A stretch of 64,000 nucleotides of DNA, from assembly GCF_042242105.1 (NCBI RefSeq), contig NC_092027.1:8893221-8957220 (forward strand). Direction: 5' to 3'. Below, piece after piece: positions 1 to 64,000 of the stretch; position 1 is the first letter of the stretch, and every line of letters begins with the position of its first letter. The translations under genes were made by a program, and so were the position numbers. Source of the DNA: Pempheris klunzingeri. Its lineage: Eukaryota > Chordata > Actinopteri > Acropomatiformes > Pempheridae. Under the pieces are notes generated by a model that had not been told where the DNA came from, searched no databases, and saw nothing but the letters and a program-made list of their open reading frames with translations.

Positions 1-3000
1 TTCCCTCTGTACTCCACTACTGAACTTCAGTGGAGTGATAGTATGGACGTAATGTTTGACACAACAGTGAACCGACACAGTGTGGCCCCTGTCAACCTGT
101 CAGTCAATGTGATGAGACAGAAGTTGGTAACAAAGACTTGAAAATATGCCTTTTAAATGGTAAATATATGATCACCGGTCATGTTATGCAGATATGCCCA
201 TTTTGTTTTCCATCGGCAGCTTAATGTTCCTCAACTTGTAAAAGCGAAAAAGCTTGATATTCTCTCAGGATATGGAGAAATTTATTCATGAATTGTGTTA
301 TTCTTGGCTTTCTTCACATCTTTTTATTAATGAGCAGGAGAAGGGGGCTCCTGTCCAGTTACACTGTGTATGTTTACTGCCAGTCTACAGATGGAGAGAA
401 AAAGAAGAGGAGGATGAGAGATTTTTTTAATGTAATTTTCTATCATAATTAACCTTTTTTTAATCCAAGTAACTCCCACTAAGATCTAGGATCACATTTA
501 CAAGCCAAGACAAGTAGCTTCATTTTAAGCCACTAACAAACCACCAATAAATTGAGTAGAATGATTCATAGTGAATGATGTGCAATCAAAGCCAAAGGAA
601 GCAGGAGAGCAGGAAAGACAGGGTGGAGAGGGATGTGAGAGAGGTCTCAAAATGATGTGCTAGCAGCTGCCTGCTGTGAACAAGCCCTCTCAGCATCCAG
701 GTCCTCATTGGTTAGAATGGCTTAGAGTGGCGCCACGGGCCCTTCACTCTGCTCCACCACCATCCTCCATCTCCGTCTTCTACATATTAATCTTTCTCTC
801 GTATTCCTTCTCTTTCTCCCCCTTCCTCCCACTTCTCTCTCTTTTTTTTATTTGGTGTTCTCTTCAGCTTCCTCTTCTGAATCTTTTCTCCTCACTCCTC
901 TCTCAGCCAAGCATCCTCTTCACATTTTCCCTTTTCTCTCTGCATCTCTCTCCCTCCGTGGGCTAGATACTAGTCTAGATTGCCCTACTGCTTGTCATAC
1001 TTGTGTACGGGTCCACATATACATACCCCACACTTATCAATCTCTGTCCCTCTCTCTGGCCACGACACACCGCTTTACCTGTCAGCATCATCCACCCGTA
1101 ACGGTTGCAGTGTTTGCTTTGGGCTCTCTGCAAAAAGCAGGTTTCCTGTTGTTCGTCCGTCTCCTCCTCCTGTGTGTGGAGTGTCACTGTCAGGATTAAG
1201 GCCTCATAATGAAGAGCAGAGGGAGAGGCACGAGCCCGAAGGTTGGGTTAGAACAGTACTCCAACGGATTAACGCAGCACATAAGTGTTTGGTTGCGCCA
1301 CAGTTCGTGATTTGACAAACTCATTCCCCAGGAAATACCCTCTGTGGGTTACTGCAAAGCCAGCATTGAGCACAGTGAGCCTGAGTGAGATCAAGAAAAC
1401 AGATCAATGCAATTACATAGAACGACATCTGAATGTGTACATGTTGATATGGCTTCTTATTCCAACACAAAACTAGGCTGTAGAGCAATCCAAAAAGATG
1501 TGTGATATTCTGTGGCCTGTCATCTGAATGTTTATAGGCCATATGCTCGCAATACCATTTTATCCAATAATGGGAATCCCTACAGAAAAAAAGATTATGG
1601 GAATAAAATATGCTTACTCCCCCAAGATGTCCCTTACATATACCTAGAGGCAACTGAAAAGATGGCACGGAGCACCGAAAAACTCCTGAGCCCCTGCAAT
1701 CATATGTAACCCTAATAAATATGAAGCCACACGGCGCAGAATAACTGTCCACTTTAATTGCACATTTTCCCACAGTAATTGACGGAATAATTAAGACTCA
1801 GAGGAGTCACTGAAACCATCTGTGCAGGTAAAGAGAGGATGTCCAAGAGAGGCGATGGAGGAGTGGAGAGGAGGAGAGACGGTGAGATTAGGAGGGAAAT
1901 AAAGAGGAGGAGTGTGTACGGGAGACACAGGAAGAGACACAGGGCAAGACTTAGGAGAGACAGAGAGAGAACAAGAGTGCAAATGTGCAGCGAGAAGGAG
2001 ACGTGAAGAAAAGAGGAGCGGAAGAGATGAACTCATTAGTTTCAGTGTTATTCGCAGTGGAGGAACTGCTCTGCCAAATTTCACTTCTGCCAAACAGATT
2101 TACCCAAGATACCGAGAGCTGAGCAAAGTTTCCCTGTAGGTGTGTATTCGATTGTGTCCATGTGCTTGTGTTTGTGTGCATTCTTCCACGCACGTCACAA
2201 GTTCATTAATGTACAGTATTTGTGCACACTGATGTATCTGTGTAGTCTTTGTATATGTGTATGTACATCTGTTTGCATTGGAGGTACAGTTACTTGTCTG
2301 TGTGTCAATGTAATCATTCAGTTTAGAGGACAAACACAGGGACACAGCAGACAGCAAGAGAGCACAAACAGAGATATGAAGGGAATAAAGGAAGAAAGAA
2401 AAAAGACACCTCCATTACTCTTCTGATGCCTCTTCTTCCATGCAAACATCTATCCTTTGTTTTACATAGATACACACAGGCCATCCGGGTGCTTGCACGC
2501 TACAGCTAGCAGTTAAAAACGGCACTGGTTTTTCTTTGTACATGCTTTTGATACAAATAGTTAGCAGTGGCATATAATCATGTCACAGCAGACATGCCTA
2601 ACATCCTGACATTGCTGACAACAAGATTTGCTTTAGAGTCTCTGTCAGGCTACAGTGTTTGTTTTCTCTTCTGTTTTCCCCCCACTCTCACCCCGCTGTG
2701 CATCTGTGGCTACATTCGCACCGTCAGTGTTTGAGATTGACAAGCTATTCGCTAATGAGAGCGAATTTCAATTTGTGGCACACATCAGAGCAGAATGAAA
2801 TGAGCGCTGTGTGTGTGTGTGAACAGGTAAACTCAGTTAGCTCCCTTAACCAATGAATAATGCCTTAGCTGTGGTTAAGGTCCGTATCCATAGCAACATG
2901 TAGTACAGACAAAAGATGGTGAGTTCAATGGCTGTAGTATTTATATCTGATCTGAGCGGCAAAACAACCAGAGTGTTTCTGTCCACCAGGGTTATGTGAC

Positions 3001-4061
3001 AAACTGTCATGGATATCATTCAATGCATCAATCATTTGCATGAGTTGAGCCGCGTAATTGGCATCTGCACTCAGATTTTTACAATAAATACATGATAATT
3101 TCAGGTATAATGGAGCCGTCACTCCTTTCAAAGCCCAAAAGTGTGAACTGGATTGAGCACAACCCACAGGAGTGACAACTGTATTTAACTGTGGACATAA
3201 TGTGCTGAAGTTCATTATTTACAGTATTTCCTGAAAAGGACCTTGTTTCCTGAAATTTCCTGAAATGAGCACTCACTGTGGTGCGCTTAAACGAAAGTGT
3301 GAGCTCAGAGAAAAGCACAAAGAAAGCAGGTTAAATGACAGACGGCGGCTCGACTCTGAAATATGGAAAGAGAGGCTGCAGAGATTTCGTTGACAAATGG
3401 GTTGATATAAAAAATGTTATACAGATTACAGAGCGGGTTTTTAATGTTGTTTTTCTTGCTTAAACTTAACATTTATCCAGCTTTTCATGGCACACTGATG
3501 AAAAAAGGCTCATCCAATTTGTGCCACTTTTTCATAATCCAAATCATGCTATTGTAACATAATCCAATTTTTGGAGTAGGAATGTAATCTTGGCATTATT
3601 TGGGTCCGCAGCGCATAATCTGCAATTCAGTTTTATAAGACTGTATTGCACCATACTCCCTCTCTCTCTGCCTCCTGCTTTCTCTCTTACAGTCTCTCCG
3701 ATCTGAGTTTTAGTCTAGCAGAGAAGACATTAACCCATAATAAAAGCAGGAAGACGGAATCAACAGGGGAGGAAACACATTATCAGAGGATGGGTGGGGA
3801 GGTAGTCAACAGGCCTCAGCTCCCACAACATCAAGGAAGTCCCAGGAGGAAAAGAAGAGGAAGGGAGCCAGGTCCATGGAGGCCTGCGGGGAGGGCCAGA
3901 ATACATTACTGTCATCGATGGCACTGTTCCCCAGACTCACGCGGCTAGAAAGTAGTTTTGAGAGCGAGGGGAGCGTAGAACACAACCGATTCTATAGAAC
4001 TACAAAGTGCTCTTGCTGTCAATGAAGCTGTGAATGATGTAGGGGATGTGCTTTGGGGGTG

Positions 4062-4064
<3 letters not shown>

Positions 4065-4100
<36 letters not shown>
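4065..4100. repeat. (GT)18 microsatellite
   Basis: Uninterrupted GT dinucleotides. Confidence 0.9.
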
Positions 4101-4102
<2 letters not shown>

Positions 4103-4390
4103 TGACGGGTGGTGATGCAGTAGAGCCACATACTGTAGAGGCTCATAGGTATTTATTTATTTTATTTGATAGGGATGATGCAATTCAACACGGTAATGCA
4201 TTAGAATAACAAATGTGATCTCACTGATGAATGAATGGTTCAGTAATTGAACGCCTTTCATTTAAGAGTGTTTGCCTCATGCCTAAAGCGCGATTGGAAA
4301 TCTTGATGCCAAATCGAGACAGAGGTGTTTAAACCAAATGACCTCGGCCCTGCGAAAGAGTCCATGAGGACAACTTAGCATCTGTACAAG

Positions 4391-4610
4391 GCTAAAGCAA
4401 TAGTTAGACATTTTGGGATTCGCTAGACTCAGATGAGAGGATTAGGTACCACTCTCATCCAACCTGCATCTGGTTAGCTTAGCTTAACACAAAGGCTGGA
4501 AACAGCTCGCCTCTCATTTGCTTAATATGTAAAAAATTATGTTAAAAAATGACAGATTGCAGTTTTGCAGGAGGGTATGTGCCGGACAATTCCTTACTTT
4601 GGAGAAGAAA
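4391..4610 (+). repeat. Dispersed teleost repeat, family A, partial copy
   Basis: The segment contains TAGTTAGACATTTTGGG, a run with TTAGCTTAGCTTAACACAAAG and GGCTGGAAACAGCT, and TATGTGCCGGACAATTCCTT. The same word order appears at 11827-12200 and 48724-49050 and inverted at 7175-7425, so it is one dispersed family, recognisable from other percomorph sequence. This copy is diverged and lacks its second half. Confidence 0.65.
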
Positions 4611-7174
4611 CTAACTAAGTTACTGCTATCAGCCAAGACAGTGCATAACACCCTATAAAACCACAATGTGTCATTCTTACCGTTTTCTTAAGGTCTCCCC
4701 TTTAGGCCTGCCCTCTGACTATGAGTGCTACATTAGCTTTAATATGATAGGTAGTAGTTTAAATTGACATGTTGGGATACTACAGTATATCAGTCCAGCT
4801 TCATATCAACCCACTGATGAAAGGGTCTGGTTGCAGCCAACACTTTCCAGGACAATTTTCTTAAAATTCTTATTACTCACAGCAGGTATTTGAGATATGA
4901 TATCTGTAATTTCATCACAAACTCATTTTAAAACTAAAGGGATGAAAGAGACGGGGCTGCTGAAGTGCTCACATGTCCTTGTGCAGCTATTATTAACACA
5001 AGAAAAATGAATATAGGACTTGAGATGAATGGGATTAGTGTCTTAACGCTGCTCTTTTCAAACATTAGCTAGCTCCGACAGTCCCTGCCCTCTCCAGGTT
5101 ATTAAATTGCCCATTGAGGGCATCCATCTCTTCTGATAATTACGAGCTGCCTGAAAAGATCTCCCTTTTATTTAACAATTACATGTCTCTGAGACAGTCT
5201 GAGTGTAAAGATATATTTTCTCCTGCCAGTGCCTGCTTGTATCTGGCCCAGTTTTCTGCTCCCTGCTCCTCTCAGATCTAAAAAGCTCCAACGACAGAGG
5301 GGGGCTGTGAAGTTTCTAAAGCAACTCTGAATCTCAGAATGTCTAAAGAAGCAGCGAGCACCAGGAGGAAGAGTGAAAGAGAGATAAAGTGAAGGAGAAG
5401 CGAACAAGAATAAAAAGGACTGAGAGAGAGAGATACAGAGATACAGAGACATAAATACAAAGTGTGTCCATGGGAGACCGGGAGAGGGAGGGTGGGCCGT
5501 TCAACGCAGTCAGAGCAGGGTGCAGTGACTGTGAAACTGTCTAAATAAACACTGCAAGAGAGCAGGGGGGGTGGAGGGGAGGGGAGAAAGGGAGGGACTG
5601 GGGCCCCTCCGAGGGAGAAAGAAAGCAAAAGAAGAGAGGAAAAAGAGTGGACGCAGGGCTTTTTTTCCAAGCAAAAAGAAGAAGAGGAAGAGAGCCATTA
5701 CGGAGATGGACACAGGGGTAAAAGAAAGTGAGGTAGATGGTGCATGTCACCACAAAAGGAAAAAAGAGATAAAGAGCCAGATTACGAACCAGACAGTAGA
5801 ATGGCACTCAGAGGTGAGACATTTTAAAAGATGGAGGCAATGAGGGTGAAATGCAGTTAGTATAAAATGTGGCAAAACAGAGGGAAATAGTAAGTGACTG
5901 AGAGAGTGAATCGATGGAAACAGAAATGATGACTGCCAGACGGGTAAAAATGCCTCAGGGAACGCTTCAGCTTTAACGCTGCTGTGACAGAAAAGCCTTT
6001 TACCTCCAGTCTCAGTAATTTCCATATTCACTCCAGCCAGTGTCGGCACGGCCTGTTATGTGAGGGGCCAGTGTCAAATCTCTACAGGGATTAAACCTCT
6101 TTAAATTAATTGACATTTTCAAAAACAAACGATAGTTTAATAGAAAGTGCTGTAGTAATGGTATGAGCCTTTCATCAAGCACGTCTTACATCTCTCACTA
6201 CATCTAATGTCATGACTCTCTCTTTGCCAGTGTTATCTGTGCAGCTTTCAGGGCACAAGTGGTCAGATAAAGAAGATGGTATTTGCATTTGATAAAATAA
6301 ACAGCTTTGCTTCATACACAGCGCATGGATTATTAATGTACATTAAACTGTGTATGCATGGGCCGTTGTTAATTGAGAACACATTAAGCCAGTCAGTTCT
6401 AACTACAATGAAAGGAATCTCTGTCTGTCTGGAAGGAAGTCCATTGCAGAGTGGCAGCTCTTGAGATCTCCAGGACATATTTAGGCTACTAGTGGTGTAT
6501 TATTACAGCCAGAAGTACACACTTTGTCGTGCATTAAGTGGACACCCCCGCTGACTGTGACACCCATATGGGTAAACCTGCATTTTTTTCTAATGTCCAG
6601 TAGGGGACGACTTCACTGACTCCAACAACAAGTCTGACGTGGGGAAGTCTACGAATAAATAACCCTTCTTCTCAGTTGATTTATTACCTCAGTAAACACT
6701 TTCCTAATGAGTTTATGATCTTTTTGAAACAGACACTGCACCAGTTCTAGCTAATGCAAATTTCAAAAGATTGAAAAGTCTTGAAAATAATGTATATGTT
6801 TGACAACTTCAAAACTGACTTTTGTAACTTCAATATTTGTTTTTCCAGACCTCTGAATTTTAGATTATTTTCAGCCATTCATATAACTCCTGACTAATCA
6901 GAGTTTAGTTGGCGAGATTAAGTCCGAGGCGATCTCCCTCCATAGCTAGCTAGCTACCTGGCAACATCCATGAAAATGGTGACGTGTGGATGTATGTAGC
7001 TAAATAAGTCATTGTAAGGCAACAACATATTGTTCACTTTCTTGTCAACAGCTAGGTGAAAAGATTGATACCAGTAACTTCCTTGAGTGACTTCCACTGT
7101 TTCATCTGGCAATGACCAAGAAATAGTCCAAACCACAACTTCCCATTTTTACACTTTCATGTTTGCATGATTTA

Positions 7175-7425
7175 AACAAGTGACCTACAACATGCTAATC
7201 ACTGAGCTTTAGAAGTGCTGGTAGGAAGATTCATTAACTTTAGACAGAGCCACGCTAACTTTTCCCTGTTTCCAATCTTTATGCTTATGCTAAGATTATC
7301 TCCTCCTGACTCTAACTCCATTATTATGGCCACATGAGTCTGCTATCTGATTGTCATCTGATTCTCAGCAAGAAAGAGAAAGAATATATTTCCCAAAATG
7401 CTGCAGTGTTCCTTTAAATGTCTGC
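7175..7425 (-). repeat. Dispersed teleost repeat, family A, inverted copy
   Basis: Read on the minus strand it begins AAAGGAACACTGCAGCATTTTGGG, followed by CTTTCTTGCTGAGAATCAGATG and later words for GGAAACAGGGAAAAGTTAGCG and GGCTCTGTC. These match the family-A order. The copy is degraded. Confidence 0.55.
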
Positions 7426-8408
7426 CAGTATGGTTGGATATAATAATGATAAATAAATGATTTTGTTCATAATTTCTCACTTACACACTGTCAGTACTAC
7501 AGTATGACGACAGATATTATTTCATTTTAACAAATACCTTTATATCAACTTTACTGCTCAGTTGAGCTCATGATGAAATGTAATGAAATAATAGCAGAGA
7601 AACAATAGCAGAATAAAGAACTAGTGCAGATAAGTGATTTCTTTGTCTCGGTAGCAGTATTAATCTGCCTCATTCAAAAACATAAGATGCATATTTTAAG
7701 TATTCTCAGTACTTCTTCGTAATTATTCTCAGACATGTTAATGACATACAAAAAGCTTCAGGTATGTATGTTTGGTATATTTTTACATGTATTTTATACT
7801 CTGCACTGACATACTTACATTGGGGGGTTTTAAATTTTAATCTTTTACAAAAGCATATGGAACAGCTACATCTTAAAGGGATAATACACACATTCATACA
7901 CAGACAATGCTGCATGTGAGTGTGTGTGTGTTTCTTTGGTTGTGTGTTTGCATGTACAGAGTACCCATGTGTGCATGGGCGGTGCTGCTCCGGCTGCTGG
8001 TTTCTGTCTGTCGTCTCCGGACCAAAGGTCAGCAGCTCAACTGTCACATTTAGTCAGTCACAGGATCTGCTCTGTCTTACAACAATGGTGTGAGGTTCAA
8101 GCTCCGCTGACGACACTCGACCCTCCAGTGTGGGACTGCATGTGAGCCGGGACCAGAGTGACAGGGCCGGGCTGAGAAATGGCAGCCGACACAGGGGTCA
8201 CAGAGCCAAAGGGCCATGAAGAGAGTCGCAGGATGGAGAAAACACAGGCAGGGTGATGGAGGATAACCAGAGGAGAGGACAACTTCTCTGGGTAGCATTT
8301 GCGTCTCTCTCACGCTCTCTTGCTCCGTCTTTCTGTATGTCTCTCCTCCACACCTGGCTCTGCCTTCTTCTACCCCCACTGCCTTTGTTTTGTGTTTCTC
8401 TATTTCTC

Positions 8409-8411
<3 letters not shown>

Positions 8412-8439
<28 letters not shown>
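8412..8439. repeat. (CT)14 microsatellite
   Basis: Uninterrupted CT run inside a longer CT-rich tract. Confidence 0.9.
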
Positions 8440-8680
8440 GCTGCTCGCTCTACTGCTCTGTTGGCTTCAGGCAATGCTGTCCGTTCCCCTCTCTCACTCT
8501 GTGATGGAGGGATAGCTTGAGGAGTGAAGGAGCAATGAAGCGATGGAGGCCTTCAGCGCGGAGAAACGCACACTTATTTCACTCTATTGCCATCTTTTGA
8601 TGCAGCTAAACATGATTCTGATTAATTATTTACAGCCTGTATGTCAACCGCCAGAGCATCACAGTTGATTTGTTTCTCCT

Positions 8681-9150
8681 TTAAAGGGTCAGTTCACCCA
8701 AATAAATGAAAAACACGTTATCTTTCATACCTCTGATGGTACCTTGCCTTGACCAAGTTTTGCGATGTCTAAGATTTCTGCCTCTATGGGGTTGAATGGG
8801 ATTTTGTTTGTGGTACTGTGGTACAAAGCACTGGACTACAACAGCAGAGACCAGAATTTGTATCCTGAGTTTGTTGCATGATTAGGGTTGGACAACAAAT
8901 GCACTGTATGTTAGATTTTGGGGGGAAAAAACTGTGGTTCGGTTAAATGTTTATAAGGTAAGCATATGTTCTGTGAGACAAGGTTGCATAGTGACTATTG
9001 CTTTGATAGAAAACAAATCTTACAAATTCAAGGTGGAGGCAGAGATATCAGAGACAGATATCCCAGAAAACCAAAACTGTCTGCATGGCTAGATACTACC
9101 AGGGAAAAGTGAAAAAATGTTTTTGTAATTTGGATGAACTGACCCTTTAA
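8681..9150. mobile_element. MITE-like element with 20-bp inverted termini and TTAA ends
   Basis: The left end 8681-8700 (TTAAAGGGTCAGTTCACCCA) and the reverse complement of the right end 9131-9150 agree at 19 of 20 bases. The outermost 16 bases match perfectly. Both ends begin with TTAA, the target duplication used by piggyBac and Kolobok transposons. The 470-bp interior has no transposase, so it is a non-autonomous element. The superfamily is inferred from TTAA alone. Confidence 0.7.
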
Positions 9151-11301
9151 CAAAAATCTCATTAATACATGCTGTGCCATACCAATAACAAGCTCAGTTA
9201 TCTGAAACCAGGTAGTGCAAATGTGTGTGTGTGTGTGTGTGTTTACTCCGCCTGTGCACTTTGCATGGTGTTTGCACATGTTATTTGCATATTTCTGCTG
9301 CACCTACTACCATGCTTTGTTATCTCCTCACACACCTTAATGAGCCAGTTCTTCAGGATTGGATCAATTAGTCTCAGTTATCTGGTCAATTTAGCCATTC
9401 TGCTTTCTCCTCAGGGTTTTCAACTCCTGGCAATCACGCTAACGCTCTCCCATTAGATGCCTCAGCATTGACTGGGGTGGAAGAGGAGGAGCGGAGGGGT
9501 TTGTGCGGAAGTTGGTGGGGGTGGTGACGGGAGAAGGGGGAGAGGGGGTTGCTATCGGCCGTTCGATATCATAATGGTGCATTACAGCTCCAAAAGCTCC
9601 CAATGCACCATGGCTAGCTACACCCGAGGTCAGACAGAGTATCATTTAGCTGTGATAGAAGCATCTGTGCTCTGAGCAGCGGCCCTCTCTCCACCTCTCT
9701 CTCCCATTGGCATTATCGTTTAATTGCAGGTGTAGCGGGTACACGGGGTTAGCAAGGGTTATCCGTAATGCGAAGCAGAGTGGTTATAACCATGTATCAC
9801 CGTCGCTCTTTTCTCCATTAGACTGAACCAAGCGTTGGGGTATCGATCTTCAAGCCTCATTTACATCCAATAGGCTGCACAATTATCAGAGCTTTAATGA
9901 AGATTTTAAATCTGTGTCTGGATCTGGTGTGACCTCGGCATCAAGATGTGTGGTCCATTGCCTTATGGACCTTCGTCATGACCCTTGCTCTACTCTGTCT
10001 CATTATATGGCGACATCTGTGCTGCAAGCATAATTTCAATCTAACATAATTAGCCACTACCTATAATTAAGGCACCTCTCGTGACTCTTCACTATCTGAT
10101 TGTTTTGCCGAAGTGTGCTGTGTTATTAACTTTGCAACAATCCTCCTGGCTGATTGTCTCCTCAGTAAGGCGTTCACCTAAACTTAAATAATCGTGTGTG
10201 TGTATATGTGTTGTAATCTTTAATTATACTTGGGTTTTTTCCCCCCTGTGCACATGATGGGGAGGAGGAAAGCATATTAAAGTGATGGCTCCATCGGCAT
10301 TTTTTATCTGTCTGAATAAAGGCAAGGTAAAGGGTATAAATAATTAAATGATGTTAACAATAAAATGCAAGTTACTTAAACAGTTTTTGGGCAGCGGTCG
10401 CTCCGGCGCATCATCTTTCACTGTGCTGCTTTTTAGTTGTCCATAAATGACTCTCTTTATCAAACTACACAGTGGCAAAATAAGCCGTTAATTGAGATAC
10501 AGAGTGTTTGTCTTGGACTGAATACACTAACATCATATCGATTGCGAGGCTTTGTTTATGTCACATTTGACTGAGCATGATCAATTCTGTCCTGGCACTT
10601 TGATTGATCACCAATATGCTGTCACAAGTATTGATTAGGGCTATGGTTAGAATACTGCCACCATCTTAAATGGGGTGGATGAAGAAAAACGTGCTGAGTT
10701 GGCCTGATTTGTTTCTGGACGGTCCTTTCTCCCACTACAGTCTCATTCCATTTCTTTTTCCTCTGCGTCAGTTATTTTCTCAAAACATTTCCGGAATCTC
10801 ATCATTTTTGCATCCCTGGGCGCTGGTCTCTTCCTCTCCTCACCAAATTCTCCCCAATAAACTTCCCTTTTTTCACCACCTCTCCCTCTTGGCCTTGGGC
10901 TCCCCTTTTTTTTTTTTTACACACAAACACACACTCCTTCCTCTCTGTCTTTGCTCATTATCCCTCCTTCCCCAACTTCTTGACTTGTCATTTTTCCAAA
11001 GCCTCTCCCAGATCTCCTCTGTGCATCTGTGAATTGTCTCTCTCTCCGTGGCTGTGCCCCTGTACAGCCAGACTCTTCACTCCATCCATCTCTGTCTCTC
11101 TCCTGCCTCTCCCCACTCCCCTCATCCATCTCTCCTGCTCCCTTATTCATATCCTCTGAGCTTTGTCTCCTCTCCTCTTTGTTGCGTGTCATGGCAACCA
11201 AGTTTCTCCTTGACCCTGTGCAGCGAAAGCACACACACATTTATGTGAAATACATCAATACATGAGTATATCATTTTTAGAAAGTCATGTATTTTTTATT
11301 G

Positions 11302-11302
11302 C

Positions 11303-11349
<47 letters not shown>

Positions 11350-11359
11350 GTCTATCTAT
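11302..11359. repeat. (CTAT)n tetranucleotide microsatellite
   Basis: About 14 units of TATC with one G substitution near the end. Confidence 0.9.
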
Positions 11360-11826
11360 GACTAAAGTATATGAAGCCCATATGACCCATATGCTAATGT
11401 ATGGTCATTAATATAACAGCCTCCACTCTTACAGAAAGAGTTCCTTCTCTGTCCTCCACCTAAAACAACTCAACACAGAGTCACAAGCCAGTTTCAGAGG
11501 TGTCTGGCTGAGCTCAGTTAAGAGGGTCAAGTCCAAACTGGTCTAAATTCAGAACTAGTACCAAAAGTACGTGAAGGTGTGGGGAAAAGAGTATTACCAT
11601 ACTTGGTTATTGGTTTATTAATCTTCTATCTGTAATCCTGAACTCTTCAATGGTAGCATCAACGGCAACACAGCAAGTCAGTGACACCAAACTTCACTTT
11701 CTTTGGGTTCACGTCGGACTCTCAATCCTACAGTTCAATTTATTATTGTTACACACAATTGTGCACCATTAAACAGCGGCAGGTAGGAACTAACAGAATC
11801 ACGATGCAAGGGGAAACGAATGAGAA

Positions 11827-12200
11827 ATTGATGCTTTCTTGCCAAGAGTTAGATGAGAAGTCTGATCCGCTCTCATGTTTGTATGGTAAATATTGGTTGC
11901 CGCCAGCAGCTTAGCAGGGTGGTGGACTGTTTCATAGCCTCATCTACGCTCAGCTTGAAGACTAAGCCGGAAGAAACAGCTAACCTGGCTCAGTCCAAAG
12001 ATAAGCTAAATCTGTGTACCATCACCTATAGCTCACTAATTATCTCATATTTGTTTAATGTGTACAAAAGATGAAGTGAATAAAAGAGAAAAAGGGTTTA
12101 CAGGCCGGACTATTCCTTGGATTGTTTCCTGTCTTTATGCTAAGCTAAGCTAACCGTCTTCTGGCTCCAGTGGTATCAGTTTTCTCATGTAACATAGCAA
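11827..12200 (+). repeat. Dispersed teleost repeat, family A, nearly full copy
   Basis: The copy runs from TTGATGCTTTCTTGCCAAGAG through TTAGATGAGAAG, GCTAACCTGGCTCAGTCCAAAG, AGCTCACTAATTA, GGCCGGACTATTCCTTGG and TTATGCTAAGCTAAGCTAACC. The last words are the inverse of its own first half, so the family has foldback structure. Confidence 0.65.
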
Positions 12201-15200
12201 CATAGCGGAGAAGCATATTTATTGAAGAAGCCAACATTTTCATTTAAATATTATACATTAACAATAACAATAGTTGAAGAGCTGTAACTGATTAATTATC
12301 TAATAATAAAACTTTGGAAAAACTCTGCAGTATAGCGGAAGTATGCCAATTGAAGTAATTTAACAGTATAATGTACAGCTCAATTGAAAAACACATTTGT
12401 GTAAGGACAACTTAAGTAAGATGTAATGACTACAGTAGTAACCAAGGTTACACATCTCTATGGACAAATATATACACACAGCATCCTCATATACAAGTGC
12501 AGCCAAGCAGACAAAAGTCCAGTCATTCCTCCTGCTCCTCTTCTCCTCCCTCTTGCATCTGTCTCTCCTCTCTTTCTCGCTTCTCCTCCTCCTCCCCTCC
12601 CTCTCCGCAGAGCAGGGCCAATTAGAGAACATCCCATGTTCCTTCTTGGCTCAACCAAGATACTCTCCAGGGTCGCTAATTAAAGACAAACCTTCCCCCT
12701 TTCTGTCTCTTTCTTTCTCTCTGTCACCTCTCTCCATCTGCCTCCCATCCTCTTGCCGTCTCTCCCACCCTCCCTTCCTCCCAGCAACCTCTTTCCATCA
12801 CTTCACTCGTGTTTCCTTCTTTTCACAACTCTTGCCTGGCCCTTCATCCCTCACCCTCTTTGCCTATTTGTCACGGTAGAGGTTTGATATTCACATTGGG
12901 ACAGTCTTCAGAGTCAATCTGTACAAAGTGCCGGACTTGTTATTCTCTTTTGCTAGTGTTAACCATGCGCCCTGTGACCTCAGCCATGTACACTTTAGGA
13001 GAATGTCCAGATCTGACAGTGCTGTTCCTTTTTAACAATGTTCCTCTGCAACTACTGTTGCCCACTGTCCACAGCTGAGCCCACTGACACTGACAACCAG
13101 CCCAGTTAATGGGCCAGTCATAGTTACCCGCTGCACTGCTTTCTCTCTCAGTCTCCCTTTTTCTTTCCTCCCTCATCACTTCCTGTCAGGGCACAACATG
13201 AGGAAAATACATGAAGCTTCATAGAAACATTCACCTGGCTTAGCAACATGGTCGGTTCTCCATACGTGTACGTTCCATCTAAGAAACTCAGTTAGCCAAA
13301 CATATGATCCAGCTGTAGCGTTTACTCCTATTAAGCATGGTTACTTGTTTTGTTTTTTGGATGCTATGCAAATCTCCAATAACCAAGGAGCAATCCTTCT
13401 TGTCTTTTGTCTCATTCTTATGCAATCACACCTTTGAAGAAAACTTCAGACACCACAAATGTTTTGTTATTGCATCTTTTTTTATACCCTCTATCACTGG
13501 AAAAAAATACCCTGTTGAAAACTATTTCTACGATTAAGGCTCTCCTGATGGACTTCATAATAGGAAAGAATATCTCACAGGCAAATGTTTCATTTCTAAG
13601 GCAAAATAGAGGCAACAAGAGATTCCTGGCAACTGAAAAAGGAACAGCTGTAGATGCTCATTCTGATTCATGTGTTGCAAACTAGCTTCTTTCTTTTTGG
13701 ACTGATGGAGGTAATTAGTCGTGATTTTTAGAGATGGACTGTCTCCAGAAAACAAGAGAATTTTTAATCCGCTGAGGAGGTGTTGTGATCCATCTTCTGG
13801 TCAGTCACTCTTTGTTTACTCACGGTTTTCTTTAAACAAAATTAATGTTTACCAGTGGTTCCCAACCTGTGTAACATATATCTGCTACAAGGCCACTGGC
13901 ATGGCTAGAAATGTTGGGAGTTGTTGTATAGGATACAAGAAATGTAATTATTTTAAAAACAATTACATCATTAGTAGTATTTTTGGAGGTATGATTTTAT
14001 ATAGTATTTCTTCTCATGGTCACTGACTGCAATTTTGTTTGCAGTTACACTTTTATTTCCCAGTGCATCGTTGGTTGTAAAACTGTGCCGCCAGTGACGT
14101 TACAGTAAATATACACATCCCAGAGGTCTGAGAGTGCAGGACGAGAGGGAGAGAGAGATTGTTCTGGGTCTCACTTTGTCAACAATTGATTGATAAGAGG
14201 TTTTGTTTTCATGACGCCACCCAGATCACCCAACTCCCTTTCCCTCATTCAATCCCCAGTCCCTGAAGCAAAACTAATCCTAACTAAACTCCCAGGATTC
14301 CTCCCATCTCCCATCCCACTCCTCTTTCTCTTACTCCCCCATGCTCTGTCATTCCTGAAGTGGCACTAATCCTCCCCCCTTCTCTCTTTTTCTTCTCCTC
14401 TTTGCTCCCCTTCGTGTTTTTATGATCTGTCGTTACCGGAGCAAAACTAATCCCTCCCCCCCCCCCTTTTCCTCCCGTGGTGGCTGGAGTTCTTGTTGCC
14501 TCTTATCCTCAGTCCCTCCTTCCCACTCTGGCTCCCACTTCTCCCTCTGACACCCTACTGTTATTCACCTCAGACCATAACTGTATTTACCTCTCTCCCT
14601 GCTCCCTCTCCACCACAGCATATCTCTCCTACTCTCTACAGGCAAACGTATATTGACAGCCAACCCAAAAGGCTCAGGTGAAAGCTGCCGCCAAGTATGC
14701 GATGCTCCCCCCCAAAACAGCTTACACAAATAGACTTCATCTGACACTTTGTATCCAAGAGCTGGACTAGAAGGAAGAAGATGTACCATGTAATAGTGTT
14801 CTTCCACCTTTCAAATAAGAGACAGTGACAGTGCAGCAGGAATAAAAGCAGAGGCAAAGATTCTTTTCTCAGACATACCTGCAGCCTAGTTGGATTCAGA
14901 CATACACTGACGTCTCATTCATATACTGAGATACAGTCATGAGTCCTGACAATATGAACACACACTCAGGCAGCCACACACACACACACGCTCATGTGTT
15001 TGTACTGAAAGACCCCCGTGCAATTTTAGCTGTATCTCAGAGTCCGTGGAGGGAGAGTGGACGTAGAGAGAGCACGAAGCTGTCAGCTCATTCTTCACGG
15101 CTCCGCCAACAATTGCATATATCTGCTGTAGCCGCATAATTACAGAGTTATCAGAGCCTTTCTCAGGTCCTCAGCTACGGACAGCATATGAAAAGACCCC

Positions 15201-18200
15201 AATTAAGCAATTATCTTTAAAGGTAGCCTAATTCAGTCATTTGAGCTCCAAAGAAGCATTGAGAAGGAGACCACGGTGGCTGACAGCTAATTCAGAAAGT
15301 GGGGCTAAAAGCATTAGGGTTTTGGTAAAAATGGAGAGGGCTTGTCATCATGTAACGCTCTCTGGTTATTAGAGTAAAATTGCAATAGCGGCACTGAAAA
15401 GTCAGACTCTTGTCAAAAAAGATTAAAGTTTTATATGCATGCTGTGGACATTCATACCGCATTGTCATACATGTCCATTCTTCCCAATGGTTTTCATAAC
15501 ACTTCAGCTCTTATTCACAGAGTTCAATTCACTTTACCTCCAAGATACGCAACTAATTGTACAAAATTGGACAATTGAATATGGACATCTTCTGCTCTCC
15601 TATGGCTAATAACTCAATAAAGAGCCTTTGCAGCACACCACACTTTAGCTCTGCTATTTAACCAGTGGCTAAATGCTGCTGTCATTTTTTACCACTAGTT
15701 TCTCACACTTTCGGTCATTTCACTCTCTGTCTGTATCACTCTCGCTGATGTGAGAAGTCGTCCTCCTGAACGCTGTCCTCTCTCTGTAATGATCCTCACA
15801 AATCACCACACTACTTATACGATTCCACATCTTATGAGCCCAAAGGAGAAATTGTTGCAAATTTGGGATTTTTTTTTTACACCTATTTGCCATTTTCACT
15901 TTGCCTGATGGCAGATGCGATCGTTCGTACCTTCAGATTGATATTTCACTTTTTCACTCTGCATATTCTGGTATTTCAACTCTTTCTTGAGCCCAGTTGT
16001 CCATAACTACTGTGTGTGAGCTTCCATGCTTTGTTATGTCCAGAGTTCTCTGTGTGTCTCTACGGTTGTATCAATCTCAATTGTCTGCATTATACTGTTT
16101 GTCAATGTGTCTACACTACTGGGGCAAAGTGATGTGATAGACGACTTGACTACTTCCTCGCCTCTAGAGCTTACAATATATGGGGAAGGAACTGAAAATT
16201 GCAGCTCTGCTTTTTTATAAATTCCTCGTATTGTGCTGCAGTAAATTTTAACTGTATGTTAAAGTGAAACTGACGATGTGTATTTTGGTGCTGGATGTAG
16301 AGCTAGGGTTGTGCTGAATGTCTTTTCATTTCGGCAACAGTGCTCTTGCTCATTCTGACAATAATCAACACAATGATAGCCAGACATATTGCGATGCATT
16401 ATTCATTTTTGTCTGTGTCTGATTACCCACTACCATTTGACAACCATCACACTCAAATGTGTTTGGATTACAAGCAGTGAGGAGTGAAAAGGGGAAAATG
16501 GCTCATATATTGTCTATCTATCATGCAAAGAGGGTCTTTTGCAGCAGCAAGGGAGCAGAAGTAAAGATTCACAGACTCACTGGGAGTATAGTTCATAAAC
16601 ACAAAGCTCTAGTTTGACACAATGTCCATCCTGAGGGAGGATAAGTGGCCTCTCGAGTGGTCAATAAGTCAGACAGTGCCCCATAATCCACAAAGATAAA
16701 TCCATGCTGCCAAGGCAATTCATAATGTTGGAGTTGTGTGGGGTCATTTAACCATTTCCATTGATTACTGTCATTTTGGAAGTGTGCTGCCGTCAAGCGG
16801 CCTGAATGGAGAGGCTACTTAAGACTCGACATGCTGATCAATAGTGCAGTCTCCAGGTCCAGACGGCATCTCACACATCAAGGCCATGTGGAAGTCCACG
16901 CCAGCTCTCCTCCGGCTGGATCAATACGGCATGCATACGCACAATCACACGCACTCCATTTGCTCCCAACATCCCATCAACAGGTGCAGTTTAATGTGCC
17001 TCATTTATACGAGCAAGTCAGTGAAGCCGCCCAGATTGAGTCGCCTTGTTCTACATAAAGAGAGCAGTCAGACGCTTCGACCGCCACTCGCCAGTGCAAG
17101 AAATATACTAATGTTTAAAAGACCCCTAAAGGATCTGCCAAGGTTGAAAATCAAGATAAAGCGTTCGGTCGATCCTAAAATTGATTTATAACCCACCTCT
17201 CACAAAGACCTCTTGAAAATACATGAGCCAGTGCCACAGTGTTTAAGGCTGATTTCATTTTGAGCTTTATTCCCTTTGAATATAGTCTCAGGATGTAATC
17301 CAAAAATGTGGTTGGATAATATTTCTGTCAGCCTAAAAGCTACCTCCTGGGGAATGATAGAGAGGAAACTAAAAGACCCTGAAAGGCTGTGTATTGTGTT
17401 TACAGTGCAGCATTATAAGGACAGGCAGCTTGACCCCTGCTGCTCATATCGACAGACATTAGTGATTTTTCTGCTTTAGGACTCATTGTGCCACTAGCAA
17501 TTCCAACAGGCCGCTTTATGGAAGAACTCTTACTGCCAATCTCAATATCCTTTTCAATAGGGCCGACTCGTAGAACAACTCTTACACAAACACGCCATAA
17601 CGCCCGATGAGCAGAGTCTGCGAGGTTAGATCAATACAGCCAGAAACGTGCCCGTGACCAAACATCTTAAAATCGGTATCACAAGAGGCGCAAGAGCCCT
17701 CAGACCAGATCAATGTCTGACCGGCTGACTCCATTAGAGGACCTTTTTTTATCAACAGGAGCGATTGGTGGAGGTGGTTGAGTCAGAGCTGAGTCAGGCG
17801 GTAACATCTTGCAGTAGGTTTCACTTGCACTTAAGTGGATGAACTCATTTGAGCTCTTGGTGGAGCTCCGGCTTGTTTACTGGCTGTGCTCTGACCAGTG
17901 ATCAGAGGAAACAGAGGCAAGACGCGGATGGTGAGGAAGTGGTAAAATACTGTACACATTAAAGCAGATTTCAACCCTTAATTGGTCACCCCTGAGCAAG
18001 TTTTAGAGTCCGGCAGAATTTCTGACAGATCAGTTGTCGTTTGACGTGCCATTTGAGGGAGGTCATGATTCTGGATTAATTGCCTGAACGATCAACAGTC
18101 TGGCTCTCATACAATCGGATATATTTTCTGTCAGAAATCTTGGAAGTCTTGCAATTTTAGCAGCTCCACGGTCCAATTTCCCACATGGCTGCTGTAAAAA

Positions 18201-21200
18201 GATCTATTAGAAACAGCAGTGGGCTTGTTTTAATTTAATTGGAATAATATTTTACATGTTGTGGTTAATTGCACTTCTGACAGACTTTGCGTAGAGATAT
18301 AAAACTGGACTTTGTTGCAGACCATACTGTCAGCATCTTCAGCGATTAAAACAGCACAAAAGATGAATAAAAACACATAGCGTCTGCCCAGCTTAACACA
18401 CTAGAAAGTTTAAATCCCCAATTTGCCCACATGGTCTAATTAAGATACTTTTATATCATACGGACAAACACAGATTATTATCACCTGACTCTGCAATTTA
18501 GCCTCTTTCAGCTTGTTGTTTTGGTTTTCATACTCAACTTGCTCATCAACCTTGTTTTCAACCGCAGCATCATTTTCAGTTAACTACGCTCTGATACACT
18601 GACCCTACGTGATATAGTGCTTTTACAGCTTATTGCTTAGATTTCCCGTGGGCCCAATAAAGCAATATCTTAATCAAGGAAAACCTGAAAATGTGTACAA
18701 AATGTCACTGAGTTTGCTTAGAGGTGCAAAGTAGTCATCACTCAATTTTTACATCATTGCCACGGTTCAGCTACAGTTACGTGGTGTTAACACGGCTCCT
18801 TGGAAGTTTAATTTATGTCCTCAATCAGTCTTGCAGGACTAATTCTCTGTAAAATTAGAACGGTTAAACACCAGACTGAATGTATAATTATTTCAAATAT
18901 TATCCAAGAAAAATGTTGTGAGAAAAATGAGTGTGTTAAATGCCATTTTAGCCAACGAATAGGACTGAAATGTGTGGAATATATACTTGGATCAGGCTCT
19001 GAGGATTACAAACTGATTATGAAGTTTTGTCTGGTTTGTTTTTTTAAACATCATAATCTGTTGACACATACTGCATTATAAGTAATATTAAATATCCTAA
19101 TACAACATTGTAGTGTACCAAACTTAAGCAGTATTTAAAGCCTCCTTGAAAAAGTCAAAGCAATTTCTGAGAAGGTTTTGTGAAACTTCACAGGGCAGCC
19201 TACAGGCTCTCACAGTGAGTGGCATTCAGCTTGTTTTAACTTTCATTTTGTGGGAATAAATGTCATTTAAGAGACTCAAAGCTGGCTTTTTTTTTTTTTA
19301 TTAAATTGTATTACAAGTTATTTTCCATTTCTTTTTGTCGTCCATACTGTGCTCAGCAGCGTGTTTTTCGCCTCTGGACAGACCCCACCAGGAGCATTAA
19401 TTTAATGTGTGACACTCATTTTTGCCAGAATTGCCCTTCTGCCCCAAAGGTGTCATGCCGTGTGTCTTAGTGTGTGGCAGATCATTTGGTTTTTTCATTT
19501 TCCCCAACACAGTCTGATGTAAATCAGTAAATCACATTAACTAAATTATACATTTTGTTAAATGTATTATTCAAAGATTAATTTATCACAGTTTGTTGTT
19601 TCACAGAATATTAACCTTAGAATGAATCGCCAGTTTTTTGTATACTTTGATAGATTAGTCTTGTGAATTATTTCTGTGCTGTTCTAAAATTCAATTTTAG
19701 AAATATGATTTTCTGGACAGTCTAATGGAGCAATTTTGGGCACTTTGTTCCATCAGCCGTCTTTCAAACAGCAGCTCTCTCTCTCCTCGCACACTCTCCA
19801 TCAAACTTCGCTTCCTTTTAGGAGGCGTCCCGCTGTGCCGACGACACCCAGACATAAATACCCCCCTCTCGCCAGAGCACTTTCCCTCTCCCTGTCTGAC
19901 CTTCTTTCTCTCCCACTGTCTCTCTCCCCGACTCTCCCTTTTTTGTGTTTCTTCTCCATTCACATCTCTTTCCCACCTGCTCCTGTAAAGACTTATGCTT
20001 ACCTTTTGACCCGTTTCGCTCTGTCTCTTTGTGTCTCACCTCCCTCTTTCTGTGTAAAACTTCTCTCTTCTGGTCCTTAACTGAGTGACTCTTCACACCC
20101 CGTTATCCTCGATCACACTTTCCTCTCGCCGCTTTTCATTTTACTTTAAATTATTCATACACCTTGCTAAACTTAATAGCACTTCAGAGCTGGAAGTTTT
20201 CGTTATTGAATGGAGGTGCAATGTGATTTTCCAGTAACAAACTAGAACAGGGACACAGAACCAAACCATGATTCTTAGTCACGATGTACAAACGTTCATG
20301 ATGTAAGTTCTGGGGTCCAAACCCAGTTTTTACAGCTCACAGCCACAAAAACGTAAAGCGAAATGTCTTTCAAGCTGCATTATCTGTTTACTTAAAGGAT
20401 TTACAAAACTAAATAGACAAAAAGATTGTGATATAAGATTGTATGTGTATAAAGTGAATATACTTATTACTCTCTCACTTTTGATCAGTGAAGAGAAACT
20501 GAACAACAGGCTGAAACAAGTGTTTCTCGGCCGTCTGGTTGAACCTTCCTGGCCCGTTTCACCGCTGACCACGCCCAACAATGATGTCACAGAGTCCTGG
20601 AGTACACCTATACATCACTGCAGCAAGATGAGACGTTAAACCAGCGGAGGTCAGTAAAGATACGATTTTCAGGGGGCGATAAGTTACATTCACCCTGCTT
20701 GGGTCAGTGTAGCGCCCACACAATGATAATAATAATAATGATGATAATAACCAAACAGCAATGGCTTGATTTAGTCTGTTTCGCGCTATTCTTTTATCGC
20801 TGTTGGGTTAATTAACTAACTAAAATATTGTTCTTTTAACTGTGTTTTACTTTCTTTCACAGATTTATGGTATTTAAACTTCACAGACTCACATTATTAA
20901 CAGTTAATAACAGATAAATGTGTAAGTTTAAAACGCAGCTAAAATACATTATAACAGTTTGCTGCTGTATCAAATTAATATTTGGGTAAATAAGCGTAAC
21001 AGTAACATAAAACATAAAACATAACATTAACACTGGGCCAAAACAACCCCTTGCCTGGGGTGGTTTTCTTCCCTGGGGTACTGGGTTTAGTCAACTCATT
21101 ACTGTGTTGGAGCCATATTGATCCAAATTGGGCAAATGATCAGTTCGGATCACAGATTAAGTTGAATTAATCTGATCCATGAACAACGACCAGAGAAGGA

Positions 21201-24200
21201 TGCTCTGATGCTGTAGGGACTGCTGAAGGATTCAGGATTGCAAAATGTATTCAGACTGCAGAACAACATGTAAAGAACAACACAGACAGATTTTGACAGG
21301 CAAGAAAAATGAGACGTCATTAAGCAAAGCTGTTTTAAATTCACAAAGCTTCAAGAGCAAGATGTCCTTCTGAGTGCGTGTCTTTGGTTTGTAAAAACTT
21401 TACGTTATCTTTAAGCTGCATCTCTCTTTTGCAAAAAAGAACGTAATAGGAAGCATGCATAAAATAGAAATGTTTCATGATCGGGGTTTTAACACCGGAT
21501 TTAAGCAACGTCTGACAGGCTTGGACTGCAGGATTCTAACCCTCTCAAATCTGAATGATATTTAGAGGCAAAAGTCTACAGTATTTCATGAGAGAAAGGA
21601 TTTGAGGGAGAAAAATACAATTTCATTTTGTGGTGTGTGTTTTTTTTTTTTTTTATATATTTTCTTGATCATCTTGCGAACCCACAGGGAGCCCCAGAAA
21701 CCACTGATCTAAATAATTTTATTAAAAAGTTCAACTTCACACTTTTGTTAGTTTCCCCAGCAGTTTTAATGGTTGATAAGAAGTAAATCAGTACAAATGG
21801 GAGGGAATACATTTTTTAGTTCTACAGAGGGCCATAATAGAGAGAGCCACATATTTAAATCAGTTAAATTATCTAAATCAAGCTTTTACTGCTTTTTTTG
21901 GTCTGATCTGATAAACGATGCCTGGACTAGTTGATGCCTATTTGTTTAGGGTGAAGCATCCTCTGAGCAGCACTAAACATTTTCTTTGAAAATGCACAGT
22001 TATGTCAAGTGATAATATTGTATGAGTGATGCTGACCGGTAGATTTTCAATAAAAGGTCATCGGCCTGACGAACTGGTTCATTATTCTGCTGCACCTAGC
22101 TATTCTGTAAATACAGACTTAGCTTATCATTTACCTTTAAGGCTCCAACAGGAAGCAATTTTCAGCATGATTCATAGATACCACTGGCAGGGGCTCAAGC
22201 TTTTTTTTGCACCTTAAGGCGCCAAACATCTTACTCTGCCCACCACACATCTCTGGATCTCAGCAGGAGGCTCAGATTGCTGACCGTCACAGCCTAGTGA
22301 TTACCTCGGCAACATTTTTCAGAAATTGTCAGAAATCTCCCTGTGATTCACAAAATATTTTCCTTCCTCCATTACCCATGACTTCCAAAGTTGTGTAGTT
22401 ACTACCCACGGCGTGACTGTGGCCACGAGCTCGGTTTGCACCCATTGTTGGTGCATCTGGGACACACAGACCAACGGATTTGCTTTTGTAGATCACAACA
22501 ACACATTACAAAAAGGGTATTACAAATGTAATGTCCATAAATAGAGAAAGTAGATTCAGTCTAACCGTAGCCCTGAGTCATAAACATTCTGTTTACATTG
22601 TACGTTCAATGCAGCATATATGCAAAAAGCCAACTGAATTGATGTAGATTGGCTCCTTCTTTGTCGTGGTTGTGTTGTACTGCCCTCCACAGTCCAAAGC
22701 GTATAAAAAGTGGCGTGTCACCACGGAAGTCGAGACATTTTTATGTGCTCCGTCTTTGATGTCAGACTGGATTTGAAGGGGAAACTTAATTTTTGCATTA
22801 AACTGTTGTGTGAACGGATTATATTTGGCCTCACTTTGATTATTGGTGTCTAGAAGCAGCCAAAGGCAACTGGACATATTGGAAAACATGAAACTTTTGA
22901 TTTCTCTTTAATAAGACATTAACCTTTCAGCAACCACCACCCTTTTGGGTTTGGCCTGCCTAAATTGAAATAAATTGACTATTTTTGCCCTTGTGTAACA
23001 AAGATTTCAGAGACTTATCACATTAAAGGGCCGCAAGTCTGTTTTCACAATAAGGAGACACTATATTAATACTTTTCTGTACCCAAATTAGTTTACAGCT
23101 GGTCATTAGTTTTGAAAATGACCACAACAACAAATAGTAAAGAATCTAATCTGCTGATATATTTAATACATGGTGCATTAAAGTTGAGAATGATGTAATA
23201 CAAAAAGGTTAACAGTGTGCAGCATCTAACATGGTCAAACCACACCATGTTATACCTACACACAACAACACAAAAAGGGCATCAGTTTGCTCCAAACTGT
23301 AAAACTGTTGCAAATTGCAACACTGATATCCCGACCCTGATGAAATTAATTCGGTACAGCATCACCTTTTACGCTCTTAACAGCCTCCTCCAGCTTGAAG
23401 CGCGTTGAAAGTATTACCCCGCTTATTGTCCCACTTGCAGCACCCCAGCATCTGCGTGTTCTCACATTTCTGGAGGTGCTACTGCTTAAACAGCTGTGAG
23501 AGCTGAATTAATTTGATGTCAGCTAAATGCCTATAATGTTTACAGTAACTACACCTGAAACTATTTAGTCAACTGGAAGAAAATTACAAAGCAACAATCC
23601 TGTTTTTAACGTATTAAAATTCACTTCACTGAAAATCTTTGGGTTTTGGTCTGCTGGTCACTCATGATTTATAGGTCAAATGATTAAGTGAGAAAAGAAT
23701 CAGATGAATGAATGTATTCTTTTATCTATGGAGGCATGTTTATATTGTAAATGGTGTCATTTGTTTCACCGTTAGCTGTTTCATAATTTCAATGTGCATG
23801 TGTCTAAGGTCTTTGCTTCTTACTAAGCTGTTGCAGCTTAAGTCAGTTCACAGATAAGTTGCAGGGCTAAAAGTAATTACACGGGGTCTTGACAACTTTT
23901 TATAATAGTCATCTTAGGGAAGAAAATTCCTGGAGACGAATTCTGTTCAAAACTGATCCAACAAATCTTATCTTCGAAATTGTCCAACCTCACTGTGCTT
24001 TTGTTATCGTCTGTTCGCTAATGCCTCGCTACAGCGATAATCCACTGATCGTTTACACCGAGTATAACTTTTAAATGTGCAGCAGATGCTGTGCCTGCCT
24101 CTCCCTTTATGCACGTACACCATCATTCATAACGACTTCCCCATTCTGTGAAACATTTTGTACATTAAGCTCAGACACATTTACTAGTACGAGACCCATA

Positions 24201-25717
24201 TTACACAGGAAATGGGAGACACTGGAACTGTTAGATTGGCAACAGATAAGAAAAACAAGAGTCCGGTCACAGTGCCAGACAACAGATGCAGCATCACTGT
24301 GCCGCTGGAAGAACACCAACCGTGTACCATAATATCACACATTCATGAGAAGTGCAGCCTGGCATACATCCCGACACATTTTGTCAGATCACAGCTTTGT
24401 CCCACCAGGGATCGTCACATTATATGACGACAGGTAAGGTGATGTGCCTCCACACCTGATTATCTTACACATGGCAATTTTACAGCACTGATTTGGCTCA
24501 CACCTCCAGTAACATGTGTATTGAGTTTTACTGAAACTGAATAATTGGCTGTTATTTGAGGTCATATGGGAAACTAAGTACGCAGATAACACTTCAGCTT
24601 TTCAGTGGTCTCATTTTCTATGAATGGCAGCTTTAATGAATGGTAACAATTGGGTCTGGTCTTACTAAGAAATGATACGTACGGAAGCATCAATGACTGA
24701 AGGTTACACCTAATTCTATTTGATGAGGACTGCATTGTTAAAAGACATTTTGAAGTATTGTTGCAACAGACCTGACTGAATTTCCTGTGCCCACGTAAGA
24801 GTAGCAAGTTCAATTATGATGCATGTGCAGCGACCAAAGGCCTCAAAGCACGTGCTATGTGACGCCCTTTAATCTGCACAGCAGGGGCAGGTCAATTAAT
24901 TTGATTATCCAACACTTTGTCCAGCATGGGCGCATCACGCAGTGCAGTCTATGAATCAGACTTTTGTTTTGTTAATGTGACCTGCTTGCTTTTGAAAATA
25001 GGCCGTTATAAAGGACACGTGGCAGTAAAGGGTGATTACAAAGTGAAAGTCACATTTTTTCCTGCTGTTTTCTGTCAAGTTTGACTGAGACAGGAAACTG
25101 TAGGTAGCCAAAAGAATTTCATGCTGCCATCTTGTAGATTTGAATCAACCACTACATGATGGGATAAAAACGTATTTTCTGTTGTAATTTTTTCCAGCAG
25201 CGGCTGCTCAGATGCATGTCAAAATTGGCAAAAGCGGAGAAGTAAATTTTTCCGTTTTGATGAAGCTGCATAATGGTGCAATGCAAAATCGGGCATTATC
25301 AATTCCACAGTCCATCTGTAGTAATCCAATATTCTGGTGCAATTTTCAAGGTAACTAAACAAGGTCAAATCTCACTCTCACACACACACACACTAAAGGG
25401 AACACTGATTTCAGTTTTGTCAAAGACTTACATGAATCATAACTTTGCATAGTTTATTTGGAATGGTAGAGCAGTTCTATAGCCACATTTAATTGTAAAA
25501 ACTGATTGTTTTGCTCAGTTTAAGACAATACTTACAAAATGCACATATTCATAGAACTATTCAAGGCAAGATTTGAGCCTCAATGACAGCAGAGCAGCTC
25601 AGTATGTGGTGGGAAAGGTGCAAGTATTCAGAGAGAGTTTGTCAATGAAAACAAGAGCCTTAATGTAATATTCTAAGACCAAAACCTGGAATAAATGCTA
25701 TTGGATTTCCAAGACCT

Positions 25718-26616
25718 CAGTGATTTATTCTATTAGAGGATTTTAGGGTAGTATCTGCCATTAAAGCTGCCAACTACATGCATTTTCAAGCATCAAGTGG
25801 CTCTGTAGAGTACGCAGTAGTTGTAAACCTTGAATACTTAAAGTCCACACTAATAGATTTAAAAAGGTTACATTTATTTCAGAAAGGGCAACACATTCAT
25901 AAATACTGAGCAGCTCACTGGTACAATAAGATCCATCAAAAAGATTTGAGGTCAAGTACGCCAAAGCTAATAAAATACGCTCCTATGGAAATGGGAAAAA
26001 AAGTGGTTCCAAGGTGACGCTTTAATGCAGCTTTCCATGCACATGACAAATTGTTAAATGTCGTTTTACAGTGTCATTTAAACCAAGCAGCAACATGTGA
26101 TTTAAAACTGCAATTTGATGTTTCAGAGTCAAACTAAATTTAGGATACAGATATTCTATCTGGCCTGTGTTCTGATCCGAGCTTTACCCAGAATACACAC
26201 CGTTAGAATTAAATCAAATGTTTGAACAAGTTTCACTTCCCGTATCTTCTAACAGTTGTTGTAAGAGGCTGGAAGATCCAAGCAGGTTCAGCAAGTTGGA
26301 CAGATGGGTTAAGTCAAAAAGACGGTGTGAGCTGATTTGAAGGTTTCTGGCAGGCAGCGCGTCGCTGTTAACACATGAAGAAATCTTTTCCCCAAGAGAC
26401 GGGAGATGATTTTTTTTTTTTTACCTTCAACAGTCAATTCCACAACCACTGTTCATAAGTGTGATAGTCCTTCTCCAGGTCCAACGTGATCAACCTAAAT
26501 CAGTCACCTACCACACAAGAGCTTGGTAATCTGACAGCCTCATCCTATATTGATGAGCACGTCTGTGGCACATTCAGTAGGACTGATCTTCCAAAAGGAC
26601 CCAGAGAGTCTCTCCC
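25718..26616 (-). other. cks1b: cks1b 3' UTR (extent uncertain)
   Basis: No further coding sequence follows the cks1b stop. On the minus strand AATAAA-type signals occur near 25876-25871 and 25724-25719, so the 3' UTR may run about 750-900 nt. The end is a guess from these hexamers. No other gene is seen in this stretch. Confidence 0.3.
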
Positions 26617-27948
<1,332 letters not shown>

Positions 27949-27956
27949 AACGGAAA

Positions 27957-28320
27957 CCTGGGGGAAAGGGTTTGTTAACGTTAGTTAACACTTGGAATCA
28001 GAAATAAAGCAAATGTAGGGACATAGTGTTAAAAAGGTTTCAGCGGCCAACGCGGCAGCAACTTTTAGTTAGCATAGTGTGGCTAACACTTAAGCTAACG
28101 TCGCTCAAGTTAGCTTTGAAGCAGCGTTGCCTCTGACAACTTACGTTTATGTAACGTTAAACGCCAAACTACGTGTTTCTGTTATTGTGCGACGCAATCA
28201 GTGAGGTTTCAAAGTTACCTTCTATGATTGCCAAATAATCCTGATGATGGGAAAAGGTAAATTATTTCAGTTTTCCACGTCCGACCGTAGCGAGATGTTC
28301 GCCCCTCTTTGTTTCCCTCT
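27957..28320 (-). other. cks1b: Probable cks1b 5' UTR exon and 5' UTR intron
   Basis: Nine bases upstream of the cks1b ATG the minus strand shows a strong acceptor, a C/T-rich run ending in CAG at 27960-27958. Upstream, at 28219/28218, the minus strand reads AGAAG followed by GTAACT, a plausible donor. This would make a leader exon of about 28320-28219 and a 261-nt intron. The position just downstream of the promoter motifs fits. This is inference from splice consensus only; no transcript was consulted. Confidence 0.45.
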
Positions 28321-28348
28321 CGAATGTTTGCGAGCCCGCTTTACACCG

Positions 28349-28464
28349 TTCAAATAGACCTCGTCTCATCCTATTGGTCAATTGATCCGCGGAGCTCTCT
28401 TCTCATTGGTCAGTTTTGTCTGTCGCAGGAAAATGTCGTAGTAGTTACTGGGCCTTCTAATTGG
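28349..28464 (-). promoter_or_regulatory. cks1b: cks1b core promoter: three CCAAT boxes and a CHR element
   Basis: Plus-strand ATTGG at 28373-28377, 28405-28409 and 28460-28464 gives three CCAAT boxes in sense orientation for cks1b. The first two are 32 bp apart. TTTGAA, the CHR consensus, lies on the minus strand at 28354-28349, about 20 bp downstream of the nearest CCAAT. NF-Y boxes spaced about 30 bp plus a downstream CHR is the known layout of G2/M genes controlled by DREAM/MMB. No TATA box is seen. Start sites would be near 28300-28330 (inference). Confidence 0.6.
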
Positions 28465-28499
28465 TCGACAAAAAGACCTATACACATAACTTTCAGGAA

Positions 28500-30230
28500 C
28501 CTAATCCAAACATGACATACTTTTTAATGTTATTGCGTAACTGGTGACCCAAATGCTTTCACTGTATTATCATGTATGGAGTTCAAGTGCCTTTGGTGAA
28601 TTATGACAATTGCTGTTTAAAGCCTCAAAGTTAGTTCTAACTCTGTCTTAATATATCCATGTTTTTCACAGCTTTATGCATCAGTCAAAGAGGCAGAGAG
28701 GGTGACATGATGACATGGGCTTTATAATAATGACCCCCATTTCACTTTGTCTTGAGTAAGCTGTTTTTAATTATCTATTGATGACATTTCTTAAATCAAC
28801 CCCTTCAAAAATCCCTACACTGTGAATCTAATTTAAGTCACCCTAAAATGCTGGTGACCTCAGGATGATAATCTGTGTCAGCTAAACATGAGTAGCTTTT
28901 CAACACCACTGCCAGTTTGGCAAAGAATGGAGATTGTCAATGCATCTGCACTTTTTATTGGCAGAAATAGAAATCTATGAGCTAATTATATCCATGTATT
29001 TCATCTTTTACAAGGATGATGTTATATATAAGCCATATGAAAGCATTTATGTCGAGTAAATAAAAGTTGAATAAAATGTTTATTAAGGTTTCATTTCAAA
29101 ACAACACAGAAACCAGAAATAGTGGGCAAATAGTCAATAGCTAAGAAGTTTCTCAGCATTTATTATAATAAAAAAAAGTTGGAAAAGGGGACTGTGATCA
29201 TGAGAAACCGGTTAATATCAAGGTTAAACAAGCCTATTGATGTTTGACAGAGTTTGCGACTGTGTAATGACCTTTAGAAAGTGAATTTAAGAAAAATCTA
29301 ATAACGTCATCTCACTGATGTGCTATCTATAGCTAAGTACATTTGTTCAGCTCAGGGTTGAGGCCCTTATAGAGTGTTTTATTTGGCTTTCTCCTTGTAA
29401 TGGAACTCATTTACTACTACTACTAATACCATTTCATAAGGACATAATACACTTTATACTCAATTACAGTTACTGGCTACTTCACAGATTGTTTCCAGAT
29501 GTTTCCAGATGCAACATACAAAAATCTGATCATCTCGATACACTGTCACGGATCAAACCACCTTGAACAGCTGCAAAATGAAAAAGCTGTGGAACATATA
29601 GACATATAGAAATATGGCCTACATAATAATATAGGAATATGACCTTTTACTACTTTGCTTTACTATTTCATTATTTATTTTACTTATATACTTTATTTAT
29701 GAGTAGTTTTACACTGAGGTATTACTTCTTTTATTTAAATAAAGGATCTGAGTCCTTTCACCACAGAAATCTACACATAAAAGCCAACAATATTAATCTA
29801 TCTGTAACCATCCTGTTCTCTTTAATGGGGTGTGTGTAAGTGTGGCCTATCATTTGTGTAAAAGTACATTTGCCTACCACAGACAAAACAGTTAACAGAC
29901 TCTAATTTTAGAAGAAAAGGAGCCAGATGATGAAATGAATGTCCACAGTGGAGCAATCGGAGTGGAGGTGTTGTCAGCCCTGGTAAGTCCCGCAGTTCAA
30001 ATATAGCTCTGCAGACGTGTCAGTGTACGGCTGGTCCAGGTCGCCTCTCCCTTCTGTATATATATATACCGTATGTGTGTGCACGCATGCATCTTGAAGG
30101 CTAAGCTCACGCGTGAAGTTGTATTATTAAAGACCAGGGGGGAGGATCTGCCTCCATCACCTGCCACTTTCACCTGCGTGCGTCAATCAAGCTCTGGACG
30201 TGCGTCGTTTCCCCTGACACGACACTTTTA
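28500..30230. other. Spacer between cks1b and pbxip1 promoters
   Basis: No gene is seen. AT-rich sequence, with a repeat copy at about 29330-29767 and an (AT)n run near 30058-30068. The divergent promoters are about 1.9 kb apart. Confidence 0.5.
29330..29767 (+). repeat. Dispersed teleost repeat, family B, diverged copy
   Basis: CTAAGTACATTTGTTCA at the left and TGAGGTATTACTTCTTTTATT plus AAAGGATCTGAGTCCTTTCACC at the right match the two ends of the family seen at 57697-58250. The interior is strongly diverged and AT-rich. Confidence 0.5.
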
Positions 30231-30234
30231 TCTG

Positions 30235-30440
30235 ATTGGTCCAGCCTCGGTTCGGGGGCGGGAGCTCCGTTGCCTTTGGTGAAATCCTATTGGACGAGAG
30301 GCGCATTGGTTGACGTGACGCAGCTTGGAATTCCCAAAGTTCCCAAGTTCACGGGAAGAGAGGATCGTTGTTCATACTGTAAAACAAAAGGTTTTGAAGG
30401 AAAAAACAGCGAGCGACTGAGGTGTAAGCAAGCGGGGGTA
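30235..30440 (+). promoter_or_regulatory. pbxip1: pbxip1 promoter and leader-exon region
   Basis: This GC-rich block has ATTGG (reverse CCAAT) at 30235-30239, 30289-30293 and 30305-30309, a GC box GGGGGCGGG at 30254-30262 and a CRE-like TGACGTGA at 30311-30318. Downstream, possible leader-exon donors are AG|GTGTAA near 30422 and GG|GTAAAT near 30436. A possible coding-exon acceptor (TCTGCAG) ends at 31258, before the ATG at 31312. There is no TATA box. The assignment to pbxip1 rests on position and orientation; start sites are not determinable here. Confidence 0.5.
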
Positions 30441-31311
30441 AATAAACCGTCTTCTTTGTGTTAAATTTGATGGAGTGGAGCAGGTGTTTGAAGCGCTCGC
30501 TAACAGTTGGGCCTGAGTGGGAACGCGGAAGAGTGGGAGTGGGAATATTCAGCCTACCATCCTTTGTTTACCTTCATGAGTGAACCTTGAATTTGGTTGC
30601 TACAACATCCAAACCCCCTTTTAATTGTGTTTCTCATATGTGCAAAACAGAAGCTTAGCGCACATAGTGTTGTCGACAAGTGAGTATTGAACCTTTGTTT
30701 GCTCGTTCGTGGATCATTGAGCTGCTCGTGTCTGGGGTTTGACCATTTTTGGTAATTTGAGTGCCACACAGATTCAGAGGATGGGATGGATGTGAATGAA
30801 TGATTGGCTGGAAATAGTAGCGGCGATGAATGCAACCAGGAGATTCCCGTTTCTCCTGACTGAGCCCTTTGTTTGACTGCGCAGCAGTATATTATGGATG
30901 CCACCACACCGTTACATAACTTGTATCAGCGACAATCTGGTCTTTATCCCATGCGTGTGGTGTTTTAGGCACCAAACTGTAACGTTTTTGCATAATTGTG
31001 CCCTCTTAAACTACTACTTACATAATCACCATCAAAATACTGCAGGAAATGAGACCCACTTTGTCATTATATGTGTATCTTCATGTTCATATCAGTGTAT
31101 ACCTATAACTCAGACCATTAGCCCATCTATATTAATACTTACAACCACGCTACAGTCTGATTGTTACATTTCGGTGACTCAGTTAACCTCACGAGGCGTG
31201 TAAGTGTGTGCATCAGACATGTTCAATGAAGACACGTTGTATCTGTCGTCGTCTGCAGAATATACAGCTGAATCTGCACCGTGCTGTGCCAAATTGAGCC
31301 TGAAGAGGGCG

Positions 31312-34300
31312 ATGTCGGACAACAGCCACAGCACAGGCAGCAGCGGCTCCTCCACCAACAGCTGGACCCTCCTCTCCCCCGAGGTAAGACACAGAACCAG
31401 CTCGGGAAACTCTGCTCGAAGCAGGCTCTGTGTGCCTGGATGTAATTTGGAGGAGCGTTATTTTCATTGCTCACGAGTACAATTAAAATATAGCATGTCT
31501 GTACCTGAATGCTGGTACAGCTTCCCATAGTTATGAGACTGTAGCAAATTAAAAGTACCAAATGATCCAGTCTTCTGTCTTGGTGTTATTTATGTATGTG
31601 TGAGGCACTGACTTGTTTATTCTCCCATAAGCGCTGCTTGTTATTTTTTTTGCTTTGTACCTCAACTCAGTGTGAAAGTATTTGTGCATTACTGTATGTC
31701 TGGAGGGGGCATTGAGGGCAAAAACATATATCGTAATAACCAGATTATCTACATACACTTCATTGCCAGTTTATTAGGTACACCTACCCAGAACTAAAGC
31801 AGTCTAATACAACAGCCTTGCAGTGAATCCTACTTTAATGAAGGTTATAGGTTTTCATTGCTTTATAACGAGAGATAAACATTTGTTCGCCCCATTTATA
31901 TCAGTGAGATTCGGCTTAAGATGATTGCTGAGTGTGTGTCACAGTATAAGTGTTGGATTGGATAATTATGTGTCAATATGTATAACAATCAGTATCTACT
32001 TTATTGTGAATTAATTCAGCAAAAAAAAGTAAAATCCCACAATTCAGTTACAGTGAAACACAGATGATATACAAGATGATATTGATATGTTTCTCAGCCC
32101 AGGCTTGTGTGCGTGTGTACGCCTGCCAGTATTGGGTGTGCTGAAAATGTCAAGGTCAGTGTTACCAGGGAGTGTACTATAGGTGGCAAAGCCTGATCTC
32201 CAGGGATCTTCTCCACTCCACAGGAGGCTGCTGTTGAGAATGTTGGGCCAGTGGACGACGGCACCGAGAGTCTGGGTGACGTCCCAAGTCTCTCTGAGGA
32301 TGTGACAGGTATTGACGAGTCGATATCTGTGGCTACCGGCCAGGGTTGTGACATCAATAGGAGTCAAAGCCAAGAAGGGAGCTTGTAACCCTATGCTTTG
32401 GTTTCATATTTTAGTTTTGACATTGTGAAAATGTTATTACAGGAGCTGGTGTGGAGTTCAAACCGAGTGACGTTTCACCAGAAACTGTCCTGTCTGAAGA
32501 GGGCCATCAGGTTGGTGTACAATAAACTATGCAATAATCTAATAAAGGAGTAAGTTAGACCAATACATACACACATCCCTCTACAGCGTATTTGCATAGT
32601 TATAACCAGCTATTTGTAATGTATTAATGTGTCTAATTTCTTGTTTGGTGTTAAATCTCATGTACTTTCTTACTGCCCACACGCAGACAATGTGACAACA
32701 GAACACTCTGCAGATCTATAAAAACAACTTTACAGTAGTACCTCTGAATCAAGAGGCACTTCTCTGTCCACAATTAGCATTTTGCACCCATCTTTAAGAA
32801 CCCATACAGGCTGAAAAGTTCCATACAAGTTGTAGAGATACACTGAAAGTTGCCACACTAGAGTGTGAGGTTTTTAGCCCCATTAGGTTATCGTCATCTA
32901 TCTGTTTGTCTATGCTGTATTTGAGTAATGTGTGCAGTATTTGACATACCTGTAAAATATCGGACTGATTATATAGGCACCTCTTATCTTTCACTTATAT
33001 ATGTATATATAGTGTACATTTTGATTATCTTATATTTATGCTTCTCGATTATGCTCCACTATGCCAAGGCATATTCCATGTAATATGAAAAAATTGGGGC
33101 AACATAGGTAGTCATTAAATGAAAGAGACAATACAGACTGAAGGTCACAAAAAGTTTCTATAAAGGAGTTCACGGACAACCTGTTTCCCTACTGCCCATA
33201 TTTCTAGGTCTGTCAAGAGACGTCTCCAGAGTCCAGTGAGGGCCCCGTCCCTTCCAGTCCAACCCGGATGAGTCCTCTTCCATCCAGCTCTCTCGACCCT
33301 CCAGACCTCGATCTGGAGAGTCAGCCTCCAGTCATCCACGACATTGTAACCAGCTCCCCCAGTGACAATGAGCATCTCGGAGCTACACCCTTCGTCACCA
33401 ACATTGATTTGGGGGCTCCACTCGATATTCCTGCTACTGAATTCCTGCCAGCTGAGCCCGAGGAGTGCTGCTCTGCTGACTTCCCCGTCTCTACAGAACA
33501 AGTGCTTGATGCCCCCGCTGATATCGGGCCAATTCCTGATAGGCCTGCTGGAGAGAGTCCTGTCCTCACTGTTGAACCTGAGGTTGACATCCCCCTTACA
33601 GCCACTGATCCTCTCTCTCATGTTGAGGATGATATCAGCTTTGCTCCGGAGAGTACAGAACCGCCAGTCCAAGTCCCAGAGATCCCTGTGACTGAAAGCC
33701 CCATCAGTGAGAGTCCTGCACCGGAGACTGTTGGTTCAGTAGAGGCAGAGGAGGAGGAGGAGGCATTTGTGGAAAAGGATGAGATGGAGCTATCTGAAGC
33801 AGTGACCCAGGATGAGAGAGAAGAAGTAGAAGAAGTCGAAGAAGGTATGGAATCAGTCTCCAGGAATATTTATAATGACGCATGCGTGATGCACCAGGCA
33901 GTGGAAGTAGAAGTGAACTGAGAGATGGTTTTTAAGCTTTTTTTCTTGTGAAAAAATAGATGCTTTCTACTCTTCACAAACATTCAAAAATCCATCCAAT
34001 AAAACAATTAGAGGCTGTTTGGTTAACCCATGTCAGAATCAATATTAGAATCAGCTTTATTGCCAAGTAAGTTTTCTCATTACACAGAATTTGGCTTGGT
34101 ATATTGATGCATAATCAAGAAACACACATAAAAAATAGATTAAAAAAAAGATATTCACAATTCAGACCTTGAGGGGAAAAAAATACCAATACCATTTTAA
34201 TTGAAAAGCCTGATAAGCAATTAGAGGTGCATGTGAACTCATGTTTAAGAGTCCTCAAGCCAGAATGGTTGGTAACAGTTGTTCTAATAGGTGACACGAT

Positions 34301-37300
34301 ACAATCACACTGATTTTTCCTAAATTGCATTCCTTTAACAAGACTTCAAGTCTGTTCCTCCTGTCATCCCCTAGAGACAGACATGTTCATCACACTGTAC
34401 ACAAAATGGCAGTGAAGTGATTTAACAAAATGTAAGAATCTGCACCATATAAGCTCAACCTCAGCTGAAATGATCAGGTCTTAAAGCTCAAATTTTGAGT
34501 CGGGTTTCTTCTTGGACATGGACACATTTCAAGGTCCTTATCATATCAGGTAATATTGTACTAGTTAATACTTTAATAGTGCATATTCAAAGTTACAATC
34601 TGTCATATATCTATACTCATATACAGTGAAAATCTGGTATCTGTGGTTAACAGCTTTGCCCGGTTGGTAACGCAGCCTTGAGTGGTGTGGTGTTTGGCTC
34701 TTTGTAATTAGCACTAGTCGGCAGAAGCAGAAAATGAGAGTCCTCTTGCAGAAGAACTGGTTTACATGTTTCTTATCTGTGTCACACTAGCAGCTGGAAA
34801 GTGATTTATCAGTGTGACAGGGAGGTGTACACCCCGCTGAGAAAATGAAGAAACCCCCATGCATGAAATTACTGTTGTTGTAATTTAGCAAGAAAATGTC
34901 ATCCATTTCCACAAGCAGCGCCTTTTTTCATGAAGTGTTTACAGACAGTGTTTCGCTGTTCTTGTAGTCGCTTAGATATCGGTATTTGTCTGTCTGCCAG
35001 TATATAATTATGATTTTAGAAGTAACTCTAGTACTGACACCTACCTAGCCAAAGATGTCAAGACGATTTGTTGAAGTGACTCAGGGACACATTTGAATAC
35101 ATGTGGTTTAGCTTTAGGCTCAGTGTCATCATCTTCCACAGAAATATATTATTAAATGTGACGACTCTCTGCTGTCTTGCCATTTCTTTCTCATGCTCAG
35201 GATTTCTTTTTCCGTTTTTTCCTCTTCTCCTCCCTCCTCTCCCTCCCTTAGAGGCATCCGGTACTTTTGATTTGGGCGACACAAGCAGCTTTGATGACGG
35301 ACTGAGGAGGAGGAATGTCCCCTCGTTTGAGGCACCAAGACCGAGAACATCAGATGAGGAAGATGAGGAAGAGGAAGTGGAGTTCAAGATGGTTGAAAAG
35401 AAGGAGGAAAAGCCATGGTTCTCCTTGAACAAATGCATTGTGGGAGCTCTCATTCTGCTCTTCTTAGGGTCCCTCTTCCTGACAGGTGAGGTCGTCTAAC
35501 ACCTACCCTAAGCCTGTTAGCTTGCTTCTGCTTTTCATGGTCAGTACAGCAAGATTAAACCATATTCATGCTAATAATTTCCAAATAAAGACGCGTATGT
35601 TAGAAATATCTCAGGATGAAAGTCTGGGCTTCTTCCACATGATTGGACTCTGTGCACCTGTAACATCAGAGATTTGAGAGTGATGTTTATTGAAAATATT
35701 GTCAAAAAAATTAAACATTTGCGTCTGTGACAATAATTTACAAATTGCATCAGAGCATTTATATGCAGTTGTCAGCAATAGACAGATTTATTTTTTTTTA
35801 GATCTTGATGACTAAGCTGTACTATGTCAACAGGTTTCCTCTCTGACCTGGATAATGGTAGGTCCAGTGCTAAAGATAAGACAGCAGTGCAAGCTTCTGC
35901 GCTAGCCGGCTAAAGCTCAATAGCTTGTCCAAGTACTTATCTGACCTGACATTTCATGCAGTGGCTGCAGAAAATGGCAAATAACACGCAATATGAATTG
36001 TATGATAACACTCTATCACTGTTTGGAAGAACCCACTGGATGCTGAGGGCATTTAAGTTGAAGGGAAACTCACATATTGCTCGCAATTTGCTTGGTTAAG
36101 CAACATATACCATACTTTTTAATGGATTTAAAGAACTCTGCCTAAATAGTTTCTGTGTTATCTACAGGTAGTGTCTGCGCTCACAGAATGCGCTTCAGAA
36201 CAAAAACATCTCATGCAGTTGTAAGACAGCTTGGTACCTGTGTGTCAATAAAAGTGTCTGCAAGTGTCTTGTCTGTAAGACGAGCGTGAAAGACGTGCTG
36301 TTGTCTTGTCCGACAGGTGACTTTGACGCGTCTGAACTGGGTGACGGAGAACAAAGCCAGGTCTGTTCCTGCCCTCCCTTGCTTCACTTACTCAATCGCA
36401 GTGTTATAAGTTGTCCAATGTGGGTTTATACAGAAGTATTTAAAGAAAACTTAGAAGATAAATTCCAAAGATGTGATCATTTAAAACTATGTGTTTTATT
36501 CATTTGCCAACCATTTTCAATCCAGGACTGGCTTAGCAGTGATCCACAGGATATGAAAGAGCTATTGGATAAACTGACACAGGAAAACCAACAAATCGCT
36601 CAGCTAGAGGCTCAACTACAGGTCAGTATGCCAGTTATATTGATGCTAATGATGTTGTAATGCACTGCACTATACAGGCAGCATGTCTTCAGAAACATTT
36701 GTGCAGCACCTTGGTGTGACTGTGGTCACTTGTCTGCATTGTTAACATTGCTGTTTTTCTTTATTCCATAGTCTCAGAAAGAAGAACTCGACTCTGCTCT
36801 GAAGGCAGTAGCAGCAAGTGGTGATGAAACGGGTAAAGCAGATCTGGAAAAAGAAAACACAAAGTTGAAGGAGGAGCTGTCATCTCTGCCTGAGCTGAAG
36901 AAAGAGCTGGAGAGTCTGAGGACCAGGGTGACCGAACTCAACCAGCTCACAGGTACCAAGTGGCAAACATGAAGCGACTCATTTAATATTGAGTGAAACC
37001 TGCACTGCTGCATGTTGATTTCAGTTAATATTTATTGAAATGATGCATATAGTAGAATTGACCTTTCTGGTGTAATTATTTAACATCATAACTTGATATC
37101 TCGTATCATTCACAGCTGATCAGGAAAAGTCTCCGGCTACCTTAAGCTCAACCCCTCAGCCTGGTAACAAAGACGCTCAGAGTAACCAGAAAGCAGCTGG
37201 ACCTGAGAGGAAGACGGGCACAAATGAAGGAGGAAGGCTGAAGGAAGAACTCCAGAGGCAGAAGGTTCTCTTGGAGGAGAGCGGGAAGAGACTGGAAGGA

Positions 37301-38155
37301 ATGAAAAAAGATGGAGGCGACAGGAAAAGAGTGAGGGATAGTTTGGAGGAGATCCAGAAGAAGCTTTCTGAACAGGTTGAGAAGTGGGGTAAGAAGAAGC
37401 CACAGGAGTCCAAATGGAAAGCGAACAAAGGCAAAACCAATGAGCGGGAACACTGGAAGAAAGACGAAAAGAAGGAAAGGAGAGGAGAGAAAGATTGGAA
37501 GCACAGCAAAGAGGGAGGATGGAGGGACAAAGAAGAGAAGAAGGAGAAGGAGTGGAAGTCCCAGAAGCAGAATTCTCACAAAGAGGCATGGAGGAAACAC
37601 CAGGATGAGTGGGAGAGGAAGAAGGTGGAGCGCCGAATGGACAGAGAGGAGAGGAGAAGGGAGAAACCGTGGCACAGCCGGCCTGGTAAGGACTCCCACA
37701 GCCATCACCAGCACCAGCATCACCAGCACCAGCCCCGGCAGCCTCATCAGCACAACCAAAACAACTTCTGGAGAGACCAGGAGCAGAAGCTCAGACGCAA
37801 CGTGCGCCCCCAGCTGGGCTGCAGCTCTCTGGAGGACTGCGCCAGCAAGGAGGGGCTCTACCCGGTGGAGCTGCCCGAGTTTGAGGAGCTGCTGGAGGGC
37901 TACCTGAGCAAGCTTGAGGGGTCATCCTCTGAGAGCAAGGACAAGATCAGGAAGCTGACCGCAGAGTTCTTTGAGGACGGCGTGTTTATCCACGACAGGG
38001 TTCTTTTCAGTGACTTCGCCGAGGACGTAGCGGACATTCTGGAGGACATGGTGGACGTTTTGGAGGACAGCGGGCAGAAGGACGACGACTCCCTGGAGGA
38101 GGAGATGGAGGAGTTTGAACGAGAAGCCCTGTGGAAGTTTGCCGCCACAGCTTAA
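31312..38155 (+). CDS. pbxip1: Pbxip1/HPIP, PBX-interacting protein 1 (10 coding exons)
   Basis: Exons: 31312-31383, 32224-32308, 32443-32510, 33208-33844, 35252-35485, 35834-35857, 36317-36360, 36526-36621, 36772-36952, 37116-38155. They total 2481 nt, or 826 aa plus stop, with all phases compatible (human about 731 aa). The N-terminus has a Ser-rich start ending SWTLLSPE. Residues about 75-345 are acidic Pro/Glu-rich sequence. One hydrophobic helix lies near 348-366 (NKCIVGALILLFLGSLFLTG). A coiled coil starts near 393 (MKELLDKLTQENQQIAQLEA). A Lys/Glu/Trp-rich stretch covers about 545-670, a His/Gln-rich stretch about 674-695, and the C-terminal domain has CSSLEDCASKEGL and FFEDGVFIHDRV, matching PBXIP1. 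The known protein binds PBX1, oestrogen receptor and microtubules. An in-frame ATG at 31219 could add 31 residues, but an acceptor at 31258 suggests translation starts at 31312. CCPG1 is the main alternative; synteny with cks1b favours pbxip1. Confidence 0.93.
31754..31865 (+). repeat. Fragment of a dispersed repeat in pbxip1 intron 1
   Basis: CCAGTTTATTAGGTACACCTA followed by TAATACAACAGCCTTGCAGTG and ATCCTACTTTAATGAAGG is a fragment I recognise as common in fish genomes. It is partial and has no coding content. Confidence 0.45.
34034..34165 (+). repeat. Fragment of a dispersed repeat in pbxip1 intron 4
   Basis: TAGAATCAGCTTTATTGCCAAG followed by ACAGAATTTGGCTTGGT and TGCATAATCAAGAAACACA is a frequent fish repeat tail. 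It lies inside the intron between exons 4 and 5 and does not affect splicing signals. Confidence 0.45.
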
Positions 38156-40290
38156 ATAGACAAAGAGGGGAGAAGGAGTGAAATACAGCGCTAAGACACA
38201 GCAAAAGTGGTGGTTTTATAGGACATTTCTTGCCTACATTCTCCTCTTCAGAGCTGTAATTGTAGTAGCTTCTGGTACAGAGTGGTTGTGCCTCTCATAA
38301 ACGTGTCCCCCCCGAGTCTTTAATTATAAGCTAGACTTGTACTCGTCATTTTGGACTTAGTTGTTGTTACCTACCTCTGTCAGGTCATGCCTCCTTACGC
38401 AAAATCCTTCAGTAATGTGTTGTGTGGAATTTCCTCTGCTGTAGTGTTTTCTCAATACATAGTGCATGTCGCAGTTCATAATGTAAATTCAAACTGATAA
38501 TATTCAGATCACATAAAAAGTGGACTTTAAGGAGATGGTATTGGCAAATAATTCTGTTGAGCAGCAGTGCAATGGTTAAAAATACTCATACAGTCCACAT
38601 AGTATTAGATAAGTCCTCAATTACAGAAGTATGGGTTCGATTGACTGTGAAATACCTTTCTGTCATTTAACGTTCCGCCTCCTGTGTGAAAACAGCCTGC
38701 CGCTAATCCAAGCAGGTTAAAACACATGCTGAGAAATTTTTTTTTTTTCCAGATATCATTTGCCTCATGTCGGGGTAACTGTCCAATCCCAGAGGATGAG
38801 ATCCGGTTCTTTCACTGATGAGAATCAGATCAGGTCAGACCAGTTTTGTGTCAGCAGCTCTTTGGTAGATTTGGGCAAACACCCACAGTGCTGTTTGAGA
38901 GCCCCGAGCGTTTGGTTTTTAGATTTTATAGACCTTTCATTCTCTGGCTCACAACTGTCGGTTGACGGCAGATGTGCGTAACAACCGTGTGTTGTGCTGC
39001 AATAGGACAAAGTGATAGCTATGGCTGGATTTATTACTGCTAAACCACTTTAGCACTTTTCTCTAGCATTCACAATTACAGCAAAGTTTCTCACTTTTCA
39101 CTTTTGTGTTTTGAATGAGTGTTAGTTCTCTTCAGTAGTTTTTGTAATGTAGGCATGGGGAACACGTGATCTACAATATACTGGGCATCCCAGGGCATTG
39201 AGAGCAAAAAGTTTAGTGATCTCTAATAATCCCCAAAGTGTTTCATTTAATGGATGTGTTATTTCTCCATAAATGAGACAGGCAACCAAACCAGTATTTT
39301 TCTTTTTTTCCTCTTGTTTTGTCAGCAGGTTGATGTTAAACCGACGTGCACACAAGTTTAGTTCAAGTAGTTTTGTTTTGTTCAAGCAATATTAGGAAAC
39401 TGCTGCATTTTATTTTTCAGATTATAAATTAAAGGAGCAGGCAAAAGGTATAAAAAAAAAAAAAATTAAAAAAAGTCCATTATGTAATGCAGAAATGCTT
39501 TAAAGCGTTGGGTTCTTCTTTGAGATGAAATAGTTTGTTTTTTTTGTTTTAGTGTTTGATTCTAGTCATGTTTGATCATGAAGTTTTTCCTCTATAGGTG
39601 AATCTGAAGTTAAAATCGACAGATGGTGATTGAAGCTTTGAAGTGTTTCATGTTTATTTATTCTGTCAATACACTGCAACTCGTATGTTTCATTATTTTA
39701 ATGAGAAGAACCACAGACAGTGTCCTAGGCCATACTCGTTGAATGTGAAAATGGTGAAGTGCTCCGTTATTTTGCGTTTGAGAATTTTTGTTTGCCAGCT
39801 ACTGCTTATGTGCCTTCATCTTTAAAGATATGTTAGATCGGACATGAGGTCTTAGATTTCATTTGCTTCCGCAAGATTAAGAAGGAACCAAGTTTACACT
39901 ACTTGTAGTTTTACTGCTGCTTGAAGAGCAGAGAATGAATGTCAGTGGGTTTACACGTGAAATGTTGAACTGATTATTTTGTTAAAGGTTCGTTGCTGTT
40001 TGTGCAGATAAACTTTTTATTTTTGAACGTTTTTAGACCAAAGGGATTGGAAGAAAGCTTAATTTCAGCAGATGAATCCTTTAATGAAACACAGTAGAAA
40101 AGTATTTTTGTGTTGGTGGAACAACAGTAGGGCTCTGTGCTTACTGATCATGTAGGAACTGGCTCAGATGTGCATGTGATTGATCCCCGGACAAACGTAT
40201 TGATACATTTGGATGATATTTAATTTTTCCATCATCAGTTATGTCCTCTTTTAGGAAGTCAATGTTAAGTTCAATAAATTTTTCACCATT
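38156..40290 (+). other. pbxip1: pbxip1 3' UTR with poly(A) signal
   Basis: No coding potential follows the stop codon. AATAAA at 40273-40278 is the first strong poly(A) signal in a T-rich context, giving a 3' UTR of about 2.1 kb. An A-rich run at about 39450-39475 and a T11 run near 38740 lie within it. The extent is inferred from the hexamer alone. Confidence 0.45.
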
Positions 40291-41206
40291 AAATATGTAG
40301 AGTTTGTCTTTATTTGAACACTTCAGATATCACAGAACACACGCCCTGCTTCACTGTTGAGTGTCAGGATGGTTTGCATCACTGTAACTATTTCAGTACT
40401 GACAAGAGCAAAGAAACCGAACCGTGTGTGACTTACAGTATCTGACTGACGCTGTTGAGGGAAGGTGAACCGTTGGCACGCCAGGCATCTATTATCACAG
40501 CTATGATGCCAAACTAAAATATTTACATCCAGATTAAATAGTCAGAGCAGGAGCTCATGCGTTCACAGGCACGAACTCCCTTTTAACTTGTCCTGATACA
40601 TGAACCAACCAGTGTGGCAGCCAGTCACTGACCTGATATGCTGATGAACAAGAATTTAAGCAATGAGTGAAGAGTCACTTCGAAACTACAGAGATGGCGT
40701 GCCATTCTTTGAATTCTACAAACAAGTCACCACGCAAGCATGTCTGTCTGCTTTTGTTCTTTTTTTTTTTCTACATGAAATCAACTGGATCAGCAACTAC
40801 AAAAAGAAAATCCATGACGATCTTGAGAAAAGAGATGAGAAAAGGGTAAAAGACTCCAATCATCATCTTTAAAATCCCATGAAGTGAAAGTTACCATTTC
40901 TTTTATCAATCTCTGTAGATATTCTACACACATTCCCTCATATTGAAAACATGTGCACATAAGAGGGCGTGTGTTGCTTGAATGCCGTATTATTTGAGTC
41001 ATGTTTTTGTATATACCAATTACTGCTTGGACAGGCATGATTCAGTCACTTGATTAGAGTGGCCTGACAAAAATGCCGTCAGTAAATCCCTTGCTCTGTT
41101 TGCAGAGCAAGGGATTTGTGTTTTGTGCTACCATCAGTACAAATTTGCCCTTTGTAGGACAGAATGGCACTTCTTCTGTCTTGTGTATGTGTTTATGTAG
41201 CTGTGT

Positions 41207-41247
<41 letters not shown>

Positions 41248-41382
41248 TGTGCAGTTTTTGTGATGTGTGTTCGTAGCATTCTGGAAATCAGGCAGAGATA
41301 AGGTCAGCCTGCTGAATGGGGGAGAAGAGGGCAAGTTAAACGTTTTCCGCTGATGTGTGCATCAGTGAACGGAGATGAAGCA
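40291..41382. other. Spacer between pbxip1 and the first S100 gene
   Basis: No coding exon is recognised. It contains a T-rich run near 40760-40771 and the (GT)19 microsatellite at 41202-41239. The spacer is only about 1.1 kb. Confidence 0.5.
41202..41239. repeat. (GT)n microsatellite
   Basis: GT dinucleotides with one CT interruption, about 150 bp upstream of the TATA box of the first S100 gene. Confidence 0.85.
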
Positions 41383-41465
41383 TATATATTAAGAGCGCTG
41401 ATGGTCAGAGGGGGCACAGTTCTTGGTACCTGCTCTAACACACCACACAACATCTCAACACAAAG
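41383..41465 (+). promoter_or_regulatory. TATA box and non-coding leader exon of first S100 gene
   Basis: A TATATATT element at 41383-41390 is followed about 28 bp later by a likely start near 41412. A leader exon would end AAAG at 41465, before GTGAGA. The acceptor TCCAG at 41577-41581 opens the exon with the ATG at 41600. The microsatellite (GT)n at 41202-41239 lies about 150 bp upstream of the TATA box. Confidence 0.55.
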
Positions 41466-41599
41466 GTGAGACCGCAGCCACCTTTTTTCACTGCAAATCT
41501 ATACTTGAATGATGTTGTTGCACGGAAGGAGTTTGCAGCTTTTTTCTGAAGCTTTTGTTTCTTTATCCATTTACCATCCAGGTCTCAGCACAAACCATC

Positions 41600-42654
41600 A
41601 TGGAAGATGCCATCTGCACCCTCGTCACCCAGTTCAAGAAGTACGCTGGGAAAGACGGGTCCTCCAGCACCCTGAGCAAAGATGAATTCCAAAACCTGGT
41701 GATCTCTCAGCTACCGAACTATGTCAAGGTAAATCTCAGAAGTTGGCCACTTTTCCTGCTGTTGACTGTGCATTCTGTGCGCCTATAGACAGGCATTAAG
41801 GAAAACTGTGGTGGTCTATTATGAAACATTAAGGTGTGCGAAGCCTCTTGAAATGTCACAGTACTGTTATTCACCGTTATTTACTGTGGCTTTTACATAT
41901 AACTGCTCATTAAAACAAATGACTTTCTCTAAATTCAGATTGATGTTTTGTCTTCAGTAATTATGTTTACTTTCAAACAGGTTTCATAATTATCTTAATT
42001 ATATTCTTTTTATATTCCAGTTTAGAGCCACATTTTTATGCTGTGTGTTTTCTTTGTTAATCTGCCAATTATTTTTCCCATTACTCAATTTATGCATACT
42101 AATGCATATCAAGTGTAATTTCCCAGCGTAAATTAGCAAAATGATGCTTTAAAATGACTTAATTTGTCTGGGAGAAAATGCATTAAACTTACAGTTTCTT
42201 CTTTGATCAGCTATAACCTCTAAATAATCATGTTTGACAAATAAGTCAGACGCTGTATATCTGCATACAAAATATATCAAGTTTTACAACATATATTGAT
42301 ATGATGCTTGTTGTATAATGGCAAATGTGTGTCTTAGAGTTTGATTAAATATGTGCTTTTGGGTGGTTTTATCATCTGGAAACAAAGGAATTTGTACCTC
42401 AGTTATATTTATTACTACACCCAACCATTAGGTGGCAGGACAGCCCTGCAGAGTGCCTGATACTGTCGTTTAAAGTGATCTTGTCATGATCAGGGTTTCC
42501 TCTCTGTGATCACCCACAGAATGCCAGCGATCCTGGGGCGATCGAGCAGCTCATGGGCTCGCTGGATGAAAACAACGACGGAGAGCTGACTTTCTCCGAG
42601 TTCTGGCAGCTGATAGGAAAACTGGCGAGCAAACAGGGAGGCTTCAGTCAGTAG
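41600..42654 (+). CDS. S100 Ca2+-binding protein, S100A13/A14/A16-like (2 coding exons)
   Basis: Coding exons 41600-41728 and 42520-42654 (129+135 nt, phase 0) encode 87 aa. The protein is an S100 with an N-terminal pseudo-EF-hand (AGKDGSSSTLSKDEF, about residues 16-30) and a canonical C-terminal EF-hand DENNDGELTFSE (about residues 55-66) with D, N, D and terminal E ligands. QLPNYVK at the exon junction and FWQLIGKLA after the second loop resemble the QLPHLL and YWRLIGELA segments of S100A13/A14/A16. S100 proteins are homodimeric cytosolic Ca2+ sensors. The gene plan (non-coding leader, then one exon per EF-hand) is standard for the family. First of three tandem S100 genes here. Exact orthology to a named fish S100 is not settled, so no symbol is given. 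Confidence 0.9.
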
Positions 42655-42830
42655 CGGTCCCCTTCATCTGTCAGTTGTGGCTTTGAGCAGATTGTGCAAC
42701 ACCAGTCAACTCAATTTGAGCTGTCCAACCGTGAACTCAAAGGCACTGGGATTCTTTTATCACTCCACCAGTGCCACATGTGTAACTCTTTAGTTAACCA
42801 TTTGTTGAATGCAGGGAACTTTGAATTAAA

Positions 42831-44479
42831 GGCTTCATTGTATTGAACTCATGGCCACCAACACTTTGTCTCCTGTCATTCATTTATCACATTATATGAT
42901 GTCCAGCCGCCCACAATCAAGTGGGGGTGTATTACAGCCTTGATTGTAATCCTATGCGTGTTACTGCTGCCACAACTACAACATCCAGACCATATCTTGT
43001 TCCATAGAGCTTCATAATGCCTGTACAAAGCTGCCTGCCCAGGCGTTAAGTAGCAGTGAGGCAAAACCATAGCCAGGTCTTCACTGTCTGTCAATGAGGC
43101 CTCAGCAGACTGTGTAATTGGGATCAAATGCATCCCATTATGTTTGGGAGGACTTACTGTTTCTGCAAGGTTTTGGAGCTTTGTAGTTTAATTACATTGT
43201 GCATGTTGAGCTGGTAATTCTTGGTGTAACGGTCATTTTGTGTTAATTCTGATGTCTAGACAGAGTTATGCGTGCTGGCTTGCTCTCCAGCTGTTTTATA
43301 GACTACATCGACCTGTTTTAATCCCCTAAAAAAAGAGTAGGTGCTGCTAACTGATGTTGACAACGCGGATCTGTCAGCAGATAAGAAAATGTGACCTTTG
43401 TATCCAAATTACACATGCTAAGGTGCCAGTGCGGGAGGGAGGGATGACGGGCAAATGAGTCAGCAGCAGCAAAGTGAGAGACAAAAAAGAGCTGGGAACC
43501 CGGCTGGTGTAAACTGTGTGTACATCCTCTGTGGGGGGGAAGTGTCCTTAGTTGGCAGCCAGGACCTTTCCCAGATAACCTCAGTGTGGAGGCCTGTATC
43601 TCACTTCAAGTTGTGAGATTTAATCTGTGGAGGGAATTTTGTTTAGAAAAACACAAAGACTTGAAAGCCCTTTCATGAATCTGCAAAGACTGCTTTATAC
43701 CTCTTGCACCACTTTTGCCACCCACCCTGTCTTTTCTGTTGCATTTTCACTGAATATTCGTTCACTCTCCAGTTTCCAAAGTGTCATTTGGGAATTGATT
43801 GGCCTTCAATCACAGCCAAATCTGAGTTTCTACTGCCTTTTGTAGGTGAAAACTATGCTTTTGTTGGCACCAAACACGAGTATTTTGAATTTATGTCCCT
43901 TTGAAACATCTGTGCGTTGTTCCAGGACATACAGATGTGTAACACACACACATCCTCCCTAAAATGGATTATAAATGTCTGGATTATAGTTATACTTTCA
44001 GTTTCTAAGTTAGAGTGTTTTTCTGTGTACATTTAATAAGTGAAATTCCTTAGAAGGCGACTGAGCCCTGGGCAGATGAAGTAATCCCACCCGCCCTGTC
44101 TCCTCGTCCCTGCAGATGAAGCCGCTCCAAGCCACAAGCCTGGATAGTTGGCGTGAAAGTGTGCAAATCACACATGACGTGAAACAGCTGGCCCAAGAGC
44201 CAAAGATAATTCCAATAAAAACCAAGTATAAGTGTTTTGATACACTTTCACTCCCTTTTCCTGAGAGTTAGAGCCGCGCTCTTCCACATTCCCAATTCTC
44301 CCTCTCACTCTTCCAGGTACACGCCCTTTGACTTGTCAGGGGGAAAAGTTTTAAGGAAAGAAAAAAAAAAAAACCTAAATCACGGAAGAGATTCTGCTGT
44401 CCTACTAGTTTGGCAAGTTCTCCAGGCTCAAAGCAGCGTAGAAAGGCGGAGAAGAGGGCAGAAATTCAAATTTGCGCAC
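42831..44479. other. Spacer between first and second S100 genes
   Basis: ATTAAA at 42825-42830 is the likely poly(A) signal of the first S100 gene. No coding exon follows. TGAGTCAGCA, an AP-1/MARE-type site, lies at 43456-43465, about 1 kb upstream of the putative leader of the tailed S100 gene. Confidence 0.4.
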
Positions 44480-44515
44480 ATTTATACACTTCTCTTGTCC
44501 CGCAGACGGTATACG
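44480..44515 (+). promoter_or_regulatory. Possible TATA box and leader exon of tailed S100 gene
   Basis: ATTTATAC at 44480-44487 is followed by CGCAGACGGTATACG ending at 44515 and then GTGAGT, a strong donor. The S100 acceptor CCCAG ends at 47204, so a non-coding leader would be spliced across a 2.7-kb intron. This matches the family plan, but the leader would be very short and the true start may lie elsewhere. Confidence 0.3.
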
Positions 44516-46717
44516 GTGAGTTGAATGCGTCTTTCTGAATTCTCTCAAGTTTTCCTCTGCGTATTAGCATTGTGTTTGTTCATCGTTTTTGCCACGTTTC
44601 GATATACTCCTGCAAGAGCCATCCCATGAAACTTGGCCGCGGTCTGACTGCAGGACGGTTTCAATGACTCCAGCCCTCAGAAGTTTTCAGGCTCACGTTG
44701 CACTTTTACAAAAGAGGAAAGGATAATAGTTGGGAGCTATTTTTGCTTTATTTACGTTTACTTCTTCGGCTTTATTGACCGTGTTTGATTACCATATGTC
44801 CGCTCACTCTGTTTCCCTCGGAAAGATATTTGATATTTTCATGTAGATCAGTTGTCAAGTTGCCGATCAGCTGCAAACAGCCTATCAAAAATTGAAGTGA
44901 CTTCAGGTGACTGAGTTTTGAGCCTAAACATGTTATAGCCAGTGGGCGTCCGGGTCGCGCGTCAAAGCGCAATTTTGCGCACGATATGCTTTTTTATAGA
45001 GGCCCGCGAGAGTGACAGCACGGTTTGCTGAGTGGATATCCGTGGGGCTGCGTGGTTTATGACAACTTCTTTCAGGGGTGTTTATCAATATTTTGGTGAT
45101 AGTGATGATGAGTCCTGGCAAAGCTGCTGCTTGTTGATAGTGTTGCGCACACGTCTCCACCTTCAGCTGTCTGTATTTTCAAACCTATCTGAGGAAATGG
45201 ATGAAGGACAGCCACTGTATGTCGGCTCACCGCAATTTACAGCCACAACCTAACTTGTTCCTCTGTTAATATTTTATGCCACACGAGCGGTAGTATTGTC
45301 ATTACTCTGCGCACATACCGTATCACATTCGCCCATTTGGAAACGCAACACTCAATCTCCTTTGGGCTCTGGAGGGAAACGGGAAACCTCTAGTTGTAGG
45401 CCTGTTCATTTAATTATTTGCGCAGTTGTTTTTTGGCCTTTTAAGACAAATACCGGGGATTAGTTTGTCTCCTGAGTGGGACAAGCCGAGGCTTTGACGT
45501 GGGACAGGTGATGCAAGGCTGGGGTTCATTTATCGAAATGAGGGCACGTGTTGGGAGTCTGTCCAAGCAGGCAATACCACCTTAAGATAGGTCAGTGTGT
45601 GAATAATGAATGTGAGAATGGACAGAAATGCAAATCCAAGAATAGAAGAGATGTCTTTGCTGGGTATTTTGGGACAGAACGCACCGAGGGCTGTTCAGGC
45701 CCTTGTGTACTCAGGCTGCGGAGGGTGTGTCACCTTGCAGGAAGAAGTCAGCTAAAGTTCCTAAAAAACACGGGCTGTGTCTATAATATGACACGAGAAT
45801 GACAAAAGTTCATCCAGGGATGGAAATTTAAACAATAATGATAATTAAAATGATCCTGATTTTTGAATCCGTGCTCATAACATTATTACTATTGTTGCTA
45901 GATACTATATGAAAAACTTGTGGTTGTATTGTTCTTATGTGGTGGCAGAATGGGTCAGAGCAAAATGACAGTTAGAGCTAAGCACAGTGGGCCAAAACCT
46001 GAAAAGGGTCAACTGAAATCTTAGGTTTTAATGGTCCAGTGTCAGAGCTCTCTGCTTCTCATGGTATATACTTAGACTGACAGGCTCATGCCCTAATTGG
46101 CTCTATATTGTGGTGACAGCTGCAGAGTAACTGCTTGGCTTGGAAGGTGCTTGACTGTGACATGCACTTCAGTAATTGAGATATTAGCTTGCTGTCAATA
46201 AATGACCACTCAGCTGACACGAGCAAGATGGCATCCTGCAGAGACGACGAGCCTGCAGTGTGTTTTCTTACCAGTAGAAACTGTTGTTTGCTCTGCAGCA
46301 TTTGAATACTGAGGCTGACAGACGAGTACAGTCGCCTTGAACACATCCTCTCACCGCTTTGGGGCAAACTAGCTCGGAGTTGGCCTGTAAATTCCTGTCT
46401 AAGTGATCTCCGCAGACAGCAATGAATGGAATTTCTGCAAAGATGTGTCACCTACTGGCATGTTTTACACTTTGAGCAACTATGCATCCGTTGAGGTCTC
46501 AATTTGCGATTGTGTCTCTCTCACAGTCCCGTAACGTCTGGGTAGACTTTTAGATATTTGTGAATGTTTTAAAATCAAGTCCCATTGTTAAATATGTTTG
46601 TAGTGGAGTAGAGAGGTGTAGCAAAGGGAAAATGTGAGCGAGACAATGGAAGGCAAAGGAAAAGATAGTAGCACTGAGAGAGAGAGGCAGGTACAGCTGG
46701 TGTGAGAGACATAAAGA

Positions 46718-46722
46718 CAGAA

Positions 46723-46755
<33 letters not shown>
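46718..46755. repeat. (GA)n microsatellite
   Basis: GA dinucleotides with one AA interruption, in the leader intron of the tailed S100 gene. Confidence 0.85.
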
Positions 46756-46756
<1 letters not shown>

Positions 46757-47140
46757 GAGCAGACAGGGACTAGGTAATCCCTTAGGTAATCTGAAGCCCA
46801 GTCCCCTTGGTAGCTTCAGTAGATCAGATGACCTATCAAAGATCAGAACTTCCATTGTGCATCACAGCTTGTCTCTCAATCAGACTCCCTCTCACCCTCT
46901 CCACTTATCTCACGTCACTATCCCTCCCTCATTGCGCCTCTAGACTCACCACCTGTAACGAAAGGCCTCGCAGGGACATGAGTAGATCCTCTGTTTCATT
47001 TTCCACTGGATGTGCCTATCACTTGAATGTGTTTTGAATCAGACCATCCTGGAACTTCCTCCCTTGTACCGCACGCAACAAGCTCAATAACTTCTGCTAA
47101 TGTGTTTGTGATGTGCTTCTGCTGTGAATATGTTTGTGAC

Positions 47141-47169
47141 TCTATCTATCTATCTATCTATCTATCTAT
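47141..47169. repeat. (CTAT)7 microsatellite
   Basis: TATC units end about 35 bp before the acceptor of the first coding exon of the tailed S100 gene. Confidence 0.85.
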
Positions 47170-47215
47170 GTAACACCACTGTCTTGGCCTCTTCCTTTTC
47201 CCAGAGAGAGGAGTC

Positions 47216-48177
47216 ATGGAGGCTGCCATTCAGACCATGGTGAAGGTCTTCCTGAAGTCGACCAAGGGAAAAGAGAGTCTAGGACAGAAAGAATTCCAGG
47301 GCCTTGTCAAGAGCCAGCTCTCCAACATCCTTTCGGTTAGGAAATTTCCATTGAACCTCTGTAAAATGTTACCAACACTTGCACAATGCAGCCAGTCTTA
47401 ACCTGTCCAGATTTTTAACACGAGTATTGTGACCAAATGGTGGTGTAATAGACAGTGGGTGAATTGGGAAAGTGATCCAATATGATAGAATGACATTCAT
47501 CAGCATGATAATGTAAATAGAGCCATTGATAGAGGGTCATTTACTGATTGTGCATAGTGATTTTGTCCGGGTAGAGTTACTCATCATCGTGCTTGATTAT
47601 CTCATGGATGTGTGTGCCTACTACCCAGGACACAGATAGCAAGGAGGCGATCAAAAACATGGGCCAAGGACTGGATGCCGACCACGACGGCAAGGTTGGT
47701 TTTGAGGAGTACATGAAGCTGGTCGGCTACCTGGCGGTCTCACTCAGCGAGCAGCGTACCGTCGCCACAGAGGAGCCTGCCCAAAATGCTGCATCCGGAC
47801 AGGTGGCAGAAAGCGTCCCAGACAAAGAGGAGGAGAAGCCAGAAGCAAACGCAGAGGTAAAAGAGGAAGCAAAGCCAGAGGCGAATGAAACGGCAAAGGC
47901 AGAGCCAGCTACCGAAGCCAAGGTAGACGCAAATGCAGACGCAACGGTACAAGTAAAAGTAGAAGTAAAGGCAGAGGGGGAGACGGAGCCCGTGGCAGTG
48001 GAGGAGGTGGAGATCCCAGCAGCGACGGCGGTGGCGGCAGTAGTAGAGGCAGTGGAAGAGGTCGTGAAAGAAGAAGGGAAGGCGGAGGAAACAGAAAAGG
48101 TGGAGGAGCCTGCAGAGAAGCTGCCTGCAGCTGCGGATGAAGAAGCGGAGAAGAAGACAGAGGAGGCGACCTCATAG
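47216..48177 (+). CDS. S100 protein with long acidic low-complexity C-terminal tail (2 coding exons)
   Basis: Coding exons 47216-47335 and 47629-48177 (120+549 nt, phase 0) encode 222 aa. Residues 1-90 are an S100 module: helix MEAAIQTMVKVFLK, a short pseudo-EF loop (STKGKESLGQKEF), KSQLSNIL at the junction, then a canonical EF-hand DADHDGKVGFEE. From about residue 95 a tail of some 130 residues is almost only Glu, Ala, Lys, Val, Pro and Thr, with a duplicated KPEAN 12 residues apart. It ends KKTEEATS and has no membrane segment or known domain. Ordinary S100 proteins have about 90-115 residues. The second exon is continuous through core and tail, so the tail is not an annotation join. The donor GTTAGG at 47336 is weak but in phase. 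The core is closest to the A13/A14/A16 group by position and helix sequence. The tail may be disordered and charge-driven (inference). Confidence 0.85.
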
Positions 48178-48723
48178 GGGACAATCCATTCCTTCACATA
48201 AAAATCATACTACACGCTTACATTAGACACCACAAAATACAAAGCATTAATGCCAAAATGAGTTGGTAAGCCACTAAAAAATGTCCATAATATCTAAACA
48301 CTACAAACCCAGTTCTGGAGAAACCCCTTTCCTTATATATGATAAATAATACATGTACATGATAGTAGAATTAATGCTATACTAGTTACCACTATGTTCA
48401 TATGTACAGCATGTGCATCCCACTATATAGCACATTTACCTCATTATGATACTACGTACTATGATAGCATGCAGACGTACACTACCATATGCATGCCATA
48501 TCCCTGTGAAAACTTTACTGCAAAATATGATTTACCTGCAGCAGCACACTGACACACATGGCCAAAGTGTCACTGTTTGTTAACACACCACTGCAGCCAA
48601 GATGTTTGTCCTCTCCCCACCTTTGGCTTTATCTGGGTCTCTTCTTCAGCTCTCCTACACTGCTAACTGTACACAGGCCATCTGTAAAACATCAGCAGTA
48701 CACACCATCCTAAGCACTAATGG

Positions 48724-49050
48724 CTTAAAGGAGTAGTTTCACATTTTGGGGAATATGCTTAACTAGTTTTATTGCCAGGAGTAAGATGAGACCATTGCTA
48801 CCAATACTATGTATCCATTCAATGTGAAGCTTCAGCCAGCAGCTAGTTAGCATGGGTTAGCATAAATACTGCAAACAGTGGAGAACCGGTAGCTTGGCTT
48901 GGCTACCAACACCGGTTTTTGGACCAAGCCAAGCTAGCTGTTTCCCCATTTCCAGTGGTTATGCTAGAATAAGCTAATTAGCTTTAATGGTATCAATGTT
49001 CACATCTAGCAAGAAAGCTAATTAGTGTTTTTCCCAACATTTCCAAGTAT
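48724..49050 (+). repeat. Dispersed teleost repeat, family A, with internal hairpin
   Basis: It starts TTAAAGGAGTAGTTTCACATTTTGG and ends AGTGTTTTTCCCAACATTT, the inverse of its start. The centre has 13-bp perfect arms at 48890-48902 and 48924-48936 around a 21-base loop. The middle of the family consensus seems to be collapsed here. Confidence 0.65.
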
Positions 49051-50842
49051 TCCCATAGTGATTGCATGAAAAATCTGTCAGTAACACTTGACCCATTTTT
49101 TTTACGTTCTCGTCTTTTTACTCACAATGCTATGGAGCTGATTTGACAATAAACAGATTGTTTTGTTAAAGCTTTGCGTTACTTCAGCTCATCTTAATTG
49201 TGTACTCCATGCCCCATCACACCCTCTTCTCTCTCTCTCTTTCTAATCTACTCCATGGACTCTCTGTCTCTTTCTTTTTTTTCTGTGATTCCCAGACACG
49301 GTCACTTCTTCGGGATCTTTCAGTATATTCTCTTCGCTCGTAGTCAGATGTGAATTAGGAACTGGAAGATCAGGTGTGGCTCTTGGCTAAATAATTGACG
49401 TTCAAGAATGGAATCCACACCAAAGGACCCTTACGGTCAAAAGGGAGCCTAAAATAGTCCCGTGGGAGTGGACTGATGACTAGCAGAGCAGATCACAGAG
49501 CATGCTCATGCAACCTAATCCACCTGGATTATAGCTGGTAGAGAAGAACAAAATTATAAGCACAAGAGGTCGAGAAACTCATAAAAGGTGTCACTCAGTG
49601 GCAGTTCCATCTCAAGTGCTTTACGATACAATGTCTTCTGAACTTTATGGCGTTTAAACCTTCAGGTTGTAATTCTTGATCCATAAAGGTGCTGAATGGT
49701 ACATAATCTGGAGTGAGTCTGGGTAGCACTGGACTAGAGTGACAGAAATGTGGCCTTTGTTTTGGGGGGGCTCTCTTTAAAATCGCACATTGTTGTCTGT
49801 TTTCTGACGGTTTTAGCACCACTTGTTCTGGCTTGCGTGTTTGTTTGTCGGTCACACCCTCATACAGTTTAAAGACCCTGTTTGACCTGCAACTGGATCC
49901 TTGCATCCCAGGCATTGGGAAACTACTGGATTAGGCATTCGATGGGTAACACACCCTGGGACACAAACAATTACATGAAAGTAATCCTGGGCTCCAGTGA
50001 TCCTGCTTTTCAGACAAGGTGGTAGTGTTAGAGGGATCGTTGTCAGATGTTGTGCTTTTTTTTAAAGAAAAAAAAAGAATACTGAGCCATCAATATGAAT
50101 CTATGTGGTGTGATCTTTTGCAACGGGCTAATACATAAATGATGCATGCTATCAGAAACTAATTTTCTAGTATTACAATTGTATTGCAATTATTGTGGCC
50201 AAATATTTAAGTTCGGCATGGCCTTTCTATATTTAAACTTTTTTAATGTAACTCTTTCTTGTTTGGACCACTATGGAGATCACTTGAAAACGAACTTCTT
50301 TGTCACATTATATGCAATTTGTTAATTACAATTTAATGATCTGTAAATTGTCTCATCATCAATAATGCAGCCATGAGAAAAAGGCTCATGTTGCAAGCCT
50401 GCTATGTTATAGGTCTACCTGGCCAGCCACGTAGTGCTTAGGGCACACACATTTTGGGCATGCTACCAAATGTGCACCTTATGCAGTGTAACAGCACCTG
50501 GCAGTTCAAACTGCTCAGCAGCAAAATGGGCAAGACAAATAAACCTGAGTCATGTGGTCACCCTGCCTCACTGCGACACTCCCATTGCAAATACTCTCTC
50601 ATTTACACTCACTGTGCTCAGCCTTTATACTCATTGTACGCTGTGTTTCCTGCATGCTCTATTACTAACAAACTTATTGGGCATTTTGGGCTATTTAGAC
50701 TCCATTTGTTATTATTTCTTTTGTTAAAACCTATATTCTTTGTATATCAAAACATTTTCCAATCATGGTACTTCCTGTGACTAAAGGAAACATATCACTC
50801 TTTTGCACCATCTACAGCCAGCTCTTTGCTCAACATGTACAC

Positions 50843-50888
50843 ATATATATATATATGTGTGTGTGTGTGAGTGTGTGTGTGTGTGTAT
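50843..50888. repeat. (AT)n(GT)n compound microsatellite
   Basis: AT dinucleotides pass into GT with one GA interruption. Confidence 0.85.
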
Positions 50889-51783
50889 ACTGGCAAGCTG
50901 CAGCTTATTTGCTATTCTATTCCTCATAGGCCGGGCGTGTTTTATGCATCTTTGGTTTCTTTGTTTGCTCACAACCAATCACAAAAAGCAATAGTGTGGC
51001 GAGAAGAAACTGGATAAAGCAAAATTCACTTTACTGGCACGTTTTAAAATTACTTGACTTGCAATCCCAACAGATTTATAGCAAACAGACCTGGGTTAAA
51101 CATCATCTGGAAATTGTTTTATCACAGCTAATGCTTCCTTTTAACCTATTTGGAATAGCAGATGGATGGAGTGAACCATGAGTTTTCTTTCAAAGAGGTT
51201 GTACTGTCTGCACTGGCAGTTTTGTTACTGTCCCATAGTGTAAACCACACCCAACCTTAAGTCAGTGTAGATTAAAAACATGCTGGAACGAAAAACACAG
51301 CAGATTTGCAGCAGGGAGTGTTAGCAGCCAGATTTATATTGCCACACAATAAGTCTCATTTACTCTGTGACAAAGCAGATGAAGATAAAAGCCTGTGTTA
51401 AGAATCCGCCCAATCAATAGACTAAGAGTACATGCACGTATATGGATGTGCTTTAAAGGCTCATTGGGTCAAAATGTTTGTGATTATAGGACCATTCCAA
51501 GGATATTATGCAGACTTTCATCATTGTTGATGTTTATTTCCTGCCAAGTACTAGAGGGGGTGTGTGTGTGTGTTAAGCAGCTGGACTCATTTCAGTCCAC
51601 TGTCATGTCCAGTAAACTCCGCTATGCTAATATTTCAACTTCATATGTAATGCTGTATCATTTTTGCTTATTCTATGTAACATGTGTAATGGCTAATATT
51701 GAATAAAACTGTGACGATAACATATTTTTACTTGTGGTCCTCTGTGTGCTCAGTTACTTATTTACTGCAAGAGGCCAGTGTTT

Positions 51784-51885
<102 letters not shown>

Positions 51886-52016
51886 TGGAGGGAGGAAGCA
51901 CCTGTGATGAGAGAGAGAGAGACGGGGGGGGGTTGGGATAGAGAAACAGAAGCAGAGACTATGTAAGTGGGTGAAGGAGATTGGGGGGAGGAGGGGGAGG
52001 AGGGAGAGAGGCAGGT

Positions 52017-52117
52017 GATATTTAAGCCACTGGCAAACTCTCTCCCCATCCATCTCTGCCTTGGCTCTGTCCCCTGCACCTCTTCAAAGACAAAGGAGGC
52101 CCTCCATCAGCACTCAG
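52017..52117 (+). promoter_or_regulatory. s100a1: TATA-like box and leader exon of S100A1-like gene
   Basis: GATATTTAAG at 52017-52026 is TATA-like. A leader exon would start about 52048 and end CTCAG at 52117, followed by GTAAGA, a strong donor. The region just upstream is G/A-rich and is preceded by an 82-bp (TG)n run. A second possible leader exon is 53375-53421. Confidence 0.5.
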
Positions 52118-53763
52118 GTAAGACGGACAGCTTGGAGGGATTGCTTAACTGTACTTTCTCCTCTGTGTTTGATGAAGGTTTCCCTGTAAAGTGAAGTATT
52201 TGAAAGTATTCTATCAGCTGTGCAGCGGCTGTGAATGGCTGTAGAATCAAAAAGATTTAGATCAGAATAACATTGGGTAGTGGGGGCTCAGCGGAAGACT
52301 TGAAAAGAAACTTGTGTAAGTCATTTGAACATATTTTCCCATGTAAAGTTACTATTTGATTTCTGGTGAAGTGTAACCTTTAAGAAGAACATGACAGGAA
52401 ATGTATGCATCAAACAAGTGGAGCCAATAGGGATTTGTGGCAAAGCAATGTTAAGTAATGAGAATATATTGGCATTAACGTGGAATAAATGTGTAAAATG
52501 CATGGATAACAATTAATAACAACTGTTTCCTGCCTTTTTTAACCAAATGTTTAACTTTATGTGTCAGTTAACATGGAAGTTGTTGCATCATTAAGTTTAC
52601 ATAGTGAGTATTCATTATTACTGTGCTCAATATTGTGTTACTTAGAGCATTTTCATCTCCATGGTTTCCTATTGTATTGCGTCAGTCAGTGAGACAGGTG
52701 ACCCCTATAGATTTTCCAGTTAGCCAGCTTTGGTGTCCACTCGCCTCTTCTTTTGTCTCCGCTGCGTCCGACTCTGACCTCTCTGGTACAATGCTCTGCA
52801 GCATGAGATGAGGAGCAATAACTGGTGACTGACATTAGCATCTCTGTCTCCTTTTGTAATAGCTCATAGTTAATAAATCATGCACAGGGAGACTGACAGA
52901 TGAATTGTGTCCTTCTGTATTTTGTGTGGTTACGGATTAGCTTTGAAATACTGCCATAGACTTTTATTGTTATTTCTGTTAATCCATTTGTTTACATTTG
53001 AGCTTGAAAGTTGAATGAGACTGAGCAAGTGTGGAAGTGAATGAGTGCCCTCATCTGTACGTACAAGTCTATATATATGTTTGCACCTCAGGTTACTCAG
53101 CCCCTTAGTTTCTGCATGTGATAACCAGATAAGTTTTGTGTTTCACTCCTGCTGCTACACATTCAACAGACAGATAAGATGTTTTACTGATACCACAGGG
53201 TCAATTGTTACATGCATTACCAGGTTATAAGACAGATATCCCCACAAGTGGACTTTCAAAACAGTTAAAATGTCCTTTTAACTTCATTTTCTACATGCAG
53301 CAAATGGCAAGAAGTGTGCATGTGCGTTTATCTTACACATTGATTGTGACTTATCTGTGTCTGTGTGTGCGCAGTCTCTCACCGAGTCCAGCACAAGAAG
53401 CTCCAAGATGCCGGACACAATGTGTGTAAGATTGTTCAATAAGCTTTTCCAAAGCTATCCTCCATCTTTCCATCCAAACCTCTGAAATGTAAAACCCAGT
53501 AAGGTCACGCACAGACAGTGACCACATTACTTAAATTAGGGTCAGTAATAGCCTCTGCACTCCATGCAGAGCGCTATTCAACCCGTTGTGCAGAAATGGG
53601 AAAACCTCTCTGCTTTCCTTCCATTCATCCATCTGCCTGTCCAACTATCACTTTGTCTTGGAGGTGGCTTCACCCCTGGTTGCTATGTGACCGCACATGC
53701 ATCTGGGGCTGGAGCGGGCATTTTGTCGCAGAGTCTGACCTCTTGACCTGATACCTTTACAGC

Positions 53764-54322
53764 ATGTCCAAGGAGCCCAGTTCCAACCTGGAGAGTGCCA
53801 TGCAGATGCTCATAAAGACCTTCCACAAGTACTCAGGGAAGGAGGGCGACAAGTACACACTGAGCAGGGGTGAACTGAAGGAGCTGCTACTAGAGGAGCT
53901 GGGGACTTACTTAGGGGTAAGAGAAGGAGTGTGTGGAGGGGCAAATATGTGGTTGTACACTGACACACTGATGCAGTTTGCAAATATGCAACACACAGCT
54001 GAAGGTATGCGCTCACATATTCAGACACACAAGTTCAGACAAGTTTGTGCGGTGATGTATGCCCACACACACAAGTTACAGAGAACACATTCTTAACTTT
54101 CTCTCTCTCTCTTTCCCTGTGTCCCGCTGACAGACTTCCAAAGATAATGAAGCAGTTGAGAAGGTGATGAACGACTTGGACGCCAACAACGACGGGGAGG
54201 TGGACTTCACCGAGTTCATCATCCTGATGGGCGCCCTCACTGTCGCCTGCAACGACTTCTTCCTGGAGTTCAAAACAGACGAGAAACCGAAAGAGGGCGA
54301 TTCGGCGGAGAAGAAAGATTAA
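53764..54322 (+). CDS. s100a1: S100A1-like Ca2+-binding protein (2 coding exons)
   Basis: Exons 53764-53916 and 54134-54322 (153+189 nt, phase 0) encode 113 aa. [20 protein letters not shown] and the ELKELL segment match the S100A1 N-terminal pseudo-EF-hand. [12 protein letters not shown] is a canonical second EF-hand, and [11 protein letters not shown] is the S100A1 hydrophobic C-terminal helix with its conserved Cys. S100A1 modulates SERCA/ryanodine receptor function in heart and muscle (known for mammals). A charged extension ([18 protein letters not shown]) adds about 18 residues beyond the normal end near residue 94. The ATG at 53764 lies two bases after the acceptor CAG. An upstream exon with its own ATG (53408) could extend the N-terminus. 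Its place last in the S100 row matches human S100A1, which flanks S100A13. S100Z/P-type paralogues are the alternative. Confidence 0.88.
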
Positions 54323-55284
54323 ATCAGTGCAAGAGAGAAAGGGGGGAGAAAAGTGGGAGGGAGAGGTGGAAAGAGGGAGAAGAGGAAGGGGGGGAAAGGA
54401 GGGAGGAGGGGGTAGAGCTGTAAATCGGGAGAGTGGAGGACAGAGTGGCAATGGATTTCTGTCTTATGCAATTTGTAAACACTGCAACTACACACGAGGG
54501 AAGCAGTCCAGCAGATAGTTTGTGGGTTCACAGAATGCGGGGTGTTCAGCAGGAGACATGTTTTCCCTTTGCAACAGGTTTCATACCACAGCAAATCCGG
54601 AGCTAGTTACACTGCCCTCAAAGCGGTGACAGAACAGGGTATATTAAAACTTCTTCAACTGAAATACAGCAGTTTTGACAGGTTTTTGTATGATTGGCTA
54701 AGGCACTAGAAAGAAAGGAAGTTAGAGTTTTGCAGAAAGCATACCGGGATGTTTGAGCATTTCTTGCACATGAATAATTTGTGAACATATACTAAGTTAC
54801 AGATATTATTGTATGTACTCAGTGTTGAACAATAGAATGTGATTTTCCCCTTTCTTGCGCCTATTTTGTAATCCTTTTTGGTAATAACCAATGCATTCTT
54901 CAAAATATTAAACATGGCATTTACCCAACTAATAATTGTGATGTGTTTGGTTTCACATACTTAAAAATCCCTCATGCTGCATGAGTATTCATCGACATGT
55001 CGGGCATGAATTGCTGCACCTGGAAATCAAGTTGAATGGTGCAGAGAAACAATGTCAGCAAACTTTGAGTGAGCATGTGTGAGCGTCCATGCCTCTCTTT
55101 CCCTGTGTGTCCATTTGTGTGTGTGTGTGTGTGTGTGTATTGGGGATTCCCACAGAGTAAACTGCTCCAGCTCATACATCCTGCCAACAATATCCTGCAA
55201 GTCTTGTTCCACTAGATATAAGCTGACCCAGATGTTTGACTTGGATCTGTATGGAAAACTTCTTCAAAAGGGAGAGACAGAGGA

Positions 55285-55286
<2 letters not shown>

Positions 55287-55321
<35 letters not shown>
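55287..55321. repeat. (GA)17 microsatellite
   Basis: Uninterrupted GA run. Confidence 0.9.
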
Positions 55322-55324
<3 letters not shown>

Positions 55325-55523
55325 GTGATGGAAGATAATGAGTGTTTGTGTGCTTGTGTGCGTCTGAGTGTGTTTGTGAATGAAGGAAGGGCAGCAAAGC
55401 GGGGAGTGAATCCAATTTATGGAGTACATTAGTCAAGTATGTAACTTGGAAAGCAGTGGTATAATCACAGAGGAATGTTCAAGTTGCTGTGACTCTTAGC
55501 ACACTTACTGTCCCTCAGTGTCT

Positions 55524-55547
55524 AACACACACACACACACACACACA
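55524..55547. repeat. (CA)12 microsatellite
   Basis: Uninterrupted AC run. Confidence 0.9.
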
Positions 55548-56189
55548 AATCAGTAAATCAACACGTTTTCTTCCACCTCATTGGCTTTTACGGCTGCTTG
55601 TCACTTTTGAAATATGATGAAGGAAGAAATGCTGAGCAGCTCAATCACAGATCCTCTCCTTTCAGCCACAGGGATTTGTTCATTTCTGGGTGTTATTGTT
55701 CTTGCATACTGATGAGCTTAACCGCCTCCTCTTCTTACCTTCAGCAATATCAAAAAACTGACTCTGGGACAGCCAGCGCCTACGGGTGGGGCTCACCCTA
55801 TCTGCTCTCATTCCACCGCCTGCTGTGTTCTCAGAAGGCGTCCTCTGATTGGGCCGTTTGAATATTTCAGCTTGAAGTGCTCGGCCTTCAGATAGTTAAG
55901 CAATTCAAAATAAAATTGTGTCCATGACAGTTAACCCTGTTGTAGCCTGAAGGGAAGCAAACAACCTGGTACGACTGTTAACAGCCTCACTCACTACCCT
56001 GTCAGGTGTTCATGCAGGACAAAAGATTGTAGAGAGATAATATAAACACATAAAAGAGGAGGAGAAAGATTAAATGCCAACATTTGTAATTTATAACGTG
56101 AGTTTTTAGGGCAACCACATGTGCACTGGTTAAAAAACCAAATGTACCAATATGCCAAGGGGGGAAGTAACAGACAGAGAGCATACCTA

Positions 56190-56922
56190 CAGTGGTGGAA
56201 GAAATATTCAGATCCTTTACTTAAGTAAAAAAGTATAAATATGTAAGACAAACAAGTAAAACTCCTGCATTCAAAGTAAGTGTGCACAAGTATTTGCAGC
56301 CCTGTGTACGGACAGTATGAGAGGTATTCCTCCTGCAGAAAAATGATCCCTGTGTGCTGAATATTATATGAAATTATTGTTAGTACTGATCCATCAATGC
56401 ATAGGTGGCATCAATGGTCCCAGGCCAGGGCCCAGAGAGAAATCTGGAAGGTTGTGAGATGATGAATGGGATAGGAAAAAACTAATCTTTCTATATAGTC
56501 ATTTTTCATTATTATGCTGGTATTTTTTTAAATTCTATTTTTTTTTAGGCTTTTCTCTAATCTTTTAAATGAAACCATCAAAGACGTTTAGTGGGGAAGT
56601 CTCTTTGATGGAACAATTTATAGACATCTAAAATGTGAGAAGGGGGCCCAACTATGCACAGCTTTCTTTGTGAGGGGTCACAGAGGATATGGAGCCTCTG
56701 TTTTAATATTTAACACTGTTTTGTGTTTTGTGTAAAATGTGAAGTAACTCGTAACTACAGTTGTCAGATACACGTATAGCAGTAAAAGTCTAATGTGTCC
56801 CCTTGAAATTTGGTTAAGAGGAGAAGTATAAAGTAGTAGTCAAATGGAAACACTACAGTACAAGTTCCTAAAAATGAACTTAGGTACAGTACTAGAGTAA
56901 ATGTGCTTGTATTTCACCACAG
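56190..56922 (-). repeat. Dispersed teleost repeat, family B (CAGTGGTGGAAGA termini)
   Basis: It starts CAGTGGTGGAAGAAATATTCAG and includes CAGATCCTTTACTTAAGTAAAA and AAAACTCCTGCATTCAAAGTA. It ends with TATTTCACCACAG, an imperfect inverse of the start. This word order is familiar from many percomorph sequences. The middle part looks unrelated, so it may carry an insertion. Confidence 0.6.
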
Positions 56923-57696
56923 TCTATAAAGGACGATTATAAATAGTGATAATTGGTGTTTCCAGAGGTGTTTCAATTGTGATCAGATTGAGACAGATAT
57001 CCTCCATGAGTTATGCTCCAGAGCAGTTACTTAATTCTCAGTCACATGGCCTTTTCAACCACACTGGGACAGACAATAGCTCGAGGACATCCTGCAAACT
57101 GTATCTAAAAACACGCCTGACCTCTTGAGGTGAGCTGATTGAAACTAAAAGGCAAGAGTCTCGGCTGATGGATCAGAAGGCAGGCATCACCTGCCTTGTG
57201 TGAGGAAAGGAGATGAGCAACACAAAGCCAGGCCATGTCACTGGCACCGAGCCTGAAGCATCTGATAAGGGAACACTTCGGTTACCAACAGAGCAGGTCA
57301 AGCGACACCCAGATGTCAAGCCACCACGTCCATCAGACGGAGTCGAGCTGCGTCCATGTCAAGCTGTCGTGCAAGCCTGAGAGGGGGCAGCGACTGACCG
57401 AGAGTAGAATAGCATACATGTGAGAACAATATGAAATTATTCATTCAAGTATACAGTAGCGTAGATGTCTCCGGGTCTATATCATGTGAAGATTAATTCC
57501 CTTGCAGGTGTAGCTTGCTCTCTCTTAGGTAAAATTTGAGAAGGCCTGCTTTCCTCAGGTTCATGAAATCCATCTTGATAGAAGACCGCAGAGAGACCTT
57601 CTGGCTGCAACAGACTGCCAGAGAGGAGTCAGGACACATATGAATTACAAGGCCCTGGCACTTCTAATTCATAATTATCAAGCTTTGATATAACAG

Positions 57697-58250
57697 GTAG
57701 TGGTGGAGAGCAACTCATCACATTTACCCAAGTACTGTAATCAATACTTTATACCTCTACTCCACTACATTTCAGGGGGAAATATAAAACTTTTATCTGA
57801 CAGCTGTATTTACTAGTTACTAGATTTTCAAGATTAAACCAGTGGTTTCTTATCTTTTTGGCTTGTGATCCCTCACAAAATGGCAGTGTGTAGCTGGGGC
57901 CCTTTGTCACATTTCAGATGTCACCGAGTTGTCAGCAGTTCAACCATTGAGAGATTCCTCCTCTACAGCTCAAATTATCCAATATTTCACAAAAAAAAAG
58001 CAACGATTTTATTTGTGTAGCTTCTTTCCAATCCATTAATCATCTCAAAGCTCAAATTTATCTCATGACACTAAGCTTGTGAATAATAAAGTGGTCCATT
58101 CTACTGATAATGCTTGTATATATATATTTTTTACTGAAGTAAAACGTGAATGCAGAACTTTTACTTGCAATTTCATATTTTTACATTGTTGTATTGGTAC
58201 TTTCATTTATCTCACATACTGTACACGTCTTAGTACTTCTTCCTCCAGCA
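57697..58250 (+). repeat. Dispersed teleost repeat, family B, interrupted copy
   Basis: The left part (57697 to about 57835) has GTAGTGGTGGAGAGCAACTC, TACCCAAGTACTGTAATC and CTCTACTCCACTACATTTCAG. The right part (about 58090-58250) has ATGCAGAACTTTTACTTGCAA and TAGTACTTCTTCCTCCA. Between them lies a segment beginning ACCAGTGGTTTCTTATC, a separate dispersed-repeat motif. Confidence 0.6.
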
Positions 58251-60698
58251 ATGATGGTTTATTTTTTGTAGCTAAGCTGGTAAAAGTGTTTCAAAAGTCG
58301 CATGCAACCAGCAACACAACATATGTGAGAAGATTGAAAGTTATCTCTGGTTTTAGAGTAATGAATGACCTGTGGGTCTCTTGCCTTCATAATTTAAAAC
58401 TCACAAACACAAACTCTTGGCTCCAAACAGAAGCAAACAGAGATAGTGTCCTCCCCGAGAGTCAAGGAGAAAGAGGTGACAGACAGATATCAGCCTCGGA
58501 TAACACAGACAGAGTGAGGAAGGTAAAGGAGAGGGGCAAACGGTAAGAAAAGGAGGGATGGACGGAGGGATGGTGTCAATTTTTTTTCCCTTCACATTAA
58601 GCATCCTTGACATGGGTGTAATGATACTACTCTTACTCTTTGTCTGTTTTTAGTGCTGCATTTACCTTAGATCTACACATGGCACAGGCCTGGGTGCTCC
58701 TTTCAGATACGTAAGATGTTTGTCCTCAACATGATCCTCTGCTAAACCTAATCTCCCCACTAGACCTTTCCTCCTCACCATTTCACTCTAACCTGGCATA
58801 ATAATCTATCCCCTTTTAGCGAAATGGAGTACTAAACTTCCAGACAAATTACCAAATTGCTGAAACCACAATTAAGCACTTGCAGTTAAAAGATTCATTA
58901 CGCTAAAAAATGCCCTCATTCAGTCACTCCAGCATCTTCAGTGAAGAAGCTTGTTCCTCGGAGAGGGTGAGACGGTTTGACGCTTTGATCATTCACTCAC
59001 ATCGCTGACACAAACAGCCTCACATTTTGCTGCTCGTGTTATTGATTTATTGGGATCAGAGAGAAGCTCACAGAGGATCTCCAGCATTGAGATTCAGGAC
59101 CTTATATTCTAATCTGTTTTACTTTGCTTGAACAACAGGCCTCCACATGTCAAAAGACAACATGAAAAATGTATAGCAGGTGTGTCTCCTCTATAACTTG
59201 TTCTTGCCTCAGTGTTCTGCCAAAAACTACAAACTGACCTCCTTTAAATCTTTGAAGACACATGAAAATGGAAGACTTCCTAGAATATATAACATAAGAC
59301 AAAATATAACTGTATTTATTTCATATTTTATTATTCTGATGGTTAACATGAGGCTGTGCTGCAGCTATCCAAATGATTTCCAGCATATCTCAAAATTGAC
59401 AGTTCACATACCATGTCAGATGTCTGAGTTACATTTTGAATACATAAAGGAAAATAAGACTTGATGTGAATATAATACAATTACCACTAATATATTTGCC
59501 ACTTCTCAATTTGGTGTTCTGCCTCTTAGCACCAGGGGGCATTAGACCCAGAGGGAGAACAGCATTACTTTTTAGCTACAGGGGCGTGAATGCACAATAT
59601 CAAACAGAGAGAGGCTATCTGCCATTTTTTTATGCGGATACTTAAACAGTTTTTCCTTGTTTACTTTATTTTAACACTTGCCATTGAAATGAGCCACATT
59701 TGCAGATCTAAACAAGTTTGACATAAGACATTGATTTTACAATCTTACCACAAATAACAACAATTTGCAGGGTTTTTTGATCAATTTTAGCCAGAACGAG
59801 CAGGCGTGTTCATCTGAAAACTACTGATGAATTGCAGTCTCTGTTCATGTCATGAAAAGCACAGATTATTGTAAACTACTTGGTCCTTCAAGCACATTGC
59901 ATCAGGGTGAATCACTCACTCTTCACAGTGCAGATAATACAGTGGAAACAACTCCCTCATTCACAGTAAAACAGAGGAAATCCTCAGGGGACACTGGTTA
60001 CAGACAACTAACAAGTATAAGAGCATAAATTAGAAATATGCTACAAGCACAAACATAAACTAGCTGGTCTTTGATCATATCTTGATGAGTGACATGACGA
60101 TATGCATCATCCCGGATTTTACCATCAATTTTAAGGAAAGAAGGAAATTCTTTGTGTGGGCCTTTACACCAGCACAGCCAGTGTACCGGCACATCCACCA
60201 GAGGGAGAAAGAGAGCCACAAAACAATGAGTGTCACTCTGTGTCAAAAGCACTTTCTGCTTCATAGTAAATTCATTGTAAATTTAGTCACAATAACAAAA
60301 ATATCATGTGTAGCTTCCAATAGAATCACAATGCATAATCAAAACATTCCATCTGTGTATGAGTCTTGGTACCAAACCAACTCCATGACACATTTAATCA
60401 TTAAAAGAGCCCCATCCCCTTGTTCACATGCAAAACAGCAGCTCAGATGTTTTGCATCAGCTGCACATGAAAGTAAAGTAAAGACAGAAGAAGACACGGT
60501 TCTAGGCACAGGATGGGCTGCAAATATGTTCTGATTATCAAATAAAAATCCTAAAACTAACACATGAAGTGGGAATGGGCAGAGCTGGAGAAGTACACAT
60601 TATTCAGAGGTGAGGTCTTGACTGATTTTAGGGAACACTTTGTCCATGTGGGCCAGGAGGTGTGTTTGTTTAGTATACCTAATTTGGCTGGGGTGGAG

Positions 60699-62959
<2,261 letters not shown>

Positions 62960-64000
62960 CTTGCAGGTGAGAAACAAGAGATTAGGGATTAAAATCTCTG
63001 CTGAGAGATAAACACAGAACCCCACCTGGAGAGGAAGGCGATCCCCTGTTGTCACATGACCAAAGGTCGACACTTCCACCATCTCCATTTCCCAAATAAA
63101 GACTATAAATTTAGACTGTTTGGTTGAAGACTTTGTTTGGAAATGGCTTAGTGACAGGCTGCAAGATTCAACATAACAGCATCACTTCTAATGAGGCACC
63201 GTTTATGAAGGTTTACAAGTTGTATCTATTGGCTATCTAATGTTTAGTATTTGCTGGTGCTTATCCTTTCTATTTGGCAGTAAAGTAGTTATGAATGTTC
63301 GTAATCCACTGATAAGTGCTAAGTAACTTAACTAAATGAACAGATTTTGGTCCAGAAGATAAGTGGTTGCATGGTCCAATCCCTCAAATCCTCACAAAGT
63401 GGCTGCCCAGACGATGTTCTTATTAAAGGCTTTTTATCTGATTCACAAAACATAAATACTTGATTTATCAATTATGAATAAAGCCATTTGTTACAACCTT
63501 TAAAGCCTTTATAAAAATGTACCTTATTAGTCAGAGCTACCACTATAACTGATGATGTGAAATTGTGAACTTTATCAGCCATTTGATTTACACTCTAGTG
63601 TTGCTGGGTGCTCTTAATACGATTTGACTGGTTAAATGAGGAATAAAGGAAGATGGCGGTGCTAACAGTTTAAGACAAATCTGCTCCCAATGCAAGAAAA
63701 GCTAATCATACTGAATTATGGCACAGCTTCGCACGATTTTCATTAGACTTTATCACTACTGCTGCATATCAGAATCTTATTTTACAGTATTGTCCTTTTT
63801 TACTTTACTCTTCATTACTTTGTTCTTTAGCTTGGATTCTACTTTTCTAACATGCTGTTAAAAGTATGTTTGTTTGGATGACAAACAGAGAGGACAGCAA
63901 ATAAGAATTTCATTTTACAGTGCAACCCACTAAATGTTATTTAATTGCTGCACTATCGCTAAAACTGGTTTTAAAGGACATGTTATTCCCCCTGAAATGT
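62960..64000. other. Upstream intron of she (no exon seen)
   Basis: The sequence is AT-rich with no frame resembling the N-terminal part of an SHB-family protein, so this is probably intron. Nothing else is recognised. Confidence 0.4.

Follow-up and report, generated by a model that had tools for sequence, protein, structure and literature searches.

Gene structure and neighbourhood

Genome searches covered 646 Mb, and the window, the whole stretch of DNA that was analysed, comprises 64,000 nucleotides (contig C16:8893221-8957220). We identified the following features in it, all on the forward strand:

41600..42654, +, S100 gene of normal length (87 aa; exons 41600-41728 and 42520-42654)
47205..47215, +, short 5′ UTR segment of coding exon 1, as read from the sequence, preceded by a pyrimidine-rich tract and CAG
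47216..47335, +, coding exon 1 (40 aa) with the N-terminal S100 EF-hand, its loop three residues shorter than that of the S100S-like neighbour
47629..47760, +, first part of coding exon 2 (residues 41-84), with the hinge, the canonical second EF-hand loop DADHDGKVGFEE and helix IV
47761..48174, +, second part of coding exon 2 (residues 85-222), a 138-aa acidic tail rich in E, A, V and K
47836..47850, +, KPEAN unit, copy 1
47872..47886, +, KPEAN unit, copy 2, with three DNA differences from copy 1
48175..48177, +, TAG stop codon
49148..49153, +, AATAAA, the single candidate polyadenylation signal in a scan of 48178-50500 for AATAAA or ATTAAA
53764..54322, +, S100S-like gene (113 aa; exons 53764-53916 and 54134-54322), the name S being given by analogy with the genes described in PMC2266712

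The coding exons 47216-47335 and 47629-48177 were joined in frame (phase 0) and give a predicted product of 222 aa. The intron between them, 47336-47628, is of the GT..AG type, with the donor GT at 47336 and the acceptor AG at 47627-47628, and the frame runs without interruption from this acceptor to the TAG. Our analysis thus agrees with the preliminary description, which had proposed an S100 protein whose long tail is encoded in one exon with an EF-hand: the S100 part comprises about 84 residues and the tail 138. The ATG lies 11 bases 3′ of the pyrimidine-rich CAG, and a further non-coding exon would be expected upstream of 47205 from the usual S100 gene plan.

Long frames elsewhere in the window, at 33208-38152 (+) and 62631-62981 (−), may resemble PBXIP1 and the SHE adaptor. 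Both genes are neighbours of the S100 region at human 1q21. Pfam gave no match for the frames submitted, so that these names are tentative.

Probable identification as a teleost S100U gene

The S100-type N-terminal domain was recognised by the Pfam S_100 model with 21.9 bits, just below the curated cut-off of 22, and the Pfam EF-hand models also stayed below their cut-offs (for example, 15.7 vs 25.4 bits for EF-hand_1). A phmmer search against the PDB placed S100A16 chains first (E 2.9e-10 and 3.1e-10) among the best 60 of 206 matches, and these 60 consisted mainly of S100 proteins, besides some chains of calcineurin B and calmodulin. The loop DADHDGKVGFEE aligned with the second EF-hand loop of S100A16. 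A single intron separates the two EF-hands, which leaves two main coding exons; this is the S100 gene plan, including the intron placement, as given in section 10 of PMC2266712.

The first EF-hand loop is three residues short. Exon 1 encodes 40 aa against 43 homologous residues in the S100S-like neighbour (direct count against 53764-53916), and the match to S100A1 paired 79 query residues with 82 chain residues. According to the corresponding passages of PMC2266712, the S100-specific loop lacks about three residues in S100U, and also in S100V and some other members. The supplementary legend of the same paper (Kraemer et al. 2008) describes a C-terminal extension of 130-140 residues common to three teleost S100U genes. 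The 138 aa of the present tail match that extension, although the agreement is in length only.

The genomic neighbourhood points in the same direction. In zebrafish, S100U is described as clustering with S100S, S100A11 and S100A10a (PMC2266712), and we found the S100S-like gene, whose naming as S rather than T is by analogy, 6 kb downstream. This neighbour gives weak support to the S100U identity, since the same source states that cluster associations vary between species. From the shortened first loop, the two coding exons, the extension (reported for three members and reaching position 240 in zebrafish) and the S100S neighbour of the zebrafish cluster, all shared with teleost S100U as it is presented in these sources, we regard the window gene as very probably S100U.

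The earlier description implied that the tail is a novelty, which did not hold. Besides the three S100U genes of the legend (PMC2266712), zebrafish s100u appears in a 2025 paper with positions 90-240 extending past the calprotectin alignment and predicted to be disordered (PMC12047837). An extension of this size is therefore already in print, the S100U tail is already known, and the gene is ordinary in this respect. Because the legend speaks of three genes, other S100U members are implied to lack the extension, so that the tail would not be constant in the subfamily; S100U is also stated there to be duplicated in pufferfish (PMC2266712). As regards expression, s100u is mentioned in some immune cells of zebrafish (PMC12047837), and a table of stickleback brain transcripts includes S100u, apparently under hindbrain/cerebellum (PMC4569571). 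In the excerpts of the s100u literature considered here, no test of tail function was found.

The acidic tail

Residues 85-222 consist of E (26.8%), A (22.5%), V (13.8%), K (10.1%), T (6.5%) and P (6.5%). With 41 acidic and 14 basic residues among 138, the tail has a net charge of −27 and a calculated pI of 4.13, and its entropy is 3.0 bits, i.e., of low complexity. The S100 identity, the fish-type gene and the low-complexity acidic composition described earlier were all borne out, as was the duplication of the KPEAN unit, whose copies at 47836 and 47872 differ only at third codon positions. This composition (E, A, K, P) is presumably like that of MARCKS, BASP1 and neurofilament tails, a likeness of composition only.

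An origin of the tail by tandem repetition was considered and rejected. No row was obtained at the default threshold, and the lowered one gave four short rows scoring 32-41, so there is no array in the tail. The whole protein had Pfam matches that reached the tail, one to BcsG (E 0.13) and one to a paramyxovirus nucleocapsid model (E 0.71); both were put down to chance similarity of low-complexity sequence. Two matches from a PDB search with the tail alone (E 0.15 and 0.37) were likewise discarded.

When the tail DNA was shuffled 2000 times with its dinucleotides preserved, the same frame remained open in 8 cases, and any of the three forward frames in 21. These counts argue against openness by chance, though the purine-rich composition helps to keep the frame open. 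One reverse-strand frame across the tail is open as well (160 aa from stop to stop), so that openness alone is moderate evidence only.

We considered whether the tail could be partly or wholly a retained intron, most transcripts joining a donor within the tail to an acceptor further downstream and encoding a shorter protein. The normal donor (GT 47336) is weak, agreeing with 5 of 9 consensus positions; exon 2 contains six donor-like GTs with 6-7 of 9, five of them within the tail, and four acceptor-like sites lie 3′ of the tail in a scan to 49400. However, the frame stays both open and acidic for 138 codons, while only 8 of the 2000 shuffles kept it open, and extensions of equal length are reported for other fish in the relevant parts of PMC2266712 and PMC12047837. 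A retained intron is thus very improbable.

The tail frame might also be a functionless by-product of the purine-rich composition, arising from read-through into former 3′ untranslated sequence. Its low complexity and the open reverse-strand frame are in keeping with this, and so is the search of the tail against the whole genome, in which 26 candidates were scored and the tail itself was the sole match at E ≤ 0.01. Yet an extension of similar length in the three published S100U genes (legend of PMC2266712) suggests maintenance, and the restriction of the KPEAN differences to third positions is a weak hint to the same effect. We consider such a by-product unlikely.

A disorder prediction, which had been proposed for the tail, gave a divided answer: the Uversky value fell on the disordered side, whereas the single-sequence AlphaFold model was poor and mixed. 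The mean hydropathy of the tail, 0.417, is below its boundary of 0.484, and that of the S100 part, 0.455, is above its boundary of 0.418. AlphaFold modelling of exon 2 alone from a single sequence yielded a mean pLDDT of 51.6 and a pTM of 0.26 and was poor throughout. The pLDDT was below 50 over the initial stretch of the tail (exon 2 residues 42-95), while residues 101-150, also in the tail, reached block means of 57-71 with low-confidence strands and a helix. Because these residues outscored most of the EF-hand part, the model is no clean evidence for disorder. We infer that the tail is largely disordered from its composition together with the prediction published for zebrafish, as far as it is described in PMC12047837.

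A tail-less paralogue and the other S100 genes of the genome

A genome search with the first 86 residues returned the two exons of the gene itself and one further place, on C8 (44% identity over residues 39-83). The C8 paralogue encodes 92 aa and shares 49% identity with the window protein in an ungapped alignment of 84 residues. It scored 13.2 bits with Pfam S_100, and its best PDB match was S100A13. Its stop lies eight residues past the alignable part, just after helix IV, which gives it the normal length, and no remnant of an E/A/K/V-rich tail was seen by eye in the 600 bases behind it in three frames. The existence of such a tail-less copy is a further point that fits the by-product explanation discussed above.

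Fourteen queries from the window (six S100 exons and eight long reading frames) were compared by tblastn with nine C8 stretches (89,901 bases), and 9 of the 14 matched at E ≤ 0.01. Counterparts were found for the frames at 36.2 kb (39%), 37.1 kb (39%), 60.6 kb (42%) and 62.6 kb (57%), for both exons of the 41.6-kb S100 gene (the second at 77%), for the second exon of S100U (45%) and for both exons of the S100S-like gene (75 and 82%). At this threshold, the nine stretches held no match for exon 1 of S100U or for the frames at 31.2, 33.2, 35.1 and 62.0 kb. The best matches kept the order of the window, inverted. An inverted block of C8:16088801-16178700 (L004-L012) is thereby collinear with window 36172-62981 and includes three S100 genes. 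This block is likely a remnant of a whole-genome duplication, judging from the sequence comparison.

Within the block, the C8 gene that corresponds to the 41.6-kb S100 gene has a first exon (L009:2684-2804) that is split between frames, matching as two pieces, and it shows no ATG at the expected place, though its second exon is 77% identical. This first exon is possibly decayed, or possibly affected by an assembly error.

Because of this collinearity, the short C8 gene is most likely the whole-genome-duplication partner of S100U, and we treat it as probably such; by name it may be S100W or a second S100U. In the passages concerned, PMC2266712 attributes the S100 clusters on zebrafish chromosomes 16 and 19 to whole-genome duplication, with S and T forming one pair and U paired with none. 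PMC5072561, arguing in the part considered here against Kraemer's fish-only subfamilies, sees mammalian orthologues for most S100 genes of bony fish and has A13/A14 and A16 duplicated along with the teleost genome.

In the genome as a whole we found 14 matches to S100 first exons. The flanking sequence retrieved showed a clear second exon for seven (L014, L015, L016, L017, L020, L022 and L025), a doubtful one for L026 and none for the other six, and none of the seven two-exon genes carries a comparable tail. One of them, L025 (C8:16392168-16392281; S_100 36.2 bits), ends in a short lysine/glutamate-rich stretch of about 20 residues that follows its second EF-hand. A tree of 10 rows was built from this genome. 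It included both exons of each of the seven genes but only the first exon of L024; six of the 14 were left out. It paired the window gene with the C8 copy with a support of 86/93, a branch that was not starred. None of its seven inner branches was starred, and six were open.

Discussion

We lean slightly towards a gain of the tail in S100U rather than its loss in the C8 partner. A fuller scenario, which we regard as a possibility though we lean against it, is that the teleost whole-genome duplication yielded two copies of an S100A13/A16-type gene, both still in collinear blocks, and that a long acidic disordered tail was afterwards either acquired by one of them (S100U) or lost from the other. 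The tail would have arisen de novo by extension into what had been 3′ untranslated sequence, it would give one duplicate an electrostatically gated range of targets, and the two genes would form a natural tail/no-tail pair in one genome.

As for the protein, family knowledge suggests that the S100 part would form the usual dimer. Since the first loop is shortened, only the second EF-hand would bind calcium normally. The acidic disordered tail of each subunit would leave helix IV beside the S100 target-binding groove, and the tails might act electrostatically, tuning how basic partners, membranes or cations reach the groove. Such tuning is offered quite tentatively. The acidity of the tail, with 41 acidic residues of 138, might instead provide many low-affinity sites and make the protein a buffer of calcium or other cations; but the 14 basic residues are interspersed among them and nothing beyond the acidity speaks for this role, so we find it improbable. 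As a whole, the best explanation, in which we have good confidence, is an S100U protein that would form a dimer, bind calcium through its second EF-hand and carry largely disordered acidic tails, the electrostatic role of the tails being held with much less confidence.

Among mammalian proteins, S100A16 headed the PDB matches of the tailed gene and S100A13 those of the C8 paralogue, with S100A14 also among the matches listed. The S100A13, A14 and A16 chains listed have 97-106 residues and lack a long tail, unlike the window protein. Filaggrin and trichohyalin share with it the arrangement of an S100 domain followed by a long low-complexity region, and the S100 domain of filaggrin was among the PDB matches listed. 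These are skin proteins, and their tails are long tandem repeats. The tail in the window, in contrast, has no strong tandem repeat.

The tail-less paralogue on C8 is a small addition to the known picture of S100U and leaves knowledge of the family unchanged. Our findings indicate that S100 proteins outside the filaggrin group can carry a long, probably disordered tail, and the presence of tailed and tail-less copies in one fish offers a convenient comparison for the role of the tail.
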